Below are positions 1-52,772 of a stretch of 52,772 nt of DNA, in pieces (position 1 is the stretch's first letter; each line of letters begins with the position of its first letter). This DNA is from Acidobacteriota bacterium (GTDB lineage Bacteria > Acidobacteriota > Thermoanaerobaculia > Multivoradales > JBCCEF01): NCBI GenBank assembly GCA_039028635.1, contig JBCCHV010000043.1, positions 1 through 52,772 of the forward strand. The letters are read 5' to 3'. The notes beneath the pieces are model-generated. The model was not told the origin of the DNA and searched no databases. It was given only the letters and a program-made list of their open reading frames with translations. The position numbers were made by a program, and so were the translations under genes.

Positions 1-90
1 CCTGCCTCGTGCTAAGATCCGCCCCTGATCGAGGGCGGTATCCCCCTGAGAACAAGCGGCCTAGGCGCCGCTCACCGCGAGGCTCTGTTC

Positions 91-438
91 ATGACGACTC
101 AAGCCGAGGTACGGGTCACCGACGACGTGACCGTGGTTTCTTTTCTCGGGCCCATCGTGGCCGGCAACGGCGACTCCGTGTTGCGCGACCAGCTCCAGGA
201 GCTGGTGGAATCGGGCTGCCGAAAGGTCCTCCTCGACCTGCGGGAGGTGCCGCGCCTGGACAGCGCCGGTGTCGGTCAGCTCGTCGCCAGCCATCGCTCC
301 GCCCAAGAGCAAGGGGTCGCGGTCAAGGTGCTCGAGGGAACCTCCCGCGTCTGGCGGGTCCTCGAGCTGAGCGACATCCTGCCCCTCCTCGACACCTACA
401 AGACCGAGGACGAAGCCCTCGAAGCTTTTCAGAGCTGA
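91..438 (+). CDS. STAS-domain anti-sigma factor antagonist-like protein (115 aa)
   Basis: A single STAS domain fills the protein, as in SpoIIAA/RsbV anti-anti-sigma factors. The signature segment is LDLREVPRLDSAGVGQLV, and Ser58 in the 'LDSAG' turn is the expected phospho-acceptor. In the family, the unphosphorylated form binds an anti-sigma kinase and frees a sigma factor; phosphorylation by that kinase reverses this. No RsbW-like kinase, PP2C phosphatase or sigma factor is visible nearby, so the partner is unknown. The ATG at 91 is preceded by a GAGG stretch about 9 bases upstream. The next gene starts 9 bases after this stop, which suggests co-transcription with the metallo-hydrolase. Confidence 0.9.
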   Translation: MTTQAEVRVTDDVTVVSFLGPIVAGNGDSVLRDQLQELVESGCRKVLLDLREVPRLDSAGVGQLVASHRSAQEQGVAVKVLEGTSRVWRVLELSDILPLLDTYKTEDEALEAFQS

Positions 439-447
439 GCCGGCGCG

Positions 448-1857
448 ATGACCGGCGAGAGACTCCGTCTGACCTTTCACGGCGCCGCGGGCACCGTCAC
501 CGGCTCGAAGCACCTCCTCGATGTCGACCAGACCCGCGTTCTGCTCGACGCCGGACTGTTCCAGGGCCGCAAGAAGCTGCGGCTGCGCAACTGGGCGCCG
601 CCGACCTTCGCCCCGGCCTCGATCGACCATGTCCTGCTGAGCCACACTCACATCGACCACGTCGGCTTCCTGCCGCGGCTGGTCAAGCTCGGCCTGGAGG
701 CCCCGGTGCACTGCACTCCGGCCGCCTACGAGCTCGCCGAGCTGATGCTCCTCGACTCGGCCAAGATCCAAGAAGACGACGCCCGCTACGCCAATCGCAA
801 GGGCTTCAGCAAGCACAAGCCGGCGCTCCCTCTCTACACTCGGGAAGACGCCCGCGCCGCCCTCGACCTGCGGCGACGTCTGCTGTTCGACGAGTGGCTC
901 GACCTCGGCCCCCTGCGGGCCCGTTTTCACAATGCCGGCCACATCCTGGGCTCGGCCTTCATCGAAACGGTCATCTCCCGCGGCGACGATGAGCTTCGGC
1001 TGGTCTACAGCGGCGACGTCGGCCGCTTCGAAATGCCCCTGCATCCGGATCCGGAGCCGCTCCCGGCGTGCGACGTGTTGATCATGGAGTCGACCTACGG
1101 AGATCGCTCGCACCCGCAGGTGTCGATCCTTGAGCAGATCGGCGAGCCCTTCTCCGAGTGCCTCGGCAATGGCGGCATTGTCCTCATCCCGGCATTCGCC
1201 GTCGGGCGCTCGCAACAGGTGACCCTGGTGCTCCGCCGCCTGATGAAGGAGGGGCGCCTGCCGGAGGTGCCGATCCACATCGACAGCCCGATGGCCACCA
1301 AGGCAACCAACATCTACGGCCACCACCTCAACGAGCGCAACCTCGATCCGGAGGTCTTCGAAGACGGCCGCTTGCGCCTCTTCCCGCGCGATGTGAGCTT
1401 TCATCGCACCACCGCCGAATCGAAACAGCTCAACCGCATGAAGGGTCCTCGCATCATCATCTCGTCGAGTGGCATGCTGTCCGGGGGCCGCGTCCTGCAC
1501 CATGTCAAACGCCTCGCCGGCGACCCCAAGAACCTGATCACCTTGGTCGGCTACCAGGCCCATGGCACCCGCGCCCGCGCCCTCCTCGAAGGCGATCGCA
1601 GCATCCGCATTCACGGCTCCGACGTCGCCGTGCGCTGTCAGGTGCTGTCCCTCCAGGGCATGTCCGGCCATGCCGATCGCGAAGCTCTGCTGGAGTGGGT
1701 GGCGAGCGCCCCGCGGCCACCGAAGGTTGTCTTCCTGGTCCACGGCGAGCCGGAGCCGGCGGCGGCTCTCGGACGCGAGCTGCGGCGGCGCTTCCACTGC
1801 GACACGATCACGCCGGATCACGGCGAGAGCTTTACCCTCGACCGCTACCTGGGGTGA
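448..1857 (+). CDS. MBL-fold beta-CASP metallo-hydrolase, CPSF/RNase-like (469 aa)
   Basis: A three-part architecture is visible: an N-terminal metallo-beta-lactamase fold, a central beta-CASP insertion and a C-terminal RMMBL segment. The zinc motif HTHIDH lies at residues 66-71. Further family landmarks are the FHNAGHILGSAF histidine, the SGDVGR aspartate, MESTYGDR, SSSGMLSGG, GMSGHADREALLEW and LVHGEP. Proteins of this layout (TTHA0252/CPSF73-like) are RNA endo/exonucleases acting on single-stranded RNA, so a cytoplasmic RNA-processing role is the best inference. The length is normal for the family. The gene is probably co-transcribed with the STAS gene upstream, although no functional link is obvious. 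Confidence 0.92.
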   Translation: MTGERLRLTFHGAAGTVTGSKHLLDVDQTRVLLDAGLFQGRKKLRLRNWAPPTFAPASIDHVLLSHTHIDHVGFLPRLVKLGLEAPVHCTPAAYELAELMLLDSAKIQEDDARYANRKGFSKHKPALPLYTREDARAALDLRRRLLFDEWLDLGPLRARFHNAGHILGSAFIETVISRGDDELRLVYSGDVGRFEMPLHPDPEPLPACDVLIMESTYGDRSHPQVSILEQIGEPFSECLGNGGIVLIPAFAVGRSQQVTLVLRRLMKEGRLPEVPIHIDSPMATKATNIYGHHLNERNLDPEVFEDGRLRLFPRDVSFHRTTAESKQLNRMKGPRIIISSSGMLSGGRVLHHVKRLAGDPKNLITLVGYQAHGTRARALLEGDRSIRIHGSDVAVRCQVLSLQGMSGHADREALLEWVASAPRPPKVVFLVHGEPEPAAALGRELRRRFHCDTITPDHGESFTLDRYLG

Positions 1858-1871
1858 GCGAGGTAGCAGAA

Positions 1872-1889
1872 TCTCCCGGGGCCGGGAGA
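1872..1889 (+). terminator. GC-rich hairpin after the metallo-hydrolase gene
   Basis: TCTCCCGG (1872-1879) and CCGGGAGA (1882-1889) form a perfect 8-bp stem with a 2-base gap, starting 14 bases after the stop codon. Only a short 'ATTT' run follows, so it would be a weak intrinsic terminator. It might instead be a mRNA 3'-end stabiliser. Confidence 0.45.
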
Positions 1890-2108
1890 ATTTCCTCGGC
1901 TCCGGCTCGGCAGCGCGCTGTCCGACCCAAGGATTTGAGCAAGGCGAGGGCTGGCATTGCCTTTGCTCAGGTCGTCCTTTAGTCTTGAAGACACCCGCGA
2001 TCCAAGACCGACGCCGATCGGCGAAGGCGGGTTCTGGCCTGCCGCCCTCACCGGTGGCGATCGCCCCAAGTTTTCTTAGGCCCATTTCCCTTAGTAAGGA
2101 GCAACCAG

Positions 2109-2312
2109 ATGAGCATTGCCAAAGTCACCGAGATTTCTTCGACCTCCAGCGTCAGCTTCCAGGACGCTATCGAGAAGGGCATCGCCCGCGCCAGCAAGAC
2201 CCTCTCCGGTATCACCGGCGCCTGGGTCAACGGTGAGAAGGTCGACGTCGAGAACGGCAAGATCACCGCCTACCGCGTCAACCTGAAGGTCTCGTTCATC
2301 CTGAACGACTGA
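2109..2312 (+). CDS. Dodecin family flavin-binding protein (67 aa)
   Basis: Length and sequence are typical of dodecin. The N-terminal SIAKVTEISSTSSVSFQDAI is followed by 'GITGAWVNGEKVDVENGKI' and a C-terminal 'YRVNLKVSFIL' strand. Dodecins assemble into hollow 12-mers that store or buffer flavins in the cytoplasm. The W in GAWV is the residue that stacks on the isoalloxazine ring in the family. An AAGGAG Shine-Dalgarno sequence lies 7 bases before the ATG. The gene stands alone, with about 250 bases of non-coding DNA before it. Confidence 0.92.
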   Translation: MSIAKVTEISSTSSVSFQDAIEKGIARASKTLSGITGAWVNGEKVDVENGKITAYRVNLKVSFILND

Positions 2313-2408
2313 GTCTCCCAGGGCGGCGGAGCGGCCATCGCTTCCGCCGCCGGACCGCTCCCGCGAAGGCATGGTTAGAATCGCTGCCATGACCTCTCGG
2401 AGACGATC

Positions 2409-4469
2409 CTGAACCGGCCAGCGATTTTCGCCCTGGTCGGAACCCTCCTGACCATCATCGCCGTCGCCTGGACGGTCGACCTCTCGCCGCGGGTGGAGAG
2501 TGACTTCTTCTTCGCCAGCGACGACCCCCAGCTACTCGAAGCAGGTCGCATCGCGGAGCTCTTCCCGGCCGGCGACCAGATCCTGGTACGAGCCGCCGGC
2601 TCCCTCGCCGATGAGGATCACCTGGAGCGACTCGAAGCCCTCAGCGCCGAGCTCGCCTCCCTCTCCGAGGTCACCGGCGTGCAGAGTGCCACCCGCGGTC
2701 CTCGCAGCCCCCAGCTCCTGCCCGAGAGCCCGTTCTGGCGCCGTCTTCTGATGCCCGGCGGCGACTCCGCCAGCCTGATCGTCCTGTCGCTCACGCCGCA
2801 GGCCGGCGGTGAGACCGTTCGCCAGGTCGAAGCGGCGGTCGCCGGCTTCGCCAGCGAGGGCCTGCACAGCCAACTCTCCGGAGTGCCCTTCGTGGTCGAG
2901 CAGGTGCGCCGTTCCCTGGTCCGCGATCTGCGCATCTTCAGCAGCGCCGCCGTCGCCCTCTTCGGTCTCGTCCTGGCGCTGCTCTTCCGTTCCCTGCCGG
3001 TAGTGGTCGGCACTCTGACGAGCTGCGCTGCGGCCGCCGCGGCGACTCTCCTGGTACTCGCCCTGATCGGCGTCCCGATCGGCATCCTGACCGCCAACCT
3101 GGTCACCCTGGTCTTCGTCCTGACCCTCTCCCACACGGTGTTCCTCACCGCCCGCTGGCGAAGCCTCGGAGGCGATCCCGCGACTGCTGCCCAACAGGCC
3201 CGACGCAGCGTTTTCACCGCCTCTTTCTGGTGCATGGCCACCACCCTGCTGGGCTTCGCCAGTCTGACCACGGCGTCGGCCAAGCCGCTGCGCGAGCTGG
3301 GAGTCGCCGGAGTGATCGGAGCGCTCCTCGCGATCGCCGCCGCTTACCTCCTGTTTCCACCCTTTCTGGCTTCGGCCCGCGCCGCCAGCAGCGCTGGTCG
3401 CCAGGGCTGGCTGCCGCGCCGTCCGCTGGCGGCGGGGGTCACCCTCGGCCTCTGTGCCTTGCTCGCCCTCGGCATCCTCCGAGTGCAGACGGATCCCGAT
3501 CTGCTGTCCTACTTCCAGGATGGATCACCGCTTCACGAGGGCCTCGCGGCGATCGACCGCGATGGCGGCTCGAGCCCCCTGTCACTGGTCGTCGGCCTGC
3601 CCTCGGGAGAGCGCCTCGACACTTCGGAAGGCATCGCCCAGCTCGCCGCCGCCCAGCAAGCTCTCGAGGACGATGCCGCCACCGGCGCCGTGCTGAGCGC
3701 CGCGGCGCTGGTCGCCGAGGCCAAGGAGACCTCGCCCTTTGCCGCCCTCCTGCCACCGTCGTCGCTGCTCGATCTGCTGTCGCAGGACTCCTATCAGCGG
3801 GTCGCCCTGTCCTTCATCACCGCCGATCGCGATCGCGCTCAATTCTTCCTGCGCATGCACGAGGAAGAACGCCGGGAGAACCGCCGAGCGGTGATCGACC
3901 GCCTCACCCGAGGGATCTCCGAGCAGGGCCTCGATGTCGAGCTCGTCGGCGGCCTCTACGATCTCCAGGATCGCCTCGGCAGCCTGGTGCGCTCCAGCTT
4001 GCTGCGCGGCCTGCTGCTCCTTTGGCTGCTGTTCGCAGGCATCGCCTTCGCGGTCAGTCGCAACGGTCGCAGCACGGCGGCCCTGGTGTTCTGCCTCCCC
4101 TGGGTACCGCTCGCCGTGGTCGGCACCTTCGGCCTCCTCGGGCGTCCCCTCGACATCATTTCGTCGACCGCCCCGACGATCGCTCTCGCCCTCGGCGTCG
4201 ATTCGATGATCCACCTCGCCGCGGCGGCGCGCCGCGCCCGCCACGCCGGTCGAGCTCCCGCCGCCGCCTGGCGACAGGCCCTTCAGGAGACCGCCACCGC
4301 GGTGGTCAGTGCCACCGCCATCGTCGCCATCGGCTTCTCGATCTTCTTCGCTTCGAGCTTTCCGCCGACGCAACGCTTCGGCGGCGCGGTGGTGGTCGGC
4401 AGCCTGCTGGCCGCCGCCCTCGCGCTCACCGTCTTGCCGCGCCTCGCCGGCGGCAGGGAAAGGGCCTGA
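2409..4469 (+). CDS. RND/MMPL-superfamily transporter (about 686 aa), probable CTG start
   Basis: This is an RND/MMPL-type permease with two repeats of a periplasmic loop followed by a membrane bundle. Helix groups lie around residues 160-310 and 515-680; the second repeat carries LALGVDSMIHLAAAARRARHAG. The first in-frame conventional start is GTG at 2493, but the open frame extends upstream to a stop at 2376. The translation there supplies the missing first helix (AIFALVGTLLTIIAVAWTV) that RND repeats need. GGAG at 2399-2402 sits 6 bases before CTG at 2409, which I take as the start. An ATG at 2389 is out of frame and closes after seven codons. Substrate unknown; hopanoid, lipid or drug export are possible. 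The selenoprotein candidate begins two bases after the stop. Confidence 0.85.
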   Translation: MNRPAIFALVGTLLTIIAVAWTVDLSPRVESDFFFASDDPQLLEAGRIAELFPAGDQILVRAAGSLADEDHLERLEALSAELASLSEVTGVQSATRGPRSPQLLPESPFWRRLLMPGGDSASLIVLSLTPQAGGETVRQVEAAVAGFASEGLHSQLSGVPFVVEQVRRSLVRDLRIFSSAAVALFGLVLALLFRSLPVVVGTLTSCAAAAAATLLVLALIGVPIGILTANLVTLVFVLTLSHTVFLTARWRSLGGDPATAAQQARRSVFTASFWCMATTLLGFASLTTASAKPLRELGVAGVIGALLAIAAAYLLFPPFLASARAASSAGRQGWLPRRPLAAGVTLGLCALLALGILRVQTDPDLLSYFQDGSPLHEGLAAIDRDGGSSPLSLVVGLPSGERLDTSEGIAQLAAAQQALEDDAATGAVLSAAALVAEAKETSPFAALLPPSSLLDLLSQDSYQRVALSFITADRDRAQFFLRMHEEERRENRRAVIDRLTRGISEQGLDVELVGGLYDLQDRLGSLVRSSLLRGLLLLWLLFAGIAFAVSRNGRSTAALVFCLPWVPLAVVGTFGLLGRPLDIISSTAPTIALALGVDSMIHLAAAARRARHAGRAPAAAWRQALQETATAVVSATAIVAIGFSIFFASSFPPTQRFGGAVVVGSLLAAALALTVLPRLAGGRERA

Positions 4470-4470
4470 C

Positions 4471-5034
4471 ATGGCCTGGATCGAGGTGATCGACGAAGAC
4501 CGTGCCGACGGCCGCCTGCAGCGGCTCTACGAACGCCTCGTCGGCCCCCACGGCGGAGTCGACAACATCCTCAAGATCCACAGCCTCAATCCCGCCTCCC
4601 TGGCGGCCCACTTCGAGCTCTATCGCACGGTGATGCGCGGACGCTCACCGCTCAGCCGCACGCAACGGGAGATGATCGCGGTGGTGGTCTCGGCCGCCAA
4701 TCGCTGTCGCTATTGAATTGCCCACCACGGAGCGGGGCTCCTCGAACTCACCGACGACGAGGTCTTGGTCGAAACCCTTAAGAAGGACTACCGCCAGGCG
4801 GAGCTGAGCCCGGCCGATCGCGCCATGCTCGACTACGCGGTGCGACTCACCGTCGAGCCCTGGGCGATGCGGCGGCGCGATGTCGAAGCCCTGCGCAGCA
4901 ACGGCTTCTCGGACACGGCGATCCTCGACATCAATCAGGTCACCGGCTACTACGCCTTCGTCAACCGTCTCGCTGATGGGCTGGGCGTGGAGCTCGAGGC
5001 GGAGCTGTTCCCCGAACCCGAGACAAAAAAATAA
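4471..5034 (+). CDS. AhpD-like/peroxidase-related enzyme, candidate selenoprotein (187 aa with Sec82)
   Basis: The frame from ATG 4471 to the stop at 5034 is interrupted once, by TGA at 4714-4716. Read through, it gives one uninterrupted carboxymuconolactone-decarboxylase/AhpD-type protein of the 'uncharacterized peroxidase-related enzyme' family. The family motif is EMIAVVVSAANRCxYCxxHHG. Here it reads NRC-R-Y-[TGA]-IAHHG, so the TGA falls exactly on the resolving/peroxidatic second cysteine (codon 82). Downstream, about 105 residues continue with family features (DYAVRLTVEPWAMRRRDVEALR, INQVTGYYAFVNR). A GC hairpin with a GGG loop follows the TGA at selenocysteine-element distance. The role would be hydroperoxide reduction through a Cys-x-x-Sec pair. 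The gene is probably co-transcribed with the RND transporter. Conventional gene callers would split it into 4471-4716 and a fragment starting near 4765. Confidence 0.85.
4729..4741 (+). promoter_or_regulatory. Candidate bacterial SECIS hairpin
   Basis: GGAGC (4729-4733), loop GGG (4734-4736) and GCTCC (4737-4741) form a perfect short stem. The loop begins 17 bases after the in-frame TGA at 4714-4716. Bacterial SECIS elements place a small G-containing apical loop roughly 16-37 bases after UGA, inside the coding region, where SelB binds it. The spacing and loop Gs fit; the lower stem is not obviously paired. Confidence 0.6.
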
Positions 5035-5424
5035 GCAACGGCCACGCCGCGGACTCCGTGGCCGAACGGAGCACCAACGCGGCCGATGCTTCGAGGGACA
5101 GGGGACCAAAGGGTTCGAGCAACCGGCGGACGCACCTTCCCCTCGGGGCCGGGCTTGCGCCCGGCGGACCGAGGGGGCCTCATCCAGAAACCGGGTGTCC
5201 ACCCGGCCGATCCAACCCCGCCCCCTGAGTTCCCAGGGATGATCCCGGGCTCGACGCCCGGGGCCTCCCCTTGATTTCCTCAGTTCACTTGTAAGGTGAG
5301 CCAACCCACCAAGGACGGGACAACCAACTTCAGGTTTGCCGATTCCAAGTAGCGGCGGACCCGGCCTGCCGAGCTTCCCGTCGGCCGGGCCCGCAACGCC
5401 CGATGGCCGGTTCGAGGGCCTCCT
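5035..5424. other. Intergenic region with three related GC-rich palindromes
   Basis: This 390-base stretch lies between convergent genes and contains no credible ORF. It holds three hairpins. The first is a nested one at 5139-5176: outer arms CCCCTCGG/CCGAGGGG, inner arms GCCGGGC/GCCCGGC around TTGC. The second is CCGGGT-GTCC-ACCCGG at 5191-5206. The third is CCCGGGC-TCGAC-GCCCGGG at 5244-5262. All share a CCGGG...CCCGG core with 4-5 base loops, reminiscent of REP/PU-type extragenic palindromes. Such a set could stabilise or terminate transcripts arriving from both sides. No promoter is recognised; the remainder is featureless. Confidence 0.6.
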
Positions 5425-6180
5425 TCAGGGCCGCAATGGTCCCGCCGTCAGCCACACCGGGCCATGGCCACGCTGCTGCAGGAAAACCACCGCTTGCCCT
5501 TCCGCATCGGCCTTCATCGCAAAGGTCGCGGCCAGCTCGGTCTGCCCCGCCGACAGAACCGCCAGGCGCTCGAGGTGCCGCACCACGTAGTCGTTGCGCA
5601 ACTGGCGGTCGGCGTTCTCACCACGCGGAACGTCGGTCGCGAAGCCGCTTTCGATCTCCGCCAGCCAAAGCTCCGCCGCCGCTTCGAGGGGCCGTTCCAG
5701 GGTGACCCTGGCGTGACCCGTACCGCTCTCCAGACGGGCCTCCAGTCGCCCGACGGCGGGCCGTGCGAGGGCCTCCTCGAGGGCCCGTCGCACCTCGCCT
5801 TCATGGGAGCCGACGACATGCTCCCGGCCCGCCACCACCAGTTGAGGGGTGTAGAGGGTACCGACCCCGAGGCTGCCGTCGTAGGCCACCTGGCGCTCGG
5901 TCCAGCGGCGCTTCGAGAAGGGATCCCGCCAGCCGAGATCGTTCCAGTAGTCGACATGGAAGGCGAGCGGCACGAGGCGGGCGGCGAGGTCCGGATCGGC
6001 AGCCAGCTGGCGCAGCAAGCGATCCGCCGGGGGGCAGCTCGAGCAGCCCTGGGAGGTGAACAGCTCGACCAGCACCGGACCCGCCGCGACGTCCCCTTCG
6101 GCCGCCTCCGGCGACGCGCCGACGAGGCTCGCAAACACCGCCCCCAACACGACTCCGAGAACCCGGCCATCGAGCCTCAT
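5425..6180 (-). CDS. Secreted DUF1223 thioredoxin-fold protein (251 aa)
   Basis: An N-terminal signal peptide (about residues 1-27, VLGVVLGAVFASLVGASPEAA) is followed by the DUF1223 hallmark VLVELFTSQGCSSCPPADRLL. Its C46-S-S-C49 pair sits in a thioredoxin-like fold. Further family segments are LAFHVDYWNDLGWRDPFS, TLYTPQLVVAGREHVVGS and a C-terminal beta domain ending around 'VVFLQQRGHGPVWLTAG'. Function in the family is unproven; an extracytoplasmic redox role is plausible. The ATG at 6180 overlaps the stop of the upstream esterase gene by 4 bases (ATGA), so translation is likely coupled. A longer in-frame extension to 6798 is a shadow of the esterase gene. Confidence 0.88.
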   Translation of the reverse strand: MRLDGRVLGVVLGAVFASLVGASPEAAEGDVAAGPVLVELFTSQGCSSCPPADRLLRQLAADPDLAARLVPLAFHVDYWNDLGWRDPFSKRRWTERQVAYDGSLGVGTLYTPQLVVAGREHVVGSHEGEVRRALEEALARPAVGRLEARLESGTGHARVTLERPLEAAAELWLAEIESGFATDVPRGENADRQLRNDYVVRHLERLAVLSAGQTELAATFAMKADAEGQAVVFLQQRGHGPVWLTAGPLRP

Positions 6181-6917
6181 GCGCCGTACCTCTGGCCGAG
6201 GTGGTGGCGCGCCTGACGCTGCCACCACTCCCAATCGTGGGACACGTCGTGGCCCCAGATATCGCGGAAATGGGAAATGCCTTTGGCCTCGAGCAGGCTG
6301 CCCATCGCCTGGGTCTCCTCGATACAGCCTTCCTCCCACTTGCCCTGGCCGCAGACCAGCGTCAGATGGGTGTGCCGGCGCACCCGCTCGAGGTCCTCGC
6401 CCTCGAGGCTCGGCACGAAGGCCAGCGGGTTGTTGAAGTAGACATCGAGGTTCGAGAAGCCATCGGTGAAGTTGCGCGCCTCGTAGCGTCCGCTCATGCA
6501 GAGGGCGTAGTCGAAGACTTCCGGGAACTTGAGCGCGAAGAGTGCCGCGTAGAAGGCTCCGAGGCTGCAGCCGGTCACTCCGATTCGGATTTTCGGGCTG
6601 CGACAGTCGGCGCGGATGAAGGGCACCAGATCGTCGAGCACGTAGCGCTCGAAGGCCATGTGGCGACGAATCCGCCACTCCGGCGAATGGTCCTTGCGGG
6701 TCCAGGCCTCGGCGACGTTGCTCTCGGTGCAGTAGAGCTTGAGCTTGCCACCGCCGACCAGCGATCCGAGGGTGTCGACCATGCCGTGGGCTCGCCACTC
6801 ATGGGCCATGCCGGCGGCCGAGGGAAAGACCAGAAGCGGGCGCCCCCAGTGCCCGAAGCGCCAGATGTTGATCGAGCGATCCATCGCTCGGCTGGGGATC
6901 AGATCGTGACTCGCCAT
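6177..6917 (-). CDS. Esterase-family alpha/beta hydrolase (246 aa)
   Basis: This is an esterase-D/COG4947-like alpha/beta hydrolase. The nucleophile elbow is GVTGCSLGAFYAALFALKFP (G-x-S-x-G: GCSLG). Nearby lie 'FPSAAGMAHEW', an oxyanion-side segment, and a late His in 'IWGHDVSHDWEWWQRQARHHL'. Such proteins hydrolyse simple acyl esters in the cytoplasm; the native substrate is unknown. I chose ATG 6917 (MASHDLIPSRAMDRSINIWRFG). A longer start at 6968 adds an arginine-rich, non-conserved stretch, and a GGAGG lies 12 bases before 6917. The gene is coupled to the DUF1223 gene by a 4-base overlap, as a two-gene operon. Confidence 0.85.
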   Translation of the reverse strand: MASHDLIPSRAMDRSINIWRFGHWGRPLLVFPSAAGMAHEWRAHGMVDTLGSLVGGGKLKLYCTESNVAEAWTRKDHSPEWRIRRHMAFERYVLDDLVPFIRADCRSPKIRIGVTGCSLGAFYAALFALKFPEVFDYALCMSGRYEARNFTDGFSNLDVYFNNPLAFVPSLEGEDLERVRRHTHLTLVCGQGKWEEGCIEETQAMGSLLEAKGISHFRDIWGHDVSHDWEWWQRQARHHLGQRYGA

Positions 6918-7123
6918 CGTGCCTCGCTTCCTCCGCGGATCCAGCCGCAATGCCCGGGCCGGCATCAAGCGCCGACCCGACGGTCTACTCTAGCCCGAAG
7001 TGCTCATCGGCACCGGGCGGCCTCTCGCCATGCCAGCGAGCACCAAGGCCCCGCGTGCTACAGTTCGAAAGGATCGAAGTCGTCGCCGCCAGCCCGGGCC
7101 GCGGCGAGTGAGGTGGCCGCGCG

Positions 7124-7936
7124 ATGTACAACGAGTTCTACGGATTTCGCGAAGCGCCCTTCAACATCACCCCCGACCCACGTTTTCTGTTCTTCAGCGA
7201 TCGCCATCGCGAAGCCTACAATCACCTGTTGTTCGGAATTCGCGAGCGCAAGGGATTCATTCAGCTCACCGGCGAGGTCGGTGCCGGCAAGACGACCCTC
7301 TGTCGTGCCCTCCTCGAGGAGCTCGGGCCGTCCTTCCGCACCGCCCTGGTGCTCAATCCGGTGATGACCAGCAACCAGCTGCTGCGCACCATCCTGCGCG
7401 AGCTCGGCATGCCGGTGGGTCGCATCGATCGCGTCGCCTGCCTCGAAGCCCTCAATAGCTTCCTCCTCGAGCAGGTGGCGAGCGGCCACGATGTCGTCTT
7501 GATCATCGACGAAGCCCAGGACCTCAGCCGCGAGCTGCTCGAGCAGATCCGCCTGCTGTCGAATCTCGAAACCGACCAACGCAAGCTGCTGCAGATCGTA
7601 CTGATCGGCCAACCGGAGCTGCGCGAGGTGCTCGACGACCGCCGCCTACGGCAGCTCCGCCAACGCATCACGGTGCGCTACCACCTGTCGCCCCTCAACC
7701 TGGAGGAGACCGGCGAGTACATCCGCTACCGGGTCCATATCGCCGGCGGCAACTCGCGTGCGACCTTCAGCCGTTGGGCCCTGCGGCGGGTGCATCGCTA
7801 CTCCCGGGGCATTCCGCGGCTGATCAACGCCGTCTGCGACAAGACCCTGCTGTGCGGATACGTCACCGGTCAGGACCACCTGCGCTGGCGTCACGTCGGC
7901 CGGGCCGTCCGTGAGCTCGAAGGAAAGCCCTCATGA
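7124..7936 (+). CDS. ExeA/GspA-type AAA ATPase (270 aa)
   Basis: The protein opens with the family hallmark MYNEFYGFREAPFNITPDP. Walker A is GEVGAGKTT (residues 50-58), Walker B is VVLIIDEAQDL (D129/E130), and an 'IRLLSNLETD...IVLIGQPEL' sensor region follows. A C-terminal helical lid (SRGIPRLINAVCDKTLL) completes the AAA module. ExeA/GspA works with GspB to move or assemble the type II secretion secretin through peptidoglycan. At 270 aa it ends after the AAA core and lacks the peptidoglycan-binding domain of full-length ExeA. The next gene overlaps it by 4 bases (ATGA) and encodes the GspB partner. No other secretion genes are in the window. Confidence 0.93.
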   Translation: MYNEFYGFREAPFNITPDPRFLFFSDRHREAYNHLLFGIRERKGFIQLTGEVGAGKTTLCRALLEELGPSFRTALVLNPVMTSNQLLRTILRELGMPVGRIDRVACLEALNSFLLEQVASGHDVVLIIDEAQDLSRELLEQIRLLSNLETDQRKLLQIVLIGQPELREVLDDRRLRQLRQRITVRYHLSPLNLEETGEYIRYRVHIAGGNSRATFSRWALRRVHRYSRGIPRLINAVCDKTLLCGYVTGQDHLRWRHVGRAVRELEGKPS

Positions 7937-8772
7937 GCCTGATCAACGAGGCCCTCAAGAAGGCCAAGGTCGACGCCGCCCGCCGCGATGCCCTCGAGAG
8001 CGGCCGGCCCTACCCGATCGTCACCGAGGCGCGCCAGGCGCGCCCGTGGCTGTGGGCTCTGGTCGGCGCCGGCGCCCTCGCCGCCGCCTTCCTGCTGGTC
8101 GCCCTTGGCGCCCGCCTCGCTTCCTCCGAGAGGACCACCGAGGCCGCGGCCGATGCCCCAGCGCCGGCGGCCGCGCCGGCCGAACCGACCTTCTCCGCAA
8201 GCGCCCCACCGGCTGCGACCGGCGCACCGGTCGCAGCCCCTGCCGCGGGCGCCCCGCCGGCCGGCGCAACCCCCGCACCACCGAGCCGCCGCTCGACCCG
8301 CAGCCAGCCGCCGCCGGCGGTCGACCAGGCGCCCGCCAGCGATCCTCGCGCCGACTCGACCCCGGCGCCAAACCAGAACCAGCCGCCGGTAGCTTCCCGA
8401 CCGCAAGAGCTGGCGGACTCCACCGCCCCCGCCCGCCCGACGGCGCCTCGGCCCCCCGCCGCCGCGACTCGCGACGTTCCCGCGGCGACGGTGCCGGCTA
8501 CCGCCGCGCCGGCAACTTCCGATCCGGCAGCTTCCGACCCGGGCGGCGATACCACCGCCACCGTGGCCCACCTCAAGGAGGCTCCCCTGCCCGGCGGTGG
8601 CACCTTGCGCCTCGACGGCATCGCCTGGTCTGAAGTCCAGCCGGCAGCGGTCCTCAACGGCCAGATCATCGGCCTCGGTGAGAGCATCTCCGGCTTCCGC
8701 GTCGTCGCCATCGAGCGCGACCGGGTCAAGATCGAAGACGACGGTCTCGAGCTGGTGATCCGCCTCAAGTAG
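7933..8772 (+). CDS. GspB-like general secretion pathway protein (279 aa)
   Basis: It begins with the conserved MSLINEALKKAKVDAARRDA stretch of GspB/ExeB-type proteins. One membrane helix follows (about 35-57, PWLWALVGAGALAAAFLLVALGA). A long Ala/Pro-rich, low-complexity periplasmic linker covers about residues 65-210. The compact C-terminal GspB domain is LRLDGIAWSEVQPAAVLNG ... IGLGESISGFRVVAIERDRV. The linker would span the periplasm, as in TonB. It partners with the AAA ATPase encoded immediately upstream and overlapping it. The exact reach of the linker is the only unusual feature. Confidence 0.9.
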   Translation: MSLINEALKKAKVDAARRDALESGRPYPIVTEARQARPWLWALVGAGALAAAFLLVALGARLASSERTTEAAADAPAPAAAPAEPTFSASAPPAATGAPVAAPAAGAPPAGATPAPPSRRSTRSQPPPAVDQAPASDPRADSTPAPNQNQPPVASRPQELADSTAPARPTAPRPPAAATRDVPAATVPATAAPATSDPAASDPGGDTTATVAHLKEAPLPGGGTLRLDGIAWSEVQPAAVLNGQIIGLGESISGFRVVAIERDRVKIEDDGLELVIRLK

Positions 8773-8813
8773 GGGTCACTGCGAACCGCCAGACGGACCG
8801 CCGAACAGGGGCC

Positions 8814-11543
8814 TCAGTCCGGAAAGGCCGGTCGGCTCTCGTACCAACGCTTGGGCCGCAGCAGACGAAAATCGCGCTCTTTGTCGTCGAGCTCGAGGCC
8901 CGCCGACAGTCCCCGCAGCTTGACGTAGAGATAGCCCAGCTTGCCGCCCTCGTCGAAGCGCAATCGAGTGCGCAGGTCGAGGTGCTTGGCGGCAAAGTTC
9001 ATGGGATCGATCTCCAGAGAGCGATCGCCGAGCTCGACCCGCCCTTCACCGGTCACGTCCTCGATATCGAGGACGCGATCGAACCAGTGCAGAAAGCGCT
9101 TCTTGTCGGCGAACAGGGTGAGCAGGAAGCCGGTGTCCTTCATCGCCAGCCGGGCGTCGCTCTCGAGGGTCAGAGGCTTGTTCCAGGAGAGCTCGCCATC
9201 GAGCAGCTCGAGCCGAACCCACCAGTCCGCGCCGGCGCCCTCGGCGGCGTCATCGAGGGTGACATCGCGCAGCTCGAGGCGACTGCGATCGAGGTCGAAG
9301 CGGCGCCGCCGCAAATCTTCGCTCTCCAGGCGCGCCTTGAGGTAAAGGCCCCCGCCGAGGGTGTGATCGAGAAAGCGAACGCGCATCGCGTCGGAGGTGA
9401 GGTCGATCCGCCCGAGGCCCGAGTCGTCACGCGCCGAGAGCTCGAAGAAACCCCGCAGCCGACCGGCGCCGGAGAGGATCTCGACCTGCGACCTGGCCGG
9501 AAGGTAAGCGTTGTAGACCCGCAGATCCGGCACATCCGACTCGGGAATGTCGACCACCGCTTCGAGGTCCCCGAAGGGCCGGCGCAGGTCGAGGGCTTCG
9601 GACGTCGCCGTGAGGTGGAAGCCCTTGCCCTCGATGTAGGGCTGGTCGGGCGTCGCCAGGGCCGCCAGGGAGAAATCGTCGAGTTTCACGAAGACATCCG
9701 CCCGCGCCCCGCCATAGGCCTCCTCGACGACGCCGCGAACGGTGGCTCGGCCGCGCGCCCGATAGTCCAAGAAGTCGGCTTCGATGGCCGGCACCTCGAC
9801 CGCGAGCTGGCCACCCGGCGCCAGGCGCCCGCGGGCGAGCAGCAAATCCGCCTGCAGCTTGCCGGAACCCTGGACGTCGAGCCAGGGAGCCGCCTTCATG
9901 AAATAGCGCAGAAAGCCGAGAGAACCGGCCTCGCCCGACACCTGGACGCGGCCGGAGAGGGCCCGAAAGGGGTCTTCGCCGAAGCGGAAAGGACCGAAGT
10001 CGCCGCTCGCCTCGAGGTCGAGAGCCTCAGCCACGGGATCGCCCGACGCCAGCAGGACCCCGTCGGCGGTGGTCAAGGAGACCCCTTCGAGGTCGATCTG
10101 ACGCCCCGGGGCGAAGGCCACCCGCTGGCTCGCCACCCGGGCCAGTCCCTGCAGCCGGAAGGGACCGAGGGAGAGCTCCGGCACCTGATCGAGGGCGACA
10201 TCGGCGAGCTCGAGACTCCAACCCTGGCCGCGACGCGGTCGCGGACCGCGCTCGGCACCGCCGGCCCAGCGCAGATGGGCGCCGCGACCGCGCACCCGAC
10301 GCGCCACCACTCGGCGCGCCGCCAAGGCGGTCAAGTCGACCTCGCCCCGCAGCCGATCGAGGGAGGCGATCAAACTGTCGGACGCTGCGACGGAGACATC
10401 CCGCGCCGCCACCTCGATGATCTGCTCGGTCCCAGCTCCGGCCTCCCGCCGAGCGCGGCGGAAGCGCTTGACCTCGTCCACCAAACCGCGAACTCCGCTC
10501 GCCAGGGTGAGATCGGAAGAGGTCATCGCCAGGCGCGCCGACGAGGCGGCCAGCACAGGCTCGGCGGCGCCCTGGCGGTGAAAGGTGAGGCCGCCCCCGA
10601 CGATGCCCAGGGCCATGCGATCTCCACCGTCCCGGGCTTCGACCTCGAGCACCGCCGCGACGTCCGCCGCCAGGCTACCGCCGCCGGCGTCGACCTCGAA
10701 GCGATCGACCGCCACCTCGACCCGGCTCTCGGGGCGCAGCTCGCCGCCCTCGACCTGCAGCAGCGCCGCCAGCTCGCCGATTCCCTGGAGGTGTCGATCC
10801 GCCCCCTGCTGGTCACCCTCGGCGAGCTTCTCCAGGGGCAGCTCACCGGCAGCCTGCAGGCGACCGGCGAGAAAGGCCAGTGCCGCCTTACCGCGATGCT
10901 CCCGCGGCTCGTAGGGACCGAGAGAGACCTCGCTGTCGACCTTCAGGTCTTCGAGCCAGGGCTCGCCCTTCCAGGACAGGCGAGAGCCCTGCCAGCGCAG
11001 GCGCGACGACGAAATCTCGACCGTGCGACGCAGGGCCAGGGTGAAAGCACCTTCGACCTCGCCGCGAGTCTCCGCGCCATCGAGCAGCAGCTCGCCGTAG
11101 CGCGCCCGGCGCAGCTCGCCGAGGGCGACGTCGGCGAAACGCAGGGTCCAGGGCCGACGCCGCGGCACGGACGAGGCGGCTGCCACCTCTCCGGCGGCCG
11201 CCGGCGGGCGACGATCGATCTCGACCTCGACTCCCGCTGCGTCCAGGCGATGAACCACGAAGTGCTTTCGCACCAGACCCAGCAGACCGATGCGCAGGGA
11301 GGCCTCGTCGGCGGTCATCGACCAGTCGACGGCCCGCGAATGGCCGGCGACGCGAACCGCCTCGAGATGGATGACGCCGGGTAGGAAGGTCCGGGCCCGC
11401 TGCCACTCGAGGGTGAGCTTCTCGGGACGCCGGTTGACTTGGCTACGGCCCCAATCGGAGCTCAGAAAGTAGTTGGCTGCTCCCAGGTAGACAGCGGCCA
11501 GGGCCAGCAGCGAGAAGGCCAGACGAGCCAGCCAGCGCCGCAT
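8814..11543 (-). CDS. Large AsmA/TamB-like periplasmic protein (909 aa)
   Basis: One N-terminal membrane helix (about 5-25, LARLAFSLLALAAVYLGAANYFL) anchors a very long beta-rich body. That body is built of recurrent stretches such as 'LELRDVTLDDAAEG', 'LRGEVDLTAL', 'SGRVQVSGEAG' and 'GRVELGDRSLEIDPMNFAAKHLDLRTRL'. This pattern resembles the AsmA/DUF748/TamB class of bridge-like envelope proteins implicated in lipid transport and outer-membrane assembly. I do not recognise a specific family member. The ATG at 11543 (MRRWLARLAFSLL) follows the stop of the amine oxidase gene by 5 bases; an in-frame extension to 11618 lies wholly in that gene. Confidence is high for the gene, moderate for the class. 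Confidence 0.75.
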   Translation of the reverse strand: MRRWLARLAFSLLALAAVYLGAANYFLSSDWGRSQVNRRPEKLTLEWQRARTFLPGVIHLEAVRVAGHSRAVDWSMTADEASLRIGLLGLVRKHFVVHRLDAAGVEVEIDRRPPAAAGEVAAASSVPRRRPWTLRFADVALGELRRARYGELLLDGAETRGEVEGAFTLALRRTVEISSSRLRWQGSRLSWKGEPWLEDLKVDSEVSLGPYEPREHRGKAALAFLAGRLQAAGELPLEKLAEGDQQGADRHLQGIGELAALLQVEGGELRPESRVEVAVDRFEVDAGGGSLAADVAAVLEVEARDGGDRMALGIVGGGLTFHRQGAAEPVLAASSARLAMTSSDLTLASGVRGLVDEVKRFRRARREAGAGTEQIIEVAARDVSVAASDSLIASLDRLRGEVDLTALAARRVVARRVRGRGAHLRWAGGAERGPRPRRGQGWSLELADVALDQVPELSLGPFRLQGLARVASQRVAFAPGRQIDLEGVSLTTADGVLLASGDPVAEALDLEASGDFGPFRFGEDPFRALSGRVQVSGEAGSLGFLRYFMKAAPWLDVQGSGKLQADLLLARGRLAPGGQLAVEVPAIEADFLDYRARGRATVRGVVEEAYGGARADVFVKLDDFSLAALATPDQPYIEGKGFHLTATSEALDLRRPFGDLEAVVDIPESDVPDLRVYNAYLPARSQVEILSGAGRLRGFFELSARDDSGLGRIDLTSDAMRVRFLDHTLGGGLYLKARLESEDLRRRRFDLDRSRLELRDVTLDDAAEGAGADWWVRLELLDGELSWNKPLTLESDARLAMKDTGFLLTLFADKKRFLHWFDRVLDIEDVTGEGRVELGDRSLEIDPMNFAAKHLDLRTRLRFDEGGKLGYLYVKLRGLSAGLELDDKERDFRLLRPKRWYESRPAFPD

Positions 11544-11548
11544 CGAGA

Positions 11549-13081
11549 TCAGGCGCCCCGGCGACGCGGCGGCGCCAGCAGACCGAAGTCCACCAGCAGC
11601 GCCTCGGCTGCGGCCCAACCGGTCTCACAGCCGCCCTCGATGCTGCCCGGGGCGATGCGGGAGCAGTGCTCGCCGGCGAACAACAAGCGACCGTGGCGCT
11701 CGCCTTCGGAACCTCCGAAGATGGTCCACTGGCCCGGGGCATAGCAGCTCACGCTCCCCTGGCTCCACTCGAAGGACTGCCAGTCGAAGCGCACGGCGGG
11801 GGGTCGATGGGCCGCCGCCAGATCGCCGAACAGCGGCGCCCACTGGCGCAGCGCGGCGTCGGCCCGGGTCGCCACCGGGCCCGCCACTACCTGGCGCCGG
11901 CCGGCGCCCCAGGCGTCCGGGGTCAAGATTCCGGCGCGGCCGGCCTGGCCGCGGGAGGCTTCGGCGACCCGCTGGCGCGGCCGGTCGCTCCACAGCGCGC
12001 CGTTGAGGCCCTGTTGGCGCCAGGTCCGCTGGCCGAAGCCGAGAACCAGCCGGGCGTGATCGCCGTAAGCCAGCTCGTCGATCGCCCGTTGCTTCACCGG
12101 CGGCAGGTCGACGTCGAGCTCGACCCGGCGCAGGGTGCTGAAGGGCAAGGTGACGATGGCATAGGGCGCCGACACCACTCGCACCGAGGCTCCCTGCCGA
12201 ACGCTCAAAGCGAGGCTGCCGTCGGCCCGGCGGCGTACCGCTTCGAGCACCGTTCCGGTCGCGATGCGGCCTCCGAGACGAGCCGCCAGGGCGGCGATCA
12301 GGCGGTCGTTGCCGCCCCGCACCCGGAAGCGCCCGTCGCGGCGCCCGAGCAGTCGCAGGTTCTGGCCGCCGGGCTCCAGCCGCGTCACCAGATTGAGGGC
12401 CGACTGCTCTCCAGGTCCACGGCCGCCCTCGGCACCGTAGGCCACCGCCAGCAGATCCCGAATCCAGCCCTCGGCGCCGGCCAGCTCGAGCCACTGCTCG
12501 AGGCTGAGCCGATCCAGAAAGCTGCCGCCGGGATTGCGATAGCTGGGCGTCCCGTAGGGCAAGATCAGGGAGCGGTCCGAGGTCAATCGCTCGGCGATGC
12601 TGCCGAGGCTGCGCAGGATCTCGGCCTCGCCGCGGCGCGCACCGCCGAAGAGGAAGGACGGTCGCAGGTGGGGGCCATCCTGCCAGAGATCTTCGAGCTC
12701 GAGACCGAGGGCCCGGCACAACGCCGCCACCCGCAGGCTCCCGGAATCGATGCGATCCCCTCCGAGCTCGACGAACTGCCCCTCCGCAAACTGCTCTCGC
12801 AAGGTCCAGATGCGCCCCCCGACCCGCTCTTGGGCCTCGAGGATGCGCACCGGAACGCCGGCCTGGAGCAATCGGTAAGCGGCCGTCAAGCCGGCGATGC
12901 CGGCGCCGACCACCACCACCTCTTCGATCGGCGAGCGTTCCGCGCGGCTGCTGGTACAGCCACTCCAGGCGAGGTGCGACAGGGCCAAGCCCGAGGTGGT
13001 CAGAAATTTGCGGCGATCCCAACGTCCGCTGGCGGCGCTGGCGTCTTGCCCGTTCGAAGGCAGCTTCACGATCCCTCCCAC
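11549..13081 (-). CDS. Tat-exported flavin monoamine oxidase-like protein (510 aa)
   Basis: A Tat motif (WDRRKFLTTSG, residues 21-31) is followed by a hydrophobic stretch and a lipobox-like LAWSGC. The mature part begins with the FAD-binding VVVVGAGIAGLTAAYRLLQAG and the GG motif VRILEAQERVGGRIWTL. The C-terminal FAD segment GRLLFAGEHCSRIAPGSIEGGCETGWAAAEALL is characteristic of flavin amine oxidases. The substrate is unknown (polyamine or aromatic amine are typical). The protein is predicted to be periplasmic, perhaps lipid-anchored. It precedes the AsmA-like gene by 5 bases and is probably co-transcribed with it. Confidence 0.88.
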   Translation of the reverse strand: MGGIVKLPSNGQDASAASGRWDRRKFLTTSGLALSHLAWSGCTSSRAERSPIEEVVVVGAGIAGLTAAYRLLQAGVPVRILEAQERVGGRIWTLREQFAEGQFVELGGDRIDSGSLRVAALCRALGLELEDLWQDGPHLRPSFLFGGARRGEAEILRSLGSIAERLTSDRSLILPYGTPSYRNPGGSFLDRLSLEQWLELAGAEGWIRDLLAVAYGAEGGRGPGEQSALNLVTRLEPGGQNLRLLGRRDGRFRVRGGNDRLIAALAARLGGRIATGTVLEAVRRRADGSLALSVRQGASVRVVSAPYAIVTLPFSTLRRVELDVDLPPVKQRAIDELAYGDHARLVLGFGQRTWRQQGLNGALWSDRPRQRVAEASRGQAGRAGILTPDAWGAGRRQVVAGPVATRADAALRQWAPLFGDLAAAHRPPAVRFDWQSFEWSQGSVSCYAPGQWTIFGGSEGERHGRLLFAGEHCSRIAPGSIEGGCETGWAAAEALLVDFGLLAPPRRRGA

Positions 13082-13250
13082 CCCTGAATCTTTCGCATTG
13101 CAGTCGGCCCCAAGCTACCAGGAGCGGCAACGAACGGGCAATCGAATTCCCGCGGACGTCCTGCGCCCGAGCCATACGCCTCGGACATGGTGACCTTGCC
13201 CGGCTGCGACACGCTAGACTGAAGGAGCTTCCCTCGAGCGGAGGAACCCA

Positions 13251-13703
13251 ATGTCGCAAGACCTGAACGCCGTCCTCAGGCGCTATCCGAATGCCACGAC
13301 CTTCACCTTCGGTGACAGTCGAGAGCTTTGTGACGGGCTGATCGAGCTGGTGCGACAGGGCAAGAAAACGGCGACCTGCGATGCTCTCCAGAGCTTCGAG
13401 TCCGAAGCAGAGGCCATGCCCGTCGTCGGACGCCGGGACATCGCCCTCGACTGGGACGGCCGTCCGGCTCTGGTGCTCGAAACGGAGTCCGTCGACCGAG
13501 TTCGGTTCTGTGACGTCGAAGTGGATTTCGCTCTCGCCGAGGGCGAAGACGAAGACCTGGCAGGGTGGCAGCGCAACCACCAGGCCTACTTCGAGCGCAG
13601 CGGTGGCTTCGATCCCAAGATGATTCTAGTCTGCGAACGCTTTCGCTTGGTCGAAGACCTCGGTCGGCAGGACTCCCTCGGCCAGGAATCGGACAACCGC
13701 TAG
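13251..13703 (+). CDS. ASCH-domain protein (150 aa)
   Basis: A single ASCH domain is recognised from GDSRELCDGLIELVRQGKKTATC, the 'GKKTAT' turn being the putative RNA/nucleotide-binding signature. It continues through ALVLETESVDRVRFCDVEVDFALAEGED and WQRNHQAYFE. ASCH proteins bind RNA; some, like YqfB, hydrolyse N4-acetylcytidine. The chemical role here is not determined. A GGAGG sits 7 bases before the ATG. It is divergent from the amine oxidase gene and 9 bases ahead of the SDR gene, which may share its transcript. Confidence 0.87.
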   Translation: MSQDLNAVLRRYPNATTFTFGDSRELCDGLIELVRQGKKTATCDALQSFESEAEAMPVVGRRDIALDWDGRPALVLETESVDRVRFCDVEVDFALAEGEDEDLAGWQRNHQAYFERSGGFDPKMILVCERFRLVEDLGRQDSLGQESDNR

Positions 13704-13712
13704 AATCCGGTC

Positions 13713-14501
13713 ATGCAGCTCGACGGTCGAAAGATGTGGATCACCGGAGCCTCTTCCGGCATCGGCGAAGCCCTGGCTCTGGCGGCGAGCCGGCGCGGCG
13801 CCCGGCTCGTCCTCTCCGCCCGGCGGGCCGAAGTGCTCGAGCAGGTCCGCGACCGCTGCGAGGGCTCGCCGCACCACCAAGTCGTGGCCGTCGATTTGGC
13901 CGACGGCGACGGCATCCGCCGGGCCGCCGAGGAAGTTCTCGCCGACGGGCCGGTGGACATCGTGGTCCACTGCGGTGGAGTCTCCCAGCGCGCTCTCGCC
14001 CAGGACACCCGCGAGGAGGTCGACCGCAAGCTCTTCGAAGTCAACTACTTCGGCACCGTCGCCCTGACCAAGGCGCTGCTGCCGGCGATGCTCGAGCGCG
14101 GTCGGGGACACTTCGTCGTGGTCAGCAGCCTGGTGGGCAAGATCGGCACGCCGCTGCGCTCCTCCTACGCCGCTGCCAAGCACGCCCTTCACGGCTTCTT
14201 CGACTCGCTGCGCGCCGAGGTCTGGGACCAGGGGCTGCGAGTGACCATCATCTGCCCGGGCTTCATCCGCACTCGCGTGTCCCACAACGCCCTCACCGGC
14301 GACGGCAGCCCCCAGGGCACCCTCGATCGCGCCCAGGCCAATGGCATGGCCCCGGAAGCCTGCGCCGCCGAGATCCTGCGCGCCATCGAGGGCGAGAAGA
14401 GCGAAGTGCTGATCGGTGGGCGCGAGCGCTGGGCGGTGCATCTCAAGCGCTTCCTGCCGGGCACCTTCGAGCGCGTCATCCGCAAGGCGCGGGTGACCTG
14501 A
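13713..14501 (+). CDS. Short-chain dehydrogenase/reductase (262 aa)
   Basis: This is a classical SDR. The cofactor motif TGASSGIGEALALAASRRG is followed by the 'HCGG' variant of the NNAG strand, then the catalytic Ser in VVSSLVGKIG and the YxxxK in SYAAAKHALHG. A substrate-loop segment follows (PGFIRTRVSHNAL). The overall sequence looks like the DHRS7B-type group of SDRs acting on lipids or steroids, but the substrate cannot be inferred. It ends in a perfect bidirectional terminator shared with the convergent DUF4332-like gene. Confidence 0.9.
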   Translation: MQLDGRKMWITGASSGIGEALALAASRRGARLVLSARRAEVLEQVRDRCEGSPHHQVVAVDLADGDGIRRAAEEVLADGPVDIVVHCGGVSQRALAQDTREEVDRKLFEVNYFGTVALTKALLPAMLERGRGHFVVVSSLVGKIGTPLRSSYAAAKHALHGFFDSLRAEVWDQGLRVTIICPGFIRTRVSHNALTGDGSPQGTLDRAQANGMAPEACAAEILRAIEGEKSEVLIGGRERWAVHLKRFLPGTFERVIRKARVT

Positions 14502-14541
14502 CGGCGCCCGCGGCGGCCGTCCCAACGCCCTCCAAAATCAG

Positions 14542-14567
14542 AAAAGCCCTCCCGCGGGAGGGCTTTC
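14542..14567. terminator. Bidirectional intrinsic terminator
   Basis: AAAGCCCTCCCG and CGGGAGGGCTTT (14543-14566) form a perfect 24-base palindrome, with A-runs on one side and T-runs on the other, between convergent genes. This is a textbook two-way terminator for the SDR gene (+) and the DUF4332-like gene (-). Confidence 0.85.
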
Positions 14568-14588
14568 GAAGGACCCGATCGGTCGGTC

Positions 14589-14996
14589 TCAGTGACTGAT
14601 CATCGGGGTCAGGCTCTTGGCCTGCTGCACCCAGTCCTCGACCTTCGACTCCGGCGGCGCGACCTTGGCGACTTTGGTCTTCTCGCGCGTCTCGGCCATC
14701 TTGGCGGCGAGGTTGGCGGGCTTGCGATTGCGCAGCTCCTTGACCGTGTCGACGCCGGCGGCTTCGAGTAGCTCGGCGAACTGGCGGCCGATGCCGTTGA
14801 TCCGCATCAAGTCGGCCATGTTGGCCCATTCGAGCAACAGCTTCTCGCTGATGCCGGTCTCGCCACTGACCTTCTTGCGCCCCTTGCGATCGGCGCAATG
14901 CTTCAAGAAGTCCTTGGTGTTCTTGATTCCGGCCGGCTTCAGCTTGGCAGCGTACTTCGGGCCAATCCCCTCGATCTCGTCGATCCGGTAATTCAT
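14589..14996 (-). CDS. DUF4332-like helix-hairpin-helix protein (135 aa)
   Basis: The protein carries two helix-hairpin-helix-like repeats: 'IDEIEGIGPKYAAKLKPAGI' at the N-terminus and 'LMRINGIGRQFAELLEAAGVDTVKEL' near residue 75. This is the arrangement of the DUF4332 family, whose members resemble DNA-binding HhH pairs. It is lysine-rich and has no signal peptide. An AGGAGG lies 5 bases before ATG 14996; a longer start at 15035 has no such site. It stands alone. DNA or RNA binding is inferred only from the fold. Confidence 0.85.
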   Translation of the reverse strand: MNYRIDEIEGIGPKYAAKLKPAGIKNTKDFLKHCADRKGRKKVSGETGISEKLLLEWANMADLMRINGIGRQFAELLEAAGVDTVKELRNRKPANLAAKMAETREKTKVAKVAPPESKVEDWVQQAKSLTPMISH

Positions 14997-15169
14997 TGCA
15001 ATCCTCCTGGGCAATTGCGGCCGAGAGCGAGGCATCGCCCTCGTAACGCGAGGTTTAGCAGTCCTAGTGCTGCGAGGTTACCGGATTCGCGCAAGGGAAG
15101 AAAGAGGCCCGGCAACCCAGCGCGACGCCAAACGTAAGTCAGGAATATGAATTCCTCGAGGAGACTGCC

Positions 15170-16261
15170 ATGAACCTTCGTCACCGCACTCCCCCGATCC
15201 TCCTCTCGCTACTCCTGGCGGCCTCTGCCGTCACCGCCCAGGCCACCCCTTCGGACGACCAGCCGAGGCCCTTCGCCGCCAACCCCGCCATCGAAGAGGC
15301 GACCCTGGTGATCGCGCGTGCCCCGGGCACCCAGCTCAGGCGCCTGGAGCGCGTCGTCGACCGCATCTTCTCCAAGAAGCACGGTCTCGGCTTCGAGTAC
15401 GCCAGCCACCCGACCTTCACCGCGGCCGAGGCCTTCGAGCACGGTCGCGGCAACTGCCTGTCGTTGGTCAACCTGTTCGTCGCCATGGCGCGCAGCGCCG
15501 GCATTCGGGCCTACTTCGTCGAGGTCGAAGACTTCGAGACCTTCCACCGGGTGGGCGAGTCGGTGGTGCGCTCGACCCATGTCGTCGGCGGAGTCACCCT
15601 CGACGGCCGGCTCGAGACCGTCGACTTCTATCCCGGCCGCGAGAAGTCCTACCGCAATATGCGCATCATCTCCGACGACCGCGGAGCGGCTCACTACTAC
15701 AACGCGGTGGCCGCCGAAGCCATGCTGACCGGCGACCTGGCGGCCGCAGAGCCCCTCTTCCGGCGCGCCCTGGCCCTCGATCCGACCCTCATCGAGGGCT
15801 GGAACAACCTCGCCTTGCTGGCCCAACGGCACGGCCGCACCGTCGAAGCCATCGCCCTGGTCGAGAAGGCCCTGCAGCAAGATCCGGAGTTCCTGCCGGC
15901 GATCGAGAACCTCTCCGGCCTCTACCGGGTCGCCGGCCGCACCGCCGAGGCGCGGGCGACCACCGCCCGCGTCCTCGAGCTCAAGACGCGCAACCCCTTC
16001 TACCTGCTGGATCGCGCCCGCGAGCACTTTGCGGCCGCCGATCTCGACACTGCCGATCGCCTCCTCGAGCGCGCCGGCCGGATCGAAAAGCGCATCTCGG
16101 AGATCCACTTGCTGCGTGGCCGCATCGCTCTGGTGCGCGGCGACGAGAAGAAGGCCAACCGGCATTTCGCCCGCGCCGTGCGCTTCGCCGACGAACGCCC
16201 CCGGCTCTTCCAGCAGAATCTCGAGGGCAAGGTGGACAAACTCCTTCTCGCAAGCCGCTAA
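15170..16261 (+). CDS. Secreted transglutaminase-like/TPR protein (363 aa)
   Basis: A signal peptide (about 1-25, PPILLSLLLAASAVTAQA) is followed by a transglutaminase-like domain with the Cys in GRGNCLSLVNLFVAMARSAGI (C96), His137 (RSTHVVGG) and Asp152 (ETVDFYPG). A TPR array follows from about residue 165 (GWNNLALLAQRHGRTVEAIALVEKAL and following repeats). The predicted location is periplasmic. The Cys-His-Asp triad suggests a peptidase-type or amide-cleaving activity, but no family member with known substrate is recognised. Its TAA overlaps the stop codon of the convergent secreted-protein gene by 4 bases, so no terminator separates them. Confidence 0.88.
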   Translation: MNLRHRTPPILLSLLLAASAVTAQATPSDDQPRPFAANPAIEEATLVIARAPGTQLRRLERVVDRIFSKKHGLGFEYASHPTFTAAEAFEHGRGNCLSLVNLFVAMARSAGIRAYFVEVEDFETFHRVGESVVRSTHVVGGVTLDGRLETVDFYPGREKSYRNMRIISDDRGAAHYYNAVAAEAMLTGDLAAAEPLFRRALALDPTLIEGWNNLALLAQRHGRTVEAIALVEKALQQDPEFLPAIENLSGLYRVAGRTAEARATTARVLELKTRNPFYLLDRAREHFAAADLDTADRLLERAGRIEKRISEIHLLRGRIALVRGDEKKANRHFARAVRFADERPRLFQQNLEGKVDKLLLASR

Positions 16262-17175
16262 GGGCAGGTCGGGAAGGCGCCGGTGTCGAGGATCGGTGGG
16301 AAGGGTTGGTCGAGGGTGGTGACGCGGAACCAGGTGAAGTCGCGCAGAGTATCGGTTACGGTCAGTGAGACCTCGAGGTTGGTGAGACCCGAGGCGAACA
16401 CCCAGTAGCGATTGAATGGCGCCACGCAGGCGTCGTTGACCTTGATCACCGCCTCGACGTTGTCGGGATCGAAGAACCACAGGTAGGCGGTGTCGTCGGT
16501 GAGCCGCTCGACCCGCGCCTGGCCGGTGCTGTCGTCGGGCTTGCGCCAGCTCGCCTCGACGCGGAAGCGCCCGCCGTTGAGGCACTTGGCGGTCGCACTC
16601 TCGATACAGCTCGAGAACTGCAGCTGGAGGTTGTCGAAGTGGCCATCGAAGGCGACGCCGTTCTGCTGCAGGACATTGAGATCGACCCGTAGGGACCGGG
16701 ATCCCGGCGGCGCCGTGGCGCGCAGCGATTGCTCATGCCACTGACCGGGGGTGCCGCGGAATCCCAGACTGACGCCGCTGTCGAGCGGGTTGCCGCCGAG
16801 CTGGCCACAGGCCGTATCCGGGAAAAAGTTCATGGCGACATAGACGTCGTCTCCAAAGGCCACGCCGGTCGGCGCCCAGGTCTCGGCGGTCAGATCGAAG
16901 ACATCCCCAGGGCTGATCAGCGTGACGCACTGGAAGACCCCGGTGGGAATTCCGTTCTGGCCACCGCTCGGAATCCGGACCGAGCCGGAAGCCACTTGAC
17001 CTTGGGCGTCGAAGGCCGACCAAGAGAAGGGATCTCCCCCGATGCCGGTCCAGCCGCTGACCCCCGAGTCGAAGCTTCCGTTGTCGAGGAGGAGCCGCCC
17101 CGCCGCCACCGGTGAGCCAATGAACCCAACGACGAGCAAGACGAGGAGTGCAAGCAGACACGATCGAGCAGCCAT
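16258..17175 (-). CDS. Secreted two-domain beta-rich protein (305 aa)
   Basis: A clear signal peptide covers residues 1-25 (CLLALLVLLVVGFIGSPVAAG). Residues 30-190 look like a jelly-roll carbohydrate-binding-type domain (NGSFDSGVSGWT...; FDNLQLQF). Residues 200-305 form a second domain beginning CLNGGRFRVEASWR and containing 'YLWFFDPDNVEAVIKVNDAC' and 'YWVFASGLTNLEVSLTVTDT'. I associate that module with secreted proteins of Acidobacteriota and relatives; this is recollection, not a search. The function is unknown; surface binding is possible. A long structured leader precedes it (17176-17454). Confidence 0.8.
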   Translation of the reverse strand: MAARSCLLALLVLLVVGFIGSPVAAGRLLLDNGSFDSGVSGWTGIGGDPFSWSAFDAQGQVASGSVRIPSGGQNGIPTGVFQCVTLISPGDVFDLTAETWAPTGVAFGDDVYVAMNFFPDTACGQLGGNPLDSGVSLGFRGTPGQWHEQSLRATAPPGSRSLRVDLNVLQQNGVAFDGHFDNLQLQFSSCIESATAKCLNGGRFRVEASWRKPDDSTGQARVERLTDDTAYLWFFDPDNVEAVIKVNDACVAPFNRYWVFASGLTNLEVSLTVTDTLRDFTWFRVTTLDQPFPPILDTGAFPTCP

Positions 17176-17454
17176 GGCGAGTCTCCTTCAAGAGCTCGAC
17201 ACCAGCAAAAGGCCGGCGTCGGGAACCTGAAGGGGCAATCCCCATGCCATTCCGGGGGAGCTCCGAAGGGAGTCCGTAAAGGACTCTGCAACAGCCATTT
17301 GCCCGGCGTCGACGAGAGTTCCCGTCGACTCCGCGGGCGGCTACCTCTCTCGATCCCGAGAGGGCCGTTCTCAGACTTGAGAGCAGACCGGCATCGGCTC
17401 ACGGGATGCTCCTTGCTAGGATGGGGCATCCAATCATTGCTTGTGGAGGGAACT
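17176..17454. other. Structured divergent intergenic region
   Basis: This 279-base region separates divergently transcribed genes and contains several inverted repeats. They are GAGTCC/GGACTC around GTAAA at 17270-17286, GTCGACG/CGTCGAC around 17309-17331 and CCTCTC/GAGAGG around 17344-17363. Both directions would need promoters here, but no convincing -35/-10 pair stands out. The hairpins could form a long 5' leader for the leftward secreted-protein gene; I could not match them to a known riboswitch. Confidence 0.5.
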
Positions 17455-17847
17455 ATGTCTCAACGAACGTTGTTGGCGACGATCGTCGGTGCACTGGTGC
17501 TGTTTGTCCTCGGATTCCTGGTCTACGGCATGGCGCTGGCGGACTACTTCGCCGGTCAGGGCATCGAGACCCTCGATGAGCCCATTCTGTGGGCTATCTT
17601 CCTCGGCGAGCTCGCCATGGCCGCCCTGCTCACCTTCATCTTCGTTCAATGGGCCTCGATCAGTACCTTCGCCGGCGGCTTCAAGGGCGGCGCCATCGTC
17701 GGTGGCCTGGTCACCATCGCCTTCGGCATGATTCAGATCGGCGCCATGGGCGCCAACTTCGCTCCGATCGTGGTCGATTTGGTGATCTCGGTGGTGCGCG
17801 TCGGCCTTGCCGGCGGTGCCATCGGCGCCATGCTGGGCCGCAAGTAG
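17455..17847 (+). CDS. Four-helix membrane protein of unknown function (130 aa)
   Basis: The sequence is almost entirely hydrophobic, with helices near residues 5-27, 42-65, 70-95 and 100-127. It is glycine-rich in the second half (GFKGGAIVGGLVTIAFGMIQIGAMGANF; GLAGGAIGAMLGRK). No family is recognised with confidence; such small proteins resemble DUF1761-like membrane proteins. ATG 17455 has GGAGG 6 bases upstream; an in-frame extension to 17299 has no hydrophobic character and was left out. The carbonic anhydrase gene follows after 27 bases. Confidence 0.8.
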   Translation: MSQRTLLATIVGALVLFVLGFLVYGMALADYFAGQGIETLDEPILWAIFLGELAMAALLTFIFVQWASISTFAGGFKGGAIVGGLVTIAFGMIQIGAMGANFAPIVVDLVISVVRVGLAGGAIGAMLGRK

Positions 17848-17874
17848 CGTGGGTCGAGTGTCGGGAGCGATCCT

Positions 17875-18459
17875 GTGGCAGAATCCGCGCCCATGATCGC
17901 TCCTGACGCCGCCATCGAACGTCTGCGCGCCGGCAACCGGCGCTATTGCTCCTCGCCGGTCGAGGCCACGGCCAGGGACCACGGTCCGCGGCGCCGAGAA
18001 GTCGCGTCGGGTCAGCAGCCATTCGCCGTCATCGTCGGCTGTGCCGACTCCCGGGGTCCCCCGGAAATCATCTTCGACCAGGGCTTGGGCGACCTCTTCG
18101 TCATCCGCATCGCCGGCAACCTGGTGACCTCCGCCGCCCTCGGCAGCGTCGAGTTCGCCCTCGGCGCCCTCGGCGCCCGGCTGGTGGTGGTGCTGGGCCA
18201 CAGCCGCTGTGGGGCCGTCTCGGCGGCCCTCGCCGAAGCGCCACCGGCGAGCCGCGATCTCGCCGCCCTGGTCGCTGAGATCCGCAGCGGATTGGGCCGA
18301 CGGACGGCAGATCCGACCGCCGCCGTGCGGGCCAACGTCGAGCATCAGGTCGAACGCCTGCGCAGCCACTTCGGCGGCAGCGAGCCGGCGGACCTGGTCA
18401 TCGTCGGCGCCGAGTATGACCTCGACAGCGGCGCCGTCGAGTTTCTCGCCGACGACTGA
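17875..18459 (+). CDS. Beta-class carbonic anhydrase (194 aa)
   Basis: The zinc site is complete: C56-A-D58-S-R60 (VGCADSR), then H109 and C112 in LGHSRCGAVSAAL. Asp58/Arg60 form the catalytic dyad of the family. It interconverts CO2 and bicarbonate in the cytoplasm. The length is normal for a compact beta-CA. I chose GTG 17875 because GGGAG lies 7 bases upstream; ATG 17893 (MIAPDAAIERL) is also possible and would lose only six residues. It ends 22 bases before the convergent GT39 gene. Confidence 0.93.
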   Translation: MAESAPMIAPDAAIERLRAGNRRYCSSPVEATARDHGPRRREVASGQQPFAVIVGCADSRGPPEIIFDQGLGDLFVIRIAGNLVTSAALGSVEFALGALGARLVVVLGHSRCGAVSAALAEAPPASRDLAALVAEIRSGLGRRTADPTAAVRANVEHQVERLRSHFGGSEPADLVIVGAEYDLDSGAVEFLADD

Positions 18460-18481
18460 GCCGGGCCCTTGGGGCGAGAGG

Positions 18482-20299
18482 CTACTCGCCTACCTTCGCA
18501 GGCTCCAGATCAGCGGCCAGCGGCACCGCCGCGGGCAGACGGAACAATCGATAGGTGGCCGCGAGGGTGCCGTGGTCCTCGCCCGCGGCGAGGGCCGCGA
18601 GCACCGGCTGCCAACGAAGCGCTTCCCGGCGCAGGGCGGGCCGATCCGCCGGGCTCGAATCGAGCAGGGCCGGCACGAGCTGCTCGGCGAGGACGTTGAC
18701 CGCGTACCAGCCCGGCTCGAGGCGCGCCGCCGGCCGCAGCAAGCGGGCTTGGGGAGCATAGGCCGCGAGCACCTTCGCCTCGAGGCCGGGGTGCACCACT
18801 CGCAGCTCACCGAGGGCTCGCCGATCGGCCTCGCGGCCGAGCTCGGCGAGGTTGAGTCGGTAGTCCAGATTGCTCGCCGAAAAGGCCAGGCGGGTGGGAT
18901 TGCGCTCTCCCAGCCACCAGGTGTTGGTGGCACCGAGCCAGAAGGGGGCCAACACCACCAGCTCGCAAGCCAGCAGGGCGACGACCGCCGTCGCCCAACG
19001 GCGCCTCCGCCCGAGGAATCCCACCAGCGGCAGGTAGAGCAGGGGCAGGATCGGCAGCAAGTGTCGAATGCCGATGTTGTAACTGCTGCCGGCCGCCGCC
19101 GCCAGGTAGACCCCCAGGGTCGTGGCGATGAGCCCAGCGATCCGCCAGTCGCCCCGGAGCTCGTCCGCTGACCGCCCGGCGCGAAGCCGCCAAACCAACG
19201 CCCCAAGAGCGAGAATCAGGAGCACCCAGGGGGTCTTGACCAGCAAGAGGGTGGGGAAATACCACAGCCAGCCATCGGGTCGAATTCGCCCGAAGGCGTA
19301 GCTCGGATAGACCCCGAGATCGTTCTGGACAAGAACTCCCAGCAAACCGGTCAGCCACTGGGCCACCGCCGGGTCGACGCGCTCGATCGTCAGCAGGGCC
19401 GACTGCCAGGGCTCCAGCCGGTCGCCGACGATCACCGAAGCCCGACCCTCACTGTAGAGGCGCAGGGTCTCGCGCCCGGCCTCGCGGTCGTAGCTCCAGT
19501 TGGCGATGCCGTAGAAGAAATGGACAAACAGCGCCGCCACCGCCAGAGCGGCCGCCAAGCGGCCGAGGCGCCGGCCGAGGGAGCCACCGCCGAGCCACAC
19601 CCCGAGCAATGCCGTCGGCACCAAGAGCACGCCCGAGAACTTGCCACTCAAGGCGAAGCCGAGGGCGGTTCCGACGAGCATCGCGGTCTCCCACGGCGGC
19701 CGCCGCAGGCCACGGATGGACAGCCAGACGACCAGCACCGCGCCGAGGCTGACGGCGACATCGGTCTGCAGCAAGAAGAGATTCGGAAAGACCCAGGCCG
19801 TGCCGGCGAGCAACAGCGGCATGATGCGCCGGCCCCAGCGATAGCCCATCTCACCGGCGAGGGCACCGCTGGCCAGCAGCCAGGGCACGGCGAACAACAG
19901 CAGCATGGTCCAACGCGCTCGGCGGGTGACCCGTTCGAGGCGGGCCGGGTCTTCATAGAGGCGCTCGAGGGCCGGCAAGGCCTCGGCGGCATCGACCGGC
20001 TCGGGCCAGGGATCGTCCTCGAGCAGCAACGGCCAACCCATCGCCAGCTTGGCCATCGGCGGATGCTCGAGGTTGACCAGGTTCTGGCCGCGATGCAGGG
20101 CCTGGGATCCAGCGAGGAGGTGGAACGAGCCATCGCTCGACAGGGACAGGCGATCGATGCCGACGGCCGCCAGCACCAGCATCAGCCCCCAGACCCCCAC
20201 CAACCAGGCCCCCATCAGCCGGGCCGCCGGCGCGAGGCGCCCGCCGCCACCGGCCCCCGACAGGCGCGGGCGGGGCCGCTCGACGACCGGCCCGGTCAC
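18482..20299 (-). CDS. GT39-type (PMT/ArnT-like) membrane glycosyltransferase (605 aa)
   Basis: This polytopic protein has about ten helices, a first loop after helix 1 carrying 'SDGSFHLLAGSQALHRGQNLVNLEHPPMAKLAM', and a soluble C-terminal part. The LEHPPMAK segment matches the first luminal loop signature (D/E-x-P-P) of GT-C enzymes that transfer sugars from polyprenyl phosphates. 'GSSYNIGIRHLLPILPLLYLPLVGF' is the typical late helix. Acceptor unknown. GTG at 20299 overlaps the VWA gene stop as GTGA, a coupled start; ATG 20215 is the alternative. The last gene of the MoxR-VWA-GT39 operon. Confidence 0.85.
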   Translation of the reverse strand: MTGPVVERPRPRLSGAGGGGRLAPAARLMGAWLVGVWGLMLVLAAVGIDRLSLSSDGSFHLLAGSQALHRGQNLVNLEHPPMAKLAMGWPLLLEDDPWPEPVDAAEALPALERLYEDPARLERVTRRARWTMLLLFAVPWLLASGALAGEMGYRWGRRIMPLLLAGTAWVFPNLFLLQTDVAVSLGAVLVVWLSIRGLRRPPWETAMLVGTALGFALSGKFSGVLLVPTALLGVWLGGGSLGRRLGRLAAALAVAALFVHFFYGIANWSYDREAGRETLRLYSEGRASVIVGDRLEPWQSALLTIERVDPAVAQWLTGLLGVLVQNDLGVYPSYAFGRIRPDGWLWYFPTLLLVKTPWVLLILALGALVWRLRAGRSADELRGDWRIAGLIATTLGVYLAAAAGSSYNIGIRHLLPILPLLYLPLVGFLGRRRRWATAVVALLACELVVLAPFWLGATNTWWLGERNPTRLAFSASNLDYRLNLAELGREADRRALGELRVVHPGLEAKVLAAYAPQARLLRPAARLEPGWYAVNVLAEQLVPALLDSSPADRPALRREALRWQPVLAALAAGEDHGTLAATYRLFRLPAAVPLAADLEPAKVGE

Positions 20300-21477
20300 G
20301 CCGCCATCGGCCGGTTGGGGCGCACCCCGCGCAACACGTCGATGGCCTCGGCGAGCCCTTCGAGGCTCAGCTCGTACATCGGAAACACATGACGAATGAG
20401 ATCGATGCTCGGTGCCTGCCAGATGCGCTGCGGCTCCGGGTTGAGCCAGACCGAATCGGGGCAGCGCCGCCGGATGCGCTGAAGCCATCTCAAGCCGGTG
20501 TCGTCGTTGTGGTGGAAATAGTCGATCGCGCCGCCAACATGGGTCAGCTCCCAGGGAGCCATCCAGGCATCGCCGACGAAAATGACCGACCAGCGCTCGT
20601 CGAGCTGCTTGAGGCGATCCGCCGTGCGCTCGCCGTGGCCTTGGGCCATGTCCGTGTAGAGACGCTCGTAGACGCAGTTGTGGAAGAACCGGACCTCGAA
20701 GCGCTTGAAGTGCTGGGCCGCGTGGGCCGCCGTGAACAGGCGCTCGCAGAGCGCCGTGTGGGGATCCATCGAGCCCCCGACGTCCATCAGCAGCAGGAGC
20801 TGGATGCGGTTGCGCCGCGGCGGCGCGAAGACCAGATCGATGTCTCCCCCGCTGCGCGCGCTGGCATCGACGGTGGCTTCGACATCGAGCTCCTCGGGCC
20901 CCTCGTCCTGGCCCAGGCGGCGCAGCCGGCGCAGGGCCATGCCGATCTGCCGGCTATCGAGGATGCGATCCCCGCGCAAGTTGCGGAAGCGCCGTTCGCC
21001 GGCCACCTGCACCGCCGAGCGGCCACCGCCGGGACCGCCGACCCGCACCCCGGTGGGATGGCGGCCGCCGTGGCCGAAGGGCGACGTGCCCCCGGTGCCG
21101 ATCCAGCGATTGCCGCCGTCGTGCCGTTCCTGCTGCTCCTCCCGACGCTCCTCGAACAGGCGCTTCAGGTCTTCCAGCTCGAGGCCGTCGGGCAGCGCCG
21201 AAGCGAGATCCGGCAGCTTGGGATCGGCCAACCAGGCGAGGAGCTCGTCGTCGACCTCGAACTGATTCTCGACGCCGTGGAAAAAGGTCGCGAAGGCGCG
21301 ATCGTAGAGATCGAAGTCGACCTCTCGCTTGACCAACAGGCTGCGCGCCAGGGAGTAGAAGGTGCGCAGATCGGCGCGGCTGTGGCCGAGGGCCAGGGCG
21401 CGCATCAGGGACAGCCACTCGGTGAGGCTGACCTTGAGGCCGCAAGCGCGCAGAAAAAAGAAGAAATCGCTGAACAT
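20296..21477 (-). CDS. VWA-domain (CoxE-like) protein (393 aa)
   Basis: The protein starts 'MFSDFFFFLRACGLKVSLTEWLSLMRAL', typical of CoxE-like VWA proteins that pair with a MoxR ATPase. The C-terminal VWA domain begins IQLLLLMDVGGSMDPH, a MIDAS DxGxS variant in which G replaces S in D-x-S-x-S. It continues 'LERWSVIFVGDAWMAPWELT'-like segments towards the end. The central part is Arg/Gly-rich (about 120-175). Such pairs act as chaperone-like machines that insert metal cofactors or remodel protein complexes. It lies 12 bases after the MoxR gene and overlaps the GT39 start by 4 bases. Confidence 0.88.
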   Translation of the reverse strand: MFSDFFFFLRACGLKVSLTEWLSLMRALALGHSRADLRTFYSLARSLLVKREVDFDLYDRAFATFFHGVENQFEVDDELLAWLADPKLPDLASALPDGLELEDLKRLFEERREEQQERHDGGNRWIGTGGTSPFGHGGRHPTGVRVGGPGGGRSAVQVAGERRFRNLRGDRILDSRQIGMALRRLRRLGQDEGPEELDVEATVDASARSGGDIDLVFAPPRRNRIQLLLLMDVGGSMDPHTALCERLFTAAHAAQHFKRFEVRFFHNCVYERLYTDMAQGHGERTADRLKQLDERWSVIFVGDAWMAPWELTHVGGAIDYFHHNDDTGLRWLQRIRRRCPDSVWLNPEPQRIWQAPSIDLIRHVFPMYELSLEGLAEAIDVLRGVRPNRPMAA

Positions 21478-21489
21478 CGGGGCCTCGCC

Positions 21490-22320
<831 letters not shown>

Positions 22321-22446
22321 AGGAGCTCCTCCGAAAATGGCCGCCAGTGTACACGACCGATCCGTCCCGCTGATGGCGCCGGATTTGATCTTGGAGGCCA
22401 GGTCCGCCCCGCGCAACGAGAAGGCGGCGAGAGAGCCTCGACGACG

Positions 22447-22920
22447 ATGAGAAGAATCCTGCCCAGGCTCGCCCTGCTCGCCCTGCTGATGCCCACCATC
22501 GCAGCCGCCGACAAACCCACCGAGGCGGCCTTCGAGGGCCTCGACCTACGCCTGCGAGAGACCGCCGTCGGCACCACCCTCGCCCTGCCCCAGTTCCGCG
22601 TCTACGATGCCGCCGGCCGCCTGGTGATGGATTACGAAGGCTACTCGAGCGAATTCCCCTTCGCTCTGGAGGCGGTCCTCGACGCCCCCCAGCCCCTCGA
22701 CTCGCCGCGCCACCTCGAGTTCGAGCTCGCCACCCTCGAAGGCCCCCAGGGCGAACCTCTCCCGGAGCTCCCCGAGGCCGACCTGGTGCTGGTGAAGTAC
22801 TCGGCCGTCTGGTGTATCCCGTGCCATGCGATGGCGCGCGATCTCGATCAGGTCCTGGCCACCGAGCGCGACCTGAAGGTGCTGGTGCTCAACGTCTCCG
22901 CCGACCACATCGAGCTATAG
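22447..22920 (+). CDS. Secreted thioredoxin-like protein with a shortened fold (157 aa)
   Basis: A signal peptide covers residues 1-20 (ILPRLALLALLMPTIAAAD). A beta-rich segment of about 90 residues follows, then 'DLVLVKYSAVWCIPCHAMARDLDQVLA', a thioredoxin active site C-I-P-C. Only about 45 residues remain after the CxxC, ending in VLVLNVSADHIEL and a TAG stop. A full thioredoxin fold needs about 75 more, including the cis-proline strand, so the second half is missing. It may be a broken or minimal variant. The reading frame is continuous far upstream, but that is the antisense of the MoxR gene; the ATG before the signal peptide is the natural start. Confidence 0.75.
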   Translation: MRRILPRLALLALLMPTIAAADKPTEAAFEGLDLRLRETAVGTTLALPQFRVYDAAGRLVMDYEGYSSEFPFALEAVLDAPQPLDSPRHLEFELATLEGPQGEPLPELPEADLVLVKYSAVWCIPCHAMARDLDQVLATERDLKVLVLNVSADHIEL

Positions 22921-22929
22921 GCCGACCTC

Positions 22930-22955
22930 TGCAGTAATTCCTGCAAAGTTATAAT
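22930..22955 (+). promoter_or_regulatory. Promoter -10 with adjacent operator-like palindrome
   Basis: TATAAT stands at 22950-22955, about 49 bases before the TonB-receptor ATG. Directly upstream, TGCAG (22930-22934) and CTGCA (22941-22945) form a perfect inverted repeat over a 6-base spacer, filling the -35 region. No consensus -35 is present. The layout suggests control by a dimeric regulator; the factor is unknown. Confidence 0.5.
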
Positions 22956-23003
22956 GGCCCCGTGCGGCCTCGCCGGTCGCCCCATCGGAGCCGACGAGCC
23001 GCT

Positions 23004-25007
23004 ATGAGCCCCCGTTTATTCACCTCAATACGCAAGAGCTTTCTTCCGCTCTTCCTCCTGGCAGGAGCCCTTGCCTTCGTGCCCGCTGCCGCGGGCCAGG
23101 GCGACGAGGAGCTGCGCGATCTCAGCCTGGAGCAGCTCCTCGACCTCGAGGTGACCTCGCTGATGAAGGTTCAGGAGCCGGCCTTCCAGGTGCCGGCGGC
23201 GGTCCACGTGCTGACCGCCGAGGACATCCGGCGCTCCGGCGTGCGCACCCTACCCGAGCTGCTCCGCATGGTGCCGGGTCTGCACGTCGCGCGGGTCGAC
23301 AGCAGCCGGTGGGCGGTTTCGGCGCGCGGCTTCAACCGCGAGAACTCCAACAAGCTGCTGGTGCTGATCGACGGACGCGACATCTACACGCCGATCCTGT
23401 CGGGCGTCTTCTGGGACGTTCAGGGCCTGCTTCTCGAGGACATCGAGCGCATCGAGGTGAGCCGTAGTCCGGGCGGCACGCTGTGGGGCGCCAACGCCGT
23501 CAATGGCGTGGTCAATATCGTCACCAAGAGCGCCTTCGAGACCGTCGACTCACTGCTCACCATCGCCAGCGGCGCCGAGGAGCAGCTCTTCACCGAGGTT
23601 CGCCTCACCGGCGGCAAGGGCTCGAGCGCCTGGCGGGTGTTCGCCCAGGGCTTCGACCGCGAGGGCTTCGTCGACCGCGACGGCGCCTTCGCCGGCGATC
23701 GCTGGCGCGGCCTGCGCGGTGGCTTTCGCTGGGACCGCTCCTTCGCCCGCGGCAGCCTGACGGTGCAGGGCGACGTCTTCGACACCACCGCCGAGGGGCA
23801 GGTTCAGATCGCCACTCCGGAGCCCCCCTTCCAGCGCCTGCTGCCGGATGGCAACAAAGCCGATGGCGGCTACCTGTTGACCCGCGGTGAGCGCAACCTG
23901 ACCGGCGGCAGCCGCCTCGAGGCACGCCTCTACTACGACCGCAACCGGCGCACCAACCCGACCTCGACGGCGACCCATGATCAGTTCGACATCGAGGTTC
24001 AACACAGCGGACCGGCCAGCCGTCGCCATCGCTGGGTCTGGGGTGCCGGCTATCGCAGCAGCGACGACGACCTCGACGGCTCCTTCGTCTACTCCCTCGA
24101 TCCGGAGCGGCGGCGGACCGAGATCTTCAGCGCCTTCGCCCAGGACCGCTGGGCGCTGATCCCGGAACGCCTCGTGCTCACCGCCGGCACCAAGCTCGAG
24201 CACCACGACCTCAGCGGTTTCGAGGTTCAGCCCTCGCTCCGGCTGGCCTGGTTCCCGAGTCCGCAACAGACTCTCTGGGGAGGCGTCTCGCGGGCTGTCC
24301 GCACCCCCAATCGCACCGATTACGACGGCCACTTCACCTTTTCCGTCCAGCCCACCAATCCGCCGACCTACGTCTCCTTCTTCGGCGATCGCGACCTCGA
24401 TCCGGAATCCGTCGTCGCCTGGGAGGTGGGTCATCGCATCCGGCCCAGCAGCGGCCTGAGCTTCGACTCGACGGTGTTCTTCAATCGCTATCGGGACCTG
24501 GTCTCGTACCGCGTCGGCACTCCCTTCTTCGACACTCCGCCACCGCGCATCACCGTTCCCATCGTGCCCCTCAACGGCAGCGAAGCCGAGGCCTGGGGAT
24601 TCGAGCTGAGCGTCGAGTGGCGTCCCATCGAGCGGCTGCAGCTTCAGGGCAGCTACTCCTTCCTCGATGTCGACATCGAGATCACCTCGCCGCCCGCCGA
24701 GAGGCTGATCGAGGGCGGCAGCTCACCGCGCCATCAAGCCGGCGTGCGCTCCTTCCTCGACCTCCCCGGCGGCCTGCAGCTCGATGCCTTCCTCTACTGG
24801 GTCGACCGCCTGGAGAGCTTGGCGGTGCCGAGTTACTTCCGCACCGATCTGCGTCTCGCCTGGCCCCTGAGCCCTGACCTCGAGCTCTTCGCGGTGGTCG
24901 AGAACGCCACCGACGACCAACATCTCGAGTTCATCTCGAACACCGCCAGCCCGGTACTGACGGAGATCGAACGCGCCTTCTCGGTGGGAGCGACATGGCG
25001 TTTCTGA
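23004..25007 (+). CDS. TonB-dependent outer-membrane receptor (667 aa)
   Basis: A signal peptide (about 10-32, LPLFLLAGALAFVPAAAGQ) precedes a plug domain with 'EDIRRSGVRTLPELLRMVPGLHVARVDSSRWAVSARGFN' and 'LLVLIDGRDIYTPILSGVFWDVQGLLLEDIERIEVSRSPGGTLWGANAVNGVVNIVTK'-type sequence. A 22-strand barrel follows, ending in the classical terminal aromatic FSVGATWRF. No TonB box was assigned. The short N-terminal 'LSLEQLLDLEVTSLMKVQE' is typical of receptors paired with YfiR and a sensor kinase, as here: the YfiR gene overlaps its end by 13 bases. The ligand is unknown. ATG 23004 was chosen over GTG 22962 for the signal peptide. Confidence 0.93.
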   Translation: MSPRLFTSIRKSFLPLFLLAGALAFVPAAAGQGDEELRDLSLEQLLDLEVTSLMKVQEPAFQVPAAVHVLTAEDIRRSGVRTLPELLRMVPGLHVARVDSSRWAVSARGFNRENSNKLLVLIDGRDIYTPILSGVFWDVQGLLLEDIERIEVSRSPGGTLWGANAVNGVVNIVTKSAFETVDSLLTIASGAEEQLFTEVRLTGGKGSSAWRVFAQGFDREGFVDRDGAFAGDRWRGLRGGFRWDRSFARGSLTVQGDVFDTTAEGQVQIATPEPPFQRLLPDGNKADGGYLLTRGERNLTGGSRLEARLYYDRNRRTNPTSTATHDQFDIEVQHSGPASRRHRWVWGAGYRSSDDDLDGSFVYSLDPERRRTEIFSAFAQDRWALIPERLVLTAGTKLEHHDLSGFEVQPSLRLAWFPSPQQTLWGGVSRAVRTPNRTDYDGHFTFSVQPTNPPTYVSFFGDRDLDPESVVAWEVGHRIRPSSGLSFDSTVFFNRYRDLVSYRVGTPFFDTPPPRITVPIVPLNGSEAEAWGFELSVEWRPIERLQLQGSYSFLDVDIEITSPPAERLIEGGSSPRHQAGVRSFLDLPGGLQLDAFLYWVDRLESLAVPSYFRTDLRLAWPLSPDLELFAVVENATDDQHLEFISNTASPVLTEIERAFSVGATWRF

Positions 25008-25579
25008 GGTCGCTCCGGAGCTTGCCGACGCTCGACCTGGCCATTGGGCTCCTGGCCCTCGGCCTGGTGGTCGCCGCGGCCCCGGCCGGCGCCCAGAGCT
25101 ACACCGCCGGCGGCGTGCGTGCCGAGATCATCTACAAGATCCTGACCTTCGCCGACTGGCCGGTGCACTCCCGGCCGGCCGAAGGCGAGCCCTTCTGCCT
25201 CGCCACCCTGGGTTCCGATCCGCTGATCGCCTCCCTCGGCAGCGCCCTGCGCGATCGCACCCTCGGAGGTCGTCCGATTCGCCTGGTGACGGCGCGCAGC
25301 GCCGACGAGGTGCTCGACTGCCAGGCGCTCTATTTCGGCCGCCTCGGTCGCGACGAGATGGAAGAGGCCTTCCGCTCCCTCGCCGGCCGGGGCATCCTGA
25401 CCTTCGCCCAACAACCCGATTTCCTGGCCCGTGGCGGCATGATCTTCCTGCCGCCGCCGGGTGGCGAGCACGGCATCGAAGTCCACCTCCCCAACACCCG
25501 TCAGGCGGACCTCCACCTCAGCTCGGAGCTGCTGCGCATGGAGAGGGTGCGGGTGGTGCAGCGGCCCCCGCCGAGCTGA
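24995..25579 (+). CDS. YfiR family periplasmic protein (194 aa)
   Basis: A signal peptide (about 12-32, TLDLAIGLLALGLVVAAAPAGA) precedes a YfiR/DUF4154 domain. It is recognised from 'AEIIYKILTFADWP', 'FCLATLGSDPLIASLGSAL', 'ALYFGRLG' and 'ILTFAQQPDFLARGGMIFL'. YfiR in Pseudomonas is a periplasmic redox-sensitive repressor of the YfiN diguanylate cyclase. Here the membrane partner is probably the hybrid kinase encoded next, whose ATG overlaps this stop by one base (TGATG). It also overlaps the receptor gene, so the three are one operon. Confidence 0.88.
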   Translation: MAFLRSLRSLPTLDLAIGLLALGLVVAAAPAGAQSYTAGGVRAEIIYKILTFADWPVHSRPAEGEPFCLATLGSDPLIASLGSALRDRTLGGRPIRLVTARSADEVLDCQALYFGRLGRDEMEEAFRSLAGRGILTFAQQPDFLARGGMIFLPPPGGEHGIEVHLPNTRQADLHLSSELLRMERVRVVQRPPPS

Positions 25580-27972
25580 TGCCCTTTTCGCTCGAAGGGC
25601 GCCTGCGCCGAATCGCCCTCGGCACCAGCCTGGTGGCGGCGATCGTCGCCTGCCTGGCCCTCGCCCTGTTCCAATTCCTGAGCCAACGGAACGAGTTGAT
25701 CGAGGCCTACTCGGTGCAGGCGGAGATGGTCGCGAAGCACAGCGCCGCGGCGCTCGTCTTCGGCGACCGGAGGACCGCCGACACCACCCTCGATGTGCTC
25801 CAGGCGGATCCCAGCATCCTCGGCGGTTGGCTGTTCGACTCCCAGGGCGGGCTGTTCGCCAGCTATCCGGCCGCCTCTCCACCGCGCACCTCGGATCTGA
25901 CCACCGGCCATCGCTTCACCTTCTCGCACCTGGCCGTCGCCCATGCCGTCGAGCACGATGGGGAGATCCAGGGGCACATCGTCCTGCTCGCCGACCTGCG
26001 TCCTCTCTGGCTGCGCCTCTTCGGCTTCGCCCTCGCCGCCACCGCCGCCCTCGGCCTGGCCTGGCTACTGGCGCGACGGCGCCTGGCGAGCCGCCTGCCA
26101 GCGGAGCTCCTGCCGATCCGCCGCCTCGCCGCCACCGCCCGCTCGGTTTCCATGGACCGGGACTACTCGGTGCGCGCCGCCGCCACCAGCGGCGCCCAGG
26201 AGGTCGACCTCCTGGTGGATGCCTTCAACGACATGCTGGAGACCATCGAAGGCCGCGATTCGGATCTCGAGAAGGCCCGCAGCGGCCTCGAGGTGCGGGT
26301 CGCCGAACGCACCCAGGAGCTGCAGCGGGAGGTCAACGTGCGTCAGGCGGCGCAGGCCAAGCTCGAGCTGGCGCGAGACGAAGCCGAGGCCGCGGCGCGC
26401 GCCAAGAGCGAGTTCCTGGCCAACATGAGCCACGAGATTCGCACCCCGATGAACGCCGTCATCGGCATGACCGGCCTGCTCCTCGACTCGCGCTTGACGG
26501 ACGACCAGCGCGACTTCTGCGAGACCATCCGCACCAGCGGCGAGACGCTGCTGGCGGTGATCAACGACATCCTCGATTTCTCCAAGATCGAGTCCGGCCG
26601 GCTCGAGCTCGAGCGCAGCGCCTTCGATCTCAAGGACTGCATCGAGGCGGCGATCGAGATCGTTTCCGGACGGGCCGACGAGAAGAGCCTCGGCGTCACC
26701 TACCTGATCAACGGGACTCCCCCGACGCCGGTCTACGGCGACGTCACCCGCCTACGCCAGGTGCTGGTCAACCTGCTCGGCAACGCCGTCAAGTTCACCG
26801 AATCGGGCGAGGTCGTGCTGGAGGCCTCCGGACGGTTTCTCACCAGCCCCGAGGGCGCGACCGGCGAGGCCCAGCCCTACGAGGTGGAGATTCGGGTGCG
26901 GGACTCGGGCATCGGAATCCCGCCGGACCGCCTCGCCACCCTCTTCGACAGCTTCTCCCAGGTCGACCCCTCGACCACCCGACGCTTCGGCGGCACCGGC
27001 CTGGGCCTCGCCATCAGCCGGCGCCTGGTGAACATGATGGGCGGCCGCATCGAGGTCGAAAGCGAGGTCGGACGCGGCTCGACCTTCACCTTCTCGGTGC
27101 TCCTGACGGCCCCTCGCGAAGGCCTCGAAGAAGGCGACGCGCAGCCCCGCTGGAGCGACCGCCGCCTGCTCGTCCTGGCCGCCCCCGACAGCGAGGGCCG
27201 CAGCCTGACCCGCCACACGGAAACCTGGGGCCTGAGCCATCGGTTGACCGACTCGGCCCACCAAGCTCTCCACTGGCTGCACGGCGAGAAGCCCTTCGAC
27301 ATCCTGTTGATCGACCCGCTAGGCCTCGACCTCGACCTCGACGAGCTGGTTCGAGAGGCCTCGACCCAGGCCATCTTCGTGCTCGGTCCGGCACCGGGAC
27401 ATCCGCAGGTCGCCTCGCTGCCGCGCCCGGCCAAGGTCTCGCAGCTCTACGATGCCCTCGTCGAGACCCTCGGTGCGCCGGCGGAAACAGCCCACCGCAA
27501 AACCCGCAGCTTACGCCTCGACCAACAGCTCGCGGAGCGCCTGCCGCTGCGCATCCTGCTGGCCGACGACAGCGTCATCAACCAGAAAGTGGCGCGCGCC
27601 ATCCTGCGGCGCATGGGCTATGAGCCGGACCTCGCCATCGACGGCGTGACCGCCGTCGCCGCCGCCCTCGACACCCCTTACGACTTGATTTTCATGGATG
27701 TCCAGATGCCCGAGATGGACGGCCTCGACGCCACCCGGGAGATCCGTCGGCGGCTGCCGGCGGAGGACCAGCCGAAGATCATCGCCATGACCGCCGGCGT
27801 CCTGCCGGAAGACCGCCGCGCCTGCTACGAAGCCGGCATGGACGCCTACATCAGCAAACCGGTGCACGCCTCGGCGCTGCAGGACGTCCTGGCTCGGCAC
27901 GGCCGCCAGGCGCTGCGCGACGGCTCTTCGAGAACCGACGGCCGGGGAGCCTCGCCGGGCTCCGACGAGTAA
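25579..27972 (+). CDS. Hybrid sensor histidine kinase/response regulator (797 aa)
   Basis: Order: membrane helix (about 12-35), periplasmic sensor (about 40-133), second helix (about 136-158), HAMP-like linker, coiled coil (about 220-280), HisKA with the phospho-acceptor His285 (MSHEIRTPMN), and HATPase_c with N box (NLLGNAVKFT), G1 (DSGIGIP), F box and G2 (GTGLGLA). Then comes a poorly conserved receiver-like segment (about 530-640) and a good receiver with Asp707 (FMDVQMPEMDG) and Lys in YISKP. It probably senses a periplasmic state reported by YfiR and passes a phosphoryl group to its own receiver; no DNA-binding output is attached. Confidence 0.93.
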   Translation: MPFSLEGRLRRIALGTSLVAAIVACLALALFQFLSQRNELIEAYSVQAEMVAKHSAAALVFGDRRTADTTLDVLQADPSILGGWLFDSQGGLFASYPAASPPRTSDLTTGHRFTFSHLAVAHAVEHDGEIQGHIVLLADLRPLWLRLFGFALAATAALGLAWLLARRRLASRLPAELLPIRRLAATARSVSMDRDYSVRAAATSGAQEVDLLVDAFNDMLETIEGRDSDLEKARSGLEVRVAERTQELQREVNVRQAAQAKLELARDEAEAAARAKSEFLANMSHEIRTPMNAVIGMTGLLLDSRLTDDQRDFCETIRTSGETLLAVINDILDFSKIESGRLELERSAFDLKDCIEAAIEIVSGRADEKSLGVTYLINGTPPTPVYGDVTRLRQVLVNLLGNAVKFTESGEVVLEASGRFLTSPEGATGEAQPYEVEIRVRDSGIGIPPDRLATLFDSFSQVDPSTTRRFGGTGLGLAISRRLVNMMGGRIEVESEVGRGSTFTFSVLLTAPREGLEEGDAQPRWSDRRLLVLAAPDSEGRSLTRHTETWGLSHRLTDSAHQALHWLHGEKPFDILLIDPLGLDLDLDELVREASTQAIFVLGPAPGHPQVASLPRPAKVSQLYDALVETLGAPAETAHRKTRSLRLDQQLAERLPLRILLADDSVINQKVARAILRRMGYEPDLAIDGVTAVAAALDTPYDLIFMDVQMPEMDGLDATREIRRRLPAEDQPKIIAMTAGVLPEDRRACYEAGMDAYISKPVHASALQDVLARHGRQALRDGSSRTDGRGASPGSDE

Positions 27973-27996
27973 GGCTCACTGAATTTTCGGTCGAAA

Positions 27997-28023
27997 GCTC
28001 GGCAGGCGCAACGCTCGCCGAGC
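27997..28023. terminator. Hairpin between convergent genes
   Basis: GCTCGGC (27997-28003) and GCCGAGC (28017-28023) form a 7-bp stem with a 13-base GC-rich loop between the hybrid kinase gene and the leftward ClpX-like gene. It may terminate in either direction, but no T-run follows. Confidence 0.4.
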
Positions 28024-28030
28024 GCCCGCC

Positions 28031-29188
28031 TCAGGCGATCGCGGAACGCACCTCGTCGGCGCTGATCACCAGGCGGGTCTGCCCCTCGCTCTCGCTCAAG
28101 CCTCCGCTGTTCCAGGGATCGAACTCAAAGCGGTTGATCACCTTGCTGAAGACGTCGCGCAAGGCGCGGGCACCGGTTCGGCCTTCCTTGGTCGCCGCTT
28201 CCGCCACCAGGGCGGCCGCCAAGGGCTCGATCTCGAGATCGATCTCGAGGGTCTCGAAGAACCGACGGGAGCGCACATAGGGCGAGTCGTAGGAGTGCAG
28301 CAGAATCTCCTCCAGGACTTCCCGCGGCAGCTCCTTCATCAACACGATCTTGTCGAAGCGCGCCATGAACTGGGGCACCATGCCGTACTCGAACATGTCC
28401 TTGACCTTGAGGAACTCGGCGAGGCTGAAAATGGTGTCGATGCGAACCTTGCCGTCCGCCGTGCGACGTGCCTCGGAACGCAGCTTGACGCCGCTGCCGG
28501 GCTTCATGACCCGGTTGTAGACCTGATCGTAGAGTCCCTCGAAAGCGCCACCGCAGCAGAACATCATGCGCTCCGTATCGATCCGCAGGGTGACGTCCTG
28601 CTCGCGGCCATCGACCCAGGCGCGGGTTTGGTAGGCCACCTTCTCACCTTCCATCAGGGTCAGCAGACCTTGCTGCAGCACCACTCCCAGGGGATTGGGC
28701 TTGCCCCCCAGGATCGAGGTCATCTTGTCGATCTCGTCGATACAGACGGTCGCCCGCTCCATCGTTTCCTGGAGATCTTCGGCGGTCGGCTCCTGCCCCA
28801 ACAGCAGCCGGGCCCGCTGCTCGATGCTGCGCAGCATGCGGTCGGGCCGGAACTCGGTGCGGTCGCTGTCGACCAGCAGGTTGGCGTTGAGGATGGTCAG
28901 CGCGCGATAGGGCCGATACTCGGGCACCGCATCATAGAGGCGCTGAATGTTGTTCATGATGGTCGTCTTGCCGGTGCCGGAGTTGCCGACCAGGAGGAGG
29001 TTTCCGGACACCCGCCCGGTGGTGTGCTTGTAGATCGCCACCGCGACGAAGCGCAAGGCTTCGTCCTGACCGAGCACTCCGCGCCGCAGCTCGGAGAAGA
29101 TCTCCGTCGGGGGGATATCGCGCGTCCGGCGCAGCCCGGAGGCGCCCTCAGGCTTCGACTCGACAGCAGTATCCAGGTTCGCTTCCAT
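28031..29188 (-). CDS. ClpX-like AAA+ ATPase lacking the zinc domain (385 aa)
   Basis: This is an AAA+ protein of the ClpX/HslU type. An N-terminal 'IFSELRRGVLGQDEALRFVAVAIYKHTTGR' precedes Walker A GNSGTGKT (68-75) and Walker B VCIDEIDKM (D151/E152). 'LMEGEKVAYQTR' and 'MVPQFMARFDKIVLM' are the ClpX-type pore/sensor segments, and 'TGARALRDVFSKVINRFEFDPW' is the C-terminal lid. The cysteine zinc-binding domain of true ClpX is absent, and no clpP lies beside it, so it is probably a stand-alone remodelling factor. ATG 29188 follows GGAGGAGAGG; an extension to 29266 has none. Confidence 0.88.
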   Translation of the reverse strand: MEANLDTAVESKPEGASGLRRTRDIPPTEIFSELRRGVLGQDEALRFVAVAIYKHTTGRVSGNLLLVGNSGTGKTTIMNNIQRLYDAVPEYRPYRALTILNANLLVDSDRTEFRPDRMLRSIEQRARLLLGQEPTAEDLQETMERATVCIDEIDKMTSILGGKPNPLGVVLQQGLLTLMEGEKVAYQTRAWVDGREQDVTLRIDTERMMFCCGGAFEGLYDQVYNRVMKPGSGVKLRSEARRTADGKVRIDTIFSLAEFLKVKDMFEYGMVPQFMARFDKIVLMKELPREVLEEILLHSYDSPYVRSRRFFETLEIDLEIEPLAAALVAEAATKEGRTGARALRDVFSKVINRFEFDPWNSGGLSESEGQTRLVISADEVRSAIA

Positions 29189-29335
29189 CGCCTCTCCTCC
29201 GCCTTTCTTACGGATGCCGAAAGGAGGCCGTTTGGCCCCGTTTTCGGCGGCGCCACATCGTAGCATCGCACCGTTCGCCGCTGCGATCTCGGCGGGACGA
29301 TAGAATCAGCGGGAAATTCAACGACGGAGGCTTCC

Positions 29336-31081
29336 ATGGTTCCTCGCTACTTGCGTCCCCTCCTGGCCCTGATCGCCATCGCCGCTCTCCCGGCTGCGGC
29401 TCAGAACGAGCTCTTCATCGACCAGGTCGATGTCAACGTGGTCAACGTCGAGGTCTTCGTGACCGACCGCGATGGCAACCGCGTCGCCGGCCTTTCTCAA
29501 GAAGACTTCGAGATTCTCGAAGACGGTCGTGCGGTGGAGATCAGCAACTTCTACTCGGTCTCCTACCAGGACGCCTTCGCTCCGGCGCCGGAGCCCGGCC
29601 GCCGAGCCATGCCCCAGCCGCGGCGGGAAATTCCGCCGGATCAGCAGCTCCACCTCGCCATCTTCATGGACCACGCCCACATCTACCCCGCCTCGCGGCG
29701 CCAGATCCTGGAAGAGCTCGAAGGGTTCATCGAGGATCGCCTGATCGAGGGCGACAAGATCATGCTGGTCGGCTTCGCCCGCTCGCTGGAGATCGTCGAG
29801 CCCTTCACCCAGGACCACCAGCGCCTGCTGCGTGGCCTCGGCAAGATGAGCAAGGAAGCCGCCTACGGACCGATGATCGACGCCCAGCGGCGCCAAGCCT
29901 TCCGCTCCATGACGCTGTTCGCCGACGGTGGTGATCCGCAAGCGGCGGCGGCGAACATTCGAACCGCCCATGGCTTCGTCCGCAGCTATGTGCAGTCGGT
30001 ACAGAGCGACACCCGCAAGGTCACCGAGTCGATCGAAAAGGTGGTGCGCTCCCTCGCCGGCCTGCCGGGCCGCAAGGCGCTGTTGTACGTCAGCAACGGC
30101 TTGCCGCAACGGCCCGGAGAGGAGGCCTACCAGTACCTGCTCGACATCACCGGCGCAGCGGCCCTGCGCAGCGCTTCGGTTTCGGGAGTCGGAATCGACC
30201 CCGCCCTCGAAGCCATCCGGGACGACGAGGCCCCCCTCTTCGAGCGCGTCACCCGCGAAGCCAACGCTCACCAGGTCACCCTCTACGCCCTCGACGCCGG
30301 CGGCAGTGGCGGCGGCAGCGGTCTTTCCGCCGACCTCAACCAGATCGACACCGGTGTCGGCGACAGCGGCCGCGTCACTCTCGATGCCCTGCGCGCCAAC
30401 AACCTGCGCGAGCCGATGATCGAGCTGGCCGAGGCCACCGGTGGCGCTTCGGTGATCAACACCAACAACTTCGGTGACGGCCTGGCGCGGATGGCGGCCG
30501 ACTTCGACACCTACTACTCCCTGGGCTACAACTCGCCGCGCGGCGGCGACGGCAAGTACCACAAGATTCAGGTGCGGGTGAAGCGCCCGGACCTGCGAGT
30601 TCGCCATCGCACCGGCTACATCGACAAGCCGCAAACGGAGAAGGTCGCCGACCGCACCCTGTCGTCGCTGCTACTCGACCTCGAGAGCAATCCACTGGGC
30701 ATCGAGGTCGAGACCGGCGAGCCGGAGCTGCACGACCGCAACCGCTACCTGCTGCCGGTGCTGGTGCGCATTCCGATGCGCCAGGTGACCCTGCTGCCGA
30801 ACGGCGACACCCAGGAAGGGCGGCTGCAGATCTACGTCGTGGTCAAGGACGAGAAGGGTGGCGTCTCGGATCTCCACCAGCATCCCTACCCGGTGTCGAT
30901 CCCCACCGAGATGCTGGAGAAGGCCCGCCAGACCGATGTCGGCTATCTCGCCCGCCTCGAGCTCCTCTCCGGCAAACCGAAGATCGCCGTCGGCGTTTGG
31001 GACGAGCTCTCCGGCGAGGAGTCCTTCGTCCAGCGCAAGGTGCTGGTCGAACGGCCCCCGAAAGCCAAGAAAGGACGTTAG
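29336..31081 (+). CDS. Secreted VWFA-related protein, acidobacterial type (581 aa)
   Basis: A signal peptide (about 6-22, LRPLLALIAIAALPAAAQ) is followed by a short beta domain typical of this group (VNVEVFVTDRDGNRVAGLSQEDFEILEDGRAV). Then comes a VWA-like domain starting HLAIFMDHAHIYPASRRQI (D in place of the canonical DxSxS, so the MIDAS is degenerate) and containing 'GRKALLYVSNGLPQ'. The C-terminal part is 'YYSLGYNSPRGGDGKYHKIQVRVKRPDLRVRHRTGY', a hallmark of the TIGR03436 family that is abundant in Acidobacteriota. Role unknown; probably periplasmic or surface. Its TAG overlaps the stop of the convergent ketoreductase gene. Confidence 0.9.
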   Translation: MVPRYLRPLLALIAIAALPAAAQNELFIDQVDVNVVNVEVFVTDRDGNRVAGLSQEDFEILEDGRAVEISNFYSVSYQDAFAPAPEPGRRAMPQPRREIPPDQQLHLAIFMDHAHIYPASRRQILEELEGFIEDRLIEGDKIMLVGFARSLEIVEPFTQDHQRLLRGLGKMSKEAAYGPMIDAQRRQAFRSMTLFADGGDPQAAAANIRTAHGFVRSYVQSVQSDTRKVTESIEKVVRSLAGLPGRKALLYVSNGLPQRPGEEAYQYLLDITGAAALRSASVSGVGIDPALEAIRDDEAPLFERVTREANAHQVTLYALDAGGSGGGSGLSADLNQIDTGVGDSGRVTLDALRANNLREPMIELAEATGGASVINTNNFGDGLARMAADFDTYYSLGYNSPRGGDGKYHKIQVRVKRPDLRVRHRTGYIDKPQTEKVADRTLSSLLLDLESNPLGIEVETGEPELHDRNRYLLPVLVRIPMRQVTLLPNGDTQEGRLQIYVVVKDEKGGVSDLHQHPYPVSIPTEMLEKARQTDVGYLARLELLSGKPKIAVGVWDELSGEESFVQRKVLVERPPKAKKGR

Positions 31082-31806
31082 GCCGAAGCGCCGGCGTCGA
31101 TGACCAGGGTCTGCCCGGTGATCGACGCCGCGTCGTCGGACAGCAAGAAGGCCACCGCCCGCGCCACCGCCGCCGCATCGACGCCGGCCTTCAGGCTTTC
31201 GCCCTGGCGCAGATGCTCGACCACCGCTTCTGGTAGCGCCGCGGTCATGTCGGTGGCGACGTAGCCCGGTACGACCGCGTTGACCCGCACGCCACGCCGC
31301 CCGACCTCGCGGGACAGGGCCCGCGTCATCGCCAGCAAGCCGGCCTTGGAGGCGGCGTAGACGGCCTGGCCGGCGACCCCGCGCAGGGCACCGAGGGACG
31401 ACACGTTGACGATCGCGCCGCGGCGCCGCACCATCATGCCGCGCAGCACCGCCCGGCAGAAGCGGAAAGCGCCGCCGAGATTGGTGTCGATGACGCGATC
31501 CCAGTCGTCGTCGGAGGTCATGGCGAGGAGTCCTTCGTGGGCGACGCCGGCGTTGTTGACCAGGGCATCGACCGGACCGAGGGCGGCGACCACCTCGTCG
31601 ACCAGATCCTCCGGCCGGCGGCGATCGCGCAGGTCGCAGGCGAAGGCGCGAGCCCGACCGGCGCTCTCGGACTCGATCCGGCGAGCCTCGGCCTCGCCGC
31701 TGCGATAGGTGAAGGCCACCGCGTGATCGGCCGCCAGCAGCGTCTCGACCACCGCTCGGCCAATGCCTCGGCTACCGCCCGTTACGAGGACCGTCGCTGA
31801 CGCCAT
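31078..31806 (-). CDS. 3-oxoacyl-ACP reductase (FabG-like SDR, 242 aa)
   Basis: Classical FabG features are present: TGGSRGIGRAVVETLL for NADPH, NNAGV, catalytic Ser in VNVSSLGALRGVAG, YAASKAG (YxxxK) and 'PGYVATDMT'. It would reduce beta-ketoacyl chains on the ACP encoded upstream. It is the last gene of the five-gene leftward operon (ACP, KS, KS-like, GT2, KR) and overlaps the GT2 gene by 25 bases, which supports coupling. In aryl-polyene and flexirubin-type clusters a dedicated KR of this kind is always present; that comparison supports, but does not prove, the pathway assignment. Confidence 0.92.
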   Translation of the reverse strand: MASATVLVTGGSRGIGRAVVETLLAADHAVAFTYRSGEAEARRIESESAGRARAFACDLRDRRRPEDLVDEVVAALGPVDALVNNAGVAHEGLLAMTSDDDWDRVIDTNLGGAFRFCRAVLRGMMVRRRGAIVNVSSLGALRGVAGQAVYAASKAGLLAMTRALSREVGRRGVRVNAVVPGYVATDMTAALPEAVVEHLRQGESLKAGVDAAAVARAVAFLLSDDAASITGQTLVIDAGASA

Positions 31807-32477
31807 CGCGCTCCCTCCAGGCGCGCACCGACCACCGCGCGCGCAATTCTCAAGCTGTCGATCAGAGGACGATAGTGGCTGGTCGAGCGACCATCCGCAA
31901 ATCCCAACCGAACCGGCACCGACACCACCGTCAGGCCAAGACGGGCGGCCCGCACCACCACCGCGCTCTCGGCCTCGAAGCGCGGCTCGGGAAAGCCGGT
32001 GGCTTCGATCAGCGACCGCGAGTAGAGCCGAAAGCCGCTCTGAATATCGCAGAACCGCCGGCCCGCCAGGATCGAGATCAGGCTCGACGAGCAGCGGTTG
32101 CTGGCCTTGCGCAGGCGGCTCATCTGAGCGAAGAGATGATCGCGGCTGCCGATCACCATGCCGACGCCCTCTTCCGCCGCCGCCAGCAAACGAGGAATCT
32201 CGCTCGGCAGGTGCTGACCATCCGCATCGAGCGTCACCACCGCGTCGCAGCCACGCCCGAAGAGGGCGCCGAAGGCGGTCTGCAGGGCGCGCCCCTTGCC
32301 CAGATTGCGCTGGTGGCGCAGGACTTCGGCGCCGGCCGCCGCGGCGACCTCGCCGGTGCCATCGGTGGAGCCGTCGTCGACCACCACCACACGCTCGAGA
32401 ATCTCACGGCTACCGGTCACCACCGGCCCGACGCTGGCCGCCGCCTGGTAGGCCGGAATGATCGCCGCGACCTTCAT
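31782..32477 (-). CDS. Family 2 glycosyltransferase (231 aa)
   Basis: GT-A fold: 'AAIIPAYQAAASVGPVV', the VVVVDDGSTDGT nucleotide motif and 'TLDADGQHLPSEI' (DxD metal site). It resembles the polyprenyl-phosphate/DPM-like GT2 class, without C-terminal membrane helices. In this operon it would attach a sugar to the product or to a lipid carrier. It overlaps the KS-like gene by 4 bases and the ketoreductase gene by 25. The ATG 'MKVAAIIPAY' is the only sensible start. Confidence 0.9.
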   Translation of the reverse strand: MKVAAIIPAYQAAASVGPVVTGSREILERVVVVDDGSTDGTGEVAAAAGAEVLRHQRNLGKGRALQTAFGALFGRGCDAVVTLDADGQHLPSEIPRLLAAAEEGVGMVIGSRDHLFAQMSRLRKASNRCSSSLISILAGRRFCDIQSGFRLYSRSLIEATGFPEPRFEAESAVVVRAARLGLTVVSVPVRLGFADGRSTSHYRPLIDSLRIARAVVGARLEGARWRQRRSS

Positions 32478-33691
32478 CGCAGCGCCTCCAGCACCAGCCA
32501 GGAGACCGCGCCGCCGGCAGCGAAGGAGGTCACCAAGGCGCGCCGCGGCGACGCCAGCGGCGAGCCGTCGTGGGGCACCAAGGCGATCGCCGGATCGACC
32601 TCGCGGAAGCCTGCCGTCGGTCCGCAGGGGCAGCCCTCCATGGCGAGCACCGCGGCCGCCAGGAATGCGCCGCCGTACTCTCCGGTGACCCCCTTGGGGG
32701 CCAGCACCGGTCCCGGCACCGCCAGCCGGCGAAGGACCGCACCTTCGAGGCGGTCGCCGGCACGCGAACCGGAAGCCCCCGAGATCACCAGATCGAGATC
32801 CCCGGGCGAGAGACCGAAGCGCTCCAGGCCACGCCGGATCTGCGTCGCCAGCAACGCGTCGCCGCGGCCCCAGCCGCTGCGGCCGGCGGTGCCGTCAAAT
32901 GCGCTTCCCCAGGCCGCCAGCCGCAGGCGACCACGCTCACCGGCGCGCTCCTCCGGCTCGAGCACCAGAACCGTGGCTCCCTCGCTGGCGATGAAGCCAT
33001 TGCGACGGCGATCGAAGGGGCGAGCCTCCTCCACTCCGTCGCACGGCCGGGCGAGGGCGCGGAAGCGGTCGAGGACGGCGAAGATCAGGGGCGTCATCTC
33101 TTCCACCGCCGCCACCACCATGCGCCCGGCGCGGCCGGCGCGCAGCTCACCGGCGCCCCGCGCCATCATCAGCAGGGGGCTGGCCTCACGCTGACAAACG
33201 GTGAGGTTGGGACCGGCCAGGCGGCACTGGATCGAGATTTGCGCCGCCGGTGCGTTGGCGACGCACTCGGTGAAGAGGAAGGGCGACGCCGCCGCCGGCC
33301 CCTCGCCGAACACCTGGTCGAGGAGCCGCTCGGTGAAGGACATCGGGCCGAAGGCCGTCGCCGACACCACGCCGGTGTCGCGATCGGGCGTCTCCGGGAG
33401 GTCGTAGCCGGCTTCGTCGAGGGCCAGGCGAGCGGCGGTGACGGCGAAGCGCGAGGGCGGGCTCATGCGCCGACCGACGAGGGGCGGAATCCACTGCTGA
33501 AAAGGGACCGTCGGCAACCGGCCGGCGAGAGTCGCGGCGCCATCGCGAGGTGGCAGTCCCGCGAAGGGTTCCATCGGCCGGCGACTTCCCCGGCCCGCCG
33601 CCAGGGCGGCGGCGAGGGGTGCCCGGCCGACGCCCTCGGCACTCAGTACCCCCATCCCGGTGATGACGATAGAAGGTGGCGCCGAGCTCAT
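32474..33691 (-). CDS. Ketosynthase-like protein without catalytic triad, chain-length-factor-like (405 aa)
   Basis: This is a beta-ketoacyl-synthase homologue in full length, beginning 'PPSIVITGMGVLSAEGVGRAPL'. Aligned with its neighbour, the active-site segment VSSACASG reads V-C-Q-R-E-A-S, so the nucleophilic Cys is replaced by Glu. The two His positions read 'SGASGS' (for NAHGTGTP) and 'PKGVTGEYGG' (for SKACVGHLLG). None of the Cys-His-His triad survives, as in the chain-length factors that pair with an active KS in type II polyketide and aryl-polyene systems (ApeO/ApeC-type). It probably heterodimerises with the KS encoded upstream and overlapping it by 4 bases. Confidence 0.85.
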   Translation of the reverse strand: MSSAPPSIVITGMGVLSAEGVGRAPLAAALAAGRGSRRPMEPFAGLPPRDGAATLAGRLPTVPFQQWIPPLVGRRMSPPSRFAVTAARLALDEAGYDLPETPDRDTGVVSATAFGPMSFTERLLDQVFGEGPAAASPFLFTECVANAPAAQISIQCRLAGPNLTVCQREASPLLMMARGAGELRAGRAGRMVVAAVEEMTPLIFAVLDRFRALARPCDGVEEARPFDRRRNGFIASEGATVLVLEPEERAGERGRLRLAAWGSAFDGTAGRSGWGRGDALLATQIRRGLERFGLSPGDLDLVISGASGSRAGDRLEGAVLRRLAVPGPVLAPKGVTGEYGGAFLAAAVLAMEGCPCGPTAGFREVDPAIALVPHDGSPLASPRRALVTSFAAGGAVSWLVLEALR

Positions 33692-34896
33692 GGGCGGGAG
33701 AACACCGCCGCGGCATTGCAGCCCCCGAAGGCGAGGTTGAGCGAAACCGCGTGCCGGCCAGCGACGGCGCGCGCCTCACCGGTCACCAGGGCGACCGGCA
33801 GCGCCGGATCGACGGCCCCGTCGCCGGGCGTCGGATGGACCTTGCCATGGACTAGGCCGAGCACCGTCGCCACCGCCTCGAGGCAGCCCGCCGAACCCAG
33901 CAGGTGACCGACGCAGGCCTTCGACGAGGTCACCGGAAGGGTCTCGGCAGCGCTTCCCAGAATGGCTTCGAGGGCGCGCCACTCGGCAGCGTCGTTGTGC
34001 GGCGTGCCGGTGCCGTGGGCATTGACGAAGGAAAGATCGTCGGCCTCGAGACCGGCATCGGCGATCGCTCGGCGCAGCGCTCGAGCGGCGCCCTCGCCCT
34101 CGGGCTGCGGCGCCGTCATGTGATGGGAGTCGCTGCTCGCTCCGCTGCCGGCGAGCAGCGCCAGGATCTCGACGTCGCGCCGACGGGCCGACTCGAGGGG
34201 CTCGAGCAGGAGCGCCGCTCCCCCTTCTCCGATGGAAAGGCCGGCCCGATCATCGCGAAACGGCCGACAGGGCCGCTCGTCGACGGAGCGCAGGCTGTTG
34301 AAGCCGCTGTAGGTGGTGCGGCAGAGGGAATCGGCACCGCCGACGAGGGCGGCATCGACTTCGCCGCTGCGCAGGGCGTCGAGGGCCAGGCCGAGGGCGA
34401 GGGTTCCGGAAGCGCAGGCCGACGATACGGTCTCGACGGGTCCCTGCAGACCGAGGGTCCGGGCGACGTTCTCGGCCGGGCTGCTCACCTGCTGGGAGAC
34501 GAGCCAGGCGATTCCCGGCTGGTCGGAGCCCTCACCCGCGAAGCGCTCGAGGCCGCCGTAGAACTTCTCGCCTTCGAGCATGCCACCGGTGCTGCTGGCG
34601 AAAAAAGCCCCGACGGTGCCCTGCGGCAGACCACCGGCAGTGGCCTCGAGGGACGCCGCCAAGGCGAAGCGGTCGGCCCAGGCCAAGCGTCGCCAGTCGG
34701 CCACCTTCGCCGCCAGCTCCGCCGGCGCCGGCGGCACCTGGCCAGCGAGGTGAGTGGCGTAGGCGCTGTGCTCGAAGCGATCGAAGGGGCCGAGAGCGCA
34801 GTCGCCGGAGCACAGGCCGCGCCACAGCGGCTCGACGCCCCAGCCAAAGGCCGAAACGGCGCCCAATCCGGTGACGGCGACCGACGGTGAGCTCAT
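33688..34896 (-). CDS. Active beta-ketoacyl-ACP synthase, FabF/KAS II type (402 aa)
   Basis: The Cys-His-His triad is complete: VSSACASGTLALG (nucleophile Cys), FVNAHGTGTPHND and SSKACVGHLLGSAG. The length and the N-terminal 'SVAVTGLGAVSAFGWGVEPLW' fit FabF-type ketosynthases. It would condense malonyl-ACP with the growing chain on the ACP encoded directly upstream (4-base overlap) and pair with the triad-less KS-like protein encoded downstream. Being in one overlapping operon with ACP, KS-like, GT2 and KR argues for a dedicated secondary pathway, not housekeeping fatty acid synthesis. Confidence 0.93.
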   Translation of the reverse strand: MSSPSVAVTGLGAVSAFGWGVEPLWRGLCSGDCALGPFDRFEHSAYATHLAGQVPPAPAELAAKVADWRRLAWADRFALAASLEATAGGLPQGTVGAFFASSTGGMLEGEKFYGGLERFAGEGSDQPGIAWLVSQQVSSPAENVARTLGLQGPVETVSSACASGTLALGLALDALRSGEVDAALVGGADSLCRTTYSGFNSLRSVDERPCRPFRDDRAGLSIGEGGAALLLEPLESARRRDVEILALLAGSGASSDSHHMTAPQPEGEGAARALRRAIADAGLEADDLSFVNAHGTGTPHNDAAEWRALEAILGSAAETLPVTSSKACVGHLLGSAGCLEAVATVLGLVHGKVHPTPGDGAVDPALPVALVTGEARAVAGRHAVSLNLAFGGCNAAAVFSRP

Positions 34897-35168
34897 GCGG
34901 GAGCGGCACCGGCCGCGGCTTTACGCTCTTCCACGAAGTCCGCCAAACGCCGGCAGGAAGCGAAGGCCTCCGGGTCCATCTCGTCACTCCGAATCTTGAT
35001 CCCGTAGGCTTTCTCCATCGCGACGACCAGCTCGAGGGCATCGACCGAGTCGAGCCCCAGGCCTTCCCCGAAGAGCACGTCGTCGTCACCGATCATGTCC
35101 GGCGTCATGCCCTCGAGATTCAGGCTATCGATAATCAACTGCTTGACTTGAAGGATGGTATCCGCCAT
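34893..35168 (-). CDS. Acyl carrier protein (91 aa)
   Basis: This is a single ACP domain with the phosphopantetheine serine in LGLDSVDALELVVAMEKAYGI. It has an acidic helix II and the usual N-terminal 'ILQVKQLIIDSLNLEGMTPDMIGDDDVLF'. It carries the intermediates of the pathway whose KS gene begins in a 4-base overlap with this stop. First gene of the leftward operon; the ATG at 35168 faces the divergent ligase gene. A very long in-frame extension to 36902 is antisense to the ligase and was ignored. Confidence 0.93.
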   Translation of the reverse strand: MADTILQVKQLIIDSLNLEGMTPDMIGDDDVLFGEGLGLDSVDALELVVAMEKAYGIKIRSDEMDPEAFASCRRLADFVEERKAAAGAAPA

Positions 35169-35428
35169 CTCTGACCTCCGAGGGTGGCTGCTCGCGCAGC
35201 GCCCTGAATGACTCCGAACCAAGCCTGCAACGCGCTTCGAGCGGGGCGCCGGTGGCGCCGGCCACCCGTGAAGGGGGCGTTGACGGCACCGGTATCCGCC
35301 GGGCTCGAGATCGCTCGACCAGTCATCAACCTGCCACAAGAGATTCGCGACCATGCAGCTCGGAGCCCGTGGAGTCCCCGGACCGACCTGAGAAAGGCGG
35401 CCGCCGCGGGCCCCACGGCGAAAGCCAG

Positions 35429-35434
35429 TATTAT
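35429..35434 (+). promoter_or_regulatory. Possible -10 element of the rightward biosynthetic operon
   Basis: TATTAT at 35429-35434 is one of the few AT-rich hexamers in the 270-base divergent region. It lies 8 bases before ATG 35442 and 44 before ATG 35478. No good -35 is seen. If it is real, ATG 35478 is the more likely start of the ligase. Confidence 0.3.
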
Positions 35435-35441
35435 AGAGCAG

Positions 35442-36896
35442 ATGGGGTTGTTTCTTTCCGATTTGCGAGCGGGAGACATGAGAGGGAATCCACTGGTCCA
35501 GGCGTTCGACCGCCTGGTCTCCAAACAGCCGACGCGGGCGCTGGTGCTCTCGCCCGGCCGGCGCGCCACGGCCGAGCAGGTCGACGCCCTGGCCCGCGCC
35601 GCAGCCCGCCCCCTGGAGGTGCTGCCTCCGGGCGCCATCATCGGCCTTCTGGCACCCAACGGCCCGGCCTTTCTGGCCTCGCTGCTGGCCCTCGCCCGGG
35701 CCGGCGCGACGGCGGTGCTGTTCGACCATCGCACGCCCTCCGTCGAGCGCTGCCGAGTGGCTCGCGACATCGGCGCCTATGCCTTCCTGAGCTGCGCGAA
35801 GGGATGGCCCGACGGCCCTGAGGACTGGCGCCTGGAAGCCTTCCCGGAGGCTCTCCCGGCGACCCGATCGATCGCTCCGGGCGGGGTCATCAAGCTGACC
35901 TCCGGCACCACCGGCTCGGCCCGCGGCATCGCCGCCTCGGCGGAAGCGCTGCTGGCCGATGACGCGGCCTTGATCCGCACCATGGGCATCGCTGCCGAGG
36001 ATCGCCTGCTGGCCAATATCCCGTTCTCCCACTCCTATGGCCTGTCGAGCCTGGTGATCCCCTGCCTGGTTCGCGGCCTGCCCTTGATCGTGCCCGAGAG
36101 CGGCGGCCCGTTCGGCCCGATCTCCGCCGCCCAGCGGCTCGAAGCGACCGTTTTCCCCACCGTTCCGGCCTTTCTCTCGGCCCTCACCCGCCTCGCCGAT
36201 CCGCCGCCGACGCCGCCGACGCTGCGCCTCGTCCTGAGCGCCGGCGCGCTGCTGCGGGCGGACACCGCGGGCCGCTTCCGCGAGCGTTTCGGCCAGCCGG
36301 TCCACGTCTTCTACGGCTCCAGCGAGTCCGGCGGCATCACCTACGATCGCGAAGGCGGCGGCGCCGAGCGGGGCACCGTCGGCACCCCCGTCGAGGGCGC
36401 CCGGGTCGAGCTCGAAGAGCTCACCGAAGACTCCTCCTGCGGCGCTGGACGGGTGATCGTGCGCTCGCCCGCCGTCGCCGACACCTATCTGCCGATGGCG
36501 GACCCCCGCCTCGCCGATGGCTGCTTCCGCACCCAGGATCTCGGCCGCTGGAACCGCCACGGCGAGCTGCTGCTGGTGAGCCGCCTCGACGACATCATCA
36601 ACGTCCGCGGCAAGAAGGTGAATCCGCGCGAAGTGCAGCGCGTCCTGACGGACCACCCGGCGATCGAGGAGGTGGAGGTGTTGGCGATCCGTTGCCCGGA
36701 ACGCCAGGAACCGGTGATCCGGGCGGTCATCGCCTGTCCCCCCGGCAGCCTGTCCCGCCGCGAGGTCCTCGACTGGTGCCGCGGCCGCCTCGCCGACCAC
36801 AAGCGTCCGCGCAGCGTGGTGCTGCTCGATCGACTGCCGCGCACCCCCCGCGGCAAGGTCGACCGCGCCGCCCTCGGCCGCCTGATCTCCGCCTGA
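35442..36896 (+). CDS. AMP-dependent acyl-CoA/acyl-ACP ligase (ANL superfamily, about 484 aa)
   Basis: Adenylation motifs: IKLTSGTTGSARG (A3 P-loop), 'FPTVPAFLSALTRLA', HVFYGSSESGGITYD (A5), FRTQDLGRWNRHGELLLVSRLDDIINVRGKKVNPREVQ-type A7/A8 region and the catalytic lysine segment TPRGKVDRAAL (A10). It activates a carboxylic acid, probably an aromatic or fatty starter for loading onto CoA or the neighbouring ACP. The start is uncertain: ATG 35442 or 35478 (MRGNPLVQAF); 35208 is unlikely. First gene of the rightward operon; the deacetylase gene follows after 7 bases. Confidence 0.87.
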   Translation: MGLFLSDLRAGDMRGNPLVQAFDRLVSKQPTRALVLSPGRRATAEQVDALARAAARPLEVLPPGAIIGLLAPNGPAFLASLLALARAGATAVLFDHRTPSVERCRVARDIGAYAFLSCAKGWPDGPEDWRLEAFPEALPATRSIAPGGVIKLTSGTTGSARGIAASAEALLADDAALIRTMGIAAEDRLLANIPFSHSYGLSSLVIPCLVRGLPLIVPESGGPFGPISAAQRLEATVFPTVPAFLSALTRLADPPPTPPTLRLVLSAGALLRADTAGRFRERFGQPVHVFYGSSESGGITYDREGGGAERGTVGTPVEGARVELEELTEDSSCGAGRVIVRSPAVADTYLPMADPRLADGCFRTQDLGRWNRHGELLLVSRLDDIINVRGKKVNPREVQRVLTDHPAIEEVEVLAIRCPERQEPVIRAVIACPPGSLSRREVLDWCRGRLADHKRPRSVVLLDRLPRTPRGKVDRAALGRLISA

Positions 36897-36903
36897 CCTC
36901 ACG

Positions 36904-37740
36904 ATGAACGGCAGCGGGAGCCGGCCGGAACGATCCCGCCGGCGCTGGCGGCCGAGCCCCTTTCTGCAGGCCAGCGCCCTGCTTCACCTCGGCGCCCTCG
37001 CCGCCACCCTCTGGAAACCGGGCCTGGCGCGCTGGGCAGCCGGCGCCGTGGTCGCCGACCACGCCATCGCCATCGCCGCCGGCCTGTGGCCCCGGAGCCG
37101 CCTGCTGGGCCCCAATCTGCGCCGCTTGCCCCCGGTCACCGGAGCCGTCGCCCTGACCTTCGACGACGGACCCGACCCGCAGGTCACGCCGCGGGTGCTC
37201 GACCTGCTCGACGACGCCGGCTTTCGGGCGACCTTCTTCGTCATCGGCCGTCGCGCCCAGCGACATCCGGATCTGGTGCGCGAGATCCATCGCCGCGGCC
37301 ACCGGCTGGGCAACCACACCTACCGGCACTCGAACGCCTTTTCCCTCTTCGGGCCGCGCCGCATCGGCGACGAGATCGATCGGACTCAGCAGCTGATCAC
37401 GCAGCTCACCGGCGAGGCGCCGACACACTTTCGCGCCCCCGCCGGCCTGCGCGGTCCCTGGCTCGAGCCACTGCTACACCGCCGCTCCCTGCAGCTCGTG
37501 AGCTGGACCCGGCGCCCCTTCGACACCACGACGTCGAGTCCCGAGCGGGTGCTCGCCCGGCTGCTCCGGGATCTCGCCGCCGGCGACATCCTGCTGCTCC
37601 ACGATGGTCGCCCCAACGGACGCCCGCAGCCCCTCCCGATTCTCGAGGTTCTTCCCCCGCTTCTCGCCGAGCTCGAGCGGCGAGGGCTGCGGTCGGTCGC
37701 CCTGCCAACTTGCCCGGCGACCGGGCGGACGGTAGATTAG
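36904..37740 (+). CDS. Membrane-anchored polysaccharide deacetylase (NodB domain, 278 aa)
   Basis: Two N-terminal hydrophobic helices (about 20-60) precede a NodB homology domain. Motif 1 is LTFDDGPDP (catalytic Asp and metal Asp), motif 2 'GNHTYRHS' (HxxxH metal ligands), motif 3 FRAPAG, and motif 5 the LLLHDGRP histidine. It would remove N-acetyl groups from a sugar, perhaps the one added by the GT2 of the divergent operon. It lies 7 bases after the ligase gene and about 100 bases before the flavoenzyme gene. Confidence 0.9.
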   Translation: MNGSGSRPERSRRRWRPSPFLQASALLHLGALAATLWKPGLARWAAGAVVADHAIAIAAGLWPRSRLLGPNLRRLPPVTGAVALTFDDGPDPQVTPRVLDLLDDAGFRATFFVIGRRAQRHPDLVREIHRRGHRLGNHTYRHSNAFSLFGPRRIGDEIDRTQQLITQLTGEAPTHFRAPAGLRGPWLEPLLHRRSLQLVSWTRRPFDTTTSSPERVLARLLRDLAAGDILLLHDGRPNGRPQPLPILEVLPPLLAELERRGLRSVALPTCPATGRTVD

Positions 37741-37843
37741 GGGCAGAGGTCGCAGCTCTCAGGCCTCTCCCGAACCGATACCAGGTTCGCTCCACGGCCA
37801 CCGTCGGCCCTACCGAGCCGGCCCATCGATCGAGCCTCTCGAC

Positions 37844-39415
37844 GTGACCGAATCCTCGCCACAGACCACCGACTACGACGTCGTCGTCATCGGCGGCGCC
37901 TTCGCCGGTGGCGCCTTCAGCGGCCTGTTGCGGCGCCTCCACCCCACGGCCCGGGTGCTGGTGGTGGAGTCCCAGGAGCGCTTCGGACGCAAGGTCGGCG
38001 AGGCCACCGTCGAGGTCTCGGCCTTCTTCCTCCACCGCGTTCTCGGCCTCTACGACGTGCTCTCGCGGGAGCACCTGCCGAAGCACGGCCTGCGCTACTG
38101 GTTCAGCGATCGCACCGATCGGCCGCTGGGCGAGATGGCGGAGGTCGGCTCTGCCCGCTTGCCGCTGCTGCCGACGTTCCAGCTCGACCGCTCGAAGCTC
38201 GACGAGACCATCCTCGAGCACGCCGCCGAAGGCGGTGCGGAGATCCTGCGCCCGGCCCGCGTCAAGGCCGTCGAGCACGGCTGGCCGGTCTCGACCATCG
38301 TCGTTGACAGTGCCGCCGGAGAACGCACCGTCACCGCCCGCTGGGTGGTCGATGCTTCCGGCCGTCATCAGTTCATCGCTCGCCGGCAGCGCCTGCGGCA
38401 GCGCGTCGAGGAGCATCCGACGGCCGCCGTCTGGGGCCGCTGGCGAGGCGTCGCCGATTTCGATGGCCTGGCGGCCCGCGGCAGCGATCCCCGGCAACCC
38501 CAGCTACCGGAGCTGTCGACCGCCCGCCGGCTGGCTACCAACCACTTCTGCGGCTACGGCTGGTGGTGCTGGACGATCCCCCTCGGCGGCGGCGAGACCA
38601 GTGTCGGTCTGGTCTACAACAAAGAGCTCTTCACCCTCGCCGGCGACGGTGATCTGCGACAGCGCTATGAGTCATTCGTGCGCCAGCAGGCCGGTCTGCG
38701 GGAGCTGCTGGCGGAAGGCGAGATCTGCGAGGACGATTTCCACTCCTACAGCCATCTCCCCTACGCCACCAGCCGCTACATCGACCGCGGCTGGGCCCTG
38801 GTCGGTGACGCCGCCTCCTTCATGGATCCGTATTACAGCCCCGGCCTCGATCATGCCGCCATCTCGGTCTACGCCACCGCGCGGCTGATCGAAGACGACC
38901 TCGCGGGACGACTCGCGGGCGAGGCCCTGGGCGAGCGCGTGGAGGCCCACAACGCCAACTTCCTGCGCTCCTACGACCGCTGGCTGTCGGCCCTCTACCT
39001 CGGCAAGTACGAGCTGATGGGGGACGCCGAGCTCACCGGCGCCGCCTTCCTGCTCGACACGGCGCTCTACTACATGGGTGTCGTGAGCCCGATTCACGAC
39101 GATGTCGAGGCTCTCGCCAACCCCCTGTTCGGTCTCCCGATTCCGCAGGCCACGGTGGCCTACCGCATCCTCGCCGGCTACAACCGACGGCTGGTGCGGC
39201 TGGCGCGCTTCCGGCGCCGCATCGGGACCTACGGCAAGCGCAACGTCGGCTGGCGGCTCTACGCCAAGACCCCGGGCCTCAAGCTCGGAGCCCTCGGCAT
39301 GCTGCGCCAAGGTCTGGGCCTCTGGTGGCGCGCCGAAGCCCAGTACCTGTTCTACCGCCTGCGCCGCGGCGGCCTCGACCTCTCGGCCCCGGTCCCACAC
39401 CAAGCCACCTCCTGA
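37844..39415 (+). CDS. Flavin-dependent halogenase-like oxidoreductase (523 aa)
   Basis: The FAD site is YDVVVIGGAFAGGAFSGLL at the N-terminus, followed by VGEATVEVS as in flavin halogenases. The halogenase fingerprint W-x-W-x-I-P is present as WCWTIP (241-246). The 'FMDPYYSPG' segment (326-334) matches the FxxPxxSxG motif of phenol/pyrrole-type members. Lys80 (HLPKHGLRYWF) falls where the catalytic lysine of PrnA-type enzymes lies, but the glutamate found in tryptophan halogenases is replaced. A free-acid or carrier-bound aromatic substrate is plausible, as in xanthomonadin-type clusters. A non-halogenating monooxygenase cannot be excluded. Confidence 0.8.
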   Translation: MTESSPQTTDYDVVVIGGAFAGGAFSGLLRRLHPTARVLVVESQERFGRKVGEATVEVSAFFLHRVLGLYDVLSREHLPKHGLRYWFSDRTDRPLGEMAEVGSARLPLLPTFQLDRSKLDETILEHAAEGGAEILRPARVKAVEHGWPVSTIVVDSAAGERTVTARWVVDASGRHQFIARRQRLRQRVEEHPTAAVWGRWRGVADFDGLAARGSDPRQPQLPELSTARRLATNHFCGYGWWCWTIPLGGGETSVGLVYNKELFTLAGDGDLRQRYESFVRQQAGLRELLAEGEICEDDFHSYSHLPYATSRYIDRGWALVGDAASFMDPYYSPGLDHAAISVYATARLIEDDLAGRLAGEALGERVEAHNANFLRSYDRWLSALYLGKYELMGDAELTGAAFLLDTALYYMGVVSPIHDDVEALANPLFGLPIPQATVAYRILAGYNRRLVRLARFRRRIGTYGKRNVGWRLYAKTPGLKLGALGMLRQGLGLWWRAEAQYLFYRLRRGGLDLSAPVPHQATS

Positions 39416-39422
39416 CTTCGCT

Positions 39423-40580
39423 TTGTCGAGCCGCTCCCGGCGCCGGCGGCGCTTCGGTCGCGCCCTGGCGGAGATGCACTTTCAGCTCCGCACCGAGGGC
39501 GGCAGCGCACCGAACAAAGGAGCATCCGTTGCCCTCGGCGTCTTCATCGGCTGCCTGCCCCTCTATGGCCTGCACCTCGCCCTGTGTTTCGGAGTCGCCC
39601 GGCTCCTGCGCCTGAGTCGCCTGCGCACCTACCTCGCCGCTCACATCAACAACCCCCTTTCGGGCCCCTTCCTGGTCTCCCTCGAGCTCGCCCTCGGCCA
39701 CCGCTTGATCGAGGGCAGCTGGCCAGACCTGCGCCCGGCCCAGATTCCCAGCCTCGGCGCCATCGGCAGCCATCTCGCCGTCGGCAGTCTGGCACTCGGT
39801 CTGGTTCTGGCAGTCGTTCTCGGAGCGATCGCCTTCGTGATCGCCCGCCGCTGGCGCTCGCCAGGGTTCACCGACGAGCTGCGGGAACGGACCTCACGGC
39901 TCTACCTGGGAGCCGGCATCTTCGACTGGGAGTTCGTGCGCGGCAAGCTGCGCTGGGATCCCCTCTACTTCGCCCTGCTGCGCCGCGGGATCTTGCCCCG
40001 CAGCGGCCGTCTGCTCGATCTCGGCAGCGGACGCGGCATCGTCTCGGCCTTGCTGCGAACCGCCCGGGAGATGGCCGCCGAGGGCCGCTACCCGAGCGAC
40101 TGGTCGCCGCCGCCGGTGGTCGAAGTGGTGGCCTTCGAGCGCAACCCGAAGGCCCTCGCCGCCGCCCGTCAAGCTCTCGGCGAAGAGCACGCCGGAGCGG
40201 CCGTCGATCTCACCGCAGCGAAGTTTCCGCCGACCGAAGGAGCCCTGCTGTTCGATGTCCTCCACTATCTGCCGGCGGACGGCCAACGCCGGCTGGTCGC
40301 GAGTGTCGCCGCGGCCCTCGCTCCCGCCGGCCTGCTCATTTTGCGCGAGGCCGACGCCGACGGCGGGCTGCGTTTCCTGTGCACTCGCATCGCCGAGCGC
40401 CTCGCCGCGTTGGCTCGCGGTCACTGGCGTCAACGCTTCCACTACCGCTCCGCCGACGGCTGGCGTCAGCTACTCACCGGCGCCGGCCTCGACTGCCTCG
40501 CCGATCATCCAATGGCCACCGGCACTCCCTACTCGAATATCCTGCTGGTCGCCCGCCGGCCGCCGACCGTCGCTGGCTGA
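39423..40580 (+). CDS. DUF2062-methyltransferase fusion protein (about 385 aa)
   Basis: Residues about 20-150 are a DUF2062 membrane domain (GASVALGVFIGCLPLYGLHLALCF; INNPLSGPFLVSLELALGH; further helix near 125-145). Residues about 175-385 are a class I methyltransferase with motif I GRLLDLGSGRGIVSALL, then 'VAFERNPKALAAARQAL', 'ALLFDVLHYLP' and 'PAGLLILREAD'. The fusion puts a SAM-dependent methyltransferase at the membrane. The start is uncertain: TTG 39423 gives an arginine-rich N-terminus, ATG 39474 a shorter one; the frame upstream to 39102 is antisense-like shadow. It ends the rightward biosynthetic operon. Confidence 0.78.
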   Translation: MSSRSRRRRRFGRALAEMHFQLRTEGGSAPNKGASVALGVFIGCLPLYGLHLALCFGVARLLRLSRLRTYLAAHINNPLSGPFLVSLELALGHRLIEGSWPDLRPAQIPSLGAIGSHLAVGSLALGLVLAVVLGAIAFVIARRWRSPGFTDELRERTSRLYLGAGIFDWEFVRGKLRWDPLYFALLRRGILPRSGRLLDLGSGRGIVSALLRTAREMAAEGRYPSDWSPPPVVEVVAFERNPKALAAARQALGEEHAGAAVDLTAAKFPPTEGALLFDVLHYLPADGQRRLVASVAAALAPAGLLILREADADGGLRFLCTRIAERLAALARGHWRQRFHYRSADGWRQLLTGAGLDCLADHPMATGTPYSNILLVARRPPTVAG

Positions 40581-40653
40581 AGCCGGAAGCGATGGCGATA
40601 TTCGCCCGGTCCGAAAGGCCATCGGATCGCCCCACCCCAAGAGAGACGCCTCA

Positions 40654-41340
40654 TCACTGCCACCGGAAGGCGATCACGAAGCAGCCGACGCTTCCGGCCA
40701 AGAGCAGCAAGGCCGGGACTCGAAACCAATCGAGAAAGGACTGGACCTCGCGATCGGCATAGAGCTGGTAGAAGCGGCGGCCGCCCTCGACGTTCTCGAT
40801 GAAATCGGCGCCCCGGTAGTCCTTCAGGACGAGATCGACGGGATCGAGACGGAGCATCAGGGCGCGCCTCACCTCGGTATCCTCCGCTGGTCTTTTCGGC
40901 CGCTCGAGCAGGTCGAAGGTACTGAGCTCCTCGCCCGGCTGCAGGACGCCACTGCTGCGGTAATGGAAGAGGCGCTGATCGCGATCCCCCACCAGCGAAA
41001 CGCCGAGGCAAGCCGCCCCGCCCATCAAGCAGACCAGCGCCGCCACCATCCAGGCCCGCGAACGCGAGCGCCGACGGCGGTGGCTCCCGAGAACCGCCGA
41101 CCGCACCTGGCGGATCTCGCGCAGCTTCGCGAGCTCCTCCGAGCTCACCTCACGGCCGAGCTCCGCCACGTCCAGCTCGTAGGTCGCGAGCAAGCGTTCG
41201 AAGACCTCCTCCGAGGGATAGGAACGTCCCGTCTCCAGCTTCGAAAGGTAGGACTGCTCGATGCCGATCCGGCCGGCGGCCTCCGGTTGGGTCCACTCTC
41301 GCGCTTCCCGTGCCCGCTTCAGCAAGTCACCGAATCTCAT
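40654..41340 (-). CDS. Membrane-anchored Xre-family transcriptional regulator (228 aa)
   Basis: An N-terminal helix-turn-helix of the Xre type (LLKRAREAREWTQPEAAGRIGIEQSYLSKLETGRSYPS, about 5-45) is followed by a basic linker RRRRSRSR and a membrane helix (about 95-118). A roughly 75-residue domain and a second helix (about 202-224) complete it. DNA binding would thus occur from the membrane, possibly in response to the external loop. GGAGG lies 9 bases before the ATG. It stands alone, convergent to the DUF2062-methyltransferase gene. Target genes are unknown; the adjacent biosynthetic operon is a candidate. Confidence 0.85.
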   Translation of the reverse strand: MRFGDLLKRAREAREWTQPEAAGRIGIEQSYLSKLETGRSYPSEEVFERLLATYELDVAELGREVSSEELAKLREIRQVRSAVLGSHRRRRSRSRAWMVAALVCLMGGAACLGVSLVGDRDQRLFHYRSSGVLQPGEELSTFDLLERPKRPAEDTEVRRALMLRLDPVDLVLKDYRGADFIENVEGGRRFYQLYADREVQSFLDWFRVPALLLLAGSVGCFVIAFRWQ

Positions 41341-41525
41341 GGTTGGAAACCTCCTCTTGCTTGCGATTTCGCCTTCGGCCGGTTCCCCCGACCGCCGGCG
41401 GATGACCTCGAATCCGCCGTCAGTCTCGGGAAGTCATTCCAGGAATGCCAGGTGAATCTGCGCGACTTTTCGACCCTCTTCACGCCTGCCGAAACAGCTC
41501 CCGACCCGGAGACCGAGAACGAGCC

Positions 41526-42953
41526 TCAGTTGGCGTAGCCGAGGGCCCGCAAGCGACGGATCTCTTCCGGGTCTTGGGGCAACTCGGTGTGGCGCCGTTC
41601 GGCCGCATCCTTCATGCCGGCCCGGGCTCGACGCAGGAAGGCGGTCAACAAGTCGTCGGCCGAAGGCGCCGCCACCGGCAAGCCGCCCAAGGACAGGCTC
41701 TCCCTGCCCAAGGGTTTCCAGAAGCCTCCGGTGGTCGGATTCGGCTCCTGCCAGGCGGAGTGATCCGCAGGCAAGCGGTCGCGGCGCAGGAAGCTGCCTT
41801 GCCAGGCGACGCCGACCTGTCCCAGGCTCTCGACGAACACCGGGACCTCGGGCTGCCGTTCCGGCGGCGGCGGAGCGCCCTCCGGAGCCGCGATGTCGAA
41901 AAAGTCGAGAACCGACGCGAACAGGCCGACGTTCGAGACCGGTTCGGCGATGCGCCGGCCGGCCGGCAGGCCCTCTCCGACCATGATCAGGGGCACCTGG
42001 ACCTGGTCGAGACCCACCGAATGGCCGTGGGCGAAGAAGAAACCGTCCTCCCCCAGGGCCTCGCCGTGGTCCGACGTCACCATCAGACGAGTTCGCGCCC
42101 CACCGGGTGTGCCGCGAAGCTCGTCGAGCCAGTCTCCGAGGCGGCGATCGAGATAGGCGATCTCACGATCGTAGCGCCGCACGTACTCGCTGGTGCGCCG
42201 CTCGTCCCCCAACACCTGATAGCGCGGCAAGGCCCCGAAGCCGGAGTGGTCCTCCCCGACCGGCAGCTCCGGCGGCTCGATCGGCCGCGTGGCGAGCTCG
42301 GGAGCCGCCGGCGGCGGGTCGTAGGGACCGTGAGGGTCCTGCAGGTGGAGCCAGAAGAAGAACGGTTCGTCGAGCTCGGCGAGCACCGCTCGAGCCTTCG
42401 CCAGCGCCTCGTCGACCCCTTGCTCGACCACCTCGCGATTGCGCTCTCGGCCGCTCATCTGGTCATCGTAGGAGGCGAACCCTTGGTCGAGGCCGAGCCG
42501 GCGGGCAAGCACCGGATTGCTCACCACCGCCGCGGTGGCGATGCCGCGATCCTGCAGCAGCTCCGCCAGGGTCACCTCCTCCGGCTCGAGCACGAACTTG
42601 CTGTTGAAGGCTCCCACCGTATGGAAGCTCGGCAGCCTGCCGGTGAACAGCGAGGCGTGGGACGGCGCCGTGCAGGACGAGGCCGAGAAGGCGTTTTCGA
42701 ACAGCAAACCTTGCTCGGCCAGGGCGGCGAGGCGGGGCGAGGTCGCCAGGCCATAACCGTAGGCCGACAGGTGGTCGGCACGCAATGTGTCGATGGTGAT
42801 CAGGATGACGTTGCCGCGGGGAGGCGGCGGTGCACAGGCGGCGAGCGTCAACGCCAAGACGAGCAGCAACGGTCGCCAAGGCGAAGCCCAACCCGGCAAT
42901 CCACCGCGGGCCCTGCGGGATCGCCGCCGATCGCCAGGTGCCATCGCCATCAT
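41526..42953 (-). CDS. Sulfatase-like alkaline-phosphatase-superfamily lipoprotein (475 aa)
   Basis: The lipobox ALTLAAC places the lipidated Cys at 40. Metal and active-site segments are VILITIDTLRADHLSAYGYG (Asp55) and SSCTAPSHASLFTG. At the formylglycine position (C/S-x-P-S-R) this protein has Thr95-A-P-S-H, so no maturation to formylglycine is expected. 'LMVTSDHGEALGED' and 'FFFAHGHSVG' are the later metal-binding pieces. Thr nucleophiles occur in phosphatase, phosphoglycerol-transferase or phosphonate-type members. Substrate unknown. Its ATG overlaps the stop of the sulfatase-TPR gene by 4 bases. Confidence 0.88.
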   Translation of the reverse strand: MMAMAPGDRRRSRRARGGLPGWASPWRPLLLVLALTLAACAPPPPRGNVILITIDTLRADHLSAYGYGLATSPRLAALAEQGLLFENAFSASSCTAPSHASLFTGRLPSFHTVGAFNSKFVLEPEEVTLAELLQDRGIATAAVVSNPVLARRLGLDQGFASYDDQMSGRERNREVVEQGVDEALAKARAVLAELDEPFFFWLHLQDPHGPYDPPPAAPELATRPIEPPELPVGEDHSGFGALPRYQVLGDERRTSEYVRRYDREIAYLDRRLGDWLDELRGTPGGARTRLMVTSDHGEALGEDGFFFAHGHSVGLDQVQVPLIMVGEGLPAGRRIAEPVSNVGLFASVLDFFDIAAPEGAPPPPERQPEVPVFVESLGQVGVAWQGSFLRRDRLPADHSAWQEPNPTTGGFWKPLGRESLSLGGLPVAAPSADDLLTAFLRRARAGMKDAAERRHTELPQDPEEIRRLRALGYAN

Positions 42954-45049
42954 GAAGCGAACAGCGCGGCGAAGCGGCGATCGGTGCGCAGTCGCTGTCG
43001 CAGCCCAGGCGCCACCGCCTCGGCCTCCGAGACGAAGGCCGCCGCCGCCGCCGCATCGCCCTCTTCGAGGGCGGTGATGGCGAGCCGCAGTCGAGCCTGC
43101 ACGAATCCCGTGTCACCGGGCCGGGCCGCCATCAGCCAGCGCCGGGCCTCGGCCTTGCGGCCCGCATCGTAGAGCATGACGCCGAGACCCGCCCGCTGCG
43201 GGAACTCGCCCTCCCAGACCTCCGCCGCCTTCAGCAGATGCTCGAGGGCGGCGGCCGGCCGGCCGACCCCCTGCTCGGCCGCCGCCAAATTACTCCACAA
43301 GCGGCCGTTGCCGGGATCGAGCTCGGCGGCGCGACGAAACGCCCCGATGGCCCGTTCGAGATCGCCCCGGCGTCCGATGGTGGTCCCCAAATTGGCCCAG
43401 GCCGCCACCCGCCGCGGCTGCAGCCGGATGGTCTCCATCCACTGCTCTTCGGCGCGCTCGAGCTCGCCGAGGCGGGTCAGGGAATCGGCCAGCGCATAGC
43501 GCGCTTCCGGCTGGTCCGGATCGAGCCGCACCGCCCGTTCGAGGAAGGGCACGGCGGCCGCCGGATCGCCCGCCTTGAGGGCGGCGATGCCGCTGCGCAG
43601 GACGGCGAACCGGTTGTCCGGATCGCCCTCCAGAACATCCTCGAAGATGGCGCGGGCGGCGGCGAAGTCGGCCCGGCGCAGGGCCACCTCGGCGGCGATC
43701 AACTGGTTGCGCTCGCGGTTGCGGTCCTTGGGATCGTCGAGGCCCGGGGGCGGCTCGTCGTCGCTGCCGCCACTTCCCAGATAGCCCAGGGCCCGCAGCG
43801 CGGCGAGGGCCTCGCCGTCGGCGGCGGCCGAGGAACCGACCACCGCGCGGCCTTCGATCTCCCGCTGGATCGCCCGCATGCGACGCAAAACCGACTCGTC
43901 CTCAGCGCTGCGATCGTTGGCTTCCGCAGGATCCTCGGTGAGCTGGTAGAGCTCCGGACGCGGCGCCCAAACCAGCTTCCAATCGGCGGTCCGCACGGCG
44001 GCGAGGGGCGCCCATCCATAGGTGATCCAGGGTTGACGACTCTCGAGGTAGGCCGGCGGAATCTCCTGCTCGCGGCCCTCCAGGGTCGCCCGCAGGCTGA
44101 CTCCGTCGCTGTCCTCGAAGGCGGCGAGGCCGAGCAGATCGAGCAGGGTCGGAGCGACGTCCACCAGGCGAGCCGGAGCCTGGCTTTCGCCAGCCGCCAC
44201 CCGGCTGGGACCGTGAAACACCATCGGCACCAGCATGGTGGCGTCGTAGATGAAGAAGCCGTGGGTCTGCTCACGGTGCTGCCCCAGGCTCTCGCCGTGG
44301 TCGGCGGCGAAGACCGTCAGCCGGTCGCCTTCGGGCAGCTCGGCGAGCAGGCGACCGATGGCTCGATCGACCAATGCCACCTCGCCGTGATAGCGCCCGC
44401 GAGGGCCTTCCTTGACCAGCTCCGGAGGCGGGTCATAGGGGTCGTGGGGGTCATAAAAGTGGAGCCACAGAAACCACGGTGACTCGACGCCCCGGACCCA
44501 ATCGAGGGCCGCATCGACGGTCTGCGGCGCCGGCCGCTCGACCCAGCCTTCCTCCCCCACCGGCAGGCGGTCGTCGTAATGGTCGAAACCCCGGTCGGCC
44601 CCGAAGAGGGCGCGCAGTGGGTAGCCACTGACGAAGCCCGCGGTGCGGTAACCGAGCCCCTGGAGACGCTCCGCCAGAGTTTCGGCGCCGCCGGCGAAGA
44701 CCTGACCGTTGTCGCGCACCCCGTGGCGGCGAGGATAGAGACCGGTGAACATGGAGAGATGAGACGGCAGCGTCAGCGGCACCGGCGCCACCGCCGCCGG
44801 GAAGCGAAAACCTTCCGCGGCCAGGCGGTCGAGGACCGGCGTCTCGTTCTGCCCGGCAACCCAGCCGAGGGCGTCCGGACGCAGCGTGTCGACGGTGATC
44901 AAGAGAACGTCGGGCTGCTCGTCCAGCCCCACGGCACCCGGCCCACAGGCGGTGACGAGCAGGGCCAGCAGCGAGGCGCTGACGATGCCACCGGCGAGGC
45001 GACAGAGGTTGCCCCGCCGCAGCGCCCCTCGGCGGGCTTCCGGCATCAC
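42950..45049 (-). CDS. Sulfatase-like lipoprotein with TPR array (699 aa)
   Basis: The lipobox LLVTAC marks Cys35. The sulfatase-like domain covers about 45-440: VLLITVDTLRPDALGW, VPLTLPSHLSMFTG with Thr93 at the formylglycine position, 'FAADHGESLGQHREQTHGFFIYD'. A TPR array fills about 460-650 (FAVLRSGIAALKAGDPAAAVPFLERAV; AWANLGTTIGRRGDLERAIGAFRRAAEL). The TPRs probably bind the downstream sulfatase-like protein or an assembly partner. Both neighbours overlap by 4 bases. The hydrolase has no Cys for FGly and may act on phosphoesters or be non-catalytic. Confidence 0.88.
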   Translation of the reverse strand: MMPEARRGALRRGNLCRLAGGIVSASLLALLVTACGPGAVGLDEQPDVLLITVDTLRPDALGWVAGQNETPVLDRLAAEGFRFPAAVAPVPLTLPSHLSMFTGLYPRRHGVRDNGQVFAGGAETLAERLQGLGYRTAGFVSGYPLRALFGADRGFDHYDDRLPVGEEGWVERPAPQTVDAALDWVRGVESPWFLWLHFYDPHDPYDPPPELVKEGPRGRYHGEVALVDRAIGRLLAELPEGDRLTVFAADHGESLGQHREQTHGFFIYDATMLVPMVFHGPSRVAAGESQAPARLVDVAPTLLDLLGLAAFEDSDGVSLRATLEGREQEIPPAYLESRQPWITYGWAPLAAVRTADWKLVWAPRPELYQLTEDPAEANDRSAEDESVLRRMRAIQREIEGRAVVGSSAAADGEALAALRALGYLGSGGSDDEPPPGLDDPKDRNRERNQLIAAEVALRRADFAAARAIFEDVLEGDPDNRFAVLRSGIAALKAGDPAAAVPFLERAVRLDPDQPEARYALADSLTRLGELERAEEQWMETIRLQPRRVAAWANLGTTIGRRGDLERAIGAFRRAAELDPGNGRLWSNLAAAEQGVGRPAAALEHLLKAAEVWEGEFPQRAGLGVMLYDAGRKAEARRWLMAARPGDTGFVQARLRLAITALEEGDAAAAAAFVSEAEAVAPGLRQRLRTDRRFAALFAS

Positions 45050-46476
45050 CCCCCGACGGTCTTCGACAAGACGCCGGAGAGCCGCTCCTTGAGCCCGCTA
45101 CGGGTGACCAAGTCGATGAAGTAGTAGTAGGTCTGCCCGGCTTCGACCTCGCGGTCGACGAACTCGTAGCGGCCGACGTTGCCGGGTCCCGGCAGGGCCT
45201 TCACCATCTCGTCGCTCACCCGCCGGAACGGCCCTTCGGGGTCCAGCGAGCGATAGACGAAGTAGCCGAAGATGTGATCCTGCTTGCGCACCGACCAGGC
45301 CAAGCGAGCGCTCGCTTCGGCGGATTCCGCTGGGGCATCCGCTGGGGCCGCCGTCGGTGTCGGCACCGTCGGAGCGGGTCCAGGTGGCGCGCTGCTCTCC
45401 GGGGGCTTCTTCGGCAGCTTGGCCGAGGGTTTCAGATGCTTGCGCCCCTCGATTCGAATCGGTTGATCGGTGAGCGCTCCAATGTCGTGCACCACCGCCG
45501 TCTTGCTCGCGACGATCCCCGAATAGGTCAGCGGCATCGGCTCTTGTTGACCCGCGAAGTAAAGGTCGAGGGTGCCCCGCAGCTCACCGACTTGGGGTGG
45601 CTCCCAGGTCAGCTCCAGGCGCTGGCAGGATTCCTCTCCAGGACACTCGGAGACCTTCGTCTGCAGGCCGCGAACGGTCGCGGGCTCGATCCGTTCGAGC
45701 TCGACCTCGCCGCCGTTCTGAGCTCGAAAAACGATCTCCTTGGTCATCGGCTCGCCGATGCGGAGCAATCCGAGGTTGGCGGGATTCTCACTCGGCACGA
45801 TGTCCCCGTAGACCGTCGCGCGATACTCCAAGAGATAGCTCGACTGCGCCGCGACCCCGGTCCGCAGCTCGATCTTGCCGGCGACAAAGCCGAGCGGCAC
45901 CTCCGGAGTCAAGCGCACCGACAGTCGCCGACCCTGGCCTCCGGCCGTCGGGCCGAGCTCGCGAATCTCGACGAACTCGGGGCCCTGGGCCACCGCAATC
46001 GAGCCGAGATCGTCGGCCTCGCGACTGGTGAGGACGAACTCCCGGACAGCGCCCTGTTGACGCAGCACATCGCCGAAAACCACGCGCCCGGCTTCCGGCC
46101 AGTAGGCCGAGTGCACGAAGCCCTCGAGCAACAGCTTGATCTCGGGAGTCGCCCCGTCATCGGTGCGAACGGCGAAACGAAAGGCGGTTTGGCCGAGGCG
46201 ATCTCCCACCGGTTGGCGCACCCGGATCTCTCCCCTCTCGCCAGGCGCCACCTGCTCGGGAACCGCCGTGACGCTGCCGGTTCGAAGGATCGCCTCCGTC
46301 TCCTTGATCGTCACCGCCTCGGCCGAGCGATTGACGAAGCCGAAGACGTGTTCGACGTCCTGGAACTGAAAGACCTCGCCGAGGTTGGCGACCCGCTCGT
46401 CGAACTGGAGCTGAGCGGAGGCCGCGGGAACCCAGAGCAGGGCGAAAAGGGTGGTCGAGATGAGCCAACGTGCCAT
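45046..46476 (-). CDS. DUF1573-like/FnIII-like secreted protein (476 aa)
   Basis: A signal peptide (about 1-21, STTLFALLWVPAASAQ) precedes DUF1573-type repeats of about 100 residues (LQFDERVANLGEVFQFQDVEHVFGFVNRSAEAVTI; then NPANLGLLRIGEPMTKEIVFRAQNGG). A Pro/Ala linker (about 350-380) follows. The C-terminal domain (about 385-476) has 'HIFGYFVYRSLDPEGPFRRVS' and 'YYYFIDLVTRSGLKERLSGVL'. That domain is of the same type as the lipoprotein at 51058-51471. Function unknown; an extracellular binding or scaffold role fits. First gene of the operon with the two sulfatase-like genes (4-base overlap). Confidence 0.8.
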   Translation of the reverse strand: MARWLISTTLFALLWVPAASAQLQFDERVANLGEVFQFQDVEHVFGFVNRSAEAVTIKETEAILRTGSVTAVPEQVAPGERGEIRVRQPVGDRLGQTAFRFAVRTDDGATPEIKLLLEGFVHSAYWPEAGRVVFGDVLRQQGAVREFVLTSREADDLGSIAVAQGPEFVEIRELGPTAGGQGRRLSVRLTPEVPLGFVAGKIELRTGVAAQSSYLLEYRATVYGDIVPSENPANLGLLRIGEPMTKEIVFRAQNGGEVELERIEPATVRGLQTKVSECPGEESCQRLELTWEPPQVGELRGTLDLYFAGQQEPMPLTYSGIVASKTAVVHDIGALTDQPIRIEGRKHLKPSAKLPKKPPESSAPPGPAPTVPTPTAAPADAPAESAEASARLAWSVRKQDHIFGYFVYRSLDPEGPFRRVSDEMVKALPGPGNVGRYEFVDREVEAGQTYYYFIDLVTRSGLKERLSGVLSKTVGG

Positions 46477-46638
46477 CGCTGTCCTCGTCTGCGTTGGTGG
46501 AGATTTGGCAAGGACCCGAACGATAGCCCGTCATCCGCCGCCGGAAGTGGGCTGTCAGGCGCTGGGAATCCTTGCGTCCGAAACTTGCAGTCATTCCTGG
46601 GAGATTCTCGCCAGGCGGGGAAAGTCTACTCCAAAACA

Positions 46639-46667
46639 AAACCACCCCCGGCCAGCGGGGGTGGTTT
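46639..46667 (-). terminator. Intrinsic terminator of the 46691-47314 gene
   Basis: AAACCACCCCCG (46639-46650) and CGGGGGTGGTTT (46656-46667) form a perfect 12-bp stem with a 5-base loop. Read leftward it is followed by TTTTGTTTT. It lies 24 bases beyond the stop of the leftward gene. Confidence 0.9.
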
Positions 46668-46690
46668 CAATTCCTGACGGAAAGAACGAG

Positions 46691-47314
46691 TTACTCGATG
46701 GTGAACTCGATCAGCTCGACCGGCAGCGGGCCGGTGATGGTCAGGTTGTACGGACCGTCGTCGCGGGTGCCACCGACGGCGTAGAAGGAATCGACATAGA
46801 AGAAGTGCTGCGTGGCACCGGCGAGGGCCACCGGTCCGATGGTCTCGTCGGAGACGGCGCCACAGGGGTTGCCACCGGCGTTGGCGGCAAAGCAGTCGTC
46901 GGAGCCGGCGACGCAGGAGGTGCCGTCGTTACAGGTGGTGAGGATGTAGATCGACGGGTCGTAGTTGGCGTCGGACGTGGTCACCGTGAAGGTGGCGTTG
47001 TTGCCGCCGCCGGTGGTGAAGGTGTAGATCTCGTCCGGACCGGCCACGGTGGTGTAGTTGCCGTTGCAGCCGATCGGCACGGTGCCGACCGTGTCGGTGT
47101 TGCCAACGGTGGTGCCACCGTCACTGAACATACCGCCGGGGCCGACACCCGGGATCACCGTCGGAGACGAGCAATCATCGGTACCAGCGGGAGGGGTCTC
47201 ACCAGCGACGATACCGTTGCGGTAGTCGGCCTTCGAATCGTAGTAGAGGTCCGCGTAGACCCCCATGGCAACCATCAGAACGGCGACCACCATAGCGATG
47301 TACTTGAGCTTCAT
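46691..47314 (-). CDS. Small secreted beta-rich protein (207 aa)
   Basis: The signal peptide MKLKYIAMVVAVLMVAMGVYA is followed by a Gly/Thr/Asp/Cys-rich sequence with regularly spaced Cys pairs (DDCSS; IGCNGN; TTCNDGTSC; DDCFA; NPCG). 'YTFTTGGGNNATFTVTTSDANYDPSIYILTTC' and 'FFYVDSFYAVGGTRDDGPYNLTIT' are the typical pattern of PPC-like (pre-peptidase C-terminal) domains. No enzymatic motif is seen; an extracellular adhesive or binding protein is likely. It has its own terminator and an AGGAGG start site. Confidence 0.85.
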   Translation of the reverse strand: MKLKYIAMVVAVLMVAMGVYADLYYDSKADYRNGIVAGETPPAGTDDCSSPTVIPGVGPGGMFSDGGTTVGNTDTVGTVPIGCNGNYTTVAGPDEIYTFTTGGGNNATFTVTTSDANYDPSIYILTTCNDGTSCVAGSDDCFAANAGGNPCGAVSDETIGPVALAGATQHFFYVDSFYAVGGTRDDGPYNLTITGPLPVELIEFTIE

Positions 47315-47402
47315 CAGTCTCTTCCTCCTAGAGTTCGAGCTCCACAGCGAGCTCAGAAATAAAGCGGTTGATGCTTAAACAGAAACTGCGATCGGATCGG
47401 TT

Positions 47403-48032
47403 CTAGACCGACGCATTCGGGGGGGGAACCCGGGGCTCTCGCCGGGGACGCTCGCAGCCATCGACGGAAACGTCGACGCGACGATCGTTGGCCGGTCCGA
47501 GAAAGACTCCGGGAATCGCCATCGGCAAGAGAACAAGCGCGAACCCAATCGAGCTCGGCGCTCCCTCGTCGTGACTTCTCACGCCATCTCGGCGCACCGC
47601 GCCGAGACTGAATTCTTGTCCCGAGGGCAGCACATAGGCCAGCTCGTAGACACACCGGCCTTCGAAGCAGGCCGTATCGCGGAACCGATAGACATCCGAG
47701 CCCGGATGGGCGGCGATCTCCGTCACCAGAGCAGGCTCGCCGTGGGCGCCGGCGCGGTAGACGCGGAAGAAACCGCCTTCCTCGTCGATGCGGGCACGCC
47801 AGGTGAGCTCGGAGGGGGAGTAGTCCGGCAGCGCAACGCGATCCCAGAGCGGGGAAGCGCCGTCGGAGAGATCGCTCGCGGGAAGAGCAAGACGCCCGTT
47901 CGGCAAACCGTCGCCCGTCGGCTCGACGGTCGCCAGAAGCGCCGGAGCCAGGAACAGGGCCACAATCAGGGCTGCAGCAGAGGACACTCCTCTACAAATC
48001 ACCCCTCGCCGTTGCAGTGCGTCGTTTCGCAT
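47403..48032 (-). CDS. Secreted FnIII-like protein with C-terminal membrane segment (209 aa)
   Basis: Signal peptide about 15-34 (SSAAALIVALFLAPALLATVE). The central domain (about 75-145) begins LTWRARIDEEGGFFRVYRAG and ends 'CVYELAYVLPSGQEFSLGAV', resembling a fibronectin-III-like fold with one disulphide candidate (CFEGRC). A hydrophobic stretch (SSIGFALVLLPMAIPGVFLG) may anchor it, followed by a basic tail. No family assigned. ATG 48032 precedes the signal peptide; a longer frame to 48659 overlaps the C25 gene and was ignored. Confidence 0.65.
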   Translation of the reverse strand: MRNDALQRRGVICRGVSSAAALIVALFLAPALLATVEPTGDGLPNGRLALPASDLSDGASPLWDRVALPDYSPSELTWRARIDEEGGFFRVYRAGAHGEPALVTEIAAHPGSDVYRFRDTACFEGRCVYELAYVLPSGQEFSLGAVRRDGVRSHDEGAPSSIGFALVLLPMAIPGVFLGPANDRRVDVSVDGCERPRREPRVPPPNASV

Positions 48033-48293
48033 GAATAGCTGGACGACCGGATCACAGATGGGCACTCGAAAGCCCCGGTACCCACCCGAGAATACTCTTC
48101 GTCTCGATGGCGCGCACTTTACCACAGGGTGACAAGCCACGACCAGTCCGAAATCCTGCACCCCGCGAGGAGGTTTGCGAGCCTCCATGACAGGAGCTTT
48201 CGAGGCCGGCGGGCCAGCCCTTCCGGAGCAGTGGGAGAAACCTCTTCTCGTGCTAACGTGGCGGCATCTTCTCGTTACTCCCCCGAGTTCGCC

Positions 48294-50915
48294 GTGCTCC
48301 TCAAACGCTCGTTCCCCGTCGTCCTCGCGCTGATCGTGGCGTGTGCCTGCAGCCATCTCCTGGCGGACGGCGCGGCAGCACCCGGCGACCAGCCTGACAG
48401 CCCGGCCTTCAAGATCGAGACGCAAGCTGCTGGCGTTCACCGCATCGCCTTCGAAGACCTGCGCATGGAGCCGGCCTTCTGGAGCTCCCGGGCTCTCCGC
48501 CTCAGCCACCGCGGCAATCCGGTGCCGATTCACCTGGTGGACGGCGGCGACGGTCGTTTCGGTCCGGGAGACTACTTCGAGTTCCTCGCCGAGCGTTTGG
48601 GTGGCGAGGATCGCTACCATCATGGCTGGTCGACCCACAACGTCTACTGGCTGCGCCAAAGCCGGGAGCCCTCGCCACAGCTCGTGACGCGCCGCGCCAC
48701 GGCCGCAACCCCCGCAACCCCATCGGCCCTGCGCTCACCGGCCCACTTCGAGGACGAGAAGGTCTTCCTGCGCTTCCCCAACGAGAGTCAGCACAGCACC
48801 GAAGTCTGGTACTGGCAGCGCCTCAGCCACATCGACCCGGAGCCCTTCCGCACTGAGCTCGAGCTGCCCCACCTCGCCCGCCAAGGGGACCAGCTGATCG
48901 CTCTCGAAGTGCGCCTTCGGGGTTGGTCTCAGCTCGCCGACCGGCCGCGGCCGGAGGAGCCCGATCACGTCCTCGACATCTGGCTCGAAGACCGGCGCCT
49001 GCTGCGCACGAGCTGGAACAACTCGCCTCGGGGCCACCAAGTCCGACTGCCGGTGGAGCTCTCGGCAGAGGTCGCCAACGGCCTCGAGCTGCGCTTCGAG
49101 GTACCCGCGCGACCGCGCGACCCGCAGCAGCCGGACGGTGATCGATTGGTCGACGTCGCGGTCCTCGACTGGGTGCATCTCGAGTACCCAGTGGACTCCG
49201 CCGTCGGCGATCCCGGCCACCGCCTGAGCCACGATGGCGGTGGTCTCGTCCAGCTCCGGGGCCGTCCCGAGGTCGAGCTCGCCCTCTGGCCCGTCACCGG
49301 CGGTCGCGTCCTGCTGCCGGCCGGAGGAGAAGTCTTCTCGGCCGCCGTCGGCGAGTCCTTCTTCGCCACCGCCGGCGACGCCCTGCGCCCGACCTCGGTG
49401 CGCCCCGCGGCACCGCCGAAGCTGCGCCGCAATCAGCTCGGTGCCGACTACATCATCGTCGTCCACCCGCGCTTGCGACGCGCCGTCCTGCCGCTGGCGG
49501 AGGCCCATCGCCGGCGCGGCCTGCGGGTCGAAGTGGTCAACATCGAGCGCGTCTACGACGAGTTTGGCGACGGCATCCCGCACCCGCAGGCGCTGCGCGA
49601 CTTCCTCGCCTGGGCGCATCGCCGCTGGCAGCGCCCGCAGCCGCGTTTCGTGCTCCTTGTCGGTGACGCCAGCTGGGACACCAAGAACGATGTCGTCTTG
49701 CGCGGCAACTACGCGCGTGCTCCCTATGCTCCCGGCCGCGGCATCATCCTGGGAACCAACCGCGACCAGGTCTACGCCGACAAACCGTTTCAGAACCGCC
49801 GCAACCTGATCCCCACCTGGAGCTATCCCACCCTCCTCGGCCACGCCGCCACGGACAACTGGTTCGTCGACGTCGCAGACGACGACCGGCGGCCGGAGAT
49901 GGCCATCGGGCGCTGGCCCGTCGCCGATCCCGAAGAAGTCGAAGCGATCGTCGAAAAGACCCTGCGCCAGCTCGAGGCGCCGCCGCTCCATCGCGCCAAG
50001 CGTGATGTCCTGTGGATCAGCGACGGCAATCCGATCCTCGGCACCACCACCGATCGCCTGGTGCGCATCGCCACCAGCCGCGGCTTCACCACAAAAGAGA
50101 TTCGTCCGGAGTCCAGTGACGCCTCACCAGAAGAGCGTCGCGAGCGGCTGCTCGCCGCCTTCGATGGCCAGCCCTCGTTGGTGCACTTCTTCGGCCACGG
50201 CGGTCGCAGCATCTGGCGCACCGGCATGGGGGAAGAAGAAAGTCGGAGGGATCTCTTCACCCTCGACGACCTCGATCAACTCGCGCCGCGGGACCGGCTA
50301 CCGGTTCTGCTCAGCATGAGTTGCTACTCGGCACCCTTCGATCATCCCAACGTCGACTCCATCGGCGAGAAGTTCTTGCGCCTCGAAGACCGCGGCGCCG
50401 CGGCCGTGGTCGCCGCCAGCGCGCGCAATTCCCCCACCTTCAAGATGAGCTGGAGCCTGCTGCTCGAGTTCACCCGCCACGACACCATTGGCGAGGCCAT
50501 CGTGGCGGCGAAGCGGCGCAGCCACAGTCGCGACTTCATCGAGCAGTACAACCTGCTGGGGGACCCGGCGCTGCCGACTCCCCTGCCGAGCAGCCAGATC
50601 GAGCTGCGCGAGGCGGTCACCCTCGCGGACGCCCGTCCGGCGGTGCTGATCGATCGTTTCGGTAGCGACAGCTCGGTCCTGGTCGAGTGGCTCGCTGACG
50701 ACGGCACGGTGCTGGCGGAAGAAGAGCTGCCGCTCTCCGGCGCTGGAGCCATGGCGGTCTACGGCGAGCGCGAAGCACCGCCCTCGAGCCGGCCCACGGC
50801 GGTGCGCGTCTACGCCTGGGATCGCGCCGCCGGCAGGGACGGAGCCGGCCACCTCGCCCTCTCCACCAAGGCGTCCCCGCGGCGCCTGGCGGCGCAGCGC
50901 AGCGGCGAGCGCTGA
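48294..50915 (+). CDS. Gingipain-like C25 family peptidase (about 873 aa)
   Basis: Signal peptide after a GTG start at 48294 (VLLKRSFPVVLALIVACACSHLLA). A long beta-rich N-terminal part (about 30-370) is followed by the C25 catalytic domain. That starts 'GADYIIVVHPRLRRAVLPLAEAHRRRGLRVEVV' and contains 'FVLLVGDASWDTKNDV'. The catalytic His635 lies in VHFFGHGGRS and Cys677 in LLSMSCYSAPFDHP. The end ('VTLADARPAVLIDRFGSDSSVLVEW') is a short beta domain; no type IX sorting domain is recognised. Extracellular or periplasmic cysteine endopeptidase is the likely role. Start weakly supported; the frame is open to 48129. Confidence 0.85.
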   Translation: MLLKRSFPVVLALIVACACSHLLADGAAAPGDQPDSPAFKIETQAAGVHRIAFEDLRMEPAFWSSRALRLSHRGNPVPIHLVDGGDGRFGPGDYFEFLAERLGGEDRYHHGWSTHNVYWLRQSREPSPQLVTRRATAATPATPSALRSPAHFEDEKVFLRFPNESQHSTEVWYWQRLSHIDPEPFRTELELPHLARQGDQLIALEVRLRGWSQLADRPRPEEPDHVLDIWLEDRRLLRTSWNNSPRGHQVRLPVELSAEVANGLELRFEVPARPRDPQQPDGDRLVDVAVLDWVHLEYPVDSAVGDPGHRLSHDGGGLVQLRGRPEVELALWPVTGGRVLLPAGGEVFSAAVGESFFATAGDALRPTSVRPAAPPKLRRNQLGADYIIVVHPRLRRAVLPLAEAHRRRGLRVEVVNIERVYDEFGDGIPHPQALRDFLAWAHRRWQRPQPRFVLLVGDASWDTKNDVVLRGNYARAPYAPGRGIILGTNRDQVYADKPFQNRRNLIPTWSYPTLLGHAATDNWFVDVADDDRRPEMAIGRWPVADPEEVEAIVEKTLRQLEAPPLHRAKRDVLWISDGNPILGTTTDRLVRIATSRGFTTKEIRPESSDASPEERRERLLAAFDGQPSLVHFFGHGGRSIWRTGMGEEESRRDLFTLDDLDQLAPRDRLPVLLSMSCYSAPFDHPNVDSIGEKFLRLEDRGAAAVVAASARNSPTFKMSWSLLLEFTRHDTIGEAIVAAKRRSHSRDFIEQYNLLGDPALPTPLPSSQIELREAVTLADARPAVLIDRFGSDSSVLVEWLADDGTVLAEEELPLSGAGAMAVYGEREAPPSSRPTAVRVYAWDRAAGRDGAGHLALSTKASPRRLAAQRSGER

Positions 50916-51057
50916 CCCCCCTCGCGCCGCCATCGGCGCCCCCGAGAGCAAGCTCCCAGAGGCCACCGAAGGGCTTCGATCTGCTACTCTTCCGGCTCGC
51001 TTCGACCCACCCTCGAGACCACCACCTCCCTGAACGAGGTCTCTGGAGATGGCCTTC

Positions 51058-51471
51058 ATGAAGATTCGGTACTTCGTCCCCATCGTCGCCCTTTCAGGCC
51101 TGCTCGCTTGCGCTCCGCCGTCCGATGACCAAGCGACCGCTCCGGCGGATACTCCCGAACCGCCCTCGGCCGCTGCCGAAGGCTCGGCGCCTCCGGTACT
51201 ACCGGACGCCAACCGCATCGCTTGGAGCACCGCCAGCGAGGTCGACAACTTCGGCTACGACATCTACCGATCGGAGTCCCCGGACGGCCCCTTCGAGCGC
51301 ATCACCGAACAGCCCCTCGAGGGCGCTGGGACCACCGATCTGCCGTCGTCCTACGAGTTCATCGACGACACCATCGAGCTCGGCAAGGATTACTTCTATT
51401 ACATTGAGAGCATCTCGATGAGCGGCGAGCGACGCCGCTTCACGGGCGTCCGCCGAGCCCCTGCCAAATAG
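51058..51471 (+). CDS. FnIII-like lipoprotein (137 aa)
   Basis: The lipobox is SGLLACAPPS. After a Pro/Ala-rich spacer, one domain (about 50-135) has NRIAWSTASEVDNFGYDIYRSESPDGPFERI and 'YFYYIESISMSGERRRFTGV'. It matches the C-terminal domain of the protein at 45046-46476 in length and pattern. It would be an outer- or inner-membrane tethered binding domain. I chose ATG 51058 since GGAG lies 9 bases upstream, while ATG 51049 directly abuts it. Confidence 0.85.
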   Translation: MKIRYFVPIVALSGLLACAPPSDDQATAPADTPEPPSAAAEGSAPPVLPDANRIAWSTASEVDNFGYDIYRSESPDGPFERITEQPLEGAGTTDLPSSYEFIDDTIELGKDYFYYIESISMSGERRRFTGVRRAPAK

Positions 51472-51516
51472 CCGCTCGGCGCCCCTCGCCGATGCGCCAT
51501 TGCTAAGCTCGTCGCC

Positions 51517-52257
51517 ATGAGCCCACGCGCCCTGCTCCTGCAAGCCCGTCATCAAGACGATCCAGCGCGCCCGCGCGAGGCTCGCTCCTTCGCCGACTAC
51601 AGCGGCCTGCCGGAACACCGGCTCGAGTGCCACGATCTCCTCACCGGCCCCCCCAGCCTGGCGCGGGTGCGTTCCTTCGATCTCTTGCTGATCGGCGGCA
51701 GCGGCGAGTTCTACGTCTCGAAAGGTCACCTTCCGCACCAAGAGCGGCTCTTCGACCTGCTGCGCGACATCACCGCCGTCGGCCATCCGACCTTCGCTTC
51801 GTGCTTCGGCTACCAGTGCCTGGTCGAGGCTCTCGGCGGCAAGATCGTGCACGATCCGGAAAGCCTCGAAGTCGGTACCAAGACCCTCGAGCTGACCACC
51901 GCCGGCCAGGACGATCCGCTCTTCCGCCAGCTCCCAGCGCGTTTCCGGGCGCAGATGGGGCGCAAAGATCGCGCCGTCGAGCTGCCTTCCGGCTACGTCA
52001 ACCTGGCCTCCAGCGAGCTCTGTCCCCAGCAGGGATTCCGGGTGCCCGGCCAAGCCATCTGGGCCAGCCAGTTCCACCCCGAGCTCGACGGCGATGAAAA
52101 CCGACGGCGCTTCGAGCGCTACCTCGAAGGCTACGCCGCCGCCATGAGCCGCGAAGAGCGCGAAGAAGCCCTCGCCAGCTTCCACCCCAGTCCCGAGGCC
52201 AACACCCTTCTGCGCGCCTTCATGGACCTGGTGTTCCCGATTTCGCAGGGGGGCTAA
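51517..52257 (+). CDS. Class I glutamine amidotransferase-like protein (246 aa)
   Basis: GATase1 fold of the GuaA/YLR126C-like group with Cys96 in SCFGYQCLVEAL and the His187-x-Glu189 pair in WASQFHPEL, so the triad is intact. 'LIGGSGEFYVSKGH' is an oxyanion/loop region. It lacks a fused synthetase domain, so it is a stand-alone amidotransferase or hydrolase of gamma-glutamyl compounds. The stop lies 3 bases before the IS3 end, so the gene is probably complete; the last residues are normal. Confidence 0.9.
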   Translation: MSPRALLLQARHQDDPARPREARSFADYSGLPEHRLECHDLLTGPPSLARVRSFDLLLIGGSGEFYVSKGHLPHQERLFDLLRDITAVGHPTFASCFGYQCLVEALGGKIVHDPESLEVGTKTLELTTAGQDDPLFRQLPARFRAQMGRKDRAVELPSGYVNLASSELCPQQGFRVPGQAIWASQFHPELDGDENRRRFERYLEGYAAAMSREEREEALASFHPSPEANTLLRAFMDLVFPISQGG

Positions 52258-52260
52258 AGG

Positions 52261-52772
52261 TGGACCTGCCCCGATCTTGTAGACGTTTATCAGCCTAGAG
52301 ATTTCTCTTTCTCAGCGGGCAGTTTAATCGCGGTGGCAGTGGTGGCGTCCGCGGCCGTGGCCACCGCCCCCCGGAGGTGACCGGGGGCGGTCCGCGCGGC
52401 TTGGCGTTCGACTTCAGCGGGGCTGAGATAGCCGAGAGCCGAGTGCAGCCTGCGCGTGTTGTAGAAGCCCTCGATGTATTCGAAGAGCTTCTGTTGAGCC
52501 AGGCTCTGTCCCGCAAACTCGCGGCCCAGCTCGGCCTTGAGGGTCTTGACCCAGCTCTCGGCCATGGCGTTGTCGAGACAGTCGCCGGTCCGGCTCATGC
52601 TCGGCTCGAGCCCCGCGGACGACAGCGCTTTCTGGTACTGCGCCCCGCAGTACGGAGCTCCTCGGTCTGTGTGATGGATGAGGCCCGCGGACGGGCGACG
52701 AGACTCCACCGCCCGCCGGAGGGCCTCGAGGGTCAGGTGCTCATCGAGCCGGTTTCGCACCGACCACCCCAC
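52261..52772 (-). mobile_element. IS3-family insertion sequence, one end inside the window
   Basis: The end sequence TGGACCTGCCCCGATC, continuing with TTGTAGAC at 52277-52284, has the TG...TTGTAGAC pattern of IS3 terminal repeats. It is followed inward by the transposase gene on the minus strand. The other end lies beyond the right border, so the length and target duplication cannot be read. It abuts the stop of the amidotransferase gene. Confidence 0.75.
52290..52772 (-). CDS. IS3-family transposase, C-terminal part (160 aa, cut by the window edge)
   Basis: Integrase core (rve) fragment: 'EALRRAVESRRPSAGLIHHTDRGAPYCG' with the second catalytic Asp in HTDRG, then SRTGDCLDNAMAESWVKTLK with the DDE glutamate, and 'FEYIEGFYNTRRLHSALGYLSPAEVE'. 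This is OrfB of the IS3/IS150 type. The 5' portion with the first Asp, and the OrfA helix-turn-helix frame, lie outside the window. An Ala/Thr-rich C-terminal tail is longer than usual for the family. Confidence 0.93.
   Translation of the reverse strand: MGWSVRNRLDEHLTLEALRRAVESRRPSAGLIHHTDRGAPYCGAQYQKALSSAGLEPSMSRTGDCLDNAMAESWVKTLKAELGREFAGQSLAQQKLFEYIEGFYNTRRLHSALGYLSPAEVERQAARTAPGHLRGAVATAADATTATAIKLPAEKEKSLG

Follow-up and report, generated by a model that had tools for sequence, protein, structure and literature searches.

The window analysed here, a stretch of 52,772 nucleotides from an Acidobacteriota bacterium (contig JBCCHV010000043.1 of assembly GCA_039028635.1), carries on its forward strand a candidate selenoprotein gene of the peroxidase-related AhpD/CMD family at positions 4471..5034, which consists of 187 codons plus TAA. 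When TGA is translated as selenocysteine (Sec), this frame runs from an ATG start to the TAA at 5032-5034, and its single internal stop is the TGA at 4714..4716 on the forward strand, which forms codon 82. An earlier note made from the sequence alone had described one frame with one TGA, and this description holds, since the frame extends from ATG to TAA and contains no other internal stop. The note also anticipated that automated annotation would split the gene. Indeed, ORF calling with translation table 11 yields only the fragments 4309-4716 and 4765-5034, and a standard ORF listing thus breaks the gene into two. The presence of TGA in this frame is far beyond chance. When the entire window was scanned for a TGA flanked on each side by an open stretch of 40 or more codons whose GC content by codon position is of the coding type, three sites were returned; the two besides codon 82 (436 and 21490) are the ordinary ends of listed ORFs, with the next listed ORF beginning 9-12 nt later, and were rejected.

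Two neighbouring genes are relevant to the discussion below. An MMPL-family transporter-like gene (2493..4469, forward strand; Pfam MMPL, 78.7 bits) lies immediately upstream, and its TGA stop ends 1 nt ahead of the selenoprotein ATG, an arrangement on the basis of which the two genes may possibly be co-transcribed. Downstream, and convergent with the selenoprotein gene at a distance of 0.4 kb, is a gene on the reverse strand (5428..6150) for a DUF1223 protein (Pfam DUF1223, 196.2 bits), a member of a thioredoxin-fold family that carries a GCSSCPP motif. The DUF1223 protein matches the structure 2axo, which has been classed as a thioredoxin fold according to the portions of the source available to us (PMC3091736).

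Family membership of the joined protein was established by profile searches. The protein scores 149.3 bits against TIGR01926 (peroxidase-related enzyme; cut-off 81.8), with residues 2-174 aligning to model positions 1-174, and 50 bits against the Pfam CMD family PF02627, and all 45 aligned members likewise match TIGR01926 at E <= 0.001. An AlphaFold2 model computed from these 45 aligned sequences consists of helices only and has a mean pLDDT of 96.8, and its best PDB matches in a Foldseek search are 6k40, 3c1l and 2pfx, with TM scores (query) of about 0.85-0.88. These three entries are also the nearest solved structures by sequence. The AlphaFold2 and Foldseek results together indicate the all-helical AhpD fold. 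The family assignment implied by the earlier description of an AhpD-like peroxidase is therefore retained, whereas the word peroxidase denotes the inferred activity of the family rather than of this protein.

The residues surrounding the TGA read CRY-U-IAHH, such that the TGA, read as Sec, aligns with the second cysteine of a CxxC motif to give C79-R-Y-U82. We agree with the previous placement of the TGA on the second cysteine, but the wording of the family motif given there required correction, as the form present here is C-R-Y-U-x-x-H-H. Additional candidate active-site residues are encoded on the same strand at 4669..4671 (Glu67) and 4726..4728 (His86), both assigned to a proton relay by spacing, and at 4705..4707 (Cys79, the partner cysteine of CxxU). 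Glu, Cys, Tyr and His occupy positions 67, 79, 81 and 86, respectively, in all 58 loci that were compared. The AhpD active site comprises Glu36, Cys48, Tyr50, Cys51 and His55 in PA0269, and Glu118, Cys130, His132, Cys133 and His137 in the M. tuberculosis protein, as given in the accessible text of PMC3141380. The spacing of E67-C79-Y81-U82-H86 is identical to that of the PA0269 residues, and the window protein accordingly has the catalytic pattern Glu-x11-Cys-x-Tyr-Cys/Sec-x3-His, with residue roles taken from that same text.

Codon 82 was also compared among relatives. In total, 58 aligned loci cover this codon. Thirty of these (including the window's own gene) were recovered by a search of 59 related genomes, and 13 of 14 came from further genome contigs, the remaining one (L064) having been dropped because its match begins past codon 82. 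Another 15 were picked by their place, some of them for having no stop. Codon 82 is TGA in 52 loci, TGC in five and TGT in one, and no third kind of codon is found. Thus, the alignment that had been proposed as a check, which was expected to place Cys at codon 82 in homologues, shows Cys in six of the 58 loci (L062, L063, L065, L066, L067 and L075) and TGA in the others. Among the loci examined, Sec is therefore commoner than Cys at this codon, a ratio that is not an unbiased census due to the manner in which the last 15 loci were chosen. Of the 51 further loci that share the TGA, 50 are from other genomes and one is from another place in this genome, and the TGA form is present both in the window's order and in named metagenome-assembled genomes (MAGs) of Acidobacteriota and Chloroflexota. 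Furthermore, when the gene is compared with 14 relatives one by one, nucleotide differences fall most often at third codon positions on either side of the TGA in every one of the 14 comparisons.

Several other observations were made among these loci. The additional TGA-containing copy in this genome (L068; G000:C76:8002-8565, reverse strand) is a second TIGR01926-like gene whose product is approximately 46% identical to the window protein, with the TGA at the same codon. The genome also encodes a Cys-coding PF02627 protein (L075, at G000:C62), and one genome thus harbours two copies with Sec beside one with Cys. Identity to the window protein reaches 71% among copies from Chloroflexota MAGs (L051-L060), comparable to the 73% reached by the best copies from its own order; horizontal transfer of the gene between phyla is possible. 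The gene tree implies three changes between Sec and Cys, with starred branches also allowing a single change. The long Cys branches render its direction unreliable, and we therefore draw no inference from the tree on the origin of Sec versus Cys. Proteins with two Sec residues were considered for L022, L045, L069 and L070, in which a second TGA occurs 99-107 residues after the first. This second TGA is located at the ordinary C-terminus and was taken as the normal stop.

The genome also contains the apparatus needed to decode UGA as Sec. A tRNA-Sec with the anticodon TCA (UCA) is found at C2:83322-83417 with a score of 73.3 bits, and ARAGORN likewise calls it as tRNA-Sec. Among 11 weaker matches in the genome, seven were run through ARAGORN, which called six as ordinary tRNAs and made no call for one. 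The six include a tRNA-Ser, which is the only other match to exceed the gathering score for tRNA-Sec. Matches above the curated cut-offs identify selA (535.4 bits) and an adjoining selB (367.5 bits) on contig C21, as well as selD (279.3 bits) on C42. The absence of selA, selB and selC from the genome had been put forward as grounds for abandoning the selenoprotein assignment, but the tRNA-Sec, selA and selB are present, as is selD. Matches to selA also occur in 57 of the 59 related genomes, 54 of them above the cut-off, a distribution too broad for co-occurrence with the TGA form to be informative.

On the basis of these decoding genes, and of the restriction of codon 82 to Cys codons or TGA in 58 loci, we judge that the gene encodes an AhpD-like protein in which UGA at codon 82 is read as selenocysteine, and we assign this reading a probability of roughly 0.96. 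The selenoprotein claim of the earlier note is upheld by the same evidence. Two other accounts of the TGA deserve consideration. The codon might be a sequencing or assembly error for a true TGC or TGT, or the gene might be dead and cut off at codon 81. A single-base change does convert TGC or TGT into TGA, and six of the 58 homologues carry a Cys codon at this position. However, TGA occupies this codon in 52 loci, the downstream frame is conserved with coding-type substitutions, and no other stop interrupts the gene. Given that 51 further loci share the TGA, sequencing error can in practice be dismissed, and we consider this account as a whole to be extremely improbable.

We also regard as very improbable the proposals that the TGA is read as Trp or Cys, through a variant code or a suppressor tRNA, or that translation ends at codon 81 and a separate chain is re-initiated downstream. 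TGA serves as an ordinary stop nearby, where it ends both the MMPL gene (4467-4469) and a STAS gene (436-438), the genome has a dedicated UCA tRNA-Sec together with SelA, SelB and SelD, and codon 82 alternates only between TGA and Cys codons, and not with Trp. The re-initiated chain has a conceivable start codon in the TTG at 4765, which would open an ORF of 89 aa, but the split would part Cys79 from His86.

A SECIS hairpin just after the UGA is expected of a bacterial selenoprotein gene, and a putative apical hairpin of this type (GGAGC-GGG-GCTCC) was recovered by a hairpin search at 4729..4741 on the forward strand. Twelve bases separate the TGA from the stem, and the hairpin, which has a G-rich loop, begins 13 nt past the TGA. 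Stems of at least 5 bp are found within +4..+48 in all 52 TGA loci, versus two of six Cys loci. Over the 15 codons past the TGA, the mean stem with GG in the loop is 6.21 bp, compared to 4.50 bp in synonymous re-codings, whereas in four control segments the gap between TGA loci and re-codings is no more than 0.44. The six Cys loci give 5.33 versus 3.43 in one upstream segment, which serves as a warning, the group being so small. Individually, only eight of the 52 TGA loci reach p < 0.05 against their re-codings, and the 5-bp hairpin of the window is not better than its own (p = 0.40).

The hairpin of the window is in the same register as a 6-pair stem formed by the group of 25 sequences (24 distinct) to which it belongs. 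All six pairs form in 18 of these sequences, five pairs in three and four pairs in four, and 92.4% of cells in the group pair, compared to 22.9-50.0% when the partners are slid. Covariation in this group shows no excess (0.131 versus 0.138 in shuffles). A sister clade of 18 sequences (L041, L044-L048, L050, L068-L074 and L076-L079) has its hairpin at +21..+40 after the TGA, approximately 7-10 nt farther than in the window's group, with a loop of CGGG in 15 sequences and CGTG in three. Both-sided changes occur at three of seven pairs in this clade (12 cells). Its covariation score is reached by none of 500 shuffles, which ignore relatedness, and the count of pairs with both-sided changes is reached by 26 of 500. 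No SECIS signal emerged from a folding-energy test over 36 nt (mean z -0.37, versus -0.46 and -0.32 in upstream controls), and an Rfam search of the window produced no match at the gathering score. From these sequence comparisons, we consider a SECIS hairpin to be well supported at the level of the family and plausible for the window sequence itself.

If these assignments are correct, SelA, SelB, SelD and the tRNA-Sec of the same genome would decode UGA 82 as Sec under the direction of the downstream SECIS hairpin, and we infer that Sec is actually inserted at this codon. The reactive selenol is most likely Sec82, with Cys79 as the resolving residue of an AhpD-type cycle, as judged by analogy with characterized relatives. 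In such a cycle, a proton relay formed by Glu67, Tyr81 and His86 would activate Sec82, which would then become Sec-OH by reducing a hydroperoxide, more probably an organic one than H2O2. Cys79 would resolve this intermediate to give a Cys-Sec bond, which would be reduced by a cellular dithiol, perhaps that of the neighbouring thioredoxin-fold DUF1223 protein. In M. tuberculosis AhpD, peroxide attacks the second cysteine. In the distant relative Sestrin2, the catalytic residue is the first Cys and Leu occupies the second position, according to the excerpts of PMC4674687 at hand, and because Sestrin2 works with the first Cys alone, it is not certain whether C79 or U82 is the first to be attacked.

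We are less sure of peroxidase chemistry, which is assigned by analogy, than of the selenocysteine reading. A selenoprotein with the AhpD fold might instead act as a Cys-Sec disulfide-type reductase or as a reductive dehalogenase similar to Bmp8, and the fold does match that AhpD-fold debrominase (6ohi/6ohj, 18% identity). The peroxidase activity of the window protein is itself extrapolated from its family, and a recurring thioredoxin-fold neighbour would suit thiol exchange and peroxide reduction alike. Nevertheless, the best matches by both sequence and fold are peroxidase-related proteins and the full proton-relay set is retained, and we consider a function other than hydroperoxide reduction to be rather unlikely.

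The genes flanking the selenoprotein gene were also compared among loci. In the short flanks of the other 57 loci, tblastn returned no match at E <= 1e-4 for the MMPL protein, so that nothing in these flanks marks it as a conserved partner. The four neighbour proteins of the window that were searched, MMPL included, gave the same outcome at this threshold in those loci; the DUF1223 protein was matched in three of the 57. Clustering of flanking ORFs from 23 of the 58 loci, a set that left out the DUF1223-bearing loci except for the window's own, produced no cluster spanning more than two loci among the ten largest.

A separate survey for DUF1223 neighbours covered 51 loci (40 + 11, the window not being counted) with longer flanks where contigs allowed. 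A DUF1223 gene is located beside the AhpD gene in four of these (L085, L086, L087 and L102, in genomes G033, G044, G016 and G040), and the other 47 have no DUF1223 match at E <= 1e-5. In all four genomes, the DUF1223 gene is directly upstream of the AhpD gene, no more than 0.3 kb away and in the same orientation, and each AhpD gene contains one TGA, which was confirmed as codon 82 in the paired genomes other than G040 (L044, L071 and L072). DUF1223 occurs in 29 of the 59 related genomes, and five of these, including that of the window, have the pair within 0.5 kb; no such pair is found in what was searched of the other 24. By chance, approximately 0.035 pairs would be expected in the 28 genomes other than the window's, which corresponds to Poisson probabilities of 6e-8 for at least four pairs and 6e-4 for at least two. 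G033 and G044 belong to one genus and G040 to the same family, and the pairs thus represent perhaps two to three independent events.

A functional link between the DUF1223 and AhpD genes is therefore likely, as judged from genomic arrangement, and gene position and fold suggest that the DUF1223 neighbour is a candidate redox partner of the Sec-containing enzyme. That the two proteins form a dedicated redox pair, with DUF1223 as the reductant or the client, is a tentative proposal that we consider somewhat doubtful. A version in which the pair carries out deiodinase-like reductive dehalogenation, and not peroxide reduction, is much less likely. The sections of the DUF1223 literature that we consulted contain no link to AhpD or selenoproteins. 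If true, the redox pair would provide a function for DUF1223 and a partner for this selenoprotein family. Regardless, the recurring neighbour points to a possible reductant or client of the Sec-AhpD enzyme, a lead that can be tested.

Proteins related to the window protein are known from several sources. Its solved homologues by sequence and predicted fold are the peroxidase-related proteins 2pfx, 3c1l, 6k40 and 2prr, and in the two whose alignments were inspected at this position (2pfx and 3c1l), Cys stands where the window protein has Sec. NCBIfam includes three related families of AhpD-fold (seleno)proteins. The window protein is not a member of NF041238 (AhpD-related (seleno)protein CFYUT), against which it scores 50 bits with a cut-off of 175, and it has no match at E <= 0.001 to NF053654 (YciW-related (seleno)protein) or NF041047 (GSU3128 family), which are matched by 26 and two of the 45 aligned members, respectively. 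Sestrin (PA26, N-terminal Sesn-A domain) is a distant homologue, as the window protein scores 34 bits against Pfam PA26 (cut-off 29.4). It keeps the first Cys, the Tyr and the His, whereas Sestrin2 has Leu at the position of Sec or the second Cys and is a larger eukaryotic protein, as described in the available part of PMC4674687.

The closest precedents are the bacterial AhpD-like selenoproteins, whose existence had been mentioned in the earlier note and is confirmed by the portions of four reports available to us. AhpD-like proteins of COG2128 with a CxxU motif were described from the Sargasso Sea in 2005 (27 sequences; PMC1088965), and AhpD-like selenoproteins of the same COG from bacterial genomes in 2006 (two sequences; PMC1794560). 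The GOS data of 2008 added AhpD-like 1 (COG2128, CxxU) with 299 sequences (PMC2398784), and in 2026 a review included the entry 'AhpD-like protein, TIGR01926, CxxU' (PMC13188914). The Cys-x-x-Sec arrangement singled out previously is thus present (C79-R-Y-U82) but not special, as these texts describe the same order for AhpD-like selenoproteins. Within the same texts, only host and sequence distinguish the window gene from the known CxxU proteins, and no structural difference was found. The gene is therefore a further instance of a selenoprotein type that has already been reported; it adds one more example to selenium biology and leaves the existing view unchanged, and its DUF1223 neighbour is the one lead that goes beyond the known AhpD-like selenoproteins.
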